Below are positions 1-64,000 of a stretch of DNA of 64,000 bases, piece by piece. The DNA comes from Paenibacillus massiliensis subsp. panacisoli DSM 21345 (GTDB taxonomy: Bacteria; Bacillota; Bacilli; Paenibacillales; Paenibacillaceae). The DNA lies in contig NZ_AUFO01000008.1 in the NCBI RefSeq assembly GCF_000426545.1, positions 44,857 to 108,856 of the forward strand, given 5' to 3'. Under the pieces are notes generated by a model, which had not been told where the DNA came from, did not search any database, and saw only the letters and a program-made list of their open reading frames with translations. The translations under genes were made by a program, and so were the position numbers. The first letter of the stretch is position 1. The number at the start of each line of letters is the position of its first letter.

Positions 1-82
1 GTTAACTATGTCACTCTAACCGGCAAAACTAGTGACCCTAAAATTGATTGGCTTTTAGCTTGATTTTTCTTCATTCAGGTGG
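1..82. other. Unassigned DNA abutting truncated spoVR
   Basis: This stretch does not encode the conserved first ~65 residues expected for SpoVR. The spoVR reading frame meets a TAG at 56-58, and the other forward frames also have early stops and do not resemble SpoVR. The last codons before the usable start (F-R-W-L-F-A-K) match the family pattern around HWSFGK only loosely. It could be the terminus of an inserted element, but the window edge prevents identification. Confidence 0.4.
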
Positions 83-1363
83 TTGTTCGCTAAAAATTTT
101 CAAAAAATGAAAATGCAATACGACCTCGGTCTTAGCAAAATTTATGAGCTAGTCATCAATTCCAATCCTTGCTATGCATTTCTCCTGGAGGGCAATTCCC
201 TAATCCAAAACAAGCTGATTGTCGCTCATGTGCTGGCCCACTGTGATTTTTTCAAAAATAACGCTCGTTTCTCGGCCTCTAACCGCAATATGGTAGATAG
301 CATGTCTGCCACCGCAGAACGGATTAACAGCTATGAGCTGGAGTATGGCAAAGAGACGGTTGAAGCCTTCATTGACGCAGCTCTTGCGATCCAGGAGCAT
401 GTGGATCCTCAGCTCATCAAGCCTCGCCATCTGGATAAGCAACGTTATCTGGAGCTGAAGGTGAAGGAGCAGAAGAAGCCCTCACAGGAGGATACCTCCA
501 CAGGCCGCTATGATGATCTGTGGAATCTAGACGCCCCCGCTCAATCGCAGCACACTACGGATGACATTCAGGTACATCATTTTCCACCAGAGCCCGAGAA
601 GGATGTCGTGTGGTTCATTCAACAATTCTCCGAAGTGCTGGACGACTGGCAACGGGATATTCTGAGTATGCTGCGCGATGAAATGTTATATTTCTGGCCA
701 CAGATGGAGACGAAGATCATGAATGAGGGCTGGGCATCGTACTGGCATCAGCGGATCATTCGCGAATTGGATCTGTCCAGCGATGAGACGGTTGAGTTCG
801 CTATGCTGAATGCATCCGTCGTCCAACCATCCAAACAAAGTCTGAACCCTTATTATTTGGGATTGAAGATCTTCGAGGATATCGAACGTCGTTGGGATCA
901 ACCCACCGAGGAGGAGCAGAAGCGGCTGGGACGGCTTCCAGGCGAGGGACGTGCCAAAATCTTCGAAGTACGAGAGGTAGACTCGGATACCTCGTTCATA
1001 CGCAATTACATGACCAAACAACTGACAGAGGACCTGGACCTGTATGTATTCGAAAAGCGTGGACCCGAGTGGAAGATTACCGACAAATCCTGGGAGCACA
1101 TCCGTGATCAACTCGTGTACGCCCGTTTGAACGGAGGTTCTCCTTATCTGGTCGTCCATGATGCCGATTATCTGCGTACTGGAGAGCTGGTGCTGAAGCA
1201 TCAGTATGAAGGCGTGGAGCTCGATCTGAAATATATGGAGCGTACACTTCCCTATGTCTATAAACTCTGGGGACGAACGGTCCATCTGGAGACAGTCGTT
1301 GAGGATAAGCGGGCCATGTTCTCCTTTGACGGAAAAAAGCATCATCGCAAGTTCCTGCAATAG
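83..1363 (+). pseudogene. spoVR: SpoVR family protein, 5'-truncated
   Basis: The product is recognisably SpoVR, a sporulation protein needed for proper spore cortex/coat maturation in Bacillus. Visible family hallmarks are [20 protein letters not shown] at the start, [13 protein letters not shown] near residue 50, [12 protein letters not shown] in the middle, and a normal C-terminus. The 426 codons compare with roughly 470 for the usual protein. The N-terminal segment, with the family's FGAYGMPTRFSHW region, is absent, and an in-frame TAG lies at 56-58. The only available start is the TTG at 83, with no clear ribosome site. I infer a 5' disruption, perhaps by an element lying left of the window. 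The remaining coding sequence is intact, so the event may be recent, or a shortened protein may still be made. Confidence 0.75.
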
Positions 1364-1442
1364 TATATCCATATATATACGGTGTGCCATACAACATACA
1401 ATTTTCAATTACATTTGCATTCAATTATATAGCTACACAACG

Positions 1443-1477
1443 AGACGGTCTCTCCTGCATCATGCGGAGGACCGTCT
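1443..1477. terminator. Hairpin between convergent spoVR and gldA
   Basis: An 8-bp stem AGACGGTC/GACCGTCT is extended by CTCC/GGAG around a 10-nt loop. It sits between two convergent genes and may stop transcription from both sides. The flanking T-runs are poor. Confidence 0.5.
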
Positions 1478-1492
1478 TATGGATATATCTAT

Positions 1493-2608
1493 TCAGCGTC
1501 CCGTCTTCTTCTTATATGCTGTTGCATACTGATCCGCAGCAAGGATCGCATCCAGCATCCGATCGGCGTCGATCGGGAAGGGAAGATTGTGCGAGGTCTC
1601 CCCTTCCTTGGTCGCCGCTTGTGCCACCCGGTACAAGTCCTCATGTGAGGCCTTCTTCAGCTTGATATCCTCCAGGGTGACAGGCAGATCAAGCTGAAGA
1701 TACAATTCCATATATCGCTCAAGCTCCAGCAAAGGACGTTGCTCCAGTGTCAGCTGTACCAAAGTCCCGAATGCGACCTTTTGTCCATGAGTCATATGAT
1801 GTATGTCGCCTTCAAGTACCGTAAAGCCATTATGCACCGCATGTGCTCCCGCCAGACCACCGCTCTCGAACCCAATTCCGCTTAGGAGCGTATTCGCCTC
1901 GACGACGGCCTCCAGAGCAGGAGTAACTACTTTCCGCTTGACTGATTCATAGGCTAGCACACCATAATCGAAGAGCACTTCTTCACAGCGACGGGCAATC
2001 GCTTCGGCAGCAATTGTCGGAAGTCCCCCAGCCATTGTTGTCTTGCGTGCTTCAATCACCGCTCTGGCCTCCACCCAGGTAGCGAGCGCATCGGCAATCC
2101 CCGAGGTAAGGAACAACGGTGGTGCTTCGGCAATCACCTTGGTATCCACCAGAATCAGGTCCGGGTTCTTTCGATAAAATGCATAAGATTCGAACTCGCC
2201 GTTATCCGAGTAAATAACAGATAAAGCACTGGTAGGCGCATCCGTCGAGGCTGCCGTAGGAACGATCACACAGAGAGCCGCCAGCTCGTCATTGACGGCT
2301 TTCGCTGTATCCAGCGTCTTTCCTCCGCCTACGCCAATGACGATATCTACTCCGCTCCCTTTTCCTTGCTCGGTAATACGTTCAATCTCATTGCGGGAGG
2401 CCTCTCCCTTGAATTCCGCCCTTACAGCTGCAATTCCCTCCTGCTCCAGACTGTTGACGACCCGATTGCCTGCAATCTCCCATACGACCTCATCTGCAAT
2501 GACGAGTGCAATGCTGCCGAGGCCCTTGACGTAATGTCCAGTCTTGTCCACAACATTTCTGCCTTGTACATATTTGCCCGGACTGATAAAAATTCGATCC
2601 GTCATCAT
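1493..2608 (-). CDS. gldA: Glycerol dehydrogenase (iron-type alcohol dehydrogenase family)
   Basis: This NAD-dependent dehydrogenase interconverts glycerol and dihydroxyacetone in the cytosol. The sequence shows the [14 protein letters not shown] nucleotide-binding loop (around residues 92-105), [15 protein letters not shown], and the metal-binding region with [20 protein letters not shown] and [11 protein letters not shown]. These supply the Asp and His ligands of the family, and the length of 371 aa is normal. GGAGGG lies just before tandem ATG codons; the second ATG (2605) has better spacing than the first. It appears monocistronic, facing spoVR. Confidence 0.9.
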
Positions 2609-2767
2609 TCACCCTCCAATTTTAGATCTCCTTCATGTATTACCCAATTCCTGACTGTTTTGTACGTAATATTTCTCACAAGGATTGATGCGCTTAGGCT
2701 ATGGCTCAAGCTATGATTAGGAGTTGCTCAATCCAACTGCAAGTGTGCTATACGTTCACCAGTATAC

Positions 2768-2804
2768 GAAAAAGCACAGTCATTCATGCAAATGAACTGT
2801 GCTT
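2768..2804 (-). terminator. Terminator of the exporter operon
   Basis: On the minus strand GAAGCACAGT pairs with ACTGTGCTT, followed by TTTTTC. It lies just after the permease stop codon. Confidence 0.75.
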
Positions 2805-2817
2805 CTTGAGGATATAA

Positions 2818-4029
2818 TCATTCATAGCGCAAGGCATCAATCGGTTTGAGCTGAGCCGCCTTCCTGGCCGGGTAGACACCGAAGACAATTCCCACCGCCA
2901 TGGACGACAGGAAGGAATACAGCATCGGTTCCATAGTCAACTCAATAGATAGACCTGCGAATTTCTCCAGCAGTAGCGCCGTTCCCACTCCGATCGCTAC
3001 CCCAGACAGTCCTCCAATAATACTGAGAATGACCGACTCCACGAGGAATTGGCGTAAAATATCACCACGCTTCGCCCCAATGGCCTTGCGAATGCCAATT
3101 TCCCGTGTGCGCTCCGTGACCGACACGAGCATAATATTCATAATGCCGATTCCTCCGACCACCAGCGAGATAGCAGCAATACCGGACAACAGCGTCGTCA
3201 TCACGCTAGTCACGCTTTCAGCCGTCTCCAGAATCTGGGACTGGTTCGTAATCGAGAAGTCATTATCATTGCTGGACTTCAGCTCATGCGAGGCGCGCAA
3301 GGCCTGCGTAATCTCGTTCTGTGCCTGCGTCATGACCTCAGCAGAGGTGGCTGAAGCATAGATTGTCCTGACATTCGTCATGCCAAGTCGTGCTTTGGCG
3401 GTGGAGATGGGAACGATGATTTTGTCATCATTGTTTGTCATCCCCGAGCTTCCTTGACTGGCGAGCACACCTACAATGGTGAACGGCACCCGGTTAATTT
3501 TGATCGTCTCACCAATGGGATTGACACCTTCGGAGAAGAGGTTCGTAACGATCTCATTACCGACGACGGCAACATTCTCATGGTTATTGTATTCATAATT
3601 ATTGAAAAATCGTCCCGATTGCACCGATACACTCCGCACCTCCGGAAAAGCCACGCTTGTTCCCTCTACACTGGTATTATAGTTGCTTGACCCATAGATA
3701 ACCTGAAAATTGGATGACGCACTGGGCACCGCATCGGATACGGTAGATAGCTCACGTATCACTGATATATCATCTAGCGACAATGTATTGGATGAGCCAA
3801 AGCCCATATTAATTCCACCAGAGGATTGCTGACCAGGCGAGATAATCAGCAAATTGCTCCCTAGCCCGTTAATCTGCGAGGTGACGCTTGAACTAGAGCC
3901 TTTACCAATGGCAACCATCGCGATGACCGCGCTGACTCCAATGATAATACCAAGCATAGTCAGGAAGGAACGCAGCTTGTTCGACAGGATGCTGCGAACC
4001 GAGACACGCATAATCTCCATAATGTTCAT
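2818..4029 (-). CDS. ABC transporter permease, MacB/FtsX family (YknZ-like)
   Basis: This is the membrane subunit of a MacB-type mechanotransmission ABC exporter. There is one N-terminal membrane helix (around residues 20-45, SFLTMLGIIIGVSAVIAMVA), a long extracytoplasmic MacB_PCD domain, and three C-terminal helices including the FtsX signature SVTERTREIGIRKAIGAKR. At 403 aa it matches Bacillus YknZ and carries no fused ATPase domain. Its ATG overlaps the TGA of the upstream ATPase gene, so the two are translationally coupled. It is the last gene of the TolC-like/adaptor/ATPase/permease operon. The substrate is not evident from sequence; toxic peptides or macrolide-like compounds are usual for the family. 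Confidence 0.9.
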   Translation of the reverse strand: MNIMEIMRVSVRSILSNKLRSFLTMLGIIIGVSAVIAMVAIGKGSSSSVTSQINGLGSNLLIISPGQQSSGGINMGFGSSNTLSLDDISVIRELSTVSDAVPSASSNFQVIYGSSNYNTSVEGTSVAFPEVRSVSVQSGRFFNNYEYNNHENVAVVGNEIVTNLFSEGVNPIGETIKINRVPFTIVGVLASQGSSGMTNNDDKIIVPISTAKARLGMTNVRTIYASATSAEVMTQAQNEITQALRASHELKSSNDNDFSITNQSQILETAESVTSVMTTLLSGIAAISLVVGGIGIMNIMLVSVTERTREIGIRKAIGAKRGDILRQFLVESVILSIIGGLSGVAIGVGTALLLEKFAGLSIELTMEPMLYSFLSSMAVGIVFGVYPARKAAQLKPIDALRYE

Positions 4030-4748
4030 AAGCGTCCAGCCTCCGATCCAGCGAGAGTACGATTGACCACGCGGTCGTCAGATACGATCTGCCCGTCACG
4101 AAAATGAATGTTCCGCTTCGCATAGGCTGCAATCTCCGGCTCATGCGTAACGATAATCACCGTCTTGCCCTTATCGTTCATTCGTTGGAATATCCCCATA
4201 ATATCCTCCGTTGTCTTGGTATCCAAGGCCCCTGTAGGCTCATCAGCTAGAATAATCACCGGATCATTGACGATAGCGCGAGCAATGGATACCCGCTGCT
4301 GCTGCCCCCCGGATAGCTCGTTAGGCTTGTTATGAAGCCGTTCTCCAAGACCTACGCTCTGTAGCGCTTCAACCGCCCGTGTACGACGTTCTCTAGCCGA
4401 TATTCCTGCATACATCATTGGCAGCTCTACATTAGCTACTGCTGTAGTACGTGGCAGCAGGTTAAAGCTCTGAAAGACAAAACCGATCTTCTGATTGCGA
4501 ATGATCGCCAACTCATCATCATGAGCATCCAGAATGGAGTAGCCGTCCAGCAGAAAGCTACCGGAAGTCGGTTTATCGAGGCAACCAATCATATTCATCA
4601 TCGTTGATTTACCTGAGCCAGACGGACCCATAATGGTGACGAAGTCTCCCTCCTCGATCGACAGATTCACACCGCGCAGGGCATAGATTGCTTGCTCCGC
4701 AACCTGATAAGTCTTGATCAGATGATCAATTTGAATAACGGGCTTCAT
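4026..4748 (-). CDS. ABC transporter ATP-binding protein (MacB/LolD/YknY type)
   Basis: This cytoplasmic ATPase powers the adjacent permease. It has Walker [10 protein letters not shown] (near residue 42), Q-loop [11 protein letters not shown], signature [14 protein letters not shown], Walker [14 protein letters not shown] and the H-loop VTHEP. Both the length and the family-specific [10 protein letters not shown] segment fit the LolD/MacB group. GGGAGG lies 9 nt before the ATG at 4748; an ATG six bases upstream (4754) would overlap the adaptor stop by 4 bp but sits only 3 nt from the ribosome site. Confidence 0.93.
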
Positions 4749-4750
4749 AC

Positions 4751-6418
4751 TCATCGACCTCCCGGAGGACCACTAGGGCCGCCACCAAAGCTGCCGCCAC
4801 CCATGATGCTCTGCTGTGAGCGGGACGATGACGATGTGGATGAGGAGGAGGAAATCTCCGTCTGGGTCGGGATAGTAATTGTATCGTTCTCCTTCAGGCC
4901 AGAGGTAATCTCAACACGATCAGCTGTGTAGAGACCGACCTCTACTGGCTGGAATTGCACCCCACCTGCAGCATTTTGCCGATTAGACTGAACACCACCA
5001 TTTGACTTATTTACATTGTTACCAGAAGTATTGTTATTTTCAGATGGTGTCGTAGCAGCCGGAGGCTCTGTACTGGACTGATTATCCACACTGCCACCAG
5101 ACGAGTTACTATTCGATGTGCTTGAGCCAGTGCCCGCAAGCTTCATCACACCGTCTTGATCGCCTCTTGTGATAAGAGCTGTCGAAGGAATGTACAGCAC
5201 ATTGCTATGTGTGCCCAAATCCAGCGTGACATCCATCGACATGCCTGTCTTCAGTAGCCCATTCGTATTCGAGATGGACATCTTCACCTCATAGGTTGTA
5301 ACACCCGAATCCGTCGTCGCTTCCGGCGCGATTGAGGTCACCTTGCCTTCAAAGCTCTCGTTCGGATAGGTATCAGACTTGAAGGTAGCTGATTGGCCGA
5401 CCTCTACACTCCCGATATCACTTTCACTAACCGCGGCGCTGACACTCAACTCCTCGCTGTTGGAGTCATTCATTACGATAAATGGCGTAGTTGGGCTAGT
5501 ACCTACATCCCCATTCACCTGCAAAATAATCCCGTCCCACGGAGCGGTCAACACCAGCTTCTCAAGGTCTGCCTGCTTTTGCTCTACCTGAGTCTGAGCT
5601 TGCAGCACAGATGCCTTAGCTGACACCAGACTCGCCGCCTTAGGCGGCTCCAGAGTAGCGTTAAGCTGTGCCAGAGAGGACTGGTAGGAGATCTCAGCCT
5701 CCTTGATTGCCTTGTCTACCGATTTCTGCTTATTACTTAGCTCTAACTGGGCATTATCATACTCCTCCTGAGCACTGTCCAGCGAATCCTTTGCTTGATT
5801 AAGCTCAGACTCGGCAATGGCATTCGCTTCATATAGGTACGCCTGATCCTCGTACTCCTGTTTAGCGGAATCCAATTTCTTTTTGGCAGAATCTACGGTT
5901 CGCTGGGCCGTCTCTACATCGGTTGCGGTACGAGCAGACTCCAGCGTCAGCTCCGCTTTACTGACATTCACGCGCTGCACGGCAATCTCGCTCTCCGAGG
6001 CAGTCTCCTGCGCTTGCTCCAGTTGAGCCTGGGCCACCTCCAGACTGGCTTGTGACTCCTTCAGTTGTACCAGCCCATCTGATTGGTCCAGCGTCGCCAG
6101 TACCTGACCTTTCTTGACCACGTCGCCGACCTTGACATTCACAGCTGTCAGCTTGGTATCGTCAGCGGATGTAAAGTTCAGATTGACCTCCTTGGTAGCC
6201 TCCACGGTCCCCGACAGCTCCAGTGTCTTCGTCACATCACCACGCGCCACCTGCACAGTCTGAGCTGTTGGCACGAACGAGGGTGTGCTTTGCATATTGA
6301 AATACAGATAGCCACCTGCTCCCAACGCCACGGCCAGTACCCCAACCGTCCAGATTAATCTTTTGCGACGCTTTTTTCTTAATGCGCCTAACGGATTTGT
6401 TATTGATGCTTCACCCAT
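4751..6418 (-). CDS. HlyD/MacA-type membrane fusion adaptor (YknX-like)
   Basis: This is the periplasmic-adaptor type subunit of the exporter, anchored by an N-terminal helix (WTVGVLAVALGAGGYLYF) with the rest outside the membrane. It has a barrel-sandwich half (NVKVGDVVKKGQVLATLD), a very long alpha-helical coiled-coil hairpin, the second lipoyl half (APWDGIILQVNGDVG) and a beta-barrel region. At about 555 aa it is far longer than Bacillus YknX (~377). A Ser/Asn/Thr-rich insert interrupts the last domain, and the C-terminus is Ser/Gly-rich, ending GGGPSGPPGGR. The start is taken at ATG 6418 because GGAGG lies 8 nt upstream; an in-frame TTG further out falls at that ribosome site. Confidence 0.88.
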   Translation of the reverse strand: MGEASITNPLGALRKKRRKRLIWTVGVLAVALGAGGYLYFNMQSTPSFVPTAQTVQVARGDVTKTLELSGTVEATKEVNLNFTSADDTKLTAVNVKVGDVVKKGQVLATLDQSDGLVQLKESQASLEVAQAQLEQAQETASESEIAVQRVNVSKAELTLESARTATDVETAQRTVDSAKKKLDSAKQEYEDQAYLYEANAIAESELNQAKDSLDSAQEEYDNAQLELSNKQKSVDKAIKEAEISYQSSLAQLNATLEPPKAASLVSAKASVLQAQTQVEQKQADLEKLVLTAPWDGIILQVNGDVGTSPTTPFIVMNDSNSEELSVSAAVSESDIGSVEVGQSATFKSDTYPNESFEGKVTSIAPEATTDSGVTTYEVKMSISNTNGLLKTGMSMDVTLDLGTHSNVLYIPSTALITRGDQDGVMKLAGTGSSTSNSNSSGGSVDNQSSTEPPAATTPSENNNTSGNNVNKSNGGVQSNRQNAAGGVQFQPVEVGLYTADRVEITSGLKENDTITIPTQTEISSSSSTSSSSRSQQSIMGGGSFGGGPSGPPGGR

Positions 6419-6470
6419 ATATGTAACCTCCAATTGTCTTGATGGAACCTAATCAACTAATCAATCCAAG

Positions 6471-7733
6471 CTAATCAATCCAAGGCGCTTCCAGCACACG
6501 CTGCACCTCATCCATCTGCAGTAACAAATCCTGAAACTGTACTTCGAGATTGCTCACGCTTTGCTCTGCCTTCATTACATCAATCCGTGTAACAAGTCCA
6601 CGCTCCCACTTCTTATTAACAATAGTCAGTGCATTGTGTGCAGCGGTTAGCTTCCCCTGGAGCTGCTCGTACTGCTGCTGTAGATTTTGCTGATTGTAAT
6701 AGGTGCTCCTGAGCGATTCACCCAGCTCCTTTTTGCTGTTCGTCAGTTCACTATTCGCATCGGCAACAGACATCTTGACTAGCTCATACTCACCGTCACT
6801 GGAGTTGAACGAGAAGTAGGTGACATTTAGTTCAGCCAGCTCCACACTTCTCTCCTTCTGCCAGATTGTAGGGTCATAAGAGATGACCTTTTGAATATAG
6901 GTCTCGATATCAAGCTTCTCTGGCTCCTGATATGCTGGCGTGTCCGATAGCACAAGCGTCTCATTCAGGCCCATACCCAGCATCGTTAGCAAGCTCTCCC
7001 TCTTCTGCTTCAGCGTGTCCTGAGCCTGAGTCAAGCTCTGCTCTGCCTCGATTCTCGACTGGACAGCCTCATCCCGGGCTGCTCCAGAGAGCTTCCCCTT
7101 GCTGGCCTTCGCCAGCGCAGCTTGCTCCTCAGCACGGGCAATCTCCAGCGAGGTCTCCGTTGTCTGCAGCGCTCTCTCGGAGGACAGCACACTATAGTAG
7201 GCGACTACCGTCTTGTATGCGATCTGATCCTTCACCGTATCGATATTCCTAAGTGCCATCAGATAATTCACATTGGATGAGTTATATTGCTTCCAGGCTG
7301 AGCGAGAGGTCGCGCCATCTTCACCAGTCCCTGTCCCTGTCGGGATGTAATCCAGATTATCGGCAGCTGTCTCCAGATTAATTCCGCTGCGCTGATAGCT
7401 GCTCAGAGCACTCTTCAGGCTGTAACTATTCGTGATAGCTAGCCCGATCGCTTCATCTAAGGACAAGCCTGAGTCCTGCCCAGCCTCCGTTGCACTGGAG
7501 GTGGAGCTTTCAGCACTGGATGTACTTGAAATGTATCCATTTGTGACCGTGTCTCCGATTGCTGCGCCCCGGGTAGCATCGTTAGCCGCTTCAGTCGTCA
7601 GATTGGCCGCTTCACTCACTTTTGCCGGGTCAGCGGCTCCTCCCACCAGCTCTGTCTCTGCGTACGCAGCCGGAAGCAGGCTGGCTGAACACACGGTCAA
7701 CATCAGTACGGCAACAGCTGTGTGTCTCTTCAT
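6471..7733 (-). CDS. TolC-family (outer membrane efflux protein-like) secreted protein
   Basis: The protein begins with a classical signal peptide (MKRHTAVAVLMLTVCSASLLPAAYA) and continues as ~390 residues of heptad-rich helix. It shows the internal duplication typical of outer-membrane efflux proteins: LSLDEAIGLAITNSYSLKS, a central segment, then the C-terminal RGLVTRIDVMKAEQSV repeat. In diderms TolC forms the outer-membrane duct docked to HlyD/MacA adaptors. Here it is the first gene of an operon with such an adaptor and a MacB system, in what looks like a monoderm. I infer that it forms an extracellular or wall-spanning extension of the exporter. The start follows AAGGAG, with 8 nt spacing; an upstream in-frame ATG would add 22 residues before the signal peptide. 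Confidence 0.85.
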   Translation of the reverse strand: MKRHTAVAVLMLTVCSASLLPAAYAETELVGGAADPAKVSEAANLTTEAANDATRGAAIGDTVTNGYISSTSSAESSTSSATEAGQDSGLSLDEAIGLAITNSYSLKSALSSYQRSGINLETAADNLDYIPTGTGTGEDGATSRSAWKQYNSSNVNYLMALRNIDTVKDQIAYKTVVAYYSVLSSERALQTTETSLEIARAEEQAALAKASKGKLSGAARDEAVQSRIEAEQSLTQAQDTLKQKRESLLTMLGMGLNETLVLSDTPAYQEPEKLDIETYIQKVISYDPTIWQKERSVELAELNVTYFSFNSSDGEYELVKMSVADANSELTNSKKELGESLRSTYYNQQNLQQQYEQLQGKLTAAHNALTIVNKKWERGLVTRIDVMKAEQSVSNLEVQFQDLLLQMDEVQRVLEAPWID

Positions 7734-7813
7734 TTCCTTCACTCCTTCATAACTCTCATCTCTGCTAAATCTAGCGTAGCAATGCAATGTGTCAGGCATG
7801 TGTCAAGCAACCC

Positions 7814-7858
7814 AAAAAAGGGACAACCCGAAGCCACGTAGCGGCCCCGAATGTCCCT
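7814..7858 (-). terminator. Terminator after the sensor kinase gene
   Basis: On the minus strand AGGGACA and TGTCCCT form the stem base, followed by TTTTTTGGG. It separates the two-component genes from the exporter operon. Confidence 0.75.
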
Positions 7859-7934
7859 GGTTCAAGCATATATAATTCAACATGAAGCTATGCTGCATGT
7901 GAGCCTTCCTCACCAAGTGCACTAGTTAAGCTAT

Positions 7935-9368
7935 CTAGTTCCCTTCAAGCCGATGATCCGTCACAGGCAACACCAGTCTGAATACCGTCTCTCCTTGCCC
8001 ACTTCTCAGAAGCAACAGCTCTCCCCCAAGCGAACGAGCCATCATGCGACTGAAGGGTAGTCCAATACCTAGCCCTCGTACCTTGTGCTTCTTCCCTTCT
8101 CCCCGATAGAAACGCTCAAATATAAGAGCCTGCTCCGCTGCAGGAATACCGTTTCCCCAATCCTTGACATCGAGGATGATCTCCTGACCCGTCATCATGA
8201 TGTCCACCTCTATGCGAGGATTGGCCTCCATATCCCCGCTGGAAGCATCACTGGCTTGGCGGGCGTTATTCAGCAGGTTATACATAATTTGCTGCAGCCG
8301 CAATGGATCGGTGCACACCTCCAGTTCCTCCTTATTCGAGCTCAGCGATACCCTGACGCATTTGGCCTCCTGCGTAAGCTCCCATTGACGCAAAATATCC
8401 TTCACAAGCTCCTGTAGCTGAACCATCTCCTTATGCACCTTGAAATCCCCTACCGCAAAGGAATTGAACTCCAACAAATCCTCTATCATATGCTGCAAGC
8501 GATTCGTCTCATGGCGACAAATATCTAGGAACTCCTTCGCCTCCTCACCGCTGACGACATCCTCCTGCACAGCCTGAATCAAGCCGCTAATGGACGTGAC
8601 CGGAGTCTTCAGCTCATGAGTAACGCCAGCCAGCAGCTGTGTTCTCATCAGCTCCATCTGCTTCAGGCGCTTCGCCATCTCCTCAAATGCATTCATTAGC
8701 TCATAGATTTCCTGTTCCTTCACACCTTTATAGAGATTGAGATCATAATTCCCGGCAACAATCTGCTCTGCCGCATTCACTACAACTCCGATCGGACGGT
8801 ATAATCTGCGTGTGAGCAGATAGATGACTGCCCAGCCGAGCAGTCCGAGACTGAGTACCAGAATGATCAGCAGATGCACCTGCCAAGGAGCGGTGACCAG
8901 CAGCTTTTCAGGCTGTAAAATGATTACCCAGCCCAGCGTACGGTCATTATGCTCAACTTCCTTTTGTACAGCATAGAAGCTTAACCCCGGTCCTGGCCCG
9001 ATCTGGAAGCTATCCGTCCGATCCGCTCCTCCAGCAAAGCGCTGGAGATGGCTCATAATTTCTCCGTTTACATCGTAATACATACTGCTGGAGATGACCC
9101 TCTTATTATCGTCAAGCAGGATGAAGCAGGGCTTGTCCTTGAATGGAATCATCTTCTGCTTGCGTTCCACGATACTGAAGAGATCGTAATCCGGCGCCAG
9201 CTTCCCATCTACAACGACCAGTTCGGCCGTATCTGCTGCCAGCAGATCCATGTAATCCAGCTGCTTCTGCTTCTCGTAATACTGCAGCCAGAAGAAAGAC
9301 AATATACCAATGGTTATGAGCCCGATGCACAGCGTTAGCAGATATCTGGTTGTCCAGTATCGAAGCAT
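7935..9368 (-). CDS. Sensor histidine kinase (HAMP, HisKA, HATPase)
   Basis: This membrane sensor pairs with the response regulator encoded just upstream. Counting from the ATG at 9368, two membrane helices (about 8-28 and 164-186) bracket a ~135-residue extracytoplasmic sensing domain. A HAMP linker follows, then the HisKA box GVTHELKTPVTSISG with the phosphoacceptor His near 252. The HATPase domain shows an N-box (NLLNNARQAS), DWGNGIP and GLGIGLPFSRMM. The start is 13 nt after the regulator stop, and the ribosome site is weak. A further in-frame start at 9446 would put 26 residues without membrane character inside the regulator gene, so I reject it. The signal is unknown; control of the downstream exporter is possible but only inferred from position. 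Confidence 0.88.
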   Translation of the reverse strand: MLRYWTTRYLLTLCIGLITIGILSFFWLQYYEKQKQLDYMDLLAADTAELVVVDGKLAPDYDLFSIVERKQKMIPFKDKPCFILLDDNKRVISSSMYYDVNGEIMSHLQRFAGGADRTDSFQIGPGPGLSFYAVQKEVEHNDRTLGWVIILQPEKLLVTAPWQVHLLIILVLSLGLLGWAVIYLLTRRLYRPIGVVVNAAEQIVAGNYDLNLYKGVKEQEIYELMNAFEEMAKRLKQMELMRTQLLAGVTHELKTPVTSISGLIQAVQEDVVSGEEAKEFLDICRHETNRLQHMIEDLLEFNSFAVGDFKVHKEMVQLQELVKDILRQWELTQEAKCVRVSLSSNKEELEVCTDPLRLQQIMYNLLNNARQASDASSGDMEANPRIEVDIMMTGQEIILDVKDWGNGIPAAEQALIFERFYRGEGKKHKVRGLGIGLPFSRMMARSLGGELLLLRSGQGETVFRLVLPVTDHRLEGN

Positions 9369-9381
9369 CGTTGTTCTCTGA

Positions 9382-10074
9382 TTAGACTTCCTCAACACTG
9401 AACTGATACCCCAATCCGCGTAAAGTTTTGATTTCTCCCTCTGCATTTGGCCAACGCTCCAATGTTTTGCGTATTCGCTTCACAGCCAGGTCCACCGCCC
9501 GATCACTTCCCTCGTAATCAATGCTCCATACCTGCTCTATCAATTGATTTCTGGTGAAGGTCTGATTCGGATGCTTCGCGAGGAACAGCAGCAGGGACAG
9601 ATCTCTTGGTGTAAAGTAAAGCTCCTCACCACATAAATGCACAGAATGGGCATTAAAATTAAACATCAGACTCCCGTATGTAATAATCTCTTTGGTCGCC
9701 ACCTGACTATGGGATCGCCTCAGCACCGTGCGGACCCGAGCAGTTACCTCTTCTCCTATGAACGGCTTCGTAATGTAATCATCCGCTCCAAGGTCGAGTC
9801 CCTTCAGCTTGTGATCAATGCTCCCCAAGGCTGTTAGCATAATGACCGGGCAGTTATGTCGCTCACGGATCTTCCCGAGCAGATACCACCCGTCATAATC
9901 GGGAAGCATGACATCCAGCAGCACCAATGACGGATGTGTCGTGGATGTGCACTTCATCAATGCCTCCATCCCGGAAAAGGCTTGCTCTACCTGATATCCC
10001 GATTTCTCCAGATAAGCCTTCAGCACTCGCGAGATGGCTACCTCATCCTCTACGACCAAAATAACTTCTGACAT
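9382..10074 (-). CDS. OmpR/PhoB-family response regulator
   Basis: The protein has a receiver domain with acidic residues VEDE near 10, phosphoacceptor Asp54 in LLDVMLPDYDGW, a conserved Thr in MLTALG and the Lys in ITKPF. A C-terminal winged helix (FTPRDLSLLLFLAKHPNQ, RAVDLAVKRIRKTLE, LRGLGYQF) follows. At 230 aa it is a standard DNA-binding regulator. It is the first gene of a two-gene unit with the kinase. The start follows AAGGGGG with a rather long 12-nt spacing. Confidence 0.93.
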   Translation of the reverse strand: MSEVILVVEDEVAISRVLKAYLEKSGYQVEQAFSGMEALMKCTSTTHPSLVLLDVMLPDYDGWYLLGKIRERHNCPVIMLTALGSIDHKLKGLDLGADDYITKPFIGEEVTARVRTVLRRSHSQVATKEIITYGSLMFNFNAHSVHLCGEELYFTPRDLSLLLFLAKHPNQTFTRNQLIEQVWSIDYEGSDRAVDLAVKRIRKTLERWPNAEGEIKTLRGLGYQFSVEEV

Positions 10075-10182
10075 GCGGTTATATTTCCCCCTTGATTCTT
10101 AGCGACCCTAATTCGTAATGTTCCCTTTGTCAGCCGTTCTTGTTGCAATACTAACTGCCACTGCCTTGCTCTCAACCTTTCG

Positions 10183-11196
10183 CTATCCCAGAAGATGCGC
10201 CGGAGCGGCAGTCGTCTCGCGTATCACCAGGTCTGGCGGCTCCAGAGCTGCAGGGGGGCGTGCATCAGGCTGCTCAATCATTCTGATCAGATGCTCAATG
10301 CAGCGAATACCAATGTTGTGAATATTTTGATTCACCGTCGTCAGCCCCGGTCTGAACACTTGCGCATAATAGGTATTATCGAACCCTACTACCGAAATAT
10401 CGGTAGGCACGGACAGACCACGACTCATCAGCTCGTGAATGGCGCCGAAGGCAGCCATGTCCGACACGCATACCAATGCCGTTGGCGGATGAACGATGGT
10501 TATTAGCTTGGATGCCGACTGTCTTCCACCATCAAAGGTATAGTCACATTCCTCAATATATTCATCCAGACAAGCAAGTCCACATGCTTGCAATCCCTCC
10601 ACATATCCCTGTTTTCGCAAATGGGCAACCGCCGTCCCCTGGGACCCGGCAATGTAAGCAATTCTACGATGACCAAGCTCATATAAATGCCGTACCACCA
10701 TTTGAAGGGCCATTCGACTGTCCGTCATGATCGAGCCTGTGCGCTGTCCAATGACATCCTCATCTACAAACATCACTGGAATATCTGAATCAATAAGATC
10801 GGATACACCCTTGTTGTCAGGCTCCGCCCCAAAAATCACCACACCGTCCAGACTTCGGCTACGGCAATGCTCATAAAAGGAATAGGACGGATCTTCAAGC
10901 CGGGTGGACAGCTTCATCAGATCATAGCCGCTATGCTCCAGCGCTGTCTTGATACCCTCCAGCAATTCAGAGACGAACGGATTTGTGAACGGTACATTGA
11001 TCAGCACACCTACATTCCACGAGCGCTTCTTCACGAGTCCACGGGCCATGACATTAGGATGGTAGCGAAGCTCTTCAATGATCTTGTTCACTTTTTTACG
11101 AGTCTTGTCACTGACATCTGGATAGCCATTAACCACCTTCGACACGGTCGCGACAGATACGCCCGCCGCCTTGGCCACATCATGAATAGAAGCCAT
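10183..11196 (-). CDS. LacI/GalR-family transcriptional regulator
   Basis: The N-terminal helix-turn-helix MASIHDVAKAAGVSVATVSK is textbook LacI family, followed by the hinge helix (RYHPNVMARGLV). The remainder is a periplasmic-binding-protein-like sugar-sensing core with VSDMAAFGAI and ISVVGFDNTYYAQVFRPGLTT. At 337 aa it has normal length. No sugar transport or catabolic genes adjoin it, so its effector cannot be inferred. GGAG lies 7 nt before the ATG. Confidence 0.9.
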   Translation of the reverse strand: MASIHDVAKAAGVSVATVSKVVNGYPDVSDKTRKKVNKIIEELRYHPNVMARGLVKKRSWNVGVLINVPFTNPFVSELLEGIKTALEHSGYDLMKLSTRLEDPSYSFYEHCRSRSLDGVVIFGAEPDNKGVSDLIDSDIPVMFVDEDVIGQRTGSIMTDSRMALQMVVRHLYELGHRRIAYIAGSQGTAVAHLRKQGYVEGLQACGLACLDEYIEECDYTFDGGRQSASKLITIVHPPTALVCVSDMAAFGAIHELMSRGLSVPTDISVVGFDNTYYAQVFRPGLTTVNQNIHNIGIRCIEHLIRMIEQPDARPPAALEPPDLVIRETTAAPAHLLG

Positions 11197-11247
11197 ATCA
11201 TCACTCCATTGCTATGGATACTATGGCTCTCATTATACAGACCAAAT

Positions 11248-11293
11248 AGCATCCCTGCCATACTGCCCTGAAGAGGGAAGTCACCGGGATGCT
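11248..11293 (-). terminator. Hairpin between prkA and the lacI-family gene
   Basis: AGCATCCC and GGGATGCT are perfect inverted arms of 8 bp with a loop of about 30 nt containing CCCTgaagAGGG. The T-tract is weak, so termination is likely rather than certain. Confidence 0.5.
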
Positions 11294-11318
11294 CAAGGCT
11301 AATCTATTCATCTGTCAT

Positions 11319-13214
11319 CTATCTATTCAGCAGACTACCCACATATCGCAGTAGCTCGTTCGCACAGATCGGGCAGTAGCCATGTTCGTCAATCAATCGC
11401 TTACTCACTTCATTGATACGTTTGAGCTGATTGGCATCAGGGGTCTTGGTAGAGGTCGTAATCTTGACAATGTCCTTCAGATCTGCGAATAGCTTCTTCT
11501 CAATCGCTTCCCGCAGTCGGTCGTGGTTATGATACTCGAACTTGCGTCCCTTTCGAGAGTAGGCAGAGATACGGATCAATATTTCCTCGCGGAAGGCTTT
11601 TTTGGCATTTTCCGATACTCCGATCTGCTCCTCAATGGATCTCATCAGTCTTTCGTCCGGGTCCAGCTCCTCATCCGTCAGTGGGTCACGGATTTTGGAC
11701 CAGTTGCAAAAGGCTTCAATGTTATCGAGATAGTTATCGAACAAGGTACGGGCAGACTCCTCGAAGGAGTACACGAAGGCTTTTTGCACTTCCTTCTTCG
11801 CCAGCTCATCATATTCTCGCCGCGCAATGGCGATATAGTTCAGATATCGTTCGCGCTCCTCCTTATTGATAGAGGCATGCTGATCGAGGCCATCCTTGAT
11901 CGCCCGGAGAATATCGAGAGCATTGATGCATTCCAGATCCTGCTTGATCAGTGCACTGGATATCCGGTTAATGACATAACGTGGATCGACGCCTGACATT
12001 CCCTCATCCAGATATTCCGTTTGCATCTCTTTAAGGTCGGCTTCCTTGTAGCCCTCGACCTCTTCACCATCATACATCCGCATTTTCTTGACCAGATCCA
12101 TTCCCTGCTTCTTACTCTCCTTGAGTCTAGTCAGGATGGAGAATATCGCTGCTGCCCGCAGTGCATGCGGTGCAATATGAATATGTCGCATATCGCTCTG
12201 TTGAATCAGCTTGCTATATATCTTCTCTTCCTCAGATACCTTGAGATTATAGGGAATTGGCATGACGATCATGCGAGATTGCAGTGCTTCGTTCTTCTTG
12301 TTCCCAATGAAGGATTTGTACTCTGCTTCATTCGTATGGGCAATGATTAGCTCATCTGCACTGATTAACGCAAATCTGCCTGCCTTGAAGTTGCCCTCCT
12401 GGGTCAAGGAGAGAAGGTTCCACAGGAATTTCTCATCGCATTTGAGCATCTCCTGAAATTCCATCAGACCACGGTTCGCCTTGTTAAGCTCGCCATCGAA
12501 GCGATATGCACGTGGGTCGGATTCTGAGCCATATTCCGTTATAGTAGAGAAGTCGATGCTTCCCGTCAGATCAGCAATATCCTGAGATTTGGGGTCAGAT
12601 GGACTGAAGGTACCAATACCCACCCTTTGATCCTCCGAGATAAGTACGCGTTTCACACGCACCTTCTCAATATCACCGTCATATTCGGTACGCAGCCGCA
12701 TTTGGCAGGAAGGGCACAGATTGCCCTCAATTCGAACACCGAGCTCTTTCTCTACTTCCGGGCGCAGCTCATGAGGTATCAAATGCAAAGGCTCCTCATA
12801 CATCGGGCACCCATCAATAGCATATACAGCTCCTTGATCGGTGCGTGAGAACTGCTCCAGCCCCCGCTTCAGCAAAGTGACCAAGGTCGATTTGCCCCCA
12901 CTCACAGGTCCCATAAGCAGCAGGATTCTTTTTCGCACATCCAGTCTGCGCGCTGCCGAATGGAAATACTCCTCCACCAGCTTCTCTACAGCCCGGTCCA
13001 GACCGAACAGCTCCTGCTCAAAGAATTTGTAACGCTTCTGGCCCCCGGAGGTCTCGACTCCAAAGGATTTGATCATCTCATATACCCTTGCATGAGCAGT
13101 CATCGCCGGCGAGGGGTCCTTGCTGAGAATCTCCAGATAATCACGGAAGTTCCCACTCCACGCCAAACGCTCGCTTTCCGCCTGGTACTTCGCAACGCGC
13201 TCAAAAATCTTCAT
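11319..13214 (-). CDS. prkA: PrkA serine protein kinase / AAA+ protein
   Basis: PrkA is a sporulation-associated AAA+ protein, described as a serine kinase or protease, expressed in the Bacillus mother cell. The Walker A loop GPVSGGKST lies at about 102-110, followed by the PrkA AAA core. There are Cys pairs at LCPSCQMRLR and near the C-terminus (YCPICANELLRYVGSLL). The 631-aa length is the family norm. AGGAGG lies 7 nt before the ATG. It is divergent from the DUF2161 gene. Bacillus usually carries a yhbH/spoVR cluster near prkA; here a spoVR remnant lies ~10 kb away. Confidence 0.93.
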   Translation of the reverse strand: MKIFERVAKYQAESERLAWSGNFRDYLEILSKDPSPAMTAHARVYEMIKSFGVETSGGQKRYKFFEQELFGLDRAVEKLVEEYFHSAARRLDVRKRILLLMGPVSGGKSTLVTLLKRGLEQFSRTDQGAVYAIDGCPMYEEPLHLIPHELRPEVEKELGVRIEGNLCPSCQMRLRTEYDGDIEKVRVKRVLISEDQRVGIGTFSPSDPKSQDIADLTGSIDFSTITEYGSESDPRAYRFDGELNKANRGLMEFQEMLKCDEKFLWNLLSLTQEGNFKAGRFALISADELIIAHTNEAEYKSFIGNKKNEALQSRMIVMPIPYNLKVSEEEKIYSKLIQQSDMRHIHIAPHALRAAAIFSILTRLKESKKQGMDLVKKMRMYDGEEVEGYKEADLKEMQTEYLDEGMSGVDPRYVINRISSALIKQDLECINALDILRAIKDGLDQHASINKEERERYLNYIAIARREYDELAKKEVQKAFVYSFEESARTLFDNYLDNIEAFCNWSKIRDPLTDEELDPDERLMRSIEEQIGVSENAKKAFREEILIRISAYSRKGRKFEYHNHDRLREAIEKKLFADLKDIVKITTSTKTPDANQLKRINEVSKRLIDEHGYCPICANELLRYVGSLLNR

Positions 13215-13420
13215 AACCTGTACCTCCTATGGCTCCTTAGTAGTAACCTCCGCTCCGAATGGTTAAGGATCGCTTAGTTATGCGTTACAAAAGCGTATTA
13301 CATAACTATGCAGAATCTAATGGATTATTGACCGCTTTTTTTCGTAGCCGTGTACGAAATCCGGGCTTGAAGACCGTGATATACTATTAGCAGATGGAAT
13401 CAAAAAGGAGCGGAGTTACC

Positions 13421-14230
13421 ATGGCAGTGCAACGGGAGACAGAGCTATATGCACCGATCAAAGCCTTTTTCGAGGGACGGGGCTATATCATTCGTGGAGA
13501 GGTGAACAACTGTGATCTGGTGGGTCTCAGGGAGAATTCGCAGCAGCCGCTGATCGTCGAAATCAAGAAAACCTTTAGCCTGGCGCTTCTCCTTCAGGGG
13601 CTACAGCGATTGAAGCTGGGAGGCGAGGTCTATCTGGCTGTGGAGAAAAATCGCAGCAAAAAAGGCGCTGTCAATCAGCGCTGGCAAGAGCTGGCGGAGC
13701 TGTGCCGCAAGCTGGGCTTGGGCCTGATTACAGTAACGCTATACAAGACGAAGCCTGCGCTTGTTGAGATCATCTGTACCCCGGCAATCATGCAGGGACA
13801 AGGACACACCGCAGCAGCCCCGCGAAAAGGCTCACGTAAGGAGCGGCTCATCCGGGAATTTCAAGCACGTAGTGGAGATTATAATGAAGGTGGGAGTACA
13901 AGACGCAAGCTGGTAACTGCCTACAGGGAGAAGGCCTTGCGAGTAGCGTCCATACTTGCTTCCCTGAAGGAGGCTTCGCCCGCCCAGATCGCACGCGCAG
14001 GGGCTGCAGCTGACGCTGCCTCTGTACTGCAAAAAAACTATTATGGATGGTTCGAACGCGTAGCTCGAGGCAAATATGTCTTAACAGTAGCGGGGCAGGG
14101 TGCATTGGAGGAATATGCGGCTGTACTGGAGGCCCATCAAATAGCTCTGTCGGCATCATGTGCGGCTGAAGCCCCGACCCCATACGTGACAGTTCCAGAC
14201 GATCGCTCACTCAAGAACGCCGAGCAGTGA
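13421..14230 (+). CDS. DUF2161 family PD-(D/E)XK phosphodiesterase-like protein
   Basis: The N-terminal ~120 residues carry a nuclease-like core: YAPIKAFFEGRGY, an Asp in NNCDLVGL, then IVEIKKTFSLALLLQGLQR. This is the D...E-x-K arrangement of the PD-(D/E)XK superfamily. The C-terminal part is basic (RKGSRKERLIREFQARSGDYNEGG) and includes a possible winged-helix segment (VASILASLKEASPAQIARA). The biological role is unknown. AAAGGAG lies 10 nt before the ATG at 13421; a start nine codons upstream would overlap the ribosome site. The last 20 bp overlap the 3' end of the convergent aminotransferase gene. Confidence 0.8.
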   Translation: MAVQRETELYAPIKAFFEGRGYIIRGEVNNCDLVGLRENSQQPLIVEIKKTFSLALLLQGLQRLKLGGEVYLAVEKNRSKKGAVNQRWQELAELCRKLGLGLITVTLYKTKPALVEIICTPAIMQGQGHTAAAPRKGSRKERLIREFQARSGDYNEGGSTRRKLVTAYREKALRVASILASLKEASPAQIARAGAAADAASVLQKNYYGWFERVARGKYVLTVAGQGALEEYAAVLEAHQIALSASCAAEAPTPYVTVPDDRSLKNAEQ

Positions 14231-15422
14231 ACTCCGTAATGGTCTCGCCGATGAGATTCATCCCCATAAGCAATTCCTCTCGTCCGGGATGACTGAAGTT
14301 CAGCCGGATAAAGCTATTGCCACTGTTCCCCGCAGTACACAGCGCCCCTGGCATGAAGGCTACACCCTTAGGCATTACAGCCTTCAGCAGGGCAGCACTC
14401 TCCAGTCCTTCTGGCAGACGTACCCACATATACATGCCCCCCTCAGGAACATGATAGGTGACCTCTTTCCAAAATGGCCGCTTGAGCAGCTCCAGCATCA
14501 GCTTGAGTCGCACACGATATTCGCGGTTCAGCAGCTCCAGATGATCATGCCAGCGGAAGCGATGATCTGTAAGCAAGTGATGCAGCAGTCTTTGATTCAT
14601 TGAGCTGGATTGCATATCGGCGAGCTGCTTAAGAGCTGACATACCCTCAATTAAAGACGGGTGTCCCGTCACCCAACCTGTACGCAGACCTGGAGCAATG
14701 GTCTTGCTGAATGAGCCAATGTACAGCACGTGTCCCCCTCTGCCTTCATCATCAAGAGCTGCCACAGAAGGGGGAATCTGTTCATTCTGATGCAGATGCA
14801 GCTCACCATAGGAGTCATCCTCTACCAGCAACACATTGTATTTCTGGCACAGGGACAGAATCTGCTGCCTCTGCTCAAGCGTCCACAGAAAGCCTGTCGG
14901 ATTCGAAAAGGACGGTGCCGCAATGAACAGCTTGGGGCGATCTGCAGCCATCCGCCTTTCCAGCGCCGCAAGGTCAGTTCCCTGTGCATCAGCCTGCACG
15001 GGAATTAGTCTCGCTCCTTGCATGGACAGCACCTGCAATGAACCCGGAGAGCCTGGCTGCTCGATCAGCACGGGGTCTTCTGCATTTACCATAAGCCTAA
15101 CGACGAGATCGATGGCCTGCTGGGTTCCGGTCGTAAGGAGCACCTGACGAGGATCAACACTCATTCCTTTTCTGGATTTCCACTCCGCAGTAAGCCATTC
15201 CCGCAGCGGCAGATAGCCTTCCGGATCACCGTATTGCAATACAGCAGGCCCGGAGGTCAGGACCTCATGGGCCGCCTCATCCAGCAGCTTAACGGGAAAA
15301 AGCTCCTGCGCAGGGAGCTCCTCCGCAAGAGAAATAAAAGAATGCCGTCTAGCATGGTCCCGAATGTGACGCAATGGTGATGCCAGCAAGGCAGCCGTAC
15401 GTGTAGCATAGGAATATTGCAT
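14211..15422 (-). CDS. PLP-dependent class I/II aminotransferase (LysN/MocR-core-like)
   Basis: This fold-type I aminotransferase has TTGTQQAIDLVVRLM near residue 100, SFSNPTGFLW, VEDDSYGELH, and the PLP lysine in YIGSFSKTIAPGLRTGWVTG. The overall pattern resembles 2-aminoadipate or valine-type transaminases related to the catalytic part of MocR regulators. There is no N-terminal GntR domain, and substrate specificity cannot be assigned. GAGGGGG lies 6 nt before the ATG at 15422. Its 3' end overlaps the DUF2161 gene by 20 bp tail to tail. Confidence 0.85.
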   Translation of the reverse strand: MQYSYATRTAALLASPLRHIRDHARRHSFISLAEELPAQELFPVKLLDEAAHEVLTSGPAVLQYGDPEGYLPLREWLTAEWKSRKGMSVDPRQVLLTTGTQQAIDLVVRLMVNAEDPVLIEQPGSPGSLQVLSMQGARLIPVQADAQGTDLAALERRMAADRPKLFIAAPSFSNPTGFLWTLEQRQQILSLCQKYNVLLVEDDSYGELHLHQNEQIPPSVAALDDEGRGGHVLYIGSFSKTIAPGLRTGWVTGHPSLIEGMSALKQLADMQSSSMNQRLLHHLLTDHRFRWHDHLELLNREYRVRLKLMLELLKRPFWKEVTYHVPEGGMYMWVRLPEGLESAALLKAVMPKGVAFMPGALCTAGNSGNSFIRLNFSHPGREELLMGMNLIGETITEFTARRS

Positions 15423-15582
15423 GAAGAACCCCCTCATTTACACCCTAACGGGTATTCTGGTATACCTCATGATGCTCCGGTCCTGGCAGCTGTGAAATGT
15501 TCAAAAGCTCCTACAACGTATTCGGTTCGTTATCCAATTATGCGCCTTACCTGCCAGGTTCTATGCAAGGAGGACACTTGTG

Positions 15583-16239
15583 CTAGGCATATAGTGGCTT
15601 GGACTGTCTTACATACAAGGCATATCGCTCAATCGCCTGTGCTCTGCTCGACACACCCAGCTTCGCGTAAATTTTTCTCAAGTAATTGTCTATAGAGCGG
15701 CGACTGACCTCGATCTCTACAGCAATCTTATCATATGTAATGCCCTGAACTATACGTTCCATTATAAAAATTTCGGTATCTGTCAATTCATCGAACGGTT
15801 CCGGTGACACAAGTTGGGTCATGGGCCAGCTCCCTTGCTGAATCCATTCCAAAGGTACGGATACGACCCCCTCACGCAAACCGTTAATCAAATGAATGAG
15901 TTGATTGGTGGAAGCTTGCTTGGAGATCACGCCACTTGCCCCGACCTTCGTCGCTTGCTGAAATAAGTTCAGATCGTAAGCATCTGTCATAATGATAATG
16001 TGGCTCTCAGGCGAGACCAACTTGATTTCAGTAATGAAAGGAATGGCGGTTCCCTCCGGCAGCTTATAGTCCATCAAAATGAGCTCGGGCTTGATGCTGC
16101 CCGCCAGCTGCTGTGCCTCTGTGCCACTTGATGTCATCCCCCGCACAAGCAGATCCTGCTGATCCTCCAGAATCAGCTTGGTTCCGAGCATGCTTGTCGG
16201 ATGAATATCAACGATAACCACCTGCCACACTTTTTTCAT
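15583..16239 (-). CDS. ComA-like NarL/LuxR-family response regulator (orphan)
   Basis: The receiver domain opens VVIVDIHPTSMLGTKLILE, very close in layout to Bacillus ComA, with phosphoacceptor Asp57 in LILMDYKLPEG and the Lys in VISKQAS. The C-terminal LuxR helix-turn-helix includes LTDTEIFIMERIVQGITYDKIA and SRRSIDNYLRKIYAKLGVSSRAQ (quoted here as 23 residues in two overlapping helices, recognition helix included). Where ComA has Asp-Asp, this protein has Asp-Ile, so one acidic-pocket residue is missing. No histidine kinase or pheromone gene adjoins it. GGGAGG lies 9 nt before the ATG at 16239. I infer a quorum- or stationary-phase regulator. Confidence 0.8.
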   Translation of the reverse strand: MKKVWQVVIVDIHPTSMLGTKLILEDQQDLLVRGMTSSGTEAQQLAGSIKPELILMDYKLPEGTAIPFITEIKLVSPESHIIIMTDAYDLNLFQQATKVGASGVISKQASTNQLIHLINGLREGVVSVPLEWIQQGSWPMTQLVSPEPFDELTDTEIFIMERIVQGITYDKIAVEIEVSRRSIDNYLRKIYAKLGVSSRAQAIERYALYVRQSKPLYA

Positions 16240-16413
16240 ACTGTTGTACCTCCCGATTATGCGACCAATGTTATGTCCCCCGATCCTTGCTGTATGGATA
16301 TGTACTGTAGGTTTCTTGTTAGAATTCAGGGGCAATCATTTATAATTCAAGCTTGGAAACTATTACATTTTTGCGATTTAGTATAGGCCCGTGATAGAAT
16401 GAGAACTGGAAAA

Positions 16414-16442
16414 TTGAACTATAAAGAATCAATTCATACTAG
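16414..16442 (+). promoter_or_regulatory. Candidate sigma-A promoter for the 16490 gene pair
   Basis: TTGAAC and TACTAG are separated by 17 bp, about 48 bp upstream of the ATG at 16490. Confidence 0.4.
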
Positions 16443-16489
16443 CTGTGGCTAAATGGATTATGAATTGGATTCACCACGGGAGTGATTTC

Positions 16490-16900
16490 ATGCAGAACTC
16501 TACAGAACCATCCACAGTTCCGGCATCACGCCGTAGCGAACGGATGAAGAGTCCTTCCGTCAAAGCTTTTCTCATACTCTGGGTTGTGCTGATCGTAGCC
16601 GGTATAGCCGCAACCTATCTGTACAGCAATCATCTGAAGCAAGAAATGCTGTTCCAGGTGCAGGGCCATGTGGATCAACAAATGGCAGGCCTGCAGGCGG
16701 AATATGAACAAAAGTTTGACGTGATGTCCACAGAAATGGACGAGTTGCAGGGCAAGGTTGATTCGTTGAATGAACTGCTCACGTTCACCAAGGACAATGC
16801 GAGCGATAAGACGGACAATAGCAACAAGCTCTATACTCAACTAGCCGAGGTTAAGAAGCAGCTGGACACCCTGCAGAAGAAGATGGACTTATTAAAATGA
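16490..16900 (+). CDS. Membrane-anchored coiled-coil protein, unknown function
   Basis: This 136-aa protein has a basic N-terminus, one membrane helix (AFLILWVVLIVAGIAATYLY, about residues 26-45) and an extracytoplasmic tail of heptad repeats (MDELQGKVDSLNELL, LAEVKKQLDTLQKKMDLL). GGGAG lies 7 nt before the ATG. The stop overlaps the start of the phosphodiester glycosidase gene by 4 bp (ATGA), so the two proteins are probably made together and may act together at the cell surface. I do not recognise a family. Confidence 0.75.
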   Translation: MQNSTEPSTVPASRRSERMKSPSVKAFLILWVVLIVAGIAATYLYSNHLKQEMLFQVQGHVDQQMAGLQAEYEQKFDVMSTEMDELQGKVDSLNELLTFTKDNASDKTDNSNKLYTQLAEVKKQLDTLQKKMDLLK

Positions 16901-17964
16901 GAATGGAAGCCAAACAACTTAACCGTCTGATGATGATGACGTTAGCACCGTTTATTGGACTTCTGCTCTTCTTGGTCTTCCTGAATCGTCCGCTTGTCTT
17001 CCCAGAGACTAACATTAAGTATGGTCCTGTAGGTGATTGGAGTGCCCAGAGCCAGCATATTATGGGCCAGTTGGACGAAGCTGAGAATACAGCCTCCTAT
17101 ACGGTAACATCCATTCAGAAGACCGCCGAATTGTACAAGCAGACGACACAGACCATGAACAGCATTGCCAAGTCAGCTGCCACGCAGTCAAGCCGACCTG
17201 AGACCATATATAATCGACGAATAACTGCCAAGCTAGGCACGCCCTATGAGCGAGTGAACAGTGATCGAATTACTATCGCGCTGTTCAAGGTTAATCCCGG
17301 TGCCTACAAGGGCTACGCCATGAAAGTGAAGCTGAAGGATCCTACGGCCATGCAGATGTCCCTAGGTACGGGGACGCCTGGCAGTACAGAGACGACAATG
17401 CGAGCCGTCTCCCGCAGTGGAGCCGTGGCCGGCATCAATGCAGGCGGCTTTGCCGATGGCGGGGGCAAGCGGTACCCGCTTAGCACCACCGTAATGAACG
17501 GTAAATACGTGAACGGCTTTCAGGCCAGCTTCAAGGATCTAACCTTTATCGGCCTGAGCCAGTCAGGTCGGCTGATTGGTGGTAAATTTACAAATCAAGC
17601 TGCACTTGACGGCCTTCAGCCCTCATTTGGAGCGACCTTCGTACCTGTTCTCATTCAGAACGGACAGAAGATTGCCATTCCAGCGAAATGGAAGACGACA
17701 CCCAAACGTGCACCACGTACTGTCATTGGCAATTATAAGGATGACCAATTGCTGATTATTGTCGTTGATGGCTACAATGAACAGGGCAGCTCCGGAGCCA
17801 CCTTGGAGGAGCTACAAGCCAAAATGTTCAATCTGGGTGTCCAGAACGCTTACAATCTGGACGGTGGCGGTTCCTCCTCCATGATTCTGAACGGACGGGT
17901 TGTGAATAAGCCCTCCGACGGAAGGCTTCGTCCAGTGCCCACACACTTCTTGTTCTTCAAATAA
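16897..17964 (+). CDS. Phosphodiester glycosidase (NAGPA/DUF2233) family protein, membrane-anchored
   Basis: A single N-terminal helix (LAPFIGLLLFLVFLNRPLV) anchors an extracellular NAGPA-type domain. Its hallmarks are AVAGINAGGFADGGG near residue 180, IVVDGYNEQGSSGATLEEL, and the near-C-terminal NLDGGGSSSMILNGRVVN. The family includes the mammalian uncovering enzyme that releases GlcNAc from phosphodiesters. In Firmicutes these proteins are thought to act on cell-wall or exopolysaccharide phosphodiesters. It is translationally coupled to the preceding coiled-coil membrane gene and followed by a strong terminator. Confidence 0.88.
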   Translation: MRMEAKQLNRLMMMTLAPFIGLLLFLVFLNRPLVFPETNIKYGPVGDWSAQSQHIMGQLDEAENTASYTVTSIQKTAELYKQTTQTMNSIAKSAATQSSRPETIYNRRITAKLGTPYERVNSDRITIALFKVNPGAYKGYAMKVKLKDPTAMQMSLGTGTPGSTETTMRAVSRSGAVAGINAGGFADGGGKRYPLSTTVMNGKYVNGFQASFKDLTFIGLSQSGRLIGGKFTNQAALDGLQPSFGATFVPVLIQNGQKIAIPAKWKTTPKRAPRTVIGNYKDDQLLIIVVDGYNEQGSSGATLEELQAKMFNLGVQNAYNLDGGGSSSMILNGRVVNKPSDGRLRPVPTHFLFFK

Positions 17965-18037
17965 CATTACAGTTGAGGGCACATCAGCACTCCTCGAAAG
18001 TATGAACAGCGTCTGGAGGAAAGCTAATGTACTATAC

Positions 18038-18070
18038 AAAGAGCATCACGAAATACTCGTGATGCTCTTT
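18038..18070. terminator. Bidirectional terminator between glycosidase gene and abrB
   Basis: The 14-bp arms AAAGAGCATCACGA and TCGTGATGCTCTTT are separated by a 5-nt loop. The A and T ends allow it to work on both strands. Confidence 0.85.
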
Positions 18071-18081
18071 ATCATGAGCTC

Positions 18082-18336
18082 TTAAGCATGCTTAGGGAGC
18101 TGTGTCATATCGCTCATGCATTGACCGCAAATATAACGATCCTTGAATTCACTAACTTCTTCCATAGAGCCACAGAACACACATTTAGGGCGATAACGCT
18201 CCAGAATAATATGATCCCCTTGCACCAGAATCTCTACGGGATCTCCTTCATTCATTTGATATCGTTTTCTTAGGGACTTGGGCAAGACGATTCTTCCCAG
18301 CTGATCCACTTTCCGAACTACACCAGCAGGCTTCAT
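18082..18336 (-). CDS. abrB: AbrB-family transition-state regulator with C-terminal zinc-ribbon motif
   Basis: The N-terminal half is the swapped-hairpin AbrB DNA-binding domain (GVVRKVDQLGRIVLPKSLRK, then GDPVEILVQGDHIILERY). AbrB represses stationary-phase genes during growth. The C-terminal half differs from Bacillus subtilis AbrB: it carries CVFCG and CGQCM, a C-x2-C...C-x2-C pattern suggesting a bound zinc. AGGAGAGGTG precedes the ATG. A 0A-box-like TGTCGAA lies ~95 bp upstream, fitting the known Spo0A repression of abrB. At 84 aa it is slightly shorter than BsAbrB. Confidence 0.88.
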   Translation of the reverse strand: MKPAGVVRKVDQLGRIVLPKSLRKRYQMNEGDPVEILVQGDHIILERYRPKCVFCGSMEEVSEFKDRYICGQCMSDMTQLPKHA

Positions 18337-18431
18337 TTATTTAGACACCTCTCCTGTTAAGATGATTATACTGATGAATGCTAGGTATAAAGACTCTGTT
18401 TATACCTCCATTCAACAATTCGCCGAATTCT

Positions 18432-18438
18432 TGTCGAA
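18432..18438 (+). promoter_or_regulatory. Putative Spo0A box upstream of abrB
   Basis: TGTCGAA is an exact match to the 0A-box consensus TGNCGAA. A second imperfect copy (CGCCGAA) lies immediately left of it. In B. subtilis, Spo0A-P represses abrB through two such boxes; the role here is inferred. Confidence 0.55.
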
Positions 18439-18601
18439 TCCTACCCGAATTTGTGATTTCGTGCTTAAATATGCACGTCTATAGCACCATTCAGGTGTGT
18501 CATTAACAAAAAACAGCAATACCACATACATATGTTATCGTCCGATAGCCCTAATCTGTTTAGGTTTTATGAAAAATAACTATTGTTCCATACAAGTTTT
18601 T

Positions 18602-19066
18602 TCATATTAAACCGGGAAAATCAAGCTGTCTTAACGCTTCATACACCATTATCGCAGCCGAATTCGACAAATTCAAAGACCTGACATCGTTCGACATCGG
18701 CATTCGAACACACCATTCTTTATTGGAAGAAATTAACTCTTGGGGTAGGCCTTTTGTCTCCTTGCCAAATACGAAAAAGTCATGATCGCGATAGCTGAAG
18801 TCAGAATACCGCTTCTCCGCCTTCGTCGTTGCATAAAAAAACCTGCCATCAGCATATTTTTGCTGAACCTCAGCAAAGGAATCGTGATATTCCACGTGTA
18901 CAGCATGCCAGTAGTCCAGCCCTGCTCTCTTCAGTGTCGCATCATCTGTACGAAACCCCAGGGGCCTTACCAGGTGCAGGTGGGCTCCCGTGGCCGCACA
19001 GGTGCGTGCAATGTTCCCCGTATTCGCGGGAATTTCCGGTTCTACTAATACAATGTGTAGTGCCAT
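18602..19066 (-). CDS. trmL: tRNA (cytidine(34)-2'-O)-methyltransferase
   Basis: This small SPOUT-class methyltransferase modifies the wobble base of tRNA-Leu. It shows the family opening HIVLVEPEIPANTGNIARTC, LVRPLGFRTDDATLKRAGLDYW, FFVFGKETKGLP, and the knot region VRMPMSNDVRSLNLSNSAAI. The 154-aa length matches YibK/CspR. AAGGAG lies 9 nt before the ATG. It lies downstream of serC, but a terminator separates them, so it probably has its own promoter or depends on read-through. Confidence 0.93.
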   Translation of the reverse strand: MALHIVLVEPEIPANTGNIARTCAATGAHLHLVRPLGFRTDDATLKRAGLDYWHAVHVEYHDSFAEVQQKYADGRFFYATTKAEKRYSDFSYRDHDFFVFGKETKGLPQELISSNKEWCVRMPMSNDVRSLNLSNSAAIMVYEALRQLDFPGLI

Positions 19067-19094
19067 GTTTCATTTCTCCTTTTCGATTTCAAGC

Positions 19095-19128
19095 AAAAAC
19101 CTTCCTATGCTACCAGCATAGGAAGGTT
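19095..19128 (-). terminator. Terminator after serC
   Basis: A perfect 13-bp stem AACCTTCCTATGC/GCATAGGAAGGTT with a 5-nt loop is followed by TTTTTGC on the minus strand. Confidence 0.85.
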
Positions 19129-19161
19129 ATCTTGTGCTGCTATATACTTGTTACATTATAC

Positions 19162-20250
19162 TTAACCATGACGCTTCTGGAAATCACCCATGAAATCAGC
19201 CAGAGCACTACAGCTCTCATAAGGAACAGCATTATAGATCGACGCTCTAAGTCCCCCTACGCTGCGATGACCCTTGAGGCCGATGAAGCCTGCCTGCTCG
19301 GATTCCTTTGCAAACAGCTTCTCTAGCTCCTCTGTAGCCAATCTGAACGTTACGTTCATCAGAGAGCGGCTCTCCGTATCGGCACAGCCCTTATAGAAGC
19401 CACCACTGTTGTCAATCGTCTGATACAGCAAGCCGGCCTTATCACGGTTCTTAGCCTCGATACCAGACAGGCCACCTTCTTCCTCAATCCACTTCACGAC
19501 CTCATTAACCATATAGACGGAGAAGGATGGCGGTGTATTATAGAGAGAATTATTACTCAGGAACGTACTGTAGCGCAGCATGGTAGGAATATGTTTTGGA
19601 GAATCCGCAAGCAGCTCCTCACGAGCAATGACTACCGTTACACCTGAAGGACCGAGATTCTTCTGTGCTCCGGCATATACCATACCGAATTGGGTAATAT
19701 CCAATGGACGGCAGAAAATGTCACTGGACATGTCCGCAATCAGAGGCACATTGCCTGTACTCGGGTACGATTGGAACTGTACGCCTTCAATAGTCTCATT
19801 AGAGGTTACATGCAAGTATGCAGATGACTCTGGCAACTCCAGATTGCTTAGGTTCGGAAGACTCATATAGCTTGATTCCTTTGAGGATGCTGCAACATGT
19901 GTCTCTCCTACGAGCTTGGCCTCTTTCAACGCCTTGTCCGCCCAGCTTCCAGTCATCACATAGCTACCAGTCTTGCCTTCGCCCAAGAAGTTCATAGGAA
20001 TCATGGCGAACTGGGTACTGGCACCACCCTGGAGGAACAGTACCTTGTAGCCTTCCGGATTACCCAAGAGGCGAAGAATACGTTCCTGTGCTTCGTTATG
20101 AACAGACTCATACACGGCACCACGATGAGACATCTCCATAATAGACATCCCCGTATTACGAAAATCAACGAACTCGGCTTGGGCGCGTTCCAATACCTTC
20201 AGCGGCAATGCCGCAGGTCCCGCATTAAAATTATAGGCTCTCTTGCTCAA
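19162..20250 (-). CDS. serC: Phosphoserine aminotransferase
   Basis: SerC converts 3-phosphohydroxypyruvate to phosphoserine in serine synthesis and also acts in the PLP pathway. The protein begins SKRAYNFNAGPAALPLKVLE and has GGASTQFAMIPMNFL, the PLP lysine segment MVYAGAQKNLGPSGVTVV, and C-terminal HRSVGGLRASIYNAVP. All are family signatures, and the length is ~362 aa. I choose the TTG at 20250, five nt after GGGAG; an ATG at 20262 directly abuts its AGAGG. The 430-bp leader upstream contains a perfect 17-bp inverted repeat. Confidence 0.93.
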   Translation of the reverse strand: MSKRAYNFNAGPAALPLKVLERAQAEFVDFRNTGMSIMEMSHRGAVYESVHNEAQERILRLLGNPEGYKVLFLQGGASTQFAMIPMNFLGEGKTGSYVMTGSWADKALKEAKLVGETHVAASSKESSYMSLPNLSNLELPESSAYLHVTSNETIEGVQFQSYPSTGNVPLIADMSSDIFCRPLDITQFGMVYAGAQKNLGPSGVTVVIAREELLADSPKHIPTMLRYSTFLSNNSLYNTPPSFSVYMVNEVVKWIEEEGGLSGIEAKNRDKAGLLYQTIDNSGGFYKGCADTESRSLMNVTFRLATEELEKLFAKESEQAGFIGLKGHRSVGGLRASIYNAVPYESCSALADFMGDFQKRHG

Positions 20251-20491
20251 CAGTACTCCCATCCTCTCTACTGGTTAACATGGATTCTTTAACAGGTCAC
20301 CCATATCTACACAAGATGCAAATATTATCGCTTATAATAGCAGTATTCCATGGCGTGTTCAAGGGCTTCAAGACCGTTTTGCAAAGTTTTTGTGAAATGC
20401 TTCACCACTACATCTGGATACCTCGGTTCCGATTATTTACTTTTCTCAGGGATGCTGACACGTGGCTTGTCAGCTTTGCTCTCCTACTCCG

Positions 20492-20534
20492 GTTACATCT
20501 GATGTCAGATTTAATACCTGACATCAGATGTAAC
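20492..20534. repeat. Perfect 17-bp inverted repeat upstream of serC
   Basis: GTTACATCTGATGTCAG (20492-20508) and CTGACATCAGATGTAAC (20518-20534) flank a 9-nt AT-rich loop. No T-run follows on either strand, so it is unlikely to be a simple terminator. It contains the ATGTCAG motif also found upstream of glnA. Confidence 0.75.
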
Positions 20535-20646
20535 ATTAACCATGTGAAAAGCGGCTCCTTCTTACATTCATGTAACGCCCGCTCCCCATACGTTCATTCC
20601 TATCTTCGGGTGTGCTTCAAGCTCCTTGCTCCAGGCTCGCTCAAGC

Positions 20647-20672
20647 AAAAGACCTCCAGAGCTCTGGAGGTC
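20647..20672 (-). terminator. glnA terminator
   Basis: The 22-bp perfect palindrome at 20651-20672 (stem half GACCTCCAGAG) is followed by TTTT on the minus strand, 23 bp after the glnA stop. Confidence 0.85.
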
Positions 20673-20694
20673 CTGAATTGCTGCAAATATCGTA

Positions 20695-22119
20695 TTAGCA
20701 GTCGAAGTAGAGGCTGTACTCGTGTGGATGAACACGGATAGATACAGCTTTTGCTTCAGCACGTTTGAATTGTACGTAGTTATCAATGAATTCCTTCGTA
20801 AATACGCCACCTTCAGTCAAGAACTCAAAGTCAGCTTCCAGAGCATCCAACGCTTCATCCAGTGTACCTGGAACGCTGCGGATTTTGCCCTTCTCTGCGT
20901 CAGACAGCTCATAGATGTTAGTATCCAGTGGACCATAGCCCAGCTCGATTGGGTTCAGCTTGCGCTTGATTCCATCCAGACCAGCCATCAGCATAGCTGC
21001 AAATGCCAGGTAAGGGTTCGCTGTGGAATCCGGCGTACGGAACTCGATACGACAGCCCTTAGGTGTAACAGCTGCTACCGGGATACGAACTGCTGCAGAA
21101 CGGTTACCTTTGGAGAATACCAGATTAACTGGAGCTTCGTAGCCAGGAACCAGACGCTTGAAGGAGTTCGTACTCGGGTTCGTCAGAGCGATCAATGCAG
21201 GAGCATGATACAGGATTCCGCCGATGTAGTGCATTGCTGTCTCACTCAGGTTAGCATAAGCGCCTTTTTCGTAGAACAAAGGTGTGTCGCCATCAAAGAT
21301 GGATTGGTGAACGTGCATGCCGCTTCCGTTATCACCGAACAGTGGTTTTGGCATGAAAGTTGCTACTTTACCATATTGACGAGCAGTGTTATGAACAATG
21401 TATTTGTATACCAACAGGTTATCTGCTGTTTTCTTCAGCGTATCGAAACGGAAGTTGATCTCTGCTTGACCTGCTGTAGCTACTTCATGGTGATGACGCT
21501 CGATGCTCAGGCCAGCTTCTTCAAGCAGGCGGCACATTTCGCTACGGATATCTTGTTGAGTATCAACTGGAGCTACTGGTACGTATCCGCCCTTCACGCC
21601 AACCTTGAAGCCAAGGTTACCGCCCTCTTCCTTACGGTTCGTATTCCAAGCTGCTTCTTCGGAATCCACGAAGTAGGAGGAGCTGTTCATGCTGCTCTCA
21701 TAGCGAACATCATCAAAGATGAAGAATTCGGACTCAGGAGCGAAGAACGCTGCCGTACCAACACCTGCAGTCTTCAGGAACGCTTCAGCCTTATCTGCGA
21801 TTCCGCGTGGGTCACGATCATATTGTTCACCGTCAGGAGTGACGATGTTACACATTACATTCAATGTAGGATGCTGTGTGAACGGGTCAATATAAATGGC
21901 TTCTGGATCTGGCATCATAACCATGTCAGATTCCTCGATACCACGATAGCCCGGGATGGAAGAACCGTCGAATGCAACACCATTTACAAATGTTTCCTCA
22001 TCTACTGCAGTAGCCGGAAGCGAGATGTGATGCACGCGTCCAGACAGATCAACAAAACGGAAGTCTACCCACTCAATATTGTTTTCTTGGATCGTTTTCA
22101 ATACTTTTTCAACGGACAT
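20695..22119 (-). CDS. glnA: Glutamine synthetase, GSI-beta-like
   Basis: The enzyme makes glutamine from glutamate, ammonia and ATP. Signatures include VAFDGSSIPGYRGIEESDM, EFFIFDD, KGGYVPVAPVDTQQDIRSEM, HHEVATAGQAEINF, NGSGMHVHQS and KRLVPGYEAPVNL. At ~474 aa with the extra central segment, it aligns better with the proteobacterial GSI-beta type than with the ~444-aa Bacillus GSI-alpha. The Tyr equivalent to the E. coli adenylylation site appears in DTNIYELSDAEKG. GGGAGG lies shortly before the ATG at 22119. No glnR lies next to it, so it is probably a second glutamine synthetase. Confidence 0.93.
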   Translation of the reverse strand: MSVEKVLKTIQENNIEWVDFRFVDLSGRVHHISLPATAVDEETFVNGVAFDGSSIPGYRGIEESDMVMMPDPEAIYIDPFTQHPTLNVMCNIVTPDGEQYDRDPRGIADKAEAFLKTAGVGTAAFFAPESEFFIFDDVRYESSMNSSSYFVDSEEAAWNTNRKEEGGNLGFKVGVKGGYVPVAPVDTQQDIRSEMCRLLEEAGLSIERHHHEVATAGQAEINFRFDTLKKTADNLLVYKYIVHNTARQYGKVATFMPKPLFGDNGSGMHVHQSIFDGDTPLFYEKGAYANLSETAMHYIGGILYHAPALIALTNPSTNSFKRLVPGYEAPVNLVFSKGNRSAAVRIPVAAVTPKGCRIEFRTPDSTANPYLAFAAMLMAGLDGIKRKLNPIELGYGPLDTNIYELSDAEKGKIRSVPGTLDEALDALEADFEFLTEGGVFTKEFIDNYVQFKRAEAKAVSIRVHPHEYSLYFDC

Positions 22120-22234
22120 GTCTTCTTCCTCCCAATTTTCCCGAACATTAAGATTACTTGATGAAAGCAATGTTCATGTGCGATTTTTTTCTTTCCGTCA
22201 TTATAAATCTCATATGTGACATGGGTCAATACTC

Positions 22235-22274
22235 ATGTCAGGTATTTTTTATCCACATGTCAGATATTCTCACG
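22235..22274 (+). promoter_or_regulatory. ATGTCAG direct repeats upstream of glnA, one overlapping a GlnR-like box
   Basis: ATGTCAGGTATT (22235-22246) and ATGTCAGATATT (22257-22268) lie 22 bp apart, two helical turns. TGTCAGATATTCTCACG (22258-22274) matches the GlnR/TnrA pattern TGTNA-N7-TNACA except at its last base. The position ~115-155 bp upstream of the glnA start suits an operator. Function is inferred. Confidence 0.5.
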
Positions 22275-22297
22275 CTTTATAGTGGGTTCAAAATGCT

Positions 22298-22323
22298 GAA
22301 AAAGCCCGTCATGACGGGCTTTT
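22298..22323 (-). terminator. aroF terminator
   Basis: A 12-bp perfect stem AAAAGCCCGTCA/TGACGGGCTTTT lies about 40 bp after the aroF stop. Confidence 0.85.
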
Positions 22324-22362
22324 CGCTGGATTCACGTGAAATACTTTTTCACATTATAACGT

Positions 22363-23427
22363 TTATGCATTAACGCTTGAAGGAAATGCATTCAGAGGTT
22401 GTTTTTGGGTTGAAAAGGTTTTACCGACAATCGGTGCGAGCTGTTCAAGCTGCTGCAGCAGCTCAGCGAATTGATCTGGGAACAAAGATTGGACTCCGTC
22501 ACCTGTCATAGAATTGTCAGGATCTGTATGCATCTCAATGATCAGACCATCTGCTCCCGCAGCCACAGAAGCCTTTGTCATCGGTGCCACGAGCTCTCTT
22601 CTGCCTGTACCATGACTCGGATCGGAAATAACCGGGAGATGGCTCAGCTGTTGCAGGACTGGGATGGCAGACAAATCCAGCGTATTGCGAGTGTAAGATT
22701 CGAAAGTACGAATACCACGCTCACAGAGCATAACGTTCGGATTTCCCCCAGCAAGGATGTATTCTGCTGCATTCAGGAATTCGTCGTAAGTAGAACTGAA
22801 GCCACGTTTCAATAGAACAGGCTTACCACAGGTTCCAAGCTTGCGGAGTAGATCGAAATTCTGCATATTACGGGTTCCGACCTGCAGAATATCTGCATAC
22901 TCAGCACAAATATCAACATACTCCGGCGTCATGACCTCCGTAATGGTTAATAGTCCATGCTTCTGGCCTGCTTCAGCCATCATGATGAGTCCCTCGACGC
23001 CTGTCCCCTGGAAGCTGTAAGGGCCTGTACGAGGCTTAAAGGCACCACCGCGCAGAATCTGCCCACCAGCAGCCTTCACCAATCTGGCGATCTCATCAAT
23101 CTGCTCTGCCGTCTCTACCGCACAAGGACCACCCATAACGGCTAGCTCACCACCGCCAATTTCTACATTCTTAATGCGAATAACTGTATTTTCCGGGTGG
23201 AAATCCCGACTTGCCAGCTTGTAAGACTTTGAAATCTTAACAACCTTCTCTACACCCTTCATCTGGCGCAAATGCTCAGACAGCTTAGGCTCTACCGCCC
23301 CAATCAGACCAATGACTGTGCGGTCCGTACCTCTGGAGACGTGGGCTTGCAGCCCTTCTTTTTCTACCACGCGGACAATATCCTGAATTTGTTCTTCGGC
23401 AATAAGCTGATTTGTAATAACGATCAT
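22363..23427 (-). CDS. aroF: 3-deoxy-7-phosphoheptulonate synthase (type I-beta DAHP synthase)
   Basis: The first enzyme of the shikimate pathway condenses PEP and erythrose-4-phosphate. An N-terminal ferredoxin-like domain of ~75 residues precedes the barrel, as in the Thermotoga-type enzymes with that domain. The barrel shows AVMGGPCAVETAEQI, LRGGAFKPRTGPYSFQG, LQVGTRNMQNF, PVLLKRGFS, CERGIRTFE, SDPSHGTGRR and IIEMHTDPDNSMTDG-type residues ending the active site. No chorismate mutase domain is fused. GGGAG lies ~10 nt before the ATG. It is followed by its own terminator before glnA. Confidence 0.93.
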   Translation of the reverse strand: MIVITNQLIAEEQIQDIVRVVEKEGLQAHVSRGTDRTVIGLIGAVEPKLSEHLRQMKGVEKVVKISKSYKLASRDFHPENTVIRIKNVEIGGGELAVMGGPCAVETAEQIDEIARLVKAAGGQILRGGAFKPRTGPYSFQGTGVEGLIMMAEAGQKHGLLTITEVMTPEYVDICAEYADILQVGTRNMQNFDLLRKLGTCGKPVLLKRGFSSTYDEFLNAAEYILAGGNPNVMLCERGIRTFESYTRNTLDLSAIPVLQQLSHLPVISDPSHGTGRRELVAPMTKASVAAGADGLIIEMHTDPDNSMTGDGVQSLFPDQFAELLQQLEQLAPIVGKTFSTQKQPLNAFPSSVNA

Positions 23428-23636
23428 CGTAACATCGCTCCCTTAGTGAATGAAATCTATCATGACTCCATGGCGCTACGCCAACTGTGTAGTTCTGATA
23501 ATAATCATTGAAGTCTCTCTTACACTGAATATTCTGTGAACACCCAAAATACATCTTGTCAGCTAAATACTTAAGTAGTTGCGAACCAAGCACTTATTGC
23601 TTACTCACCCATATGCACTTAGTTACTTACACACCC

Positions 23637-23676
23637 ACACGCTTACACGCTTAGACGCTTGTTCGCTTTTAAGCTT
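23637..23676. repeat. Degenerate 8-bp tandem repeat
   Basis: Five consecutive 8-mers read ACACGCTT, ACACGCTT, AGACGCTT, GTTCGCTT and TTAAGCTT. Confidence 0.7.
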
Positions 23677-23723
23677 TTAATCACTAAAGTAATTATATGC
23701 ATTTCTACTACCTTCGTCAACCC

Positions 23724-23774
23724 TGTAATACGTGTAAGGCATGTAAATGCTTGTAATGATTGTAAGAGGTGTAG
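23724..23774 (+). repeat. Regularly spaced TGTAA array
   Basis: TGTAA starts at 23724, 23733, 23742, 23752 and 23761, with TGTAG at 23770, a 9-10 bp period. On the minus strand it reads as phased TTACA elements. Confidence 0.65.
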
Positions 23775-23802
23775 CTGTGATTGGCTCTGAGAATGCAACT
23801 GC

Positions 23803-23839
23803 AAAAAAAAAGAGACTGCGCACTGCGCAGCCCTTCTCT
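23803..23839 (-). terminator. Terminator after the small hydrophilic protein gene
   Basis: On the minus strand GAGA..CTGCGCA-G-TGCGCAG..CTCT is followed by nine T residues, 20 bp after the stop. Confidence 0.85.
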
Positions 23840-23858
23840 TGCCCTATTCATGTAAGCT

Positions 23859-24155
23859 TCAGCTACCTTTAAGCTCGTTGTCATGATTTCCATCAGGCAC
23901 AGCAGCGTCGTAGACATCCTCTCCAGGATAATTACGGGTCATTCCTTCATGCTGCTCATGATCCTCATAGTCAAATCGACCCGGCGAGCGTTGGTCCTCA
24001 CGCCATGGCGTGTTTTTCCCCAGCTTAGCGGAGGGAATGGATGAGCCATATGGTCCTTCGGGAAATTCCTCAAAGGCCAGGTCGTTCCGTTGGGACTCCA
24101 CGGTAGCCATATCCGGGTAACTGGTCTTATCTTCTTTCTCGAACCCTTTGCTCAT
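23859..24155 (-). CDS. Small acidic hydrophilic protein, unknown function
   Basis: This 98-aa protein has no signal peptide or membrane helix and is rich in Glu, Asp, Pro and Gly. It begins MSKGFEKEDKTSYPDMATVE and contains FEEFPEGPYGSS and TPWREDQRSPGRFDYEDHEQ. It looks intrinsically disordered. AAGGAAGGTG lies 5 nt before the ATG, and a strong terminator follows, so it is a real single-gene unit. I do not recognise a function; small cytosolic proteins of this look are common in Paenibacillus. Confidence 0.7.
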   Translation of the reverse strand: MSKGFEKEDKTSYPDMATVESQRNDLAFEEFPEGPYGSSIPSAKLGKNTPWREDQRSPGRFDYEDHEQHEGMTRNYPGEDVYDAAVPDGNHDNELKGS

Positions 24156-24327
24156 GACGGCACCTTCCTTTCCGGCAACAAACCCTTCCTCATACACATC
24201 AGGTGAAGCTTCTCATGGAGTAGCTGTCCTTTGGGATGAAAATGGATCTGCTGTCCATGAATAGTGTCCGCCAGGAGAGGTTCTATTTATGCGCTACTTC
24301 CAGAGCGTTACGCTCAGGGAGCTTTAC

Positions 24328-25884
24328 TTAGAATACCTTCGTTGTCCAAGATTCGCAGTTCCAAGTGTCTGTAACAACATCCTGGTAGAATTCAGGCTCG
24401 TGAGAGATCAGTAGAATGCTTCCTTTATAGGCTTTGAGGGCACGCTTCAGCTCATCCTTGGCATCTACATCCAAATGGTTCGTAGGCTCATCGAGCACCA
24501 ACAGGTTGGTCTCGTTATTAATGAGCTTGCACAGGCGCACTTTCGCCTTCTCGCCACCACTAAGGACAGCAACCTTGCTCTCGATATGCTTGGTGGTTAG
24601 ACCGCACTTGGCCAGAGCCGCCCGCACTTCAAACTGGGTAAAGGAAGGGAACTCCTGCCAGATTTCTTCGATACAGGTGTTATAGTTAGCTTCCTTGATC
24701 TCCTGCTGGAAATACCCGATCTCCAGATGCTCTCCACGTTGGACAGTGCCTTCCAGTGCCGGAATTTCGCCCAAAATACTCCGCATCAATGTCGTCTTAC
24801 CGATCCCGTTCGCCCCGACCAGCGCAATCTTCTGTCCGCGCTCCATGCGTAGATCCAGCGGTCTGGACAGCGGCTCGTTGTATCCGATCACCAGTCCATT
24901 CGTCTCAAAGATCAGCTTGCCTGAAGTTCTCGCATCCTTGAAATTGAACTGCGGCTTCGGCTTCTCTGCTGCCAGCTCAATAATCTCCATCTTGTCCAGC
25001 TTCTTCTGCCTCGACATCGCCATGTTGCGGGTAGCGACACTAGCCTTGTTGCGTGCGACAAAATCCTTCAGGTCTGCGATCTCTTGCTGCTGACGCTTGT
25101 AGGCAGACTCCAGCTGCTGCTTCTTCATCTCATATACTTCCTGGAAATGATCGTAATCACCGACGTAACGTGTGAGACTCTGATTTTCCATATGATAGAT
25201 GAGGTTGATAACACTATTCAGGAACGGAATATCGTGCGAGATCAGAATAAAGGCATTCTCATATTCCTGCAGGTAACGCTTCAGCCATTCAATGTGCTGC
25301 TCGTCCAGATAGTTCGTCGGCTCATCCAGCAGCAAAATATCGGGCTTCTCTAGAAGCAGCTTCGCCAGCAGTACCTTCGTGCGCTGTCCACCGCTCAGGT
25401 CATGGACATCCTTGTCCAGTCCAATATCCGTCAGACCAAGTCCGCGTGCCGTCTCATCTACCTTCGCGTCGATCAGATAGAAATCCTGATTTGTCAGCGT
25501 ATCCTGGATCGTGCCCACCTCTTCAAGCAGCTTTTCCAGCTCCTCCGGCGTGACATCCCCCATCTTACCGTACATGTCGTTCATTTCCTGCTCCATATCG
25601 AACAAGTACTGGAACGCACCGCGCAGCACGTCACGAATGGATTGCCCCTTACTCAGCACCGCATGCTGATCCAGATAACCTACCCGCATACGCTTGGACC
25701 ACTCTACCTTGCCTTCATCTGGCTGGAGCTTGCCCGTGATAATGTTCATGAAGGTCGATTTACCTTCGCCATTCGCCCCAATGAGGCCGATGTGCTCACC
25801 CTTCAGTAGGCGGAAGGATACGTCATTGAAAATAGCACGGTCACCAAAGCCGTGGCTCAATTTTTCTACATTCAATATGCTCAT
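24328..25884 (-). CDS. ABC-F family ATPase (YkpA/YbiT-like)
   Basis: This soluble protein has two ABC domains and no membrane part, so it is a ribosome-associated ABC-F factor rather than a transporter. Domain 1 has GANGEGKST and LSGGQRTKVLLAKLLLEKP with LLLDEPTNYLD. A linker of heptads follows (EMKKQQLESAYKRQQQEIAD). Domain 2 has GANGIGKTT, VLSGGEKAKVRLCKL and LVLDEPTNHLD. At 518 aa it fits the YkpA/YbiT branch; whether it gives antibiotic protection cannot be told. The ATG at 25884 follows AAAGGTG; an upstream in-frame start adds 22 unlikely residues. Confidence 0.9.
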   Translation of the reverse strand: MSILNVEKLSHGFGDRAIFNDVSFRLLKGEHIGLIGANGEGKSTFMNIITGKLQPDEGKVEWSKRMRVGYLDQHAVLSKGQSIRDVLRGAFQYLFDMEQEMNDMYGKMGDVTPEELEKLLEEVGTIQDTLTNQDFYLIDAKVDETARGLGLTDIGLDKDVHDLSGGQRTKVLLAKLLLEKPDILLLDEPTNYLDEQHIEWLKRYLQEYENAFILISHDIPFLNSVINLIYHMENQSLTRYVGDYDHFQEVYEMKKQQLESAYKRQQQEIADLKDFVARNKASVATRNMAMSRQKKLDKMEIIELAAEKPKPQFNFKDARTSGKLIFETNGLVIGYNEPLSRPLDLRMERGQKIALVGANGIGKTTLMRSILGEIPALEGTVQRGEHLEIGYFQQEIKEANYNTCIEEIWQEFPSFTQFEVRAALAKCGLTTKHIESKVAVLSGGEKAKVRLCKLINNETNLLVLDEPTNHLDVDAKDELKRALKAYKGSILLISHEPEFYQDVVTDTWNCESWTTKVF

Positions 25885-25936
25885 GCATGACACCTTTTCT
25901 GTAAAATTTAAATTTTCGGTATTGCCAATCCTGTAT

Positions 25937-25966
25937 ATTATAAGCTTCAAAGCAGGTCTGACTCAA
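25937..25966 (-). promoter_or_regulatory. Candidate sigma-A promoter of the ABC-F gene
   Basis: On the minus strand TTGAGT and TATAAT are separated by 18 bp, about 50 bp upstream of the ATG at 25884. Confidence 0.5.
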
Positions 25967-26112
25967 TGGGGGATTTGAGGATGGAGGCTGCAATTGCAGA
26001 ATTCTCGACTGTTCGTGGAGATATGCCATGTTAAAAGGTGAAAATGTAGCTGTTGTGCGGGGAAACGACGTGGAAATGCTATGTGCTTGGAACAGCTGAT
26101 TGGGAAGGCTAC

Positions 26113-26256
26113 GTGGAGAGAGGCTACGGGCTCGGAGATTTCTTTCGATCGCTGTTAAAGCCTGATTCATTCATATTATATAAAAGAATTAGCGGATTAA
26201 ATCATGCTTTAAATGCGAGCACTCCGTTTCTACAGAAATCCTCCGACCCTCCGCTA
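26113..26256 (-). repeat. Left arm of inverted ~145-bp repeat flanking the CRISPR array
   Basis: Its reverse complement matches 27011-27152. The first 50 positions agree at 46 sites (starting TAGCGGAGGG), and the far end shares CTTTAACAGCGATCG and the terminal TCTCCAC. The centre is more diverged. No protein is supported. Confidence 0.8.
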
Positions 26257-26280
26257 CTGCCGTGGCTCAAGTTACTTTAA

Positions 26281-26502
26281 AAATAGATATCCAAAACTGA
26301 GCTGTTTCCAGCTATCTTTTGGTGCGAATGCCAAGCTCACATGATTTCCCTGGGACATTCGCACCTCAGATTTTGTCGAAAGCATGTCGAATGTGAACAA
26401 TTATTGAACACACCTGCATTTCAGGCTGCATGAAGTCTTCCATTTTAACGGATGTACGGTAAAATAAAAGCTAGACGCAGCGTTTATACTCTGTTTTCCG
26501 CT
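26281..26502 (+). promoter_or_regulatory. CRISPR leader (type I-C like)
   Basis: This AT-rich noncoding DNA lies immediately 5' of the first repeat. It contains an inverted repeat GGTGCGAATG (26321-26330) / CATTCGCACC (26356-26365), and its general layout resembles leaders of type I-C arrays from Firmicutes as I remember them. In the usual arrangement a cas2 gene would lie just upstream; here there is only the repeat arm and the ABC-F gene. Confidence 0.65.
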
Positions 26503-26872
26503 GTTGCACTCTACATGGGTGCGTGGATTGAAATTGGCTGAGCCAGGGCTACGTGCCTAAAGAAATGCAGTTGCACTCTACATGGGTGCGTGGATTGAAA
26601 TATCTTCAATGTGCAGTCTTCCATCCTTCAACGCAGGTCGCACTCTACATGGGTGCGTGGATTGAAATATTTTTTCGGCGATTTCTTGTGGTGCTCTTTC
26701 GACGTCGTACTCTACATGGGTGCGTGGATTGAAATAAATGCAAAAAGGACCTGATAATGAAGCCGGCAGCGGTCGCACTCTACATGGGTGCGTAGATTGA
26801 AATAACGTCGATACCTTGTGGTATATATACGATGCAGCAAGTCCCACTTTACATGAGTGTGTGCTGTAAAAT
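26503..26872 (+). CRISPR. Type I-C-like CRISPR array, 6 repeats and 5 spacers, no cas genes
   Basis: The 32-bp repeats lie at 26503-26534, 26570-26601, 26637-26668, 26704-26735, 26772-26803 and 26841-26872. They end GCGTGGATTGAAAT, the classical type I-C 3' handle. Spacers are 35, 35, 35, 36 and 37 bp. Repeats 1-2 begin GTTG and repeat 3 GTCG; repeats 4 and 5 each carry a single change. Repeat 6 is strongly degenerate (GTCCCACTTT...), marking the trailer end, so the array reads left to right. No cas gene is within the 64 kb. It is short and decaying and may be served by a cas operon elsewhere. Confidence 0.95.
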
Positions 26873-27010
26873 GAATTACACAATAATATTAGTCGGTGTC
26901 TTTGTGTCTTAGAACCTAACTACAAATGCCAAAAGCCCGCGATCCTGACGGATCACGGGCTTGTTTTTTATGCCACTCATTATTCGAAAGCACGGGACAT
27001 GCACCCACTA
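26873..27010. other. CRISPR trailer region
   Basis: No gene is present. It contains a terminator-like hairpin at 26932-26970 and then unassigned sequence up to the right repeat arm. Confidence 0.6.
26932..26970 (+). terminator. Terminator downstream of the CRISPR array
   Basis: AAGCCCGCGATC and GATCACGGGCTT pair with one mismatch around a 6-nt loop, followed by GTTTTTTA. It could end the CRISPR precursor RNA. The minus strand also has a TTTT run, so it may be bidirectional. Confidence 0.75.
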
Positions 27011-27152
27011 TAGCGGAGGGTCGAAGGAATTCTGGAGAAACGAAGTGCTCGCATTTAAAGTTCAATTGCAACTGCTAATGCTCTTAGTAAATAAAAGAAA
27101 TAGGACTTTAACAGCGATCGGAAGAAGCCTTCGAACCCGCAGCGATCTCCAC
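27011..27152 (+). repeat. Right arm of inverted ~145-bp repeat flanking the CRISPR array
   Basis: It is the partner of 26113-26256 in opposite orientation. It begins TAGCGGAGGG and ends GATCTCCAC. It carries no gene and lies ~55 bp from the ispH stop. Confidence 0.8.
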
Positions 27153-27208
27153 TAACGAACAATTGGTTTTCATGTTACCCGCTACGCATGTCTGCGCCCC
27201 CATTACAA

Positions 27209-28171
27209 TTACGTCGTGCTAGAGGCCTTGCTCTTATTCCGCACAGGCGGCAGAATCTTGCTCTTATCAATGGTACGCTTGATCTCCCAAGTCTCAGGCT
27301 TCTCATGATCATACTGCTCCAGATACTGTACTACTTCCTTCGTAATCAGAGTAGGCGTAGACGCTCCAGAGGTCACAGCGACACGCTGGATTCCCTGCAG
27401 CCATTCCTGCTTCAGCTCAGTCACATCCGCGACTCGATATGCCTTCACTCCTGCAATCTCCTCCGATACTTGAGCGAGACGGTTGGAGTTGTTGCTGCGC
27501 GGATCACCGACCACGATGACCAGTTCAGCCTGACCGGCTTGACCAGCGACGGCTTCCTGCCGAACCTGAGTAGCAAGGCAGATCTCGTTATGCACCTCGG
27601 CTATCGGGAATTTCTCCTGTAGCTTGTTCATAATGGCCTTGATATCCCACTGACTCATGGTCGTCTGATTCGTGATGATAATTTTGTCAGCAGACAGCTC
27701 CAGCCCGGCGATCTCATCCTCTTTCTCGATCAGATGAACTCGATCTGGCGCAATGCCGATGGCGCCTTCCGGCTCAGGATGCCCTTTTTTGCCGACATAG
27801 ATAATCTCATAGCCTTCTGCAACCTTCTCGCGAATCAGATCATGCGTCTTGGTCACATCAGGACAAGTGGCATCGACCGTAGTCAGGCCCTTCTCCTTGG
27901 CCAATCTTCGTACCTCCGGTGACACACCATGTGCCGTGAAGATGACCGTTCCCTGATCTACTTGCTCCAGAATTTCTAGTCGGTTAGGGCCATCCAGCGT
28001 AATGACTCCCTCCTCCTCGAACGAAGAGGTGACATGACTGTTATGAACAATCATACCAAGTATATAAATCGGACGCGGAAGATCAGGATTCTTCGCGGCC
28101 TGGCGAGCCATAACCATGGCGTCCACCACACCGTAGCAATATCCGCGCGGCGAAATTTTGACGATCTCCAA
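27209..28171 (-). CDS. ispH: 4-hydroxy-3-methylbut-2-enyl diphosphate reductase
   Basis: IspH is the last enzyme of the non-mevalonate isoprenoid pathway, an iron-sulfur protein producing IPP and DMAPP. The three cluster cysteines are visible in [26 protein letters not shown] and [12 protein letters not shown]. There are also the GMIVHNSHV loop, [11 protein letters not shown] and [14 protein letters not shown] place the start at TTG 28171 (L-E-I-V-K-I-S-P) after AGGTG; the longer reading frame adds 21 residues not typical of the family. Confidence 0.93.
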
Positions 28172-28350
28172 GATAGCACCTGCTTTCTGACGGCCTCGTG
28201 TATACAGTCTAAGAATGTATAGCGCTATTTCCATAATGGCCGCTCTATGATAATTGCTGCAAGATGAGTCGTAAGCATCCCTTGATCATCATCCACTAGC
28301 ATACTTCCCTGCATCACATAATTGTGATAGAGCTCACGTCACATTATACC

Positions 28351-29829
28351 CTATTCGAGCGGGGCCGAAAAGCTGACCGGCAGCCAGATCATAAATGTCG
28401 TCCCTTCACCGCGTCGTGTCACGACCTCAACTGAGCCGCTATGCTCATCGATAATCCACTTGGCGATCGACAGTCCCAGCCCTATACCTTCCGTCACTCC
28501 TCTAGACTCATCAGCCCGATAAAAGCGATCAAAAATATAAGGAACCTCATTCTTATCCATCCCGATCCCGGTATCGCTAATCCGTAGACCGACCTGCCCC
28601 TGATACAATGCCACATCAAGGCTGACTCTGCCCTCCGGCGTATACTTGAATGCATTATCTATGAAGATGAATAGCATTTGCTGCAAATAATCCTTGCTCC
28701 CATCCGTATATACACCATTCAGCACAGACAGATCTCCTACACTCCACTCAGCGGTCCGGTCCATATACTGAGCGCGACGTGCAACCTCCTTTACTAGTGG
28801 CTCCAGCGCAGTAGGCTGCTTATCAATGACCTGGCCTGTATCAGCTCTGGCAAGCGACAGCATATCACTGACTAGGCGACTCATGCGCTTGCCTTCGTCC
28901 GCAATATCATTAATTGCCTCCATCGACAGCTCCATTCGCATATGCTCATCCATGTCCGGTCGGTCGCTTTGCTCGGTGGTCCACATTTTCTGCAAAAATT
29001 CAATATTACCGCGGATCGTTGTCAATGGTGTCCGCAGCTCATGAGATGCATCTGCCACGAATCGGCGCTGGGCGGCATAAGAATCCTCCAGCTCTTTATA
29101 GAAGCCCTCTGTACGAGCTAACATACTGTTCACCGTTCCGATCAGCTGTCCGATCTCATCGGGTGGACCATCATACTCAATGCGTACACTAAGATCATCG
29201 CCAGATTGAATCTGGTTGGCCCCCTTGGTTACATTCACCAGAGGCTTCATGGACTTGGTCGCCAGGAACCAGCCCATGGTCGCTGCTGCAAATAACGCAA
29301 CCAGTGATCCGTATACAAGCACATTTTCCAGTCTGGTCATCAGTCGATCCTGAGACCCCGTGAATTGAGCGATCTGCAGTAGACCTATCACTTGCTGATC
29401 TAGCACAATCGGCCTTTGATAGACCATGAAGGGATTGCTGCCTACGCTCACCTTCGTGAAGCCCTGCTCTTGAATCGCCTGCTCTGGTGTAGCTGGAACT
29501 GGCAGCTCCATCTGTAGCTCTACCAGATTGTTCGATTTCTTCAGTACATCAGAGGTATAATTATATATTTGCACATAAAGCTGGCTTCTTTCCACACTGG
29601 TACCGGTCAGTCTCAGATCCAGATTCGGCTCGGTTCCATGCAAAATACTGCCAGAGTTAATCGTCAGCTTCAGCTGTTCCCGGATGCGCGGTGTCTGCTC
29701 CAGGATCAGATTCTTCACTTCGTTGTAGGTATAGAAATTAACCAGAGCATATATAGCTATACCAAATACAAGTAATACAAAAGCAAGAATACTGGAATAC
29801 CAGGCGGTTAACCGCCAGCGAATCGACAT
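28351..29829 (-). CDS. Sensor histidine kinase (MprB/CssS-like)
   Basis: This membrane kinase has helices at about 8-29 and 185-205 bracketing an extracytoplasmic domain of ~155 residues. A HAMP domain, the HisKA box FVADASHELRTPLTTIRGN and a HATPase domain with FIDNAFKYTPEG, SDTGIGMDKNEVPYIFDRFY and GIGLGLSIAKWI follow. The ATG at 29829 begins one base after the regulator stop, with GAGAGGTG upstream. The neighbourhood with an HtrA protease suggests an envelope-stress sensor like CssS or MprB; this is inference. Confidence 0.88.
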   Translation of the reverse strand: MSIRWRLTAWYSSILAFVLLVFGIAIYALVNFYTYNEVKNLILEQTPRIREQLKLTINSGSILHGTEPNLDLRLTGTSVERSQLYVQIYNYTSDVLKKSNNLVELQMELPVPATPEQAIQEQGFTKVSVGSNPFMVYQRPIVLDQQVIGLLQIAQFTGSQDRLMTRLENVLVYGSLVALFAAATMGWFLATKSMKPLVNVTKGANQIQSGDDLSVRIEYDGPPDEIGQLIGTVNSMLARTEGFYKELEDSYAAQRRFVADASHELRTPLTTIRGNIEFLQKMWTTEQSDRPDMDEHMRMELSMEAINDIADEGKRMSRLVSDMLSLARADTGQVIDKQPTALEPLVKEVARRAQYMDRTAEWSVGDLSVLNGVYTDGSKDYLQQMLFIFIDNAFKYTPEGRVSLDVALYQGQVGLRISDTGIGMDKNEVPYIFDRFYRADESRGVTEGIGLGLSIAKWIIDEHSGSVEVVTRRGEGTTFMIWLPVSFSAPLE

Positions 29830-29830
29830 G

Positions 29831-30520
29831 CTATGAGTCACCTCTCAAGATGTAGCCAGCCCCACGAATGGTCTGAATAATACGCTTCCCACCATACTCC
29901 TCTGTCTTCTGACGCAGCATCGCAATGTACACCTCTAATACATTGGATTCACCGCTGTAATCGTACCCCCAGATTTTATCCATGATAAGATCACGAGATA
30001 GCACACGCTTGGGATTTTGCATGAATAAATGCAGCAATTCGAACTCCTTGGCCGTCAACTCCAAGCGATGTCCACCCCGAACCACCTCACGGGAATCCAT
30101 ATCCAGCATCAGATCCTCGAACGTCAGCGCCTGTGCTGCACCCGACTGCTGTTCTGATTTGCGACGCAGTAGTGCTCTTACACGGGCCAGCAGCTCCTCC
30201 AGTGCGAAAGGCTTGACCAAATAATCATCGGCCCCTGTATCGAGTCCTTTCACCCGATTCTCTACCTCATCCTTGGCCGTCAGCATCAGGATTGGAACCG
30301 TACTCCCTGCTGCCCGAAGTCTTCGGCATACCTCAAAGCCATCAACCTGCGGCATCATGACATCCAGCACCAGTAGGTCTGGCTCCTGCGATAGCATCTG
30401 GGTCAAGCCCTCTGCACCATTCGAGGCTGTTGCAACCTCATATCCATCAAAGGCAAGACCACGACGAAGCATGGACACAATTTTATCATCATCATCAATA
30501 ATCAGTATTCTTGAACGCAT
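29831..30520 (-). CDS. OmpR/PhoB-family response regulator (MprA/CssR-like)
   Basis: The receiver domain has LIIDDDDKIVSMLRRGL, phosphoacceptor Asp53 in LVLDVMMPQVDGFEV, MLTAKDE and YLVKPF. The winged helix includes LTAKEFELLHLFMQNPKRVL and IIQTIRGAGYIL. It is cotranscribed with the kinase gene. AAGGAG lies 11 nt before the ATG at 30520. The best overall resemblance is to MprA-type regulators that control HtrA-family proteases, which fits the protease gene immediately upstream. Confidence 0.92.
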   Translation of the reverse strand: MRSRILIIDDDDKIVSMLRRGLAFDGYEVATASNGAEGLTQMLSQEPDLLVLDVMMPQVDGFEVCRRLRAAGSTVPILMLTAKDEVENRVKGLDTGADDYLVKPFALEELLARVRALLRRKSEQQSGAAQALTFEDLMLDMDSREVVRGGHRLELTAKEFELLHLFMQNPKRVLSRDLIMDKIWGYDYSGESNVLEVYIAMLRQKTEEYGGKRIIQTIRGAGYILRGDS

Positions 30521-30575
30521 CAACGATCGGACTCCTTCTTATCATAAGCTACATCTATTGTAGCAGGTTCATCAT

Positions 30576-30622
30576 AAAAAAACGAAGCAAAGGAGATCCG
30601 TTGCCAAAAGCCCCTTTGCTTC
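30576..30622 (-). terminator. htrA terminator
   Basis: On the minus strand GAAGCAAAGGGG and CTCCTTTGCTTC pair, followed by GTTTTTTTA. It separates the protease gene from the two-component pair. Confidence 0.85.
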
Positions 30623-30636
30623 GCTTAACTCATGTT

Positions 30637-32250
30637 TTATGGCTGCTGTGTGCTGCCAGGTGTAGTAGTCTGATTCGTATTAAAATCATTCTTATTGCCG
30701 ATCTTCACCGGCAAGTCGATCTTCTTACCGAAGCGTTCGATATTCAATGTAATGGTCGATCCTACGGATTGCTTCTGAATAAAGTCGATCAGCTCTTGCG
30801 TCGTTGCATACTTCGTTCCATTAGCCCCGATGATGATATCATACGAACGCAGGTCCGCTTGATAGGCGGGTGATCTGTAAATGACCTCTCCCACGACAGA
30901 GCCTTCTGTCAGGGAAGTATCCATTTCCTTAGCCACCTCAGGTGTCAGATTCATCAATGTAGCGCCAATGAACGGCACAGGCTCTTTCGGAATCTCCTGA
31001 TTGTTCTTCAGCTTCTCCACGACGGACTTGATCGTATTGGATGGGATGGCGAAGCCAATACCCTGTGCATCCGCACTAACGGCTACGTTCATGCCAATGA
31101 CTTGCCCCTGCAAGTTCAAGAGCGGGCCACCAGAGTTACCTGGGTTGATGGAGGCATCTGTCTGTATCAGATTCTTATACTGCGTTGGGCGTCCAGTAGA
31201 TTGGTCGTTGATCGTAATAGTACGTCCTGTCGCACTAAGAACTCCTGCAGTAACGGAATGCTCGAAGCCCTCGGGATTTCCGATCGCAACCATCCATTCA
31301 CCTACCTGTGCCTGATCCGAATCACCAAGCTGGACGGTCGGGAAGTTGTCCCCTTCAATCTTCAATACAGCAAGATCCAGGTCAGCACTGCTGCCGAGTA
31401 CCTTCGCCTCGAAAGGCTTGTTGTTGTTCTCCAGTGTTACTTGTACTACATCTGCTCCATCAATTACGTGATTGTTGGTCAGAATATAGCCTGTTTTATC
31501 AAAAATAAAACCTGAGCCAATTCCCAGCGGGGTCAATTGGCCATTGCCAGAGTTGGAGTTATTCTGGCTGTTGCTCCCTCCCTGATCTCCAAAGAAATAT
31601 TGATAGAGCGGATCATTAAAGTAGGGGCTGCTCTGGCGGCTGCGACCACTGGACTGCTTAACAAGTGTCTCAATCTTCACGACCGCTGGACTGGCTGTCT
31701 TCACGACGGATTGTACATCCGCTGCCCCGGCTGGCAATGACGCTGTCACTGCATTGGAGCTGTTGCCATTGTTGCTTGAGCCCGATGACTGCTCCTGCTG
31801 AACAGCCGGTGCGAGAGCACTCTTGCCTGTGAACAGATTCGTTACATCTGATGTATACATCAACGCGGTAATGACAAGCGCACCAGCCATGAACGAGAGA
31901 AACATCGATTTGAAGGATGAGCCTGATTTAGGTTGCTTACTCTGCTTGAAATTCCAATTCCCTTCTCCACGACCATTACCTTCAGGGCGGCCTTGGCTGG
32001 ATGAATGGGATGAATCACGATAGCCTAATGGAATCGGCTTGATCGGATCTGGTGGGGTCATCTGAACCTCCTCCCGACGGGGCGCATCTGCCTCGGATGA
32101 ACCAGAACGCTGATCATTGGAATTCATGGATGAGAACGGACCATATGAATAATAGTAGGAAGAGTCATTTTTTCGCTCATTCGATCCATTCCTCTGATCA
32201 TCCTGCTCTCCGTACCGGGAATTCGAGTTTTTGTTTTTGTAATCGTCCAT
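30637..32250 (-). CDS. htrA: HtrA/DegP-like membrane-anchored serine protease with PDZ domain
   Basis: A disordered cytoplasmic N-terminus of ~110 residues, rich in Ser, Asn and Gln, precedes one membrane helix (FLSFMAGALVITALMYTS). Outside lies a trypsin-like domain with a catalytic triad seen as NNHVIDGAD (His ~261), SSADLDLAVLKI (Asp ~292) and INPGNSGGPLLN (Ser ~373). A C-terminal PDZ domain (VGEVIYRSPAYQADLRSYDI) follows. HtrA degrades misfolded secreted proteins. The ATG at 32250 suits the GGAGGAG upstream; an in-frame TTG lies in the ribosome site. A TATAAT-like -10 reads on the minus strand at 32338-32343. Confidence 0.93.
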   Translation of the reverse strand: MDDYKNKNSNSRYGEQDDQRNGSNERKNDSSYYYSYGPFSSMNSNDQRSGSSEADAPRREEVQMTPPDPIKPIPLGYRDSSHSSSQGRPEGNGRGEGNWNFKQSKQPKSGSSFKSMFLSFMAGALVITALMYTSDVTNLFTGKSALAPAVQQEQSSGSSNNGNSSNAVTASLPAGAADVQSVVKTASPAVVKIETLVKQSSGRSRQSSPYFNDPLYQYFFGDQGGSNSQNNSNSGNGQLTPLGIGSGFIFDKTGYILTNNHVIDGADVVQVTLENNNKPFEAKVLGSSADLDLAVLKIEGDNFPTVQLGDSDQAQVGEWMVAIGNPEGFEHSVTAGVLSATGRTITINDQSTGRPTQYKNLIQTDASINPGNSGGPLLNLQGQVIGMNVAVSADAQGIGFAIPSNTIKSVVEKLKNNQEIPKEPVPFIGATLMNLTPEVAKEMDTSLTEGSVVGEVIYRSPAYQADLRSYDIIIGANGTKYATTQELIDFIQKQSVGSTITLNIERFGKKIDLPVKIGNKNDFNTNQTTTPGSTQQP

Positions 32251-32359
32251 CATGTATCTCCTCCTCAACCCTTAGAATCAAGGTGTTTGTTAACTGTTTT
32301 TATTTTGTACCTTAAACCTTAATTGCACATTAAAAACATTATAAAAGTTGATAAAAGCT

Positions 32360-32390
32360 AAAAACCCCCGGTCTATATAGACCGAGGGCT
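32360..32390 (-). terminator. SASP gene terminator
   Basis: On the minus strand the stem CCCTCGGTCTA/TAGACCGGGGG ends with TTTTTAG, ~75 bp after the SASP stop and just upstream of the htrA promoter. Confidence 0.8.
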
Positions 32391-32464
32391 TGCTATTCTT
32401 CATATGCACATTGCAAAAGTCAGCTTCGCAATACTAAGCTGTCTTTGCTATCGCGTCCTTGCAA

Positions 32465-32740
32465 TTATTGTTGATTTGTGGAGCCAGATCCGAATTTTTC
32501 GTTCGGTGTCTTATAGTTGTCCTGTACTTTTTGGCGCTGGGAACCTTGTACTTTTTTGTTGACGCCAGCAGCTGTATCAGCACCAAATTCTGCATCATAC
32601 TTTTCATTTGGTGTCTGATAATTGTCTTGCACTTTGTTTTGTTGAGCTTGTTTTACTTTTTGAGCAACCTGTTGCGTGTCCTGACCAAATTCCGTACCTT
32701 GTGCACCAAGACCCGCTTTAGACGGCTGTTTGTTGTTCAC
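32465..32740 (-). CDS. sspE: Gamma-type small acid-soluble spore protein
   Basis: This 91-aa Gln/Asn-rich protein has two related blocks: GTEFGQDTQQVAQKVKQAQ and AEFGADTAAGVNKKVQGS. These echo the TEFASET repeats of Bacillus SspE, cut by the Gpr protease at germination as an amino-acid reserve. The repeated VQDNYQTPNEKY and VQDNYKTPNEKF segments mark an internal duplication. It starts at GTG 32740, 7 nt after AGGAGG. A convincing sigma-G promoter lies 49 bp upstream, so expression should be confined to the forespore. Confidence 0.9.
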   Translation of the reverse strand: MNNKQPSKAGLGAQGTEFGQDTQQVAQKVKQAQQNKVQDNYQTPNEKYDAEFGADTAAGVNKKVQGSQRQKVQDNYKTPNEKFGSGSTNQQ

Positions 32741-32788
32741 GATAATTCCTCCTGTATAATGAGTTTGGGAACTTGTCTGTCCCGCACA

Positions 32789-32818
32789 TATTATGTGAAG
32801 GCGACTCCTACATTATTC
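32789..32818 (-). promoter_or_regulatory. Sigma-G promoter of the SASP gene
   Basis: On the minus strand GAATA (-35) and CATAATA (-10) are separated by 18 bp, fitting the sigma-G consensus (GMATR-N18-CATNMTA). Confidence 0.75.
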
Positions 32819-32852
32819 AGGTGATCCCAGCCAGCGTTGCCTATGTGCTTCA

Positions 32853-33686
32853 TTAAAGAGACTCGTCAAGCATGGATTCAGGTATCATCTTGTGCACCTG
32901 GATGGCCTTCTTGAATTCCGCCATCATTTGCTCAGTGCAGCGGCCACCTCCCCGCTTGATGATCTGGACCTCGACGTCTTTTTTACCCCATTCCTCATAG
33001 ACCTGCTTGGTCGTGGCAAAATACAAATCAATCTTGCGCCCTTTGATCGCCGAGCCTGTATCTGCAACAATTCCATAGCCGTATCCCGGAATATACAAAA
33101 TGCTCCCAAGGGGGAATGTACGTGGATCGGCTGCTATCGTAGACAACGTATTCTTGTCCCTCGTAACCTTTACTCCTGAATAAGTAATGCCATATTGCGG
33201 ATGATTAGGACGTTTGCCTGTAGATTCGAAGCCAGCCGTATAACCGGTGGCCGTCACCTTCATAGTCGTTATGACCTGCTCTGCAGTTGGTGCCAGAACG
33301 GGTACTGAATTAAGCTCCAGGTTATCAGGCTTCCGTATGGTCCTTGCCTCAGGTCGGCGGATTGGCTTACCATGTAGCTCTGTCATCCAGCCTACACCAC
33401 CGCCTTCGTTTGGATGAAGCATGCTCATCATTCCCTGAGTCAGGCCTCCCCATAGTCCTGCATATGCAGGAGCTGGTGCCTGAAAGTCTTCCCACGACAG
33501 GCCTGCTTCCTCCTGCCAATGTGCATGATACGAAGTACTATATGGATCATACTCTACTAAGGCCCCTGAAGACTGAACTTGTAGCGCAGATGGCTGCTCA
33601 AAGGCATGGGCCTCCGCTATCGGTAGCATAAACAAAGCCCACAACATAACGACAAAAATCCTTTGCCGCAAAATCACTGATTTCAT
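32853..33686 (-). CDS. Secreted 3D-domain protein (cell-wall-associated, MltA/YabE-type fold)
   Basis: A signal peptide ([20 protein letters not shown]...AEAHA) is followed by a long linker. The C-terminal 3D domain shows [55 protein letters not shown] and KGRKIDLYF with the three conserved Asp residues. Such domains occur in resuscitation factors and lytic transglycosylase-like wall enzymes, so peptidoglycan remodelling, possibly at germination, is likely. No LysM or SH3 domain is present. GGGGAGG lies 7 nt before the ATG. Confidence 0.87.
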
Positions 33687-33800
33687 TCAAAAACCTCCCC
33701 TTGTTCCAAAGGTTTTCCAGAAATCAGCCGAAATATACGGCAAAGGATTATATTAACCATCACGCATGTGCAAGTTTAATAGTCTTTTAGTGGCTTGAGA

Positions 33801-35738
33801 CTAGATCGTCTTGGAGTCAATTTGCTCCTTCAGAATAGCAATCAGCTCATCCAGTGGCTTCACGCCAAGGTCACCCTCGCCACGCTTACGTACGGATACG
33901 GATTTATCATTCTTCTCATTCTCACCAACTACGAGCATATAAGGAATCTTCTCAAGCTGGGCTTCACGAATCTTGTAGCCAAGCTTCTCATTGCGCAGAT
34001 CCTCATCCACTGCAACTCCAGCCAGACGCAGCTTGTCAGCCACTTCCTTGGCATAGTCATCATAGTTCGTGGAGACTGGAATAATTTTGGCTTGTACCGG
34101 AGACAGCCACAGCGGCAGATTGCCCGCAAAATTCTCCAGCAGGAAGGCAGTAAAGCGCTCCATCGTACCCAGAATACCGCGATGCAGCACGACTGGACGG
34201 TGTTTTTGTCCATCCTCGCCTACATACTCCAGCTCGAAGCGCTCTGGCAGCAGGAAGTCGATCTGAACCGTCGAGAGCGTCTCTTCTTTACCAAGTGCCG
34301 TCTTGACCTGTACATCTAGCTTCGGACCGTAGAAGGCTGCTTCTCCCTCTGCTTCGAAGAACGGCAATCCTGTCTCTTCAACAACCTCACGCAGCATGCT
34401 TTGTGCTGTATTCCACATTTCATCATTATCGAAGTACTTCTCGGTATCCTGTGGGTCACGATAGGACAGGCGGAAGCGATAATCGTGAATGCCGAAATCC
34501 TTGTAAGCAATCATGATCAGATCAATTACCCGTTTGAATTCGTCCTTGATCTGATCCAGGCGTACGAAAAGGTGAGCATCATTCAGAGTCATGGCGCGCA
34601 CCCGATGCAGACCTGTCAGTGCACCGGACATCTCGTAGCGATGCATTGTACCAAGCTCCGCAATACGAATCGGCAGATCACGATAGCTGTGCATCTCACT
34701 CTTGTATACCATCATGTGGTGAGGACAGTTCATCGGGCGTAATACCAGCGACTCGTTATCCATCTCCATGACTGGGAACATATCCTCCTGATAATGCTCC
34801 CAGTGTCCCGAGGTCTTGTACAGCTCCACATTTCCCAGTACAGGTGTGTATACGTGCTGGTAGCCAAGCTTCTCCTCCAGATCTACGATATAACGCTCCA
34901 GCGTCCGGCGCAGCTTGGCGCCGTTCGGCAGCCAGATCGGAAGACCTTGTCCAACAAGCTGTGAGAAATTGAACATGCCGAGCTCTTTCCCCAGCTTACG
35001 GTGATCCCGCTTTTTGGCTTCCTCCAGAAAATGCAGATGCTCGTCCAGCTGAGCCTTCTTCACGAACGCAGTTCCATATACCCGTTGTAGCATCTTGTTC
35101 TTGCTATCTCCGCGCCAGTAAGCTCCAGCGACATTCATCAGCTTGAATACCTTCAGCTTGCTGGTAGAAGGCACATGGGGTCCGCGGCACAAGTCGACGA
35201 ACTCACCTTGCTCATACAGGCTAATAATGCTGTCCTCAGGCAGGTCACGAATCAACTCCAGCTTATACGGATCGCCCATTTCGCCGAACAAGGCCAGAGC
35301 TTCCTCACGGCTAACTTCCTTACGCACGATTGGCAGATTCTCATTTACGATGCGCTCCATTTCCTTCTCGATCTTCTGCAGATCCTCCGGATTCAGGGAA
35401 TGCTCAAGGTCCATATCGTAGTAGAAGCCATCCTCAATGACAGGCCCTACCCCTAGATGAACTTCATTTTTACCGAATAATCTTTTCACGGCTTGTGCCA
35501 GCAAATGAGCGGTACTGTGGCGAATAACCTCCAGTCCCTCTGGAGCATCCTGAGTCACAATCTCAATCTGTGCTCCCTCTGTCAGCTTGGTGGACAGATC
35601 CACCACAATTCCGTTTAGCTTGCCCGCTACAGCGTTCTTACGCAGACCGCTGCTAATGGAAGCGGCCACATCCTCAATACTGCTACCTTCTGCATATTCC
35701 CGAACAGAGCCGTCCGGCAAATGAATACTTACTGCCAT
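33801..35738 (-). CDS. thrS: Threonyl-tRNA synthetase
   Basis: This class II synthetase charges tRNA-Thr. Domains in order are TGS ([20 protein letters not shown]), the editing domain with [15 protein letters not shown], the catalytic core with [31 protein letters not shown], and the anticodon-binding region ([18 protein letters not shown]). About 645 aa is the usual size. GAGGAGG lies 9 nt before the ATG at 35738. It is controlled by a T-box leader. Confidence 0.96.
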
Positions 35739-35804
35739 GTTGTGCTTCCTCCTCATTGTTAATAACAGGTTCGCCCGGGACGCCCGGTTCTTATTTGTAT
35801 ACAC

Positions 35805-36106
35805 ACAAAAAACACCCGTCCCGGTATCAAGGGACGAGTGTGTGCTCGTGGTTCCACCCTAATTTGGCTGATTTATGCGTCCAATCCAGTAATTCGCTAC
35901 TAGACCAGCATGCTGCATTCAGCCCTCAATTGGCATCCTGTAACGGGGACGACTCGTCTGTTCCTAAACATCGGATTAGTCTACAGCCGACTTTCAGAAC
36001 AGCAGCTATGAAGGGGTCAATCACAGGTGGGCTCGTAAGGAAATTTCAGCCTGAGTTTCCTCTCTCTGGGACGTCCAGTCCATGATTGCTGTCTTCATCA
36101 TCGCTT
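35805..36106 (-). promoter_or_regulatory. T-box leader of thrS, specifier ACC (Thr)
   Basis: The T-box sequence AGGGTGGAACCACG is at 35847-35860 (minus). A terminator stem ACACCCGTCCC/GGGACGAGTGT (35812-35841) with TTTTTT follows. Stem I begins right after the ytxC stop. CAATCA pairs with TGATTG, and the next bases, 36017-36015, read ACC, a Thr codon, above the ATGAAG/CTTCAT base helix. The AGAGAG element of the distal stem I is also present. Uncharged tRNA-Thr should stabilise the antiterminator. Confidence 0.92.
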
Positions 36107-36108
36107 TT

Positions 36109-37050
36109 TCAACAGTTATTATAATTGCCCCATTCCTTTCCGTCAAGATGAAGCTCGTAATCCACGGCGTAGTCCAACCCATCCTTGTGCATATCGGCTT
36201 TTTCGTAGATCTCCACCTTATTCTCAAAGATGTTCAGCACCGTCTGAATGATAGCTGCACCCGGCTCGTCTGTATACAGCAGAATTCGGGCAGGCGAGAT
36301 CGATATCAGGCTGCTGACGATCATCTCTTCCATTCCGATCCCAAGCTCCATCTCCGGAAGCTCCACGACGATATCATGAGCAGGCTCCATGCTCACAGGC
36401 TCCATCTTGGCATCAAGTATGGTGAATTGGCTGCCTCCCTGATGAATGACATGCACCAGCGGAATCATGCTTTCCTGGAAAAAGACGAAATACTTGAGTA
36501 AGCCCATGAATTCCTCGTACTGACGATCCGCCCAAAATTCTTCCAGTGAAAAGTCCACAAGGTCTTGAAGAGCTAGCTTGTATGCCTGTAGTCGAAAGCG
36601 AAGTAATCCCTTAAGATGCAAATCAGCATTCTCTCTCAGGGCAGATTCTACACCTAACATCAAAAAATGATGACGCTTTTGGCTCATTTCGTTCGTATGA
36701 TGAAGAAGAGACATACAGTGCTGCTCAATCCTTAGGTACTCTTCCTCCTCAAGCCCAGCTTGCTGATTGCGAATCAAGCTTGATACCACAGGTCGCTCCA
36801 GCGAGTGCTCCATATAATCAGCAAGCAGGCCCGACAAAGCACGAATGAGGCGGGGCAAGCAGGTTAATGAAGATATGGCTGGGTTCGCACTGCTGCATCT
36901 CCATACGGCACTATCCTGATTTCGGTTGTAGGAGAACAGCAACTCCTGACCAGGAATATGTAATTCCTTCAGTCGGCCGCGAATCATTTGGTAAAATTGC
37001 TCTGCATCCTCAGGGCCTTGGATATCCGTCCAGATCGAGAAAAGCTCCAT
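36109..37050 (-). CDS. ytxC: Putative sporulation protein YtxC
   Basis: This soluble 313-aa protein matches the YtxC family in length and in its position directly before thrS, the gene order of Bacillus. Visible family-like segments are LRFRLQAYKLALQDLVDFSLEEF and EEFMGLLKYFVFFQESMIPLVH (each given here over 20 residues only as overlapping landmarks around residues 165 and 205). The function is unknown beyond an association with sporulation. AAGGGGTG lies 5 nt before the ATG. Confidence 0.82.
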   Translation of the reverse strand: MELFSIWTDIQGPEDAEQFYQMIRGRLKELHIPGQELLFSYNRNQDSAVWRCSSANPAISSLTCLPRLIRALSGLLADYMEHSLERPVVSSLIRNQQAGLEEEEYLRIEQHCMSLLHHTNEMSQKRHHFLMLGVESALRENADLHLKGLLRFRLQAYKLALQDLVDFSLEEFWADRQYEEFMGLLKYFVFFQESMIPLVHVIHQGGSQFTILDAKMEPVSMEPAHDIVVELPEMELGIGMEEMIVSSLISISPARILLYTDEPGAAIIQTVLNIFENKVEIYEKADMHKDGLDYAVDYELHLDGKEWGNYNNC

Positions 37051-37227
37051 ATGCTCACCCCTTTCATTTTCTGGTTACAGTATATGGTGAGGAAGTGGCG
37101 GTTATACGAGGTAGACTGCTGGAAGAGCGGTTATGAATTGAATAAACCTAAATATTTATGGTAAAGTTAAAGTAAGCGTTCCTAGCTATTTGTCTTTATT
37201 TGAATTTTTCACAAAAGGAGGGGGAAT

Positions 37228-37590
37228 ATGATGATTCGATGGCGTATATCGTTATTTGTTCTTTTAAGTGTAGTCCTGACCTTGTCATTCCCTGCTCCCT
37301 TTACAGCTCAGCATAATGAAACTCAGGAACTTATGGAGGCTACAGATATTTCACGAAATGAGCAGCGCGAGACGCATCAGCGTCCTGTCGTTCGTACACC
37401 CTCTCATACAGTGTCCATCATCAAGAATATATCGCAAGCCAGCCCTTTATTTATCATCATGACTTGGTTATGTCTGATTACGATTCCCAGACCTTATTTA
37501 CCTTTTATTCCGATTATTTCGATTAGGAAAAAGCTTGATTTTCTTCAGCCTATAAAATACACGTCAAAGTTCGTGGCGGCTATGGCATAG
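37228..37590 (+). CDS. Small membrane protein, unknown function
   Basis: This 120-aa protein has an N-terminal hydrophobic helix or signal peptide (ISLFVLLSVVLTLSFPAPF), a polar extracytoplasmic middle and a second helix (PLFIIMTWLCLITIPRPYLP). AAGGAGGGGG lies directly upstream at good spacing, the main reason to accept the gene. No family is recognised. It lies alone between ytxC and the potassium antiporter pair. Confidence 0.55.
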   Translation: MMIRWRISLFVLLSVVLTLSFPAPFTAQHNETQELMEATDISRNEQRETHQRPVVRTPSHTVSIIKNISQASPLFIIMTWLCLITIPRPYLPFIPIISIRKKLDFLQPIKYTSKFVAAMA

Positions 37591-37748
37591 CCGTACTTAA
37601 TTTGTCGGTTCAGGAGCTTGACAGTCGTGTAATACATTACTGAATTCAATGTACCACTTCATTTATTTACTGCTGATATGACGTCAAGTATGGCTTGTTA
37701 TTCATTGTTACAACAACTTACATCACTCTCTAGGAGGCACATTTTATA

Positions 37749-38246
37749 ATGGATATTCGTGAAACTATTTTGCCCGGAATCGGAATGAAGTATCAGTTGG
37801 ATGGGGCTAGTGGCGACCGGATTGTCGTGATCATTCACGATGACGGAAGACGAGAGCTGTATCACTTCGAATATGAGGATTTGGAGAAAAGCATCTCCAT
37901 GATTACACTTGAGGACCAAGAGGCCCGTCACCTTGCAGCCATCATAGGTGGCATGACTTATAAGCCAAAGCAGCTTGAAAGTGTCGAGATGGCCTTTAAC
38001 GATCTGATTATTGAATGGTATAAAATTGAACCACAATACGCTTCTGCTGGTAAATCGATCGGGGAGCTGAACGTTCGTCAGAACTCTGGTGTATCTGTCA
38101 TTGTCGTGATGGAGGATCAGAAGACCAAGCACATCAATCCGGGACCGGATACGGTACTGAAAGCCAATTCTACAGTACTTGCGGTGGGCGAGCGGGATCA
38201 GCAGAAGCGCTTCAAACAAATTCTTATAAGTGGAGCGGGTGATTGA
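37749..38246 (+). CDS. khtT: K+/H+ antiporter regulatory subunit KhtT
   Basis: This 165-aa cytosolic subunit has an N-terminal KhtT-type domain (ETILPGIGMKYQLDGASGDR) and a C-terminal TrkA_C/RCK_C domain (GKSIGELNVRQNSGVSVIVV, PDTVLKANSTVLAVGERDQ). In Bacillus, KhtT gates KhtU and binds c-di-AMP. AGGAGG precedes the ATG, and its TGA is followed immediately by the khtU ATG. I found no ydaO-type riboswitch in the 158-bp upstream gap. Confidence 0.9.
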   Translation: MDIRETILPGIGMKYQLDGASGDRIVVIIHDDGRRELYHFEYEDLEKSISMITLEDQEARHLAAIIGGMTYKPKQLESVEMAFNDLIIEWYKIEPQYASAGKSIGELNVRQNSGVSVIVVMEDQKTKHINPGPDTVLKANSTVLAVGERDQQKRFKQILISGAGD

Positions 38247-39467
38247 ATGGACCATCTGATATTTGAAGTTGGTCTAGCGCTGGCGTTAATAGCGGCATCC
38301 GGTCTGCTCGCTGCCAAGCTGCGCTTCTCTGTAATTCCGTTTTATATCCTCATTGGAATGGCTGTCGGTCCCCATGCCATGCAAATCTGGCACCTTGACT
38401 TCAGATTCATTGAAAGCGAGCCCTTCATTGCGTTCATGGGCCGTATAGGTATATTGTTCCTGTTGTTCTATCTTGGATTGGAATTCTCGGTGGGACGTCT
38501 GATCAAGTCCGGACGTTCCATCGCCGTTGGCGGTACGATCTACATTGCCATTAACTTTACTCTGGGTCTGGCACTGGGCTTTGTAACAGGGTTCCCTGTT
38601 GCTGAAACCCTCGTTATAGCTGGTATTACCACGATTTCCTCCAGTGCGATTGCTGCCAAGGTATTGGTTGACCTTAAACGAACCGCGAATCCTGAGACTG
38701 AGATGATTCTAGGTATTATCATGTTCGAGGATGTATTCCTCGCCGTGTATATCTCCATTCTTTCCGGGCTCGTTCTGAGTAATTCCTCATCACTTGGGGG
38801 TGTGCTCCTGTCCGCATCGATTGCCCTCGGCTTCATGCTTGCACTGATTATCATTGGACGTAAGGCTGTTCCCCTACTAAATAAAGTCCTGAATATTCGG
38901 TCCAATGAATTGTTCTTGCTCGTTATTTTCGGCGCACTCTTCCTCGTGGCAGGCTTCTCTGAGACTATTCATGTTGCAGAAGCTATAGGTGCATTGCTCG
39001 TAGGACTCGTACTTGCCGAGACAGAGCATGCCAAGCGAATCGAGCATCTCATTATTCCATTTCGCGATTTCTTCGGTGCTGTGTTCTTCTTCAGCTTCGG
39101 ACTATCCATTGATCCTCTCTCACTCGGAGGAACCGCCGTTTGGCTTGCCCTTGCAGCTGTAGTCGTTACACTGTTCGGAAACTTTACAGCCGGCATGCTG
39201 GCTGGACGAACGGCTGCTCTGTCGCCACTAGCCTCGGCAAACATAGGGTTGACCGTTGTAGCTCGCGGTGAATTCTCGATTATTATGGCGAATCTGGGAC
39301 GTGAAGGTGGGCTTCTAGCTATTTTGCAGCCATTTGCTGCCATATATGTACTAATCCTTGCCATTATGGCACCAATATTGACCAAACAGTCAAAATCAAT
39401 ATTCAATGTCCTTAATAAAGTATTCCGATTCAAGGATCATCGGCCCAAGCGACAGGAAAGGGCCTGA
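38247..39467 (+). CDS. khtU: CPA2-family K+/H+ antiporter KhtU
   Basis: This integral membrane antiporter has about 12 hydrophobic helices. Characteristic CPA2 segments are IGILFLLFYLGLEFSVGRL, AGITTISSSAIAAKVLVDL, AEAIGALLVGLVLAETEH and VVARGEFSIIMANLG. There is no C-terminal TrkA_N domain; that regulatory role is carried by the adjacent KhtT. It probably exports K+ in exchange for protons under alkaline or hyperosmotic-shift conditions. Confidence 0.92.
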   Translation: MDHLIFEVGLALALIAASGLLAAKLRFSVIPFYILIGMAVGPHAMQIWHLDFRFIESEPFIAFMGRIGILFLLFYLGLEFSVGRLIKSGRSIAVGGTIYIAINFTLGLALGFVTGFPVAETLVIAGITTISSSAIAAKVLVDLKRTANPETEMILGIIMFEDVFLAVYISILSGLVLSNSSSLGGVLLSASIALGFMLALIIIGRKAVPLLNKVLNIRSNELFLLVIFGALFLVAGFSETIHVAEAIGALLVGLVLAETEHAKRIEHLIIPFRDFFGAVFFFSFGLSIDPLSLGGTAVWLALAAVVVTLFGNFTAGMLAGRTAALSPLASANIGLTVVARGEFSIIMANLGREGGLLAILQPFAAIYVLILAIMAPILTKQSKSIFNVLNKVFRFKDHRPKRQERA

Positions 39468-39502
39468 TCAGAACCCATCATATTTAACGGGGAGGTAAGG
39501 CT

Positions 39503-40426
39503 ATGAAGCATCCTCCTGGGAAAGACGTCGAAGCTTCGTCGAAGTTCACCTCGTCATCCCTGAATCCGTATCCGTTACTGTATGCTATTGTTGGTGGAAT
39601 TCTCGCTTCTGTCGGTCTGGAGCTATTCCTGCATCCGAATCAGATTGTAGTAGGCGGGATGACAGGTGTCTCCGCATTAATGTCACATGCTGCAGAAGTG
39701 AAGCTTGGATTATTTTTATTACTGTTGAATGTACCTCTTGTTAGTCTGTATCTGTACTTTGTTCGCAAATCCGGACCTTGGTATGCCTTTCCGGGATTGC
39801 TTGCCTTTGCAGGAACAGCGCTCCTGCTGGAGCCTGTCCCTGCCTTGAGTGAGCATACGATTATCGCTGCAGTCGTGGGCGGTATCACCCTTGGCTTTGG
39901 TGCTGGTCTCGTAGCACGTTCAGGAGGACTGCTGGATGCCTTGGAGTTGCGAGATGCTGAATTCCGTAGCAGCAGCCGGCTGATTATACTACATAAGAGT
40001 CTATCTATGGAGCAAATCGCGGCCCTGTTTCAAATTCTCGTACTTTCGGCAGCTGGCCTCATGCTGGGCTGGGAGCAGGCCTTATACTCAGCCGTTGCTT
40101 GTCTGGCTGCATTCGAGACGGCCCGATTCATGCTAACTGGTCTCTACCGCCATATGTATGTCAGAACTGCAGCCGCGACTGATACGAAGGCAGTTCTGCA
40201 AAGGATGCTGCATCTGGTTCCCGTTCCTGCCATCCCAGCAAGTGAGAAGACGGCTCTGATCCAGGATCAGGAGCAACATAACAGCGAATATGCTGCTTCT
40301 GGAGGCGAAAGCAACAATATCGTCTATAGGGTGCATGTTCTGGATTTGCCACGCTTCAGGGCGATGATTCGTGACCTGGACCCAGGTGCGGATATCGTTT
40401 TTGTGAGAAAGGCAGAGCGATCATAG
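39503..40426 (+). CDS. YitT family membrane protein with DUF2179 domain
   Basis: The N-terminal half has five or so membrane helices with the YitT signature SVGLELFLHPNQIVVGGMTG and GFGAGLVARSGGLLDALEL. The C-terminal soluble DUF2179 part ends VYRVHVLDLPRFRAMIRDLD and PGADIVFVRKAE. The linker between the two (VPAIPASEKTALIQDQEQ) is longer than usual. The role of the family is unknown. GGGGAGG lies before the ATG, 35 bp after khtU, so cotranscription is likely. Confidence 0.87.
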   Translation: MKHPPGKDVEASSKFTSSSLNPYPLLYAIVGGILASVGLELFLHPNQIVVGGMTGVSALMSHAAEVKLGLFLLLLNVPLVSLYLYFVRKSGPWYAFPGLLAFAGTALLLEPVPALSEHTIIAAVVGGITLGFGAGLVARSGGLLDALELRDAEFRSSSRLIILHKSLSMEQIAALFQILVLSAAGLMLGWEQALYSAVACLAAFETARFMLTGLYRHMYVRTAAATDTKAVLQRMLHLVPVPAIPASEKTALIQDQEQHNSEYAASGGESNNIVYRVHVLDLPRFRAMIRDLDPGADIVFVRKAERS

Positions 40427-40635
40427 CATTTTTACCGGGTGAATCAATTTCATATAACTTTAGCTGCTTCAATCAGAACTAGATATAGATCAAAAAAAGG
40501 TTTAATTTTGTATATATCTAGTTACAAAAATCAATGTTGAATGAGTTAAGAAATTGATTTGGGTACAGAATAATAGCTGTTCTTGAGTAATTGTAATGGA
40601 AGATTAAGTGAACGGAAGCTTAATATTAGAACACA

Positions 40636-40695
40636 AAAAAGCTTGTGCAGTAAGATGAATGATGATCGTCATTCTCTTACCTGCACAAGCTTTTT
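40636..40695. terminator. Long bidirectional terminator between yitT-type gene and mqnC
   Basis: The 15-bp arms AAAAAGCTTGTGCAG and CTGCACAAGCTTTTT are extended inward by GTAAGA-GAATGA pairing with TCATTC-TCTTAC. The A/T ends suit both strands. Confidence 0.85.
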
Positions 40696-40724
40696 GGTAT
40701 TATTCAGTCCGAAAGTGGTTTGTA

Positions 40725-41861
40725 TTAATTTTGCATGATAAAGTCGCGTTCTGCCTGCTTCGATCCATCAAACATACGCAGGATGTCATAGCGTGTATTC
40801 CGTTGAGCCGGAGTATTACCTGTCTCACGAATGAGTTGCAGTATCGAATCGATGTTCACCTTATAGGTAGCGCCCGCGGCCGATACGACATTCTCCTCAA
40901 TCATGGTGCTGCCAAAGTCATCACAGCCATAGCGCAACGAGAGCTTGCCGATCTCAGGTCCCATCGTGACCCAAGAGGACTGCAGATGCTTGATATTATC
41001 AAGAACAATCCGACTGATTGCTACAGTCTTCAAGTATTCCTCGGGTGTCTGTCTCTCCAGCTTCAGGTTCGTATTATCCGGCTGGAACGTCCACGGGATG
41101 AATGCGAGGAAGCCCTCGGAATCGTATTTGTTGGCAATGCACTCATCTTGGGCATCACGTACCCGCATCAGATGCAGCGCGCGCTCCTCCATGGATTCGC
41201 CCAAGCCAATAACCATCGTAGCAGTCGTGTTCATGCCAATGCGATGAGCTGTCTTCATCACGTCCATCCAATCTGTCCAGGAGCCCTTCAGTCGGCTGAT
41301 CTTACGCCGCGTCCGGTCATCGAGAATTTCCGCCCCACCACCTGGCAGCGAATCCAGACCCGCTTCATGAATTTGCCGGATCACCTCTTCCAGTGTCAGG
41401 CCGTCCGAGACCTCCTTCATTTTCTGAATCTCAGCCGGAGAGAAGGAGTGCATCGTAATATCCGGGAAACGTTCCTTAATTCGTCTCAGTAGATCCGTGT
41501 AATAGCTGAACGGCAAATTGGGGTTCGTTCCCCCTTGCATCAGAATTTCGGTTCCATTCACATCCTGTGTCTCTTGAATCTTCTGGAAGATCAATTCATC
41601 TGGCAGTACATATCCCTCGTCCGAGCCTGGACGGCGGTAAAAGGCGCAGAATCGGCAGTATACATCACAGACATTGGTATAGTTAATATTACGGCCAATT
41701 ACGAAGGTCTTGATCGGGTCTGGATGCATCCGATTCATGATGACATTCGCTGCCTCCCCAATCTTCTCTACCTCATTGGATTCAAATAATGCAATGGTGT
41801 CCTCTAGATTCATACGCTCGCCCCGCAGAGCTTTATCTAAGATACGATCAATCGTACTCAT
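40725..41861 (-). CDS. mqnC: Cyclic dehypoxanthinyl futalosine synthase
   Basis: This radical SAM enzyme of the futalosine menaquinone pathway has the 4Fe-4S motif CDVYCRFC (C-x3-C-x2-C) near residue 65. Others are EILMQGGTNPNLPFSYY, MHSFSPAEIQ, GLDSLPGGGAEIL, TATMVIGLGES and the C-terminal CDDFGSTMIEENVV. The length of 378 aa is normal. Its presence implies that menaquinone is made by the mqn rather than the classical men route, unlike B. subtilis. No other mqn gene is in the window. AGGAGG lies before the ATG. Confidence 0.93.
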   Translation of the reverse strand: MSTIDRILDKALRGERMNLEDTIALFESNEVEKIGEAANVIMNRMHPDPIKTFVIGRNINYTNVCDVYCRFCAFYRRPGSDEGYVLPDELIFQKIQETQDVNGTEILMQGGTNPNLPFSYYTDLLRRIKERFPDITMHSFSPAEIQKMKEVSDGLTLEEVIRQIHEAGLDSLPGGGAEILDDRTRRKISRLKGSWTDWMDVMKTAHRIGMNTTATMVIGLGESMEERALHLMRVRDAQDECIANKYDSEGFLAFIPWTFQPDNTNLKLERQTPEEYLKTVAISRIVLDNIKHLQSSWVTMGPEIGKLSLRYGCDDFGSTMIEENVVSAAGATYKVNIDSILQLIRETGNTPAQRNTRYDILRMFDGSKQAERDFIMQN

Positions 41862-41989
41862 TCTTAGGTGCCTCCTATCCTGTATTCCATAACTGAAAAA
41901 TAAATTAGAACTGTGACGCTATCTACAATGCAACCTATGATATATGAAAACTTTCTTACTATTCTCCATCGTAACACAGGTCGAATGTG

Positions 41990-42016
41990 AAAAACAGCAC
42001 CTTATCTAGGTGCTGT
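41990..42016 (-). terminator. Terminator of the methionine operon
   Basis: The 9-bp arms ACAGCACCT/AGGTGCTGT with a 5-nt loop are followed by TTTTTC on the minus strand, after metC. Confidence 0.85.
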
Positions 42017-42074
42017 CCGAAAATTCATAAAATTAATACTATAAATAAATAAGATTCAAATACGCTCAGCACTA

Positions 42075-43253
42075 CTAACTGAGAGCCTGATCCAGGTCCT
42101 TGATCAAATCTTCAATACCCTCCAGCCCCACAGAGAAACGAAGTAATCCATCTGTGATGCCGCGTTCCTTGCGAACCTCTGGAGGCATTGCTGCATGGGA
42201 CATCATTGTCGGATAGGACAGGATACTCTCTACAGCACCCAGACTGACGGCTACAATCGGTAGCTGTACCTTGTTCAGGACCTGCTTGGCTCGCTCACCG
42301 CTACCCACATCAAATGATACTACTGCACCATAGCCGCTCGATTGCCGCTCATGAATGTCCCGGCCCGGATGGTTGGCCAGCCCAGGATAGTACACGGCAG
42401 AAATATCTGAGCGCTGACTGAGCCACTCAGCCAGCCTTGCCGTACTCTTCTCACTGTGCACCATCCGCGCTTCCAGCGTCTTCATTCCCCGCATCAGCAG
42501 CCAGGATTCCTGTGCTCCCAGTACCGTGCCTAGCCCGTTCTGCAGGCGTTTCAGTTCCTTAGCGAGCTCTTCTGTACGAGCTACAGCGAGTCCTGCCAGC
42601 ACGTCACTGTGACCTCCCAAGAATTTCGTAGCACTGTGCAGTACAATATCTACACCCAATTCCAGCGGCCGCTGATAGTATGGTGTCATAAACGTATTGT
42701 CCAGGAACGTAATGAGTCCATATTCCTTCGCCCAGGCAGTTACTGCCGCAATATCGGTAATCTTGAGCGTCGGGTTGGATGGGGTCTCCATATAGACTGC
42801 CTTGGTATTCGGTCGATAGGCGGACTTGACCTGATCCAGATTAGTCATGTCCACGAACGTTGTCTCAATATTCATGCGACTCAGAATCGTGGTCAGCAGT
42901 CGGTAAGTACCGCCATAGACGTCCTCTGTCACAATGATATGATCTCCCGCCGAGAGCATCATGAAGGAGCTGGAGATTGCAGCCATACCTGAGGCGTACG
43001 CGAAGCCCTGAACACCGCCTTCCAGGAGTGCAATATAGTCCTCCAGTGCCTGACGGGTTGGATTGCCCGAACGGCTGTAATCATGTACTGGCGGATTAAA
43101 AATATCATGATGATGAAACGTAGACGCTTGATAGATGGGCACACTCGATGCCCCGGTCGTCTTATCAATCTCGGAGCCAAAATGGAGCAGCTTCGTACCG
43201 AAATCCAGTGCTGCGCGATCCTTGCCTGTATTTCTGTTATCCTCTGCCGTCAT
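42075..43253 (-). CDS. metC: Cystathionine beta-lyase (Cys/Met metabolism PLP enzyme)
   Basis: This PLP enzyme cleaves cystathionine to homocysteine, pyruvate and ammonia. It has YSRSGNPTRQALEDYIALLE, YASGMAAISSSFMML, VYMETPSNPTLKITDI, the PLP lysine in VLHSATKFLGGHSDVLAG, and LGAVESILSYPTMMSHAAMP. At 392 aa it is the metC partner of metI, as in B. subtilis. Its ATG overlaps the metI stop by 4 bp. The two proteins are paralogous; metC is assigned by order and by the AAMPPE context. Confidence 0.88.
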   Translation of the reverse strand: MTAEDNRNTGKDRAALDFGTKLLHFGSEIDKTTGASSVPIYQASTFHHHDIFNPPVHDYSRSGNPTRQALEDYIALLEGGVQGFAYASGMAAISSSFMMLSAGDHIIVTEDVYGGTYRLLTTILSRMNIETTFVDMTNLDQVKSAYRPNTKAVYMETPSNPTLKITDIAAVTAWAKEYGLITFLDNTFMTPYYQRPLELGVDIVLHSATKFLGGHSDVLAGLAVARTEELAKELKRLQNGLGTVLGAQESWLLMRGMKTLEARMVHSEKSTARLAEWLSQRSDISAVYYPGLANHPGRDIHERQSSGYGAVVSFDVGSGERAKQVLNKVQLPIVAVSLGAVESILSYPTMMSHAAMPPEVRKERGITDGLLRFSVGLEGIEDLIKDLDQALS

Positions 43254-44434
43254 TCCGCATTCCCCTCCTCAACCTCACGACGCGCGGCCTCCAGTGCCTG
43301 CCCCAGATCCTGAATCAGATCATCAGCATGCTCAATACCAACGGAGAAGCGCAGCAAGCGATCATCGACCCCAACAGCCTCACGGATCTCCAATGGAATG
43401 TCAGCATGCGTCTGAACTGCTGGATAAGTCATCAAGGATTCCACTCCTCCAAGACTCTCTGCGAAGGCAATCAGGCGAATATGTCTCAGGAGTGGTTCTA
43501 CATGGCGAGCATCGGTTACTTTAAAGGAGAAGATGCCTGTATTGCCACTGGACTGCTTGGACTGGATATCATGTCCTGGATGATCAGCAAGTCCCGGATG
43601 GAATACCTCGGCCACAGCCGGGTGTGTAAGCAGATAATTGGCAATCTTCAGAGAGTTGTACTCATGGCGCTCCATACGAAGAGCGAGGGTCTTCATCCCT
43701 TTCATGAGCTGATAAGAATCGCTAGGTGACAGCACCGCGCCAATGGAGTTATGAAGGAAGGCCATTTCCTCGGATAGCTCCTTGCCCTTCGTGACGATCA
43801 GGCCTGCCAGTACGTCGTTATGTCCACCCAAATATTTGGTTGCACTGTGAATTACAATGTCTGCTCCCAGCTCTAACGGACGTTGGAAATACGGTGTGAG
43901 CAGGGTGTTATCCACGATGGTTAATAGCTCATGCCGCTTCGCCCAGGAGGTGACTCTTTCAATATCTGTAATCATCATCAGCGGATTTGTTGGCGTCTCA
44001 ATGAATACTGCCTTGGTGTTCTCCCGTCTGGATTGCTCCAGAGCATCGATATCATTCGTATCCACATAGGTTGCTGTTACGCCGAACTTGGACAAGATCC
44101 GCTCCAACAAACGATAAGTTCCTCCATACAGATCGAGCGATACAATCAGGTGATCACCTTGTCCGAATAACGAGAATATCGTCTGCAGCGCAGCCATCCC
44201 AGAAGCACAGGCAAAGCCAGCATCCCCAGACTCCAGCTGTGCAGCCGCCTCCTCCAATACTTTGCGCGTAGGATTGGTCGTACGAATGTAGTCAAAGCCC
44301 GTGCTCTGTCCAAGACGTGGGTGGCGAAATGCGGTAGCTTGGTAGATCGGGAAATTCACCGCTCCTGTCTTCGGGTCGTTAATGGAACCAATTTGTGCCA
44401 GCCTGCTCTCGATCTTCAACTCTCTGTCATCCAT
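43250..44434 (-). CDS. metI: Cystathionine gamma-synthase / O-acetylhomoserine lyase
   Basis: This PLP enzyme joins acylated homoserine with cysteine (or sulfide). Motifs are YIRTTNPTRKVLEEAAAQLE, CASGMAALQTIFSLF, VFIETPTNPLMMITDIE, PLP lysine in VIHSATKYLGGHNDVLAG, and LGGVESLMTYPAVQTHADIP. It starts at ATG 44434 with AGGAGG 7 nt upstream; an in-frame start six codons earlier lies in front of that ribosome site. It lies 55 bp after metA in the same operon. Confidence 0.9.
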   Translation of the reverse strand: MDDRELKIESRLAQIGSINDPKTGAVNFPIYQATAFRHPRLGQSTGFDYIRTTNPTRKVLEEAAAQLESGDAGFACASGMAALQTIFSLFGQGDHLIVSLDLYGGTYRLLERILSKFGVTATYVDTNDIDALEQSRRENTKAVFIETPTNPLMMITDIERVTSWAKRHELLTIVDNTLLTPYFQRPLELGADIVIHSATKYLGGHNDVLAGLIVTKGKELSEEMAFLHNSIGAVLSPSDSYQLMKGMKTLALRMERHEYNSLKIANYLLTHPAVAEVFHPGLADHPGHDIQSKQSSGNTGIFSFKVTDARHVEPLLRHIRLIAFAESLGGVESLMTYPAVQTHADIPLEIREAVGVDDRLLRFSVGIEHADDLIQDLGQALEAARREVEEGNAE

Positions 44435-44489
44435 ATGAAATCCTCCTGTCACCTGTATGAATTTTCTATGATTATACTATTTATTCTGG

Positions 44490-45407
44490 TTAAATCTGAG
44501 GTCCGATATCGTATGGAGTCTCTTGGTACACATAATAATTCAACCAGTTGGAGAACAGCAAGTTCGCATGGGCACGCCATACAGACGGTGGTGTGCGGGT
44601 CGGATCGTCTTTTGGAAAATAGTTATACGGCAGCTTGACCTCAAGCCCTTTGGCCACATCACGGTCATACTCCCACTTCAAGGACAACGGATCATATTCT
44701 GAATGACCCGTCACGAAAATCTGCTTGCCGTCCTTGGTGGCAACGATATATACGCCCGCATCCTCCGAGTAGGACAGTAGCTCCAGTTCTTCAATGGATA
44801 CAATGTCTTCACGCCGAACCTCGGTGTGCCGGGAATGAGGAGCATAGAACAGCTCGTCGAACCCGCGAAGCAGCTTCACATGGGACTTCTCAACACTATG
44901 CGAGAATACGCCGAAGCATTTGTCCTCCAGTGGATACTTAGGAACACCAAAATGATGGTATAGACCCGCCTGTGAAGCCCAACATATGTGCATGGTTGAT
45001 GTCACATTCGTCTTCGTCCAGTCGAAGATTCGCTGGATTTCATCCCAATAGTTCACATCCTCAAAATCAAGCTGTTCCACCGGAGCCCCTGTAATAATCA
45101 TGCCGTCAAATCGGGTATTGCGAATCTCATCGAAGGTCTTATAGAACATATCCAGATATTCCTGGGACGTATTCTTCGATACGTGCGATTGAGGGTGAAC
45201 CAGCGTTACATCTACCTGCAACGGGGTATTACCGATCAATCGCAGCAATTGGGTCTCGGTTGTTTCTTTGGTTGGCATCAAATTGAGTATCGCAATGCGG
45301 AGCGGACGAATATCCTGATGGTAAGCTAAGCTTTCGTCCATGACGAAAATGTTCTCTCCTGCCAAAATCTCTTTGGCTGGTAACGTGTCGGGAATCTTGA
45401 TGGGCAT
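44490..45407 (-). CDS. metA: Homoserine O-acyltransferase (MetA family)
   Basis: MetA activates homoserine for methionine synthesis; Firmicute members use acetyl-CoA. The sequence shows [39 protein letters not shown], the catalytic Cys in [27 protein letters not shown] and [17 protein letters not shown]. The length is 305 aa. GGAGG lies before the ATG. It is the first gene of metA-metI-metC behind the S-box leader. Confidence 0.94.
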
Positions 45408-45462
45408 GTGCCCTCTCCTCCTTCGTATAATGAAATTAATCTGAGTTGTGAGCTGCGAGGAT

Positions 45463-45642
45463 TAAAAAAAATGACCCTTCCCAAAGTTTCGAGAAAGGTC
45501 ATGTTTATACTCCATATACGCCTCTCTCATCTCTCAGACATGTCATCATAATGACATGCTGCAAGAATTAGCACCGTGCGACGTATCGCCGGTTGCCGGG
45601 CTTCATCGGGCTAGTCCCTCCACCTGCTCTTGATAAGAAATT
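45463..45642 (-). promoter_or_regulatory. SAM-I (S-box) riboswitch of the met operon
   Basis: On the minus strand the conserved core CTTATCAAGAGCAGGTGGAG, then GGGACTAGCCCGATGAAGCC and CGGCAACC, is unmistakable. The expression platform is a terminator ATGACCTTTC...GGGAAGGGTCAT (45471-45502) followed by eight Ts. SAM binding should stop transcription of metA-metI-metC. Confidence 0.95.
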
Positions 45643-45712
45643 GACTTGATTCATGCTTATTCAATTAGTAATGCAATCAGTAATTCAATTACATTCATCA
45701 TACTTGTTCATA

Positions 45713-45740
45713 ATTATACACATATTGTTCTGTTGTGCAA
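45713..45740 (-). promoter_or_regulatory. Sigma-A promoter of the S-box/met operon
   Basis: On the minus strand TTGCAC and TATAAT are separated by 16 bp, ~70 bp before the S-box core. Confidence 0.55.
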
Positions 45741-45761
45741 GAAGAACGTGTGATTTGGCCC

Positions 45762-45791
45762 TTGAAAGCCGCAGGTGTCGAAGGTTATACT
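45762..45791 (+). promoter_or_regulatory. Candidate sigma-A promoter of corA
   Basis: TTGAAA and TATACT are separated by 18 bp. This predicts a ~260-nt transcribed leader before the corA ATG. Confidence 0.5.
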
Positions 45792-45797
45792 ATACAA

Positions 45798-46056
45798 GTG
45801 CTATGGACTAGAGTCCTTGTACACATACTAATTCCAGATGAGGGGTGACATCATAATGGAAGGCGACCCGAGCTCGAACAGGCGGACGAACCTAGATAAC
45901 TATATAGGAATGAGCCTTGCTTGCCGGAGACGGGATACCTATGCCTGCCCAGGCTTCTTAATTGATGTCGGTGCCCGTATGTAATCTGGTCCATGCATCG
46001 CTCATTTCTTATGTGATTGACAACCGCTCGTGGCGGGAACATAAGGAGTGATTACG
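45798..46056 (+). promoter_or_regulatory. Long leader of corA, possibly structured
   Basis: This GC-rich leader contains several local inverted repeats: CCTA...TAGG (near 45890), GAGCCT...AGGCTTC (45914-45960), CCGG-aga-CGGG, and a GGACT-AG-AGTCC palindrome near its start. It also contains an ORF at 45856-45984. It does not match the M-box (ykoK) core as I know it. A Mg-responsive role is inferred from the downstream transporter. Confidence 0.45.
45856..45984 (+). CDS. Possible 42-aa upstream ORF in the corA leader
   Basis: The ATG at 45856 is preceded by GAGGGGTG and opens MEGDPSSNRRTNLDNYIGMS, ending GFLIDVGARM with TAA at 45982-45984. The ribosome site is reasonable, but the coding sequence coincides with inverted repeats, so it may be a structured RNA rather than a gene, or a leader peptide whose translation controls corA. 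Confidence 0.3.
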   Translation: MEGDPSSNRRTNLDNYIGMSLACRRRDTYACPGFLIDVGARM

Positions 46057-46992
46057 ATGAAAATTCGTTTGGTACAGAACGGGGTCTTTACCCCTATTGA
46101 TGATATTGCTATGACCGTTACACCACCTGAGGAAGGCTTCTTTTGGATCGATGCAGATGTCGATGATCTGATTGTGCTGCAGCCCCTGTTCTCCATGCAT
46201 GATCTGGCTGTGGAGGACTGTCTCAGCGAAGAGGAACAGCGCCCCAAAATCGAGATTTACGAGAGCCATTATTTTATTGTTGTAAATAGCATTCGCTTTG
46301 ATGATGAGGAAATCTTCCTGCGTGCACTCAATATTTTTCTCGGAAGACATTTCATAATTACCGTGACCAAGCAGAAGATCAATGAGCTTCGGATGCTGAA
46401 GCCGATTCTATGGGAGCAGGAGGTTCATCAGCCTGACCGTTTCATGTACCTGCTCATTGACTTAATCGTTGATAATTACTTCACGGTCGGTGATCGTATC
46501 GAGGTGCGCATCGAGAAGCTGGAGGAAGATATCCTCATGCATACGAAGAAGACGCATCTGAATGAAATCATTGGACTCCGAAGTGAGATTTTGTGGTTGA
46601 AGAAGGTACTTGGTCCACAGAAGGAAGTTATCAATACCCTGAATAAACGTGATTTGCGTCTCATTGATGATCAATTACAGAAGTATTTCAGCGACATTTA
46701 TGAAAATGCGGTAAAAATTTCCGAAACCTTTGAAACCTATCGCGATCTGATGGGCAACCTTCGAGAAGCTTATCAGTCAAGTATTGCGAATCGTGCGAAT
46801 GAAATCATGCGCGTATTTACAGCCATTACGACGATCTTCATCCCATTAACACTGATTACAGGTATATACGGAATGAACTTCGACAACATGCCTGAGCTGC
46901 ATACACAGCATGGTTATTATGTAGTGATCGGACTTATGGTGCTCTTAGGAACCATCATGTATCTCATCTTCCGCAAGAAGGACTGGATTTGA
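46057..46992 (+). CDS. corA: CorA-family divalent cation transporter
   Basis: This pentameric Mg2+ (or Co2+/Ni2+) channel has a long cytoplasmic N-terminal domain with the stalk helix (VRIEKLEEDILMHTKKTHLN...). Two C-terminal membrane helices are separated by the defining GMN loop, seen as GIYGMNFDNMPEL, and the protein ends FRKKDWI. At 311 aa it has standard size. The ATG at 46057 has AAGGAG at 8 nt; a GTG three codons upstream is less likely. It is monocistronic with its own terminator and divergent from the met operon. Confidence 0.93.
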   Translation: MKIRLVQNGVFTPIDDIAMTVTPPEEGFFWIDADVDDLIVLQPLFSMHDLAVEDCLSEEEQRPKIEIYESHYFIVVNSIRFDDEEIFLRALNIFLGRHFIITVTKQKINELRMLKPILWEQEVHQPDRFMYLLIDLIVDNYFTVGDRIEVRIEKLEEDILMHTKKTHLNEIIGLRSEILWLKKVLGPQKEVINTLNKRDLRLIDDQLQKYFSDIYENAVKISETFETYRDLMGNLREAYQSSIANRANEIMRVFTAITTIFIPLTLITGIYGMNFDNMPELHTQHGYYVVIGLMVLLGTIMYLIFRKKDWI

Positions 46993-47004
46993 AAGAAACG
47001 ATAC

Positions 47005-47046
47005 AGGACGGACAGCTGCTCTAGCTGAATCCGTCCTTTTTATTTA
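47005..47046 (+). terminator. corA terminator
   Basis: AGGACGGA and TCCGTCCT enclose CAGCT/AGCTG, followed by TTTTTATTT. Confidence 0.85.
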
Positions 47047-47066
47047 GCTGATCACGCTTGATTCAT

Positions 47067-48068
47067 TCATTGGCAAGCTACAATCGGTCGGCCGGTTCTC
47101 CTGTACCGAATCCGAATCAGACGCAATCGCTCATAACGATCACTATTACGCACCTCAGCATGCTGCTCGGTCCCATATACTTTATGCAGTACGGGCTTGA
47201 GGTATTGATCCCCCAGCTCTTCGTAGGCTGACCAGACGGCATGCTGCTCATCCTCAGACATCGGTGTCAGCTCCTGCATGATCAATGGCTCCAGATTACA
47301 GCCGTCACGTGCCAGCTCCTCTAGTAAATCCAACAGTTCACGCCGTGGCAAGCCCGTGCTCTGCCCGAGCTTCTCCAGTCCCTGACCATCAGCTATTCCT
47401 TGTAGCACGCATCTTCGTTGGTTGAATTGATCCAGCTCCAATTTATATTTAAGCTCCTTCTGCTTGTAGCTCCAATTCGCGAATAGCTGCGGATCCAGTT
47501 CCTCCTGAACCCAGTCCAGTGGAAATGATCGCAGCTGCTCCGCACGAGCCGTCAGCTCCAGAATTTCCTTGCCATAGGCCACCAGCTTGCTATCTCCCAT
47601 CCCTGGTAGCTCTAATAGCTCAGAATCCGTTCTCGGGACAAATGCGCTGATCAATCGTAACAGACGGTTGCCAGCAATCATATAGGGGGCACGCTGATCA
47701 CGTGCAGATCGGCTACGCCGCCAAGCAACTAGCTCTGCGTATAGCTGTTCATTGCTATGCAGCTCACTGTAACAATACAGCTGCTGAATCGCTTTGACAC
47801 GTCCGCTACTCTCATCATGCTCATGAAAAACTCCCTCTAACAAAGGTCGATATCCAGCTGACAGCTTCTGCGCAAGCTGATAGCGGTAGATGCATAGCAG
47901 CTCCGACCAATTCCCACCTTCATACCAGATTTCGTTTTCTTCCTCTCTCGCATCCTCACTCCAGCCTGTACTCCATAGTCCGTCCTGCTCTCCAATCCAG
48001 ATCTGGGCGAATGCTTCCGCCTCTTGGCCATCGTCCTTGTGCAGCCTGTTCAAGAATACAATCTCCAT
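47067..48068 (-). CDS. HRDC-domain protein, unknown function
   Basis: A single HRDC nucleic-acid-binding domain lies around residues 110-190 (LYAELVAWRRSRSARDQRAP, ELLELPGMGDSKLVAYGKEI), as in RecQ and RNase D but without helicase or nuclease domains. The C-terminal part, with DGQGLEKLGQSTGLPRRELL, resembles a helix-turn-helix of the RecQ-associated type. This suggests a DNA-binding accessory protein. The C-terminus is very basic (LRLIRIRYRRTGRP). No strong ribosome site is visible. Confidence 0.75.
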   Translation of the reverse strand: MEIVFLNRLHKDDGQEAEAFAQIWIGEQDGLWSTGWSEDAREEENEIWYEGGNWSELLCIYRYQLAQKLSAGYRPLLEGVFHEHDESSGRVKAIQQLYCYSELHSNEQLYAELVAWRRSRSARDQRAPYMIAGNRLLRLISAFVPRTDSELLELPGMGDSKLVAYGKEILELTARAEQLRSFPLDWVQEELDPQLFANWSYKQKELKYKLELDQFNQRRCVLQGIADGQGLEKLGQSTGLPRRELLDLLEELARDGCNLEPLIMQELTPMSEDEQHAVWSAYEELGDQYLKPVLHKVYGTEQHAEVRNSDRYERLRLIRIRYRRTGRPIVACQ

Positions 48069-48115
48069 GTCGTTCGTTCCTCCTGTTCACACATCAAAAT
48101 ATATACAGATAAGCA

Positions 48116-48156
48116 CAAAAAAAGCACCTCCCCTGCCATTGGCAAGAAAGGTGCTT
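48116..48156 (-). terminator. Terminator between ROK kinase and HRDC genes
   Basis: AAGCACCT/AGGTGCTT arms with inner TGCCA/TGGCA are followed by TTTTTTTG on the minus strand. Confidence 0.85.
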
Positions 48157-48220
48157 CCCTTATCATTCCGTGCTGTTCTGTTACTGTAATAATACTCTGT
48201 TCATGTCCAATCGTCAAACG

Positions 48221-49093
48221 TTAGCGTGCAAGATTTGCCAGAGCCAATGCCCCGGCCAGTCCAGCGTTGTCGCCAAGGCCTGGAGGTACGATATATTGAT
48301 CAATATCCGTAGTCAGTGCTGCATGCTGTACATATCCGTTCAACAGCTCCTGCAGCTTGGTGCGGATGAGCGGGAACAACTGCTCCTGCTTCATCACACC
48401 ACCACCCATAATAATCTTTTGTGGTGACAAAATAAGTACATAATTCATCAATGCCTGTGCCAGGTAATAGGCTTCCATCTCCCAGGCAGGGTGATCTGCA
48501 GACAGTTCCGCTCCCTGCACATTCCAACGTCTGCCAAGCGACGGGCCAGCCGCCAGTCCCTCCAGACAATCCTTATGGTATGGGCAAGTTCCTTCATAGG
48601 AGTCATCCGGATGACGGCGCACGACAATATGTCCCATCTCCGGATGTGACAGGCCGTGTAGTATCTTGCCGCCGACTACAGCGCCTACACCGATTCCTGT
48701 GCCCACCGTAATGTAGATACAGTTGTCCGTGCCCTTGGCTGCTCCCCAAGTGGACTCACCTAGAGCCGCACCGTTAACATCGGTATCGAAATTCATCGGC
48801 ACGTCAAAATGCTCCTTCAGCTTGCCGATCAGATTGTAATTTCCCCAATGCGGCTTCGGAGTCGTAGTAATGTAACCATATGTATGACTGCCCACAATCG
48901 GGTCGATCGGACCGAAGGAGCCAACACCGATGGCTTCGACTTGTTTTCCCGTAAAATAATCAACGACCAGCTTCATCGTCTCTTCCGGTGTAGTCGTCGG
49001 AAAGCTGACCCGTTCCAGTACCTCGCCCTGCTCATTTCCAATTCCACACACAAATTTGGTACCGCCTGCTTCAATGGCTCCCAATACCTTCAT
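48221..49093 (-). CDS. ROK-family sugar kinase (fructokinase-like)
   Basis: This cytosolic sugar kinase has IEAGGTKFVCGIG (phosphate 1), GVGSFGPIDP, DTDVNGAALGE with the catalytic Asp, and ITVGTGIGVGAVVGG. The zinc-binding cluster H...C-P-Y-H-K-D-C-L-E-G-L-A-A-G-P (around 165-180) is typical of ROK proteins. The pattern matches the Bacillus YdhR/GmuE fructokinase branch. It lies directly after the MOSC gene with a 1-base gap. Confidence 0.88.
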   Translation of the reverse strand: MKVLGAIEAGGTKFVCGIGNEQGEVLERVSFPTTTPEETMKLVVDYFTGKQVEAIGVGSFGPIDPIVGSHTYGYITTTPKPHWGNYNLIGKLKEHFDVPMNFDTDVNGAALGESTWGAAKGTDNCIYITVGTGIGVGAVVGGKILHGLSHPEMGHIVVRRHPDDSYEGTCPYHKDCLEGLAAGPSLGRRWNVQGAELSADHPAWEMEAYYLAQALMNYVLILSPQKIIMGGGVMKQEQLFPLIRTKLQELLNGYVQHAALTTDIDQYIVPPGLGDNAGLAGALALANLAR

Positions 49094-49094
49094 T

Positions 49095-49757
49095 CTATCG
49101 TTCCCCTTCCCCTGCTACTCGCTTGTACAATGAATCCTTCCAGCTGCCTGACAAGGCATCCAGCTCCATCAGCGCCCTGGCTTGCTCCAGATCATTCTTC
49201 TCCAGGTACTTAATTCGGTTGGCTCTCATCACCGTAAATGGATGCTGAGGCCGATCCAATAGATGTAATGAATCTCCCCGCGCGACCTCGCCTTCCTCCA
49301 GCACTCTGAAATAATAACCGGTATACCCGGTTGATTGGAAGCGAAGCGGCAGCTCCTTCCAATCATACCGAGCCGCCAGCTTGAAGCAAGGCTGCCTTGG
49401 CTGACTCACCTGTACTACGGCTTGTCCAATACGGAAGATATCTCCAATATACACATCGTCCTCAACGGCTCCTTGAAGAGATAAATTCTCCCCGAAAGCA
49501 CCGAAGGTGAGCTGTCGCCCCATCTCTTGTTCGAATAAGGCATAGCGGTCGATATCGTAGATACATACAGCCTTATCAGGACCTCCATGGTTAATGAGGT
49601 CCGCCTGTCCGTCCCCCGCAAGACCAGTATGGGTCAGCATCACCGGATGCTGTACCGGCTTTTTATAAATACCGCTTAGTATCTGCTTATCACCATACTG
49701 CAGCGGTGATGGCATACTCACATTCACCGAGATGACTTTAGCATCAAGCCCAGTCAC
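49095..49757 (-). CDS. MOSC-domain protein (YiiM-like)
   Basis: The MOSC domain shows GLAGDGQADLINHGGPDKAV, FGAFGENLSLQGAVEDDVYI and the conserved Cys in QPRQPCFKLAARY. A C-terminal 3-alpha helical domain (VMRANRIKYLEKNDLEQARAL) follows, the YiiM layout. In E. coli YiiM reduces N-hydroxylated compounds through the molybdenum cofactor. It starts at GTG 49757 after GGAGGGG. It is probably cotranscribed with the exonuclease and ROK genes. Confidence 0.85.
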   Translation of the reverse strand: MTGLDAKVISVNVSMPSPLQYGDKQILSGIYKKPVQHPVMLTHTGLAGDGQADLINHGGPDKAVCIYDIDRYALFEQEMGRQLTFGAFGENLSLQGAVEDDVYIGDIFRIGQAVVQVSQPRQPCFKLAARYDWKELPLRFQSTGYTGYYFRVLEEGEVARGDSLHLLDRPQHPFTVMRANRIKYLEKNDLEQARALMELDALSGSWKDSLYKRVAGEGER

Positions 49758-49769
49758 ATGCTCCCCTCC

Positions 49770-50660
49770 CTATGAGCCTACAGCCACGCCCATCAAGCTG
49801 CACAAGCTCTTCATTTCCAACTGTTCGAACTTCTCAAGCACCAGTGCTGGATCAAGCTGAAGTACGCTGCTATCCAGTGAACAAGCAACAGGCACCTCAC
49901 AGTGAATCCGTGCCAGTGTCCGTGAGAGATGCAGCATCTCCAGATCGCTCTCAATCTTCTTTCGAACCGATGGAGTCAGCTCATCAAGGCGGCTTAACAG
50001 GACATCAATCGAACCGAATTCCTGTATTAACTTCAGTGCAGTCTTCTCGCCAATGCCGCGGACGCCAGGATAGTTATCGCTGGTATCACCCATGAGTCCT
50101 TTCAGATCAATAATTTGCTGCGGCTGAAGTCCCTTCTCCTCTACCAAGGAATCTGGGGTATAGAGCTTATAGTTGCCATGCCCTTTTTTCATAATAATGA
50201 CCGACACACGCTCATCCACCAGCTGCAGCAGATCATGATCGCCGGAGAGAACCAGCACGTTCATTTCTTCTTCACGGCTGTAGTGCTTCGCCAAGGTACC
50301 AATACAGTCATCGGCTTCATAGCCTGCCGCGCTGATGTTGGGAATACCTAGACTGTCCACCACCTCACGAATCAGACTGAATTGAGGGACCAGGTCCTCT
50401 GGTGCCGAAGGTCGGTTGCCCTTGTAAGCTGTGAACTGCTCTCCACGAAAGGTCTGTCCTTCCATATCCCAGCAGCAGACCACATGTGAAGGTTCATAGG
50501 TCTGAACCGCATCCCAAAAATAACGTATAAAGCCGTAAACGGCATTCGTAGGCACCCCATCACGGGTTCTGCGGATATAACCGCTTGAGGCTGTCGCGTA
50601 ATACGCACGAAACAGCAGTGCCATACCATCTACGAGCATTACGGATTGCTGTTGCTTCAC
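49770..50660 (-). CDS. 5'-3' exonuclease (PolA N-terminal/YpcP type)
   Basis: This flap endonuclease-like enzyme is a stand-alone version of the DNA polymerase I exonuclease domain. Metal-binding acidic residues appear in MLVDGMALLFRAYYA, AAGYEADDCIGTLA and LVLSGDHDLLQLVD. The helix-hairpin-helix GLMGDTSDNYPGVRGIGEKT is intact. It probably acts in RNA-primer removal and repair. It starts at GTG 50660 with AGGAG 10 nt upstream. Confidence 0.9.
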   Translation of the reverse strand: MKQQQSVMLVDGMALLFRAYYATASSGYIRRTRDGVPTNAVYGFIRYFWDAVQTYEPSHVVCCWDMEGQTFRGEQFTAYKGNRPSAPEDLVPQFSLIREVVDSLGIPNISAAGYEADDCIGTLAKHYSREEEMNVLVLSGDHDLLQLVDERVSVIIMKKGHGNYKLYTPDSLVEEKGLQPQQIIDLKGLMGDTSDNYPGVRGIGEKTALKLIQEFGSIDVLLSRLDELTPSVRKKIESDLEMLHLSRTLARIHCEVPVACSLDSSVLQLDPALVLEKFEQLEMKSLCSLMGVAVGS

Positions 50661-50736
50661 TTCTTGTTCCGCTCCTATTCCTGTAATATTTCATCCAAGT
50701 ATAGCATACCTCGTATAAGAACGGCGTGACTTCCAG

Positions 50737-50775
50737 TAAATGCACTGGGTAAATGCACTGGGTAAATGCACTCGG
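50737..50775. repeat. 13-bp tandem repeat, three copies
   Basis: TAAATGCACTGGG is perfect twice and varied in the third copy, in the gap upstream of the exonuclease gene. Confidence 0.85.
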
Positions 50776-50845
50776 CTTGCAGCATATGCATAATCAGGCT
50801 AGTCAAGCTGGTCAGCAGGCGACTAGCACAGCCTTATAGCTCGAA

Positions 50846-51211
50846 CTATGCCTTGCTCCATACCTCGGTGAAGGTTTCCTCCTTGAAGCCCACCGTAACC
50901 TGATCCCCATCTGTGACGATCGGCCTCTTGATCAGCCTTCCATTGGAGGCAAGCAAGGCCAGCTGCTCTTCCCGGCTCATGCCAGGTAGCTTGTCCTTCA
51001 GCTGAAGCTCCTTGTAGACCTCTCCACTCGTGTTGAAGAACTTCTTAAGCTCCAGACCGCTCTTGGCAACGAGCAGGGCTAACTCCTCCACACCTGGTGG
51101 TTGGTCAAAAATAGGGCGAAGCTCCAGCTCGTGATCCTGCTCCCTCAACCATTTGACTGCCTTCCGACAGGTCCCGCATTTATCATATTGATAGACGATC
51201 AAGTTACTCAT
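50846..51211 (-). CDS. ArsC/Spx-family thioredoxin-fold protein (YusI-like)
   Basis: This 121-aa protein opens LIVYQYDKCGTCRKAVKWL with a C-x2-C active site, followed by FNTSGEVYKELQLKDKLPGM and the cis-Pro segment RLIKRPIVTDGDQVTVGF. It resembles YusI/arsenate-reductase-like proteins more than Spx itself, which lacks this ending. A true arsenate reductase role is not shown. The ATG at 51211 is 5 nt after GGAGGG. Confidence 0.85.
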   Translation of the reverse strand: MSNLIVYQYDKCGTCRKAVKWLREQDHELELRPIFDQPPGVEELALLVAKSGLELKKFFNTSGEVYKELQLKDKLPGMSREEQLALLASNGRLIKRPIVTDGDQVTVGFKEETFTEVWSKA

Positions 51212-51263
51212 AATATCCCTCCAGTTACATTCCATCGCTGATCGGGGCCTTCAACAGACCCAC

Positions 51264-52268
51264 TTAATCTTTGCTATTACTATTACTATTACTATTACTA
51301 TTACTATTACTATTACTATTACTATTCAAATACCGTTCCAGGCTTGCCATGTCCTCGGGTAACGGTGCCTGGAATACGAGTCGCTCTCGGGTAATCGGAT
51401 GCTCCAGTACCAGCTTGGAGGCATGCAGTGCATGTCTCTCGATGCGCATGTCCAGAACCTCGAACGCCAAGCTCTCCGGTGAATCGGCAGCCATTGGCCT
51501 GTGCTTGTACATCTTGTCTCCGATCAGCGAGCACCCCAAATGCGTCATATGCACTCGAATCTGATGTGTACGACCACTCTCCAGCTTCAGAGATACCTTG
51601 CTCGCTGCCGCCCACTGCTGCTCTACCTGATATTTGGTCAGCGCAGGATAGCCTGTTGGCGTCACGATGCGTCGATGCGGCTCCTCCGGATCACGATCAA
51701 TAGGCCCGTCCAGCATTCCGGTAGGATGCGGCGGGCTGCCATGTACGAACGCTGTATACAGCTTATCTACTGTGCCTGCAATCATCTGCTCCGAGATGTG
51801 CTGGTGCACATAAGGATTCTTCGCAATCGCAAGCGCCCCGCTCGTCTCCTGATCAAGCCGATGAACCGGTCTGAAGCGGTAAGCAAGCCCCTGTTCACGC
51901 CAGTAGTGAACAATTCCATTAGCCAGTGTCCCCGTGTAGTGACCATGCGTCGGATGCACGATCAGACCCGCAGCCTTGTTCACAACCAGCAAATGCTCAT
52001 CCTCGTACAAAATGTCGAACGGTATGGGCTCAGGCAAAATGTCCTCCGATACCTCCTGTTCCATCCGAAGCTGAATGAGATCCCCCGTAGATACACGCAC
52101 ACTGATGTATACCCGCTCTCCGTTCAGCATAATCCCCTGCTCCGTCATCTTGAGACGGGAGAGGAGCTTGCGGGATACGCCCATACGCTTCTGTAAAATC
52201 GTCTTGAGCAGTAATCCGTTCTCCTCCGGGGATACTATATATTCAATTGGCTTGTAATACAGTGTCAT
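51264..52268 (-). CDS. RluA-family pseudouridine synthase with (Asn-Ser)9 tail
   Basis: This enzyme isomerises uridine in rRNA or tRNA. An S4-like N-terminal domain (VSRKLLSRLKMTEQGIMLNG) precedes the catalytic domain with RPVHRLDQETSGALAIAKN (active-site Asp), LKLESGRTHQIRVHM and LGCSLIGDKMY. The C-terminus ends in nine Asn-Ser pairs encoded by a hexanucleotide microsatellite, then Lys-Asp. The start overlaps the stop of the adenosyltransferase gene (ATGA), with GGGAG 6 nt upstream. The tail is probably dispensable. Confidence 0.92.
   Translation of the reverse strand: MTLYYKPIEYIVSPEENGLLLKTILQKRMGVSRKLLSRLKMTEQGIMLNGERVYISVRVSTGDLIQLRMEQEVSEDILPEPIPFDILYEDEHLLVVNKAAGLIVHPTHGHYTGTLANGIVHYWREQGLAYRFRPVHRLDQETSGALAIAKNPYVHQHISEQMIAGTVDKLYTAFVHGSPPHPTGMLDGPIDRDPEEPHRRIVTPTGYPALTKYQVEQQWAAASKVSLKLESGRTHQIRVHMTHLGCSLIGDKMYKHRPMAADSPESLAFEVLDMRIERHALHASKLVLEHPITRERLVFQAPLPEDMASLERYLNSNSNSNSNSNSNSNSNSKD
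51273..51326. repeat. Hexanucleotide microsatellite (CTATTA)n in the pseudouridine synthase gene
   Basis: Nine 6-bp units, encoding alternating Asn (AAT) and Ser (AGT), lie immediately before the stop. Length changes would keep the frame. Confidence 0.95.
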
Positions 52269-52834
52269 TTTTTTCTCCCGAACACCTTTTTGCTCCGCAA
52301 GTACTCCACATCGGGAAAACCAAGCCGTACATTCGCAGTACGCGCTAGTACGAAGAAATAATCGGATAGCCGATTCAGATACATTCTTACAGCCGGATTA
52401 ATGTCGGTATGCGCTCCAAGTGTAACTGCCCGACGTTCCGCACGGCGACACACTGTTCTGCACACATGCAGCGTCGATGAGAGCTGGCTCCCACCAGGAA
52501 TAATAAAGCGCTCTACCTTCGGATTCTCCTCCTCACAACGGTCAATCCATTGCTCCAGACGTGCTGCCATTTCGTCCTTCACCTTGTACTTGCTCTCATT
52601 CAGCTTGACGAACGCCAGATCAGACCCGCAATCGAACAGCTCCTGCTGGATCTCCTGCAGCTGCTCACGCACATCCTGAAACAACTCGCCTTCAGCAAAG
52701 CTAATAGCCTGTCCAACAAAGCTGTTCAATTCGTCTATCGTGCCATAAGCCTCGACGCGGTCATCATCCTTGCGGACTCGTCCTCCGATCACCGAGGTCT
52801 GTCCTTCATCACCTGTACGTGTATATACTCCCAC
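52265..52834 (-). CDS. Cob(I)alamin adenosyltransferase, PduO type
   Basis: This enzyme transfers adenosyl from ATP to cob(I)alamin. The N-terminal ATP motif YTRTGDEGQTSVIGGRVRKD, VEAYGTIDELNSFVG, and the C-terminal GGSQLSSTLHVCRTVCRRAER and LNRLSDYFFVLARTAN are diagnostic. The length is 189 aa. It starts at GTG 52834 after AAGGAG. It is cotranscribed with the pseudouridine synthase gene; no other cobalamin genes are nearby, so it may serve salvage. Confidence 0.93.
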   Translation of the reverse strand: MGVYTRTGDEGQTSVIGGRVRKDDDRVEAYGTIDELNSFVGQAISFAEGELFQDVREQLQEIQQELFDCGSDLAFVKLNESKYKVKDEMAARLEQWIDRCEEENPKVERFIIPGGSQLSSTLHVCRTVCRRAERRAVTLGAHTDINPAVRMYLNRLSDYFFVLARTANVRLGFPDVEYLRSKKVFGRKK

Positions 52835-52872
52835 TGTCCATCATCTCCTTCAGCACTTATCTCGCATTGCCC

Positions 52873-53430
52873 TTATTCCACGATAGCCTTTATTACTTTG
52901 ATTGCTTCATCAATATTGGAGGTTCTAGGCGGAACCGTCACGAACAAATTAGGAGAAGTATACTTTAATTCCTGAAATAACGCCGTCTCTGCTGCCGGAA
53001 TTCCATACAGATGTGTCTCCTGCACGATATCCTCCACTTCCTTGCCATCCCGGTTCACTGGCTTGAAGACACCGCCTTCAAAAACACCGTTCTTGTACGT
53101 ATCTGCATCAAAATATTCATCAAGAGGCAGGTTACCACCTTGATTTCCATTTATCTTCATATCCTCTTCCGGTAGAATGAACAGGTCATGCTCACCCGCA
53201 ACATATTCAATTAACAGCTTTTGCCTGTCATAAATTGGACTCGCAGCAACCTCGATCTTGGTCCCCTCTTCCCCCAGCTTCTCCTGTAGCAACTGCTGCA
53301 TCTGATCCTGGATCTGGCCAGGGTCTCCTTGATTATCAATAATAAATATGGAGAATGTATCCTCCTTCGCTCCACAGCCTGCCAGCAAAATAATAGCAAA
53401 TACTCCAAGCACCAACCGCATCATTTTCAT
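52873..53430 (-). CDS. Putative lipoprotein, unknown function
   Basis: The signal peptide ends in the lipobox LLAGC (Cys near residue 19), so the protein is anchored outside the membrane. The mature part (IFIIDNQGDPGQIQDQMQQL..., EHDLFILPEEDMKING) has the mixed alpha/beta look of a substrate-binding protein, but at 185 aa it is too short for a full one. GGAAG precedes the ATG. I do not recognise the family. Confidence 0.7.
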   Translation of the reverse strand: MKMMRLVLGVFAIILLAGCGAKEDTFSIFIIDNQGDPGQIQDQMQQLLQEKLGEEGTKIEVAASPIYDRQKLLIEYVAGEHDLFILPEEDMKINGNQGGNLPLDEYFDADTYKNGVFEGGVFKPVNRDGKEVEDIVQETHLYGIPAAETALFQELKYTSPNLFVTVPPRTSNIDEAIKVIKAIVE

Positions 53431-53483
53431 CTACTTCCAGCCCTCCCATTCATTCTTTCAATATAGCACAAGTGAAGGGTACA

Positions 53484-53508
53484 ACAAAAGAAGACCCCGA
53501 AGGGTCCC
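53484..53508 (-). terminator. Terminator after the Spo0E-like gene
   Basis: GACCC-TTCG-GGGTC with a tetraloop is followed by TTCTTTTG on the minus strand. Confidence 0.75.
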
Positions 53509-53524
53509 CCAATTCAAGCTTAAA

Positions 53525-53749
53525 TCACCCAGAGTGCAATGACTTAAAGCTCTTCTTCACATAATATGATTTCATATATTCATTGATCTTCAGATCCAGC
53601 TGACAACTGATCTCGACTACCAAATCAGAAGTAAGTGACTCCTCCTGTTGGAACATCCTCACCATTTCATCGCGCAGGTACAGTATTTCGTCTTCCAGAG
53701 AAATGCTGCTTGCGACTGACTTAGGCTGTTGTTGTTCGACGCAAATCAA
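53525..53749 (-). CDS. Spo0E-family aspartyl-phosphate phosphatase
   Basis: This small phosphatase of the kind that dephosphorylates Spo0A-P (or other regulators) delays sporulation. It has two helices: EDEILYLRDEMVRMFQQEES, and the signature SCQLDLKINEYMKSYY, matching S-x2-L-D-x2-I-x2-Y. I prefer the TTG at 53749, seven nt after GGAGG; the ATG two codons earlier is only one base from that site. Confidence 0.82.
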   Translation of the reverse strand: MICVEQQQPKSVASSISLEDEILYLRDEMVRMFQQEESLTSDLVVEISCQLDLKINEYMKSYYVKKSFKSLHSG

Positions 53750-53845
53750 AAACATTCCTCCTTGAAATGATCTTCCCTTAACGATTACAAATTATAACAC
53801 ATATTCCAAAAATGAAAAGCATATTTTGTAAATTTTTCAAACTTC

Positions 53846-55060
53846 TTATCCTTCTTTTTTAACTTTATACACAAATTGTCCGATTCGATCGAGTGCCTCG
53901 GTCAATTGTGCTACTGAAGTCGCATAGGAGCAGCGAAGGTAGCCTTCTCCACCCAATCCAAATACATTCCCTGGCACGGCAGCCACATTGCCTTCTGCGA
54001 GAAGTCTCTGGGCGAATTCATCGGAGCTCAAGCCGGTAGACTGAATACTCGGAAAGACATAGAATGCTCCCTGTGGTTCATGGCAATCCAGACCGATATC
54101 CTTTAGCCCTTGCACCATTAATCGACGGCGCTGATTATAGGAATCGACCATGCGCTCCTTCTCCTCTTTACCGTTGCGCAATGCTTCAAGGGCGGCTACC
54201 TGTCCCATGGACGAAGCACACATGACGGTATACTGGTGAATTTTCAGCATCGCCGAAATCAGCTCCGGATGTCCGCAGGTGTAGCCCACTCTCCAGCCCG
54301 TCATAGCGAAGGCTTTGGAGAAGCCACTCACCAGAATGGTACGATCCTTCATGCCAGGAACAGAGGCAAAGCTCGAATGATTCTGACCATAGGTAAGCTC
54401 GGCATAGATTTCATCCGAGATCACAATCAGATCATGCTTCTTCACAACCTCGGCGATCGGCAGCCAATCCTCATAGGTCATCGTTCCTCCAGTCGGATTG
54501 CTCGGATAGCACAGAATGAGCACCTTCGAGCGAGGTGTAATCTTGGCCTCCAGCGCTTCAGCCGTCAGCTTGAAGTTATTATCAGCGAACATCTCGATGC
54601 CGACTGGCACGCCTCCGCCAATATAAGCAATAGGAGAATAGGAAATATAGCTAGGCTCCGGAATGAGAATCTCATCTCCTGGGGTAATAAGGGCACGAAG
54701 AGCCAGATCAATGGCTTCGCTTCCCCCAACCGTCACTATTATCTCATCCTTCGCATCATAGCGTACAGAAAACCGCTCATCCAGATAATCGCTGATCGCC
54801 TCGCGCAGCTCTGGTGTCCCCGCATTGGAGGTGTAGCTCGTGAAGCCCCGCTCCAGTGAATATACACACGCTTCCCTTACATGCCATGGCGTAACGAAAT
54901 CCGGCTCACCGACACCCAGTGTGATAATATTTTTGTTGGTGCCTACGAGATCAAAAAATTTGCGGATGCCTGAAGGCGGGATATCACGGACCTGTGGCGC
55001 CAGATAAGAGCTCATTGGTTTGCTATGTGTGACAGATTCCTGCTGCTGTTTGAGAGTCAT
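53846..55060 (-). CDS. alaT: Alanine-type aminotransferase AlaT/YugH
   Basis: This class I aminotransferase has GVGEPDFVTPWHVREA, SNAGTPELREAISDYL, CYPSNPTGGTMT, SDEIYAELTY and the PLP lysine in VSGFSKAFAMTGWRVGY. It probably transfers amino groups between glutamate and pyruvate. The gene pair alaR-alaT, with an Lrp-family gene just upstream (16 bp gap), is the arrangement of B. subtilis yugG-yugH. AAGGATATCTT precedes the ATG. Confidence 0.9.
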   Translation of the reverse strand: MTLKQQQESVTHSKPMSSYLAPQVRDIPPSGIRKFFDLVGTNKNIITLGVGEPDFVTPWHVREACVYSLERGFTSYTSNAGTPELREAISDYLDERFSVRYDAKDEIIVTVGGSEAIDLALRALITPGDEILIPEPSYISYSPIAYIGGGVPVGIEMFADNNFKLTAEALEAKITPRSKVLILCYPSNPTGGTMTYEDWLPIAEVVKKHDLIVISDEIYAELTYGQNHSSFASVPGMKDRTILVSGFSKAFAMTGWRVGYTCGHPELISAMLKIHQYTVMCASSMGQVAALEALRNGKEEKERMVDSYNQRRRLMVQGLKDIGLDCHEPQGAFYVFPSIQSTGLSSDEFAQRLLAEGNVAAVPGNVFGLGGEGYLRCSYATSVAQLTEALDRIGQFVYKVKKEG

Positions 55061-55076
55061 AAGATATCCTTCTTTC

Positions 55077-55577
55077 TTATGGTGAAATCTTCAGGCGCTT
55101 ATCTTCTTCCTTGTCTTCGAAGATAATGCCGTCCTGCTTGTATTTTTTCAATGTGAAATTCGTCTTGGTAGATAGTACTGAATCAATTGGGGAGAGCTTC
55201 TCGGACACAAAATTCGCAACCTCACGCAAATTGCGACCCTCAACCTCCACAAGCAGATCATAGGCTCCTGACATTAGATAGACAGATTTCACCTGTGGAT
55301 ACAAATAGATTCGCTCGGCAATTCCTTCGAACCCTCTGCCACGCTCTGGTGTAATTTGAACCTCGATCAAGGCAGTTACCTTCTCGTCATCCACCTTGTC
55401 CCAGTTGACTACTGCCGCGTATTTAACAATGACATGCTCATCTTCAAGCTCTTGAATGGCGGATTTGACCTCCTCCTCAGTTGCACCCAGCATGGTTGCA
55501 AGCAGTGAAGGGGTCCTTCTCGCATCTTCCTTCAAGAGATCCATAATTCTCAGCTTTAATTCATTCACCTGTGTCAT
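55077..55577 (-). CDS. alaR: Lrp/AsnC-family regulator AlaR/YugG
   Basis: An N-terminal helix-turn-helix (LKLRIMDLLKEDARRTPSLL, TEEEVKSAIQELEDEHVI) is followed by a RAM ligand-binding domain (YAAVVNWDKVDDEKVTALIE, YPQVKSVYLMSGAYDLLVEV). It is the likely local activator or repressor of alaT, responding to alanine as known for yugG. GGAGG lies 7 nt before the ATG. Confidence 0.9.
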   Translation of the reverse strand: MTQVNELKLRIMDLLKEDARRTPSLLATMLGATEEEVKSAIQELEDEHVIVKYAAVVNWDKVDDEKVTALIEVQITPERGRGFEGIAERIYLYPQVKSVYLMSGAYDLLVEVEGRNLREVANFVSEKLSPIDSVLSTKTNFTLKKYKQDGIIFEDKEEDKRLKISP

Positions 55578-55716
55578 GTATAAGCCTCCACGAAAAGAGA
55601 TTAATATTCATATTACAATAATTCATTAGCTATGCAAAGCAAGCATTTTCAGAAATCGTATAGAGCAATCACCCGACAACAATAATTAGTAATCATAGAT
55701 AACAATAATTACAAAG

Positions 55717-55755
55717 TAAAAAAACCGCCTGCTCCATAAAAAGGATACAGGCGGT
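55717..55755 (-). terminator. Terminator after the coat protein gene
   Basis: ACCGCCTG/CAGGCGGT arms with a 16-nt loop are followed by a TTTTTTT run on the minus strand. Confidence 0.8.
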
Positions 55756-55790
55756 CTCAAGTATCACTGCTTCAAAGGCACTACACTCGT

Positions 55791-56180
55791 TTACATATAA
55801 TAAGAATTGCTTGTATGGCCGTAGTGCCCCTGTTGCTGAGCTTGACCGTACATGCCACTAGTGGAAGCCTGCTTTTGTTGCATGAATTGCTGGCATTTTT
55901 GCTGAGTCTTGTGCGCCTCCTGGATCTGCTTGTCCATCTCCTGACGAAGAGCTTTTCCCCCCAATGTATACATCTGATTTTGCTGCATAAGACGGAAGAG
56001 ATCTCCTTGTTGACGAAGCGTGGCACCAGTCAGGTCGTTGAATAGCTGACGAACGGTAGGACATGCAGATTCTGTCGTGGCCGTCGTATACTCTCGGGAT
56101 GTGCGCTTCAGATCGGCCAGAATGGTATACAGCAAATCCTCTTCGGGCATAAATGAATTAGTGTTTTGATTGGAATACAT
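55791..56180 (-). CDS. CotF-family spore coat protein
   Basis: This 129-aa helical, Gln-rich protein has the coat F layout: PEEDLLYTILADLKRTSREY, TESACPTVRQLFNDLTGATL, then a Gln-rich stretch. The C-terminus is rich in Gly, Tyr and Ser (GQAQQQGHYGHTSNSYYM), typical of spore-surface proteins. AAGGAGG precedes the ATG. Expression in the mother cell is expected, but I did not find a clear sigma-K promoter. Confidence 0.85.
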   Translation of the reverse strand: MYSNQNTNSFMPEEDLLYTILADLKRTSREYTTATTESACPTVRQLFNDLTGATLRQQGDLFRLMQQNQMYTLGGKALRQEMDKQIQEAHKTQQKCQQFMQQKQASTSGMYGQAQQQGHYGHTSNSYYM

Positions 56181-56300
56181 GAACGTGTTCCCTCCTTGAT
56201 CAATTGTTCGAGCTTAGGGACGAATGACCCTGGGCTGCATGCTGAGTGGATGTCATAAAGCCTAATGAGCCAGGCTGCTGACAGATAGACTCTCGAATCG

Positions 56301-56534
56301 TTATTGGGGCTGGGTAGGAGCCAGCTGCTGATGCTGATGCAGAGCCTGGATCAGCATGTTCAGGTGCTGCTCATGAGTTCGTGCGAACTGCATGCAGGCT
56401 TGCTGAATAGCTGGCTGCTGGCTGGAGGCCGCGGTAGCTGTGCACTGCTTCAACAATAGCTCCTCATTGGAAATGGAATCCATAATGTACTCCAGTTCTT
56501 TCGTGGTTAAAGGCTGCATTTGCATGGATTGCAT
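56301..56534 (-). CDS. Small CotF-like spore coat protein
   Basis: This 77-aa Met/Gln-rich protein begins MQSMQMQPLTTKELEYIMDS and continues as two helices ending in HQHQQLAPTQPQ. The LTTKELEYIMDSISNEELL pattern is typical of short CotF-related coat proteins in Paenibacillus. The ATG at 56534 has AAGGAGG 7 nt upstream. It precedes the larger coat gene in the same orientation. Confidence 0.75.
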   Translation of the reverse strand: MQSMQMQPLTTKELEYIMDSISNEELLLKQCTATAASSQQPAIQQACMQFARTHEQHLNMLIQALHQHQQLAPTQPQ

Positions 56535-56802
56535 GGTATGTCCTCCTTCATCATGTAGATGCTTGCTGGACCAAGCCGCCTGTATAGCTATACGACAAGT
56601 GCCCACCGCACAATCGCTCGGGCAGGCCCAAATCTGATATGTAGTCAGGCAGATCAGTCCAGTAACTTCATCGCTAGTTAGATTGTCCTATACTGCGAAT
56701 TTTATGACACAACAGAAATAATGACCTTTTTTTGAAAAATACAAAAATGCCAGTATCAGTTCTTGCATCTGTTCTTACGACTTTTTAGAAGGGATGATCG
56801 AG

Positions 56803-58047
56803 ATGATCTTAACGAATGGACGTTTATATTGGCCAACAACTGTAGGTAACACCTCGCAGCATTCTCCGTTAACCGAAGATATTAGCTGTGATGTATTAAT
56901 CATAGGTGGCGGTATGGGCGGCTCGTTGATCTCCCGACTGCTGACAGATCGGCAAGTGGACACCGTGCTGATCGACAAGAGAAAGGTTGCTCACGGGAGC
57001 TCCTCTGCTAACACAGGGCTATTACAATACAGCAATGACAAGTCGTTGACTTCATTCATGAACACTTTCGGAGAAGAGAACGGGGTATTATTCTATAAAT
57101 TGTGCCAGCAGTCGCTGGAGCAGCTGGAGATGCTAAGCCAAAATATCCCGACAGACCCGAAGTTCATTCGACGCAGCAGCTTATATTACGCCAGTACGCC
57201 GGAGGATGTGTCCAAGCTGCAGACGGAATATGAGCATCTCAGAGCACATGATTTCCCTGTAGACTACTGGAGTGAGCAAGATATAAGCCAGCGTCTACCC
57301 TTCACGAAGCCTGCAGCCTTGTACACGAGCGGGGATGCAGAGGTGAACCCGTTCCGCTTCGCGCTGGGTTTACTTCAATCGGCTGTAGAGAAAGGTCTAC
57401 GTATATATGAGCATACCGAGGCCAAGCGTTTGGAATTTCTGGAGGATGGTGTTCTCTGTCATACTCCAGACGGACGAATCCGTGCACAGCGGGTTGTCTT
57501 CTCTACAGGGTATGAGACACAAGAAATCAAACGGGATGCAGGGGCAGTGCTAGAGAGCTCTTATGCCATTGTTACGAAGCCTGTTGACAATCTGGATGAC
57601 TGGTATGAACGCTGCCTGATCTGGGAGACGGCCAGGCCCTATTTGTACATGCGTACCACGGTAGACAATCGAATCATTTGCGGAGGCTTGGATGAAGAGG
57701 TGCTCATACCTGAGGAACGCGAACGGCGTATCGTTCACCAGCAGCAGGTCTTGCTGGAGCGTCTGCAGGAGCATTTTCCGAGGCTGGAGCTACAGATTGA
57801 TTACGCATGGGGAGCAGTCTTTGGCACTACACATGATGGCTTGCCTTATATAGGGAGTCATCCTCGTTTTTCTCACTGCTATTTTCTGGAGGGATACGGA
57901 GGGAATGGTGCCGTGACAAGTATGATGGCTGCACAGCTGCTTACCGATGAGATCACCGGGACATCACGTCCTGAACTGGATCTCTTCTCGCTGACCCGTA
58001 CAACCAAGCCATCACCGTACCATAGCGCCCCCATGAGATCTACATAG
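56803..58047 (+). CDS. FAD-dependent oxidoreductase (DAO family)
   Basis: The N-terminal Rossmann motif VLIIGGGMGGSLISRLL is followed by the glycine-oxidase-like core (VAHGSSSANTGLLQYSND, VFSTGYET), and the C-terminal FAD-contact segment FLEGYGGNGAVTSMMAAQLL. It resembles D-amino acid or glycine oxidases and dehydrogenases; the substrate is unknown. AGAAGGG precedes the ATG at 56803; another ATG at 56794 abuts that site directly. It is convergent with an MFS gene. Confidence 0.83.
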   Translation: MILTNGRLYWPTTVGNTSQHSPLTEDISCDVLIIGGGMGGSLISRLLTDRQVDTVLIDKRKVAHGSSSANTGLLQYSNDKSLTSFMNTFGEENGVLFYKLCQQSLEQLEMLSQNIPTDPKFIRRSSLYYASTPEDVSKLQTEYEHLRAHDFPVDYWSEQDISQRLPFTKPAALYTSGDAEVNPFRFALGLLQSAVEKGLRIYEHTEAKRLEFLEDGVLCHTPDGRIRAQRVVFSTGYETQEIKRDAGAVLESSYAIVTKPVDNLDDWYERCLIWETARPYLYMRTTVDNRIICGGLDEEVLIPEERERRIVHQQQVLLERLQEHFPRLELQIDYAWGAVFGTTHDGLPYIGSHPRFSHCYFLEGYGGNGAVTSMMAAQLLTDEITGTSRPELDLFSLTRTTKPSPYHSAPMRST

Positions 58048-58061
58048 GGGAATGTGTAACG

Positions 58062-58087
58062 AGCCTGATGCATTCAAGCATCAGGCT
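58062..58087. terminator. Hairpin between convergent oxidoreductase and MFS genes
   Basis: AGCCTGATG and CATCAGGCT enclose an 8-nt loop. It overlaps the last codons of the MFS gene, and no long T-run follows. Confidence 0.4.
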
Positions 58088-59288
58088 TCGACTGCCAGCC
58101 TGCAGACTGCAGCACCGGACGTATGCACAGCCACCCAAAGACTGGAGCTGTTCCAAGGCCAATGAGCAGCCAGATGATCACCTGTGGAGCTTGACTGAGT
58201 GACAACACACCGATAAATATCAGTGTACCGACCAAGCGCCCCGTCATCAGGCTCAGCTCACGCAGGACGACCAATTCTACCCGCAGCTTGACATCCTCCC
58301 CCGATGCCGCCATGAGATCAAAGCCTAAGGAGATCATGGGGATGATATACAGCGGAATGAACAATGCCGTTCCAGCTCCGGCGAGCAGCAGTATCGTGTA
58401 GTTCATTTTCCACAGTAATGGGCACATGACAGCCACCAGCAATACAGCGCCGAGCAGCATTCCCGACGTTCGAAATCGCGGCTTTAGCCATTTGCCGACT
58501 GCCCAGAAGCTGAACAGGGATACCGCCGAGGTAATTAACGAGAATTGCCCCAGCTTCCATTCCTGATTCGTGACGACATAGACCATCAGGATGAACAAAA
58601 ACGAATATACACCTTCACGCACACCCTGTGCGATGAGCCCCAAGGAAAGCCATCTCCAGCTCTTCTCTCCCCGCAAGCGATGAACGGGCTCGAGCCAATG
58701 ATACGTCCCTTCGACTTTGCGTTTTTTCAAGAAAAAGCTCAGCACGACACCACCTACATAGATACCCAGGGAGATTGTGAAAATCACCCGGTAACCAGCA
58801 TCATCCGACATTTTGGCTATAATCCATGCTGACAGTAGAGGACCGACAATTCCAGCAAAGGAACCAAGTAGCCCTACCCATCCATTGAATTTATCACGAC
58901 TATCGCGATCCGTTACCTCGAAATACACCACGTTGAATGCCAGCCAGAACAGCCCGAGTGCAGCACCAAGAACTATCCCCAAAGGCCAGATATAATCGAT
59001 GGACTTGGGCCCTAGCCACAGGATCACCAGATAGAACAATCCTGACAGCGCCGTACCTAGTCGCAAGGCGTTCATCTTGTTGTGCTCCTTGACCCATTTT
59101 CCTGCCAGCCAAAAGGTTAATCCAAGGGCCAGCTGCTGACTGACGGTGAACCAGCCAATCATGATATAATCCTGCTTCGCCTTCCATAGGTACACATTCA
59201 AAAAAGTACCAGATAAAGCTCCGGCAAATACAAACAGCCCATTCATGCCAAGCAGCAGAATAGACTGTAAGTTGAGGTTAGTCCTCAT
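58074..59288 (-). CDS. Major facilitator superfamily transporter
   Basis: About 12 hydrophobic helices are visible, beginning LLGMNGLFVFAGALSGTFLN. A weak MFS signature follows (WLAGKWVKEHNKMNALRLG), and there is a central cytoplasmic loop (KKRKVEGTYHWLEPVHRLRG). The substrate cannot be assigned. The ATG at 59288 follows AGGGGG; the in-frame TTG six codons earlier lies upstream of it. Confidence 0.85.
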   Translation of the reverse strand: MRTNLNLQSILLLGMNGLFVFAGALSGTFLNVYLWKAKQDYIMIGWFTVSQQLALGLTFWLAGKWVKEHNKMNALRLGTALSGLFYLVILWLGPKSIDYIWPLGIVLGAALGLFWLAFNVVYFEVTDRDSRDKFNGWVGLLGSFAGIVGPLLSAWIIAKMSDDAGYRVIFTISLGIYVGGVVLSFFLKKRKVEGTYHWLEPVHRLRGEKSWRWLSLGLIAQGVREGVYSFLFILMVYVVTNQEWKLGQFSLITSAVSLFSFWAVGKWLKPRFRTSGMLLGAVLLVAVMCPLLWKMNYTILLLAGAGTALFIPLYIIPMISLGFDLMAASGEDVKLRVELVVLRELSLMTGRLVGTLIFIGVLSLSQAPQVIIWLLIGLGTAPVFGWLCIRPVLQSAGWQSKPDA

Positions 59289-59400
59289 ATGGTTCCCCCT
59301 ATCCAATAGCTGCCGCCGTTAGATGCCGCTCCACTTTAAGATACCCCTAATTCAGCAAAACATGTCCTTTCATATCATCAGATTTTTTTTGAAAAATAGC

Positions 59401-59440
59401 AAAAAACGACAGCTCTCATCATTTTCTGATCGAGCTGCCG
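59401..59440 (-). terminator. Terminator after the zinc-ribbon protein gene
   Basis: CGGCAGCTC/GAGCTGTCG arms are followed by TTTTTTG on the minus strand. Confidence 0.75.
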
Positions 59441-59505
59441 CTACATGCTTTAGTGCTTGCAATTGAAGTATTCTTAACCAATCATAGTCCTGTGTCCATC
59501 CAATA

Positions 59506-60048
59506 TTACCGGTTGTCTCCTGCCGCAAGATGTTTAATCATGCGTACACGATCATTCTCTGCCAAAGCGTGTTGAATGTGGAAGCAGCTAGTGCACACAT
59601 AGACATTCATGTGAAAAGGAGGCTGCATAACAGGCTTTCCAAGGGAAGCTGGTATTGCAGGCTTGAAGGTATCCGCAGTTACCTCCTGTGTGCCTGTAAG
59701 CAGCATATACTCTCTGCATTGTGGACATTCTGGTACTTCCTCCTGTCCATCCAATGCCTGCTGTACACGATCCTGATAAGCTCCAAGGTCTGTCCCCTCT
59801 TCCTGCAGTCTCTGCAGGGTATGTGGAACAGGAACGTTGTACATCCCTTCCTCATCCCAGCCCAGATCGTCATCAGCCGCTTCTGTAACGGCTGCCTGCT
59901 CTTCCTCGCCCTCATCTTCATCCAAATGCACACTAATGGTGCGATAACCATCCAATTCATTGTGGCAGTAAGGACATTCCTTCTCTGGCCCAATCTCCTC
60001 ATCCCATACGATCTCAGTATGGCACCACGGGCATACAGTTGCTTCCAT
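59506..60048 (-). CDS. Zinc-ribbon protein, unknown function
   Basis: This 180-aa acidic protein has a Cys pair at VCPWCH and ECPYCHNE near the N-terminus and another at ECPQCREY and VCTSCFH near the C-terminus. It probably carries two zinc ribbons joined by a very acidic linker (DEDEGEEEQAAVTEAADDD). There is no catalytic motif. GGAGG precedes the ATG. I do not recognise the family. Confidence 0.7.
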   Translation of the reverse strand: MEATVCPWCHTEIVWDEEIGPEKECPYCHNELDGYRTISVHLDEDEGEEEQAAVTEAADDDLGWDEEGMYNVPVPHTLQRLQEEGTDLGAYQDRVQQALDGQEEVPECPQCREYMLLTGTQEVTADTFKPAIPASLGKPVMQPPFHMNVYVCTSCFHIQHALAENDRVRMIKHLAAGDNR

Positions 60049-60127
60049 CTTATTGCTCCTCCGTTCTTACGTTCAGCTCAAAGTCATTATCATTTACTCG
60101 TGAATCCATTTCACATCTCAAGGGCGA

Positions 60128-60538
60128 TTATACAATGCTGGCACCAATAACGAAGGATAGAGATACCGAAATGAGCATAGCGAATAATCCTACAGCCCGA
60201 TTATCTTCCTTAATCTCCTTGTCGATCGAGAATACAGGGGTCAGAAATTCAAAAAGGAAGTAGGCAGCCAGCAACAGAAAGAAACCAACCGTTGACCAGA
60301 TCATGGCATCGTAGACACTTGCTTTGGCAAGGATACTGAATCTGAGTACATTGCATATGCCGAATATTTTCCCTCCAGTCGCCATAGCGACCGCTACATT
60401 CCCTTTTCGAATCTCGTCCCAGCATTTATACCGCGTCACCAATTCAAAACAATACAAAAACACAATCAGCTGCAATACCGCTACTGAAAAGTAGCCCAGC
60501 ATCATCCCCAGCGGGTAAGATAACAATTGATCTATCAT
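60128..60538 (-). CDS. yshE: DUF350 family membrane protein (YshE-like)
   Basis: This ~136-aa protein has four hydrophobic helices (YFSVAVLQLIVFLYCFELV; MATGGKIFGICNVLRFSI; STVGFFLLLAAYFLFEFLT; AVGLFAMLISVSLSFVIGAS). It follows mutS2 by ~30 bp, as yshE does in B. subtilis, so it is likely cotranscribed. The function is unknown. GGGGG lies ~12 nt before the ATG. Confidence 0.85.
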   Translation of the reverse strand: MIDQLLSYPLGMMLGYFSVAVLQLIVFLYCFELVTRYKCWDEIRKGNVAVAMATGGKIFGICNVLRFSILAKASVYDAMIWSTVGFFLLLAAYFLFEFLTPVFSIDKEIKEDNRAVGLFAMLISVSLSFVIGASIV

Positions 60539-60567
60539 CAAATATCGTCGCCCCCGTTCAGCCCAGA

Positions 60568-62931
60568 CTATTTGAGCTCAGCTACGGTAACTCCTGTACC
60601 GCCTTCGCCATAATTTCCGATACGGAAAGACTTCACATGCTTATGTCTGCGCAAATAATCCTGAATGCCCGTTCGCAGCACGCCCGTCCCTTTCCCGTGA
60701 ATAATAAAGACCATTCCGAGGTTCGCCAAAAATGCCTCGTCTATGAAGCGATCAACCTCAATCAAGGCTTCCTCTACGTTTGAACCACGCAGATCCAGCT
60801 CACTGCGAACATTCTCATCCCGGGTACGCTTCACACCAGCCGAAGCCCGCTGTGTCTTCTGAGGCTGTTTAGGTGTGTCCAGCAGTTCCAGATCATCCAG
60901 GCTAACCTTCATTTTCATGATGCCCAGTTGAACGATGGCTTCCTTCGTACCAGACAGCTCTACAACATGACCTTTCTGGTTAAGGCTATGCACTGCAACC
61001 TCATCCCCAGGCTGGATACTTCTGCGGCCTCCACCCTGGCGAACAGCAGATTTCTTCTGGCGTTGCTTGGGAGCTGCCTCCTCAAGCTGCTTGCGGGCCG
61101 CGATCAATCGGTGCTCCTTCACTGAAGCCCCTTCCTCTTGAGCCATTCTGCGCAGGTCGCCAATGATCTGCTCCGCTTCCTTCCGCGCCTTCTCAATGAC
61201 ATCTCTGGCTTCGCTCTCGGCTTTGTCCAGCATGCGATCACGCTGTCCCTCAAGCTTCTCCATCTCCTGTTGATAACGGGCCTTGAGCTCTTCATGCTCC
61301 TGACGCAAGCGTCTCGCTTCCTCGCGCTCCTGCTCTGCACCAAGGCGATTTTCCTCCAAGGAAGCAATCATATGCTCTACGCGCTGATCCTCTTCTGTCA
61401 CCTCACCACGAGCATAATCCAGGATACGGGAAGGAAGTCCCAGACGCTCAGCAATGGCAAAGGCGTTGCTTCGACCAGGTACACCTACTAACAAACGATA
61501 TGTCGGACTCAAGGTAGCAACATCGAACTCCATGCTTGCATTAATTACACCTTCACGATCATAGGCGTAAGCCTTAAGTTCACTGTAGTGCGTGGTCGCG
61601 ACCATACGGCAGCCTGTTGCATGGATATGCTCCAGAATAGCTACCGCAAGCGCAGAGCCTTCTGCCGGATCGGTTCCAGCACCAACCTCATCAAGCAGCA
61701 CCAGGCTGCGAGAAGTCATTTGCTTAAGAATACTAATGATATTCGTCATATGACTGGAGAAGGTACTCAGATTCTGTTCAATGCTCTGCTCATCCCCAAT
61801 GTCCGCATAGATCGCATCGAAGACAGACAGCTGGCTCTCATCCTCTGCCGGGACAAATAGTCCAGACATGGCCATAAGGCTCAGCAGACCAATTGTCTTC
61901 AAAGTAACCGTCTTACCACCGGTATTCGGACCAGTCACAATAATTGAAGTAAAGGTATCCCCAAGCTCCACATCGATCGGTACAACCTTCTCGAGCGGAA
62001 TCAACGGGTGACGTCCTCTGCGAATACGCATACGCCCCTGGTCATTCATGAACGGCAGTGTGGCCTTCATATGACGAGCAAGACGGGCCTTCGCGAACAT
62101 AAAATCAAGACTTGCCAGCATATCCGCATCATACAACAGCAAATCAGCCTGTTCTCCTACAAGAGCAGTTAGCTTCTGGAGAATGATCTCAATCTCCCGC
62201 TCCTCCTGCAGTCGCGTCTCACGAAGCTTGTTATTCATCGCTACAATAGACTCAGGCTCAATGAACAGGGTCGCCCCAGAGCCTGATTGGTCGTGAACGA
62301 TCCCGCCGAAGTAACCTCGATGCTCGGCTTTGACTGGGATGACAAAACGATCACCACGGATCGTAATAAGCTGATCCTGCAGCATCTTGGACACCGTGGA
62401 GGAACGAATCATCGCATCCAGCTTCTCCCTAATCCGGACTTCACCGGATCGAAGCTCACGACGGATTTGTCCCAAGGCGGGGCTTGCTGTATCTAATACA
62501 TCTGCATGCTCATCAATGCAATTCTTGATGGCATTTTCCAGCGCCTTCTGGTCGGAGAGCTGTTCGCTCACTGCCAGCAATGCGCTAATCGGATGCTCTT
62601 CATGAATTGCACTGATATACGAACTGATTCTGCGGCCTGCCTGGACCGTTGTACGAATCCCCAAGAGTTCATGAGGGTTCAAGGTGCCCCCGATCCGTGC
62701 TCTCTTAATGGCTGGTGACATGTCCACTACCCCGGTAAATGAAGGGGTTCCCTTCAGACGGTCCACCGCAAAGGCTTCATCCGTCTCCCTTAATAGTGCT
62801 TCTATATATTGAACATCTGTAAATGGGCGAAGCTCCTCAGCACGCTGCCTTCCCATCGGTGTCTGTGTGTAGCCCGCGAGTGCGGATAGAATTTTACTGT
62901 ATTCCATTGTCTGCAATATTTTCGGATTCAC
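60568..62931 (-). CDS. mutS2: MutS2 endonuclease / ribosome-rescue ATPase
   Basis: The ~787-residue protein has MutS core and clamp-like coiled coils, the ATPase with Walker A TGPNTGGKT (about 333-341), VLLDEVGAGTDPAEGSALA and TTHYSELKAYAYD. A long heptad region follows, then a C-terminal Smr nuclease domain with LDLRGSNVEEAL and HGKGTGVLR. MutS2 suppresses recombination and acts on collided ribosomes. I prefer the GTG at 62931, 7 nt after AAGGAG; the ATG at 62937 is one base from that site. Confidence 0.95.
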   Translation of the reverse strand: MNPKILQTMEYSKILSALAGYTQTPMGRQRAEELRPFTDVQYIEALLRETDEAFAVDRLKGTPSFTGVVDMSPAIKRARIGGTLNPHELLGIRTTVQAGRRISSYISAIHEEHPISALLAVSEQLSDQKALENAIKNCIDEHADVLDTASPALGQIRRELRSGEVRIREKLDAMIRSSTVSKMLQDQLITIRGDRFVIPVKAEHRGYFGGIVHDQSGSGATLFIEPESIVAMNNKLRETRLQEEREIEIILQKLTALVGEQADLLLYDADMLASLDFMFAKARLARHMKATLPFMNDQGRMRIRRGRHPLIPLEKVVPIDVELGDTFTSIIVTGPNTGGKTVTLKTIGLLSLMAMSGLFVPAEDESQLSVFDAIYADIGDEQSIEQNLSTFSSHMTNIISILKQMTSRSLVLLDEVGAGTDPAEGSALAVAILEHIHATGCRMVATTHYSELKAYAYDREGVINASMEFDVATLSPTYRLLVGVPGRSNAFAIAERLGLPSRILDYARGEVTEEDQRVEHMIASLEENRLGAEQEREEARRLRQEHEELKARYQQEMEKLEGQRDRMLDKAESEARDVIEKARKEAEQIIGDLRRMAQEEGASVKEHRLIAARKQLEEAAPKQRQKKSAVRQGGGRRSIQPGDEVAVHSLNQKGHVVELSGTKEAIVQLGIMKMKVSLDDLELLDTPKQPQKTQRASAGVKRTRDENVRSELDLRGSNVEEALIEVDRFIDEAFLANLGMVFIIHGKGTGVLRTGIQDYLRRHKHVKSFRIGNYGEGGTGVTVAELK

Positions 62932-63069
62932 ATTCATACTCCTTCAACGTTATATCCATATTATAACGAAACCAGCTCTCTTTCGCTATTTGTGTTACTG
63001 GACACATAAGATTCGAACATGTGAAACACACTAGATGCTGTATCACAAGAAGACCATAGGAGGTTACAC

Positions 63070-63429
63070 ATGAGAATTCTGGGACATATCGTTCGATTTA
63101 TTGTCGCCGCTCTGGTGCTGATGGTCGTGGGCTGGATCGTACCAGGCTTTAGCGTAGGCGGATTCATGAGCGCTCTAATCCTCGCGATCGTCATAGCGCT
63201 TATTGGCTGGATCGTCGAGGCCATGTTCGGCAGACGAGTTAATCCATTCGGTAGAGGCATCGTTGGATTCATCGTCAGCGCTCTAGTGATCTATGTTGCG
63301 CAGTTTATCGTCGGAGGCGTGGAAGTCTCCATATTGGGAGCCATTCTTGCTGCCTTGGTCATTGGGATTATCGATCTGTTCATTCCTGTTGCGACTCCCT
63401 TTGACGCAGGACGAACCGGTAAGAGCTAG
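63070..63429 (+). CDS. Phage-holin-like four-helix membrane protein (YvlD type)
   Basis: This 119-aa protein is almost entirely hydrophobic with four helices (FIVAALVLMVVGWIVPGF; ALILAIVIALIGWIVEAMFG; GIVGFIVSALVIYVAQFIVG; GAILAALVIGIIDLFIPV) and a short basic end. It belongs to the superfamily IV holin-like proteins common in bacterial chromosomes, with no phage genes nearby. AGGAGG lies 7 nt before the ATG. Confidence 0.83.
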   Translation: MRILGHIVRFIVAALVLMVVGWIVPGFSVGGFMSALILAIVIALIGWIVEAMFGRRVNPFGRGIVGFIVSALVIYVAQFIVGGVEVSILGAILAALVIGIIDLFIPVATPFDAGRTGKS

Positions 63430-63507
63430 TTCCGGAACATAGCAAGAATAGGATAAAACGACTAGAACATCAAGATCATCAAAATCATCAAGAGAACGAC
63501 AAGAAAA

Positions 63508-63546
63508 GCTGCCGACCAAGCATGAAGCTTGACGGCAGCCTTTTTG
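63508..63546 (+). terminator. Terminator after the holin-like gene
   Basis: GCTGCCGACCAAGC and GCTTGACGGCAGC form a long stem, followed by CTTTTTGC. Confidence 0.85.
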
Positions 63547-63689
63547 CTATGCTCTAGCTTGAAGCACTTAAGGAACATACTGCACAGAGAATAATGCAGC
63601 CTTCCTTTGCAATCCTGATGGCCTTACCTATGGATATGTAGCTTCATACCCGACAATAGTACCTCTGCAAATGGATTCGTACCTAGGAG

Positions 63690-64000
63690 CTACTGGTCCT
63701 GTTCAATAAGTTCAATCCATTCGTTGTACTCCATTTGGAGCTTGGCATACTCTTCCCGAAGCTGGCGATGCTCCTCTGCAAGCTTCTCGTTCTGCTCCTG
63801 CTCCAGCTCCCGCTGCACCTGAAGTAATCTCAACTGGTGGGCTGTAAGCTCATAGCGATCGCCTAGCTCCGACAACTGTAGCTGCAGGGCATCTCTGGAA
63901 TGGATAGCTTCTTCACGTGTGTTGATCAATTCCATGCGAGCTTTTTCTGCCTTCTCAGCCTCATGCTCCAGTTGCCTCTTATCCTCAGATACCGCAGCTA
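63690..64000 (-). CDS. C-terminal part of a coiled-coil protein, 5' end outside window
   Basis: The reading frame stays open to the right edge, so only the C-terminal ~102 codons are seen. They form one continuous charged heptad repeat (SEDKRQLEHEAEKAEKARME, LQVQRELEQEQNEKLAEEH), ending EWIELIEQDQ. There is an internal ATG at 63935 but no strong ribosome site, so the true start is probably beyond the window. The family is not recognisable from this segment. Confidence 0.65.
   Translation of the reverse strand, partial: AAVSEDKRQLEHEAEKAEKARMELINTREEAIHSRDALQLQLSELGDRYELTAHQLRLLQVQRELEQEQNEKLAEEHRQLREEYAKLQMEYNEWIELIEQDQ

Follow-up and report, generated by a model that had tools for sequence, protein, structure and literature searches.

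Among described type I-C systems, that of Bacillus halodurans, with Cas4-Cas1-Cas2, is represented by work in which the hairpin target had a 10-bp leader, as given in the consulted portion of the report (PMC6519985). IHF-dependent or phase-dependent leaders have been described for types I-E and I-F (PMC12259127, PMC8616872, PMC9602844), and leader-end finding by the spacer-inserting machine has been described, in the consulted portion of one of these reports, for IHF-using systems and for type II (PMC8616872). The literature that we searched gave no answer as to how the type I-C integrase finds the leader end in hosts that lack IHF. Genomes that combine multiple arrays with one cas locus are also on record, and distant arrays are reported in the excerpted part of that work to be shorter for I-C among other types (PMC12814883).

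We analysed a CRISPR array in a 64,000-nucleotide stretch of the Paenibacillus massiliensis subsp. panacisoli DSM 21345 genome (the window), a 6.33-Mb draft of 43 contigs in which the window lies on contig C5. Judging from sequence comparisons, we assign a probability of about 0.78 to the reading that this is one of nine leader-bearing type I-C arrays, likely filled and processed in trans by an operon on contig C21, and that a module 135 bp upstream of repeat 1 is predicted to dock the spacer-inserting complex. A type I-C array served in trans is ordinary in kind; the leader module appears to be a new variant of the known integration docks, and its novelty is provisional.

The window array and a cas operon elsewhere in the genome

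The array occupies positions 26503-26872 of the window and consists of six 32-bp repeats and five spacers of 35, 35, 35, 36 and 37 bp in order (Table 1), which agrees with the earlier note and fixes the coordinates. The repeat ends GTGCGTGGATTGAAAT, as expected for type I-C. Repeats 1-5 each show at most one mismatch to the consensus, and the degenerate repeat 6 contains a GTGCTGT stretch in common with the last repeat of the array in Paenibacillus massiliensis DSM 16942, the nearest ispH relative listed (99% identity), hereafter the sister genome. The inverted repeat noticed in the leader is present (26321-26330 and 26356-26365) and forms part of a longer conserved module. The proposed downstream terminator was recovered by folding as a hairpin with a T-run (z -5.2), though it was absent from the listing of a simple terminator scan. 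Domain matches bore out the two neighbouring genes, the ATPase carrying two ABC_tran stretches and an ABC_tran_Xtn linker in the ABC-F architecture. In an Rfam search over the window the only match was a SAM riboswitch (45524-45639, minus strand, 71.6 bits).

Table 1. Features of the array locus, in positions of the window
Feature	Position	Strand	Basis or remark
ABC-F type ATPase gene, flanking	24328..25950	-	longest open frame, whose actual start could be further downstream
Palindromic intergenic element, left copy	26123..26256	+	inverted pair; model R1, 153 bits
Leader, 182 bp from module start to repeat 1	26321..26502	+	leader alignment, measured distances
Distal leader module: GGTGCGAA...TTCGCACC dyad and TTTTGTCGAAA	26321..26381	+	in 9/9 leaders of this genome
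Repeat 1, GTT variant	26503..26534	+	
Spacer 1, 35 bp	26535..26569	+	
Repeat 2, GTT variant as in repeat 1	26570..26601	+	
Spacer 2, 35 bp	26602..26636	+	
Repeat 3	26637..26668	+	
Spacer 3, 35 bp	26669..26703	+	
Repeat 4	26704..26735	+	
Spacer 4, 36 bp	26736..26771	+	
Repeat 5	26772..26803	+	
Spacer 5, 37 bp	26804..26840	+	
Repeat 6, degenerate	26841..26872	+	8 mismatches to consensus
Terminator-like hairpin and T-run	about 26933..26969	+	folding z -5.17; hairpin letters kept in the sister genome
Palindromic intergenic element, right copy, inverted	27011..27143	-	inverted pair with left copy; model R1
ispH (LytB), flanking	27209..28234	-	LytB/IspH match

At 31 of 32 positions the window repeat consensus is identical to the type I-C repeat of B. 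halodurans, as that repeat appears in the consulted portion of the source (PMC6519985). The repeat core was found at 31 sites in the genome, allowing up to three mismatches, and the backwards-pattern control gave none. A genome-wide search for Cas1 returned a single match, on contig C21 and not on the window contig C5; the other cas genes were named within the C21 operon. By NCBIfam names this operon encodes Cas3 (core and HD domains), Cas5c, Cas8c, Cas7, Cas4, Cas1c and Cas2, in the gene order cas3-cas5c-cas8c-cas7-cas4-cas1-cas2. The assignment to type I-C that had been made from the window therefore stands, supported by both the repeat and the full cas set. The statement that there are no cas genes holds locally, the sole Cas1 match lying off contig C5, but fails for the genome, which has the complete operon on C21.

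Nine arrays share the window leader: the window array on C5, one on C12, two on C1, two on C26 and three on C21. With these arrays and a complete operon on another contig, the description of the window array as orphaned does not hold. The genome search proposed in the earlier note yielded both the type I-C cas genes and further arrays with the same repeat; no cas operon adjoining the window array was found, and the repeat does match the cas system of the genome. Because contigs C26 and C33 end in array sequence and two C21 arrays hold runs of N (1,046 and 1,106), repeat counts in those arrays are minimal. The N runs, taken as assembly gaps, account for 1-kb 'inserts' after the first repeat of the two C21 arrays, which were rejected as such. 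In the C12 array (L051:3016-3185) two spacers have identical first 28 bases and then differ, as if from two variants of one target.

A distal leader module at fixed helical phase to repeat 1

All nine leaders have a sharp start at GGTGCGAA, 5' of which the set as a whole cannot be aligned; those on C5 and C12 show further similarity upstream of the module. From module start to repeat 1 the distance is 182 bp in eight leaders of this genome and 171 bp in one. The 60-bp module was found across the family; in other genomes too it is conserved and its 5' edge is sharp, and the best leader matches in those genomes fall on its conserved block; at E 0.001 a leader or repeat match was obtained in 20 of 39 genomes, the source genome counted. 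Over 123 leaders the conserved block reads GGTGCGAA-N4-AAGC-CACAT...TTCGCACCTC...TTTGTCGAAA, where TTCGCACCTC is fixed by the search pattern, and is followed on its 3' side by ~110 poorly conserved bases, then TTTTCGCT, then repeat 1. A literature search by title and abstract, with Santiago-Frangos 2021 and Buyukyoruk 2025 outside its scope, gave no description of this type I-C module.

The arms of the dyad were examined for covariation. Across 114 modules (912 cells), many of them chosen for an exact 3' arm, there were 31 uncompensated changes and 0 compensatory ones, and pairing at the four positions next inward from the arms is limited to 39-57%. An RNA stem thus found no support, though a single strand of the dyad would fold (z -3.0), and the lack of compensated change in the arms favours a site in duplex DNA. 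As read from the sequence, the dyad arms and the repeat have a GTGCG/CGCAC core in common.

The spacing of module and repeat was surveyed in 394 genomes of the family with a pattern of 3' arm, gap and repeat, in which the 3' arm and most repeat bases are thus fixed; G130, whose array coordinates equal those of G039, was taken with it as one genome. Matches were obtained in 71 genomes at gaps of 120-150 bp, in 15 genomes at 151-181 bp (22 matches, all at total length 194-200) and in none at 89-119 bp, and the backwards-pattern control gave 0 in each listed genome over all three gap ranges. The 172 matches listed comprise 150 from the 120-150-bp range (from 53 of the 71 matching genomes) and the 22 from the longer range. 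Their total lengths, an unselected sample, fall at 162-165 (7), 168 (1), 174-178 (115), 184-188 (27) and 194-200 (22), with none among the matches listed at 169-173, 179-183, 189-193 or 201-223, and have a best period of 11.0 without clustering.

For measurement of the gaps, 125 leaders were drawn from 30 automatic loci of the 120-150-bp range, 60 regions chosen from the matches listed in both ranges to cover all length classes, and multi-array loci. At 70% identity they gave 52 clusters, 50 of which lie in four gap peaks spaced by about one helical turn, at 121-126 bp (7 clusters), 134-136 bp (30), 143-145 bp (5) and 154-156 bp (8), with a scatter of 2-5 bp within a peak. Off this comb are clusters at gaps 84 and 269 and the one listed match at total length 168. 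The best period of the 50 clusters was 10.45 bp, a fit that was not reached in 20,000 smoothed nulls, whichever of five widths was used, in a sample that is not independent by descent even after clustering and includes many leaders hand-picked across length classes. In a class-wide draw 8 of 398 genomes matched, and the two outside the family (G028 and G702) have total lengths of 177 and 176, in phase. The leader beside cas3 is exactly 11 bp shorter than its orthologue in the sister genome, which is one natural step. In these leaders the conserved motif thus keeps a fixed helical phase relative to the repeat 3' of it, within the same limit of shared descent.

The genome encodes two proteins of the HU/IHF family (Pfam PF00216), both of which score best as HU; both fall below the IHF cut-offs and also below the HU cut-offs, so IHF was not identified as a bending protein. 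The module is most plausibly a DNA docking site whose phasing resembles that of IHF-type leaders, here in an IHF-less host. Cas4-Cas1-Cas2 acting in trans would add spacers at the leader end, with repeat 1 copied each time, while the module would be bound as duplex DNA by the integrase or another partner. Bending of the ~135 bp in between would bring the module to the leader-repeat junction, perhaps through HU, since no IHF was recognised. Our proposal is thus a looped complex that needs no IHF, for which the first candidates are HU and the integrase. Cas5c cuts the array transcript in such systems and would do so for the transcript of the window array.

A rather unlikely alternative is that the distal module serves the transcription of the array, as a regulatory or promoter element, or is a repressor site. 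In its favour, the module has a palindromic form, and the AT-rich stretch downstream of it could hold a promoter. Phasing with promoters along the helix can also occur among regulatory sites, and a promoter at fixed distance to the repeat predicts the same comb. The poor conservation of the ~110 bp between module and repeat speaks against this alternative, as does a promoter scan that listed no array-strand site inside the leader, although both are weak arguments. We retain the docking site as the preferred reading and extend it, at slightly less than even odds, to the type I-C arrays found in Paenibacillaceae and in some further Bacilli. In these an IHF-free integration complex would dock on the 60-bp dyad module, which stands ~12-15 helical turns away from the junction of leader and repeat. 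This dyad would reuse the GTGCG/CGCAC core of the repeat, and the integrase may hold both ends of the DNA loop. The module would also make the array portable, with leader copies elsewhere served in trans even after an effector swap.

Flanking palindromes, spacer turnover and effector divergence

The array is bracketed by two ~134-bp palindromes, inverted relative to each other, which had escaped the first reading of the window. A model built on six copies, the left window copy included (R1), gave at least 71 matches in this genome and at least 47 in the sister genome, opposite-strand matches to the same copies included and with 150 of 701 and 666 candidates scored, respectively. The family has tens of copies in each of the four Paenibacillus-clade genomes searched, often as inverted pairs, and Rfam gave no match in 20 loci around palindrome copies. 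In Paenibacillus sp. XY044 (L070:9200-10149) four palindromes stand in a row within 1 kb, ~3 kb from ispH. The window and C12 arrays align over the left palindrome, across a 64-bp linker and on into the leader, and therefore look like copies of one unit: the elements are identical at 116 of 132 aligned positions, and the linker score was reached by 0 of 500 shuffles. Outward of the palindrome the local alignment continues weakly over another 72 bp, with identity at 44 of 67 aligned positions. Probably the window array arose by the copying of a unit of palindrome, linker, leader and repeats common to the C12 array.

We consider it decidedly unlikely that the two inverted ~134-bp palindromes delimit a mobile unit which moves the array about the genome. 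Consistent with such a unit, the pair brackets the window array, the C12 array shares palindrome, linker and leader, and at five sites in this genome a total of six palindromes have array sequence 57-138 bp away, which at one of the sites is a lone degenerate repeat. Inverted pairs 62-1,158 bp apart also occur in two other genomes, G006 and G007. In this genome and the sister genome one pair brackets a fragment with the Pfam transposase domain DUF772, which raised our estimate slightly. However, G006 and G007 showed no copy within 300 bp of their listed arrays (150 of 781 and 719 candidates scored), which weakens the idea that palindromes generally accompany arrays. No type I-C repeat was present in the 15 pair interiors examined, another pair brackets a short-chain dehydrogenase frame, no target duplication was seen, and the compared array sites are occupied in both sister genomes. 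We regard the palindromes of this lineage as hitchhikers, or else as substrates for local duplication, and not as a proven vehicle.

The DUF772 fragment lies at L211 (G000:C13:113000-114500) here and at L212 (G039:C5:305900-307300) in the sister genome, the domain being identified from L211. Elsewhere, the gene of a DACNH-DAC-TPR protein sits between two array-type palindromes (L214, G000:C12:18500-23000; L215, G039:C8:35900-40000); the protein has 911 aa in DSM 16942 and is represented here by two open frames of 194 and 715 aa. PADLOC gave no match for the DSM 16942 copy of this gene, nor for two glycoside hydrolases.

At the same site DSM 16942 has an array, a leader, a terminator-like hairpin and flanking palindromes, in aligned blocks that are 94.7-98.0% identical. 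There is no spacer in common between the 36 extracted here and the 110 extracted from DSM 16942 (spacers with N and inter-repeat gaps outside 25-60 bp were dropped), and at the ispH-side locus alone none is shared between five here and six there. Except for the last, the repeats at this site read CATGGG here and CATGAG in DSM 16942. Window repeats 1 and 2 have a C-to-T change in common that is missing from repeats 3-6, which is what copying of repeat 1 into each newest repeat would give. Given this private mutation and the absence of spacers shared with the sister, the window array looks alive, and it looks to be served in trans, the option for which the C21 operon, the nine shared leaders and the spacer turnover all argue. 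Seven array loci align to array loci of DSM 16942 (C5, C12, two on C1, two on C26 counting C33, and the one upstream of cas3 on C21) while their spacers all differ, which indicates that array positions are stable and that content changes. The same repeat variants stand at different array positions in the two genomes, and recombination between arrays could explain part of the spacer replacement. One DSM 16942 array (L172, G039:C14:83493-83728) has four identical neighbouring spacers.

The type I-C PAM is 5' TTC. The comparison of spacers with phage databases gave no protospacer for the five window spacers, either with exact 20-22-nt seeds in IMG/VR or in one blastn search of the whole array against phage records. 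Seven IMG/VR contigs with a 20-nt match to spacer 3 were rejected as protospacers, the full-length comparison giving 13/35 mismatches in the six of seven that were readable; three weak matches of the whole array in unannotated faecal phage records were read as repeat similarity. That the array is a relic which no longer gains spacers or is read, one of two options left by the earlier note, is very improbable: the array is short (five spacers) with a degenerate last repeat, lies on a different contig from the cas genes and lacks a protospacer match, but its leader module is intact, repeats 1-5 keep to the consensus with at most one mismatch each, its leader is shared by nine arrays and the repeat core stands at 31 sites, no spacer is common to the sister genome at the same site, and repeats 1 and 2 bear their private mutation.

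The cas operons of the two genomes differ along a gradient. Protein identity is 87% for Cas1 and Cas2, 79% for Cas4, 71% for Cas7, 68% for Cas5c, 52% for Cas8c and 45% for Cas3, and two genes beyond the operon are at 89.9 and 98.5%. The drop from Cas2/Cas1 to Cas3 spans L050:3308-11433 against L172/L173, with similar flanks. Such a gradient suggests that, in one lineage, recombination replaced the interference half and left arrays and leaders in place, in which case the arrays would have survived an exchange of effector genes. The sister pair suggests that dispersed arrays can survive strong effector change, which bears on how one operon serves many arrays.

Comparison with described systems

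The system of B. halodurans is alike in its repeat, in the bases just before repeat 1 and in its type I-C cas genes. The distal module was not part of the target described in the consulted portion of that work, given its short leader, and here nine leader-bearing arrays face one Cas1 gene (PMC6519985). In the excerpted account of multi-array genomes with one cas locus, arrays of one subtype are dispersed as they are here; in contrast to those genomes, no spacer is shared between the two sisters compared here, effectors differ strongly and orthologous arrays are kept (PMC12814883).

For the module itself the closest likeness is with the IHF-dependent leaders of types I-E and I-F, which, in the portions of the reports consulted, have a motif upstream of the repeat with an expected dependence on helical phase; in I-F this motif is an inverted repeat, as in the module here. 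The sharp edge, the helical phase and the natural one-turn variants make the module directly testable for spacer acquisition. It differs from the I-E and I-F leaders in its host, where no HU/IHF-family protein reaches the IHF cut-offs, and in its reach, the 3' arm ending 121-156 bp from the repeat in the main peaks.
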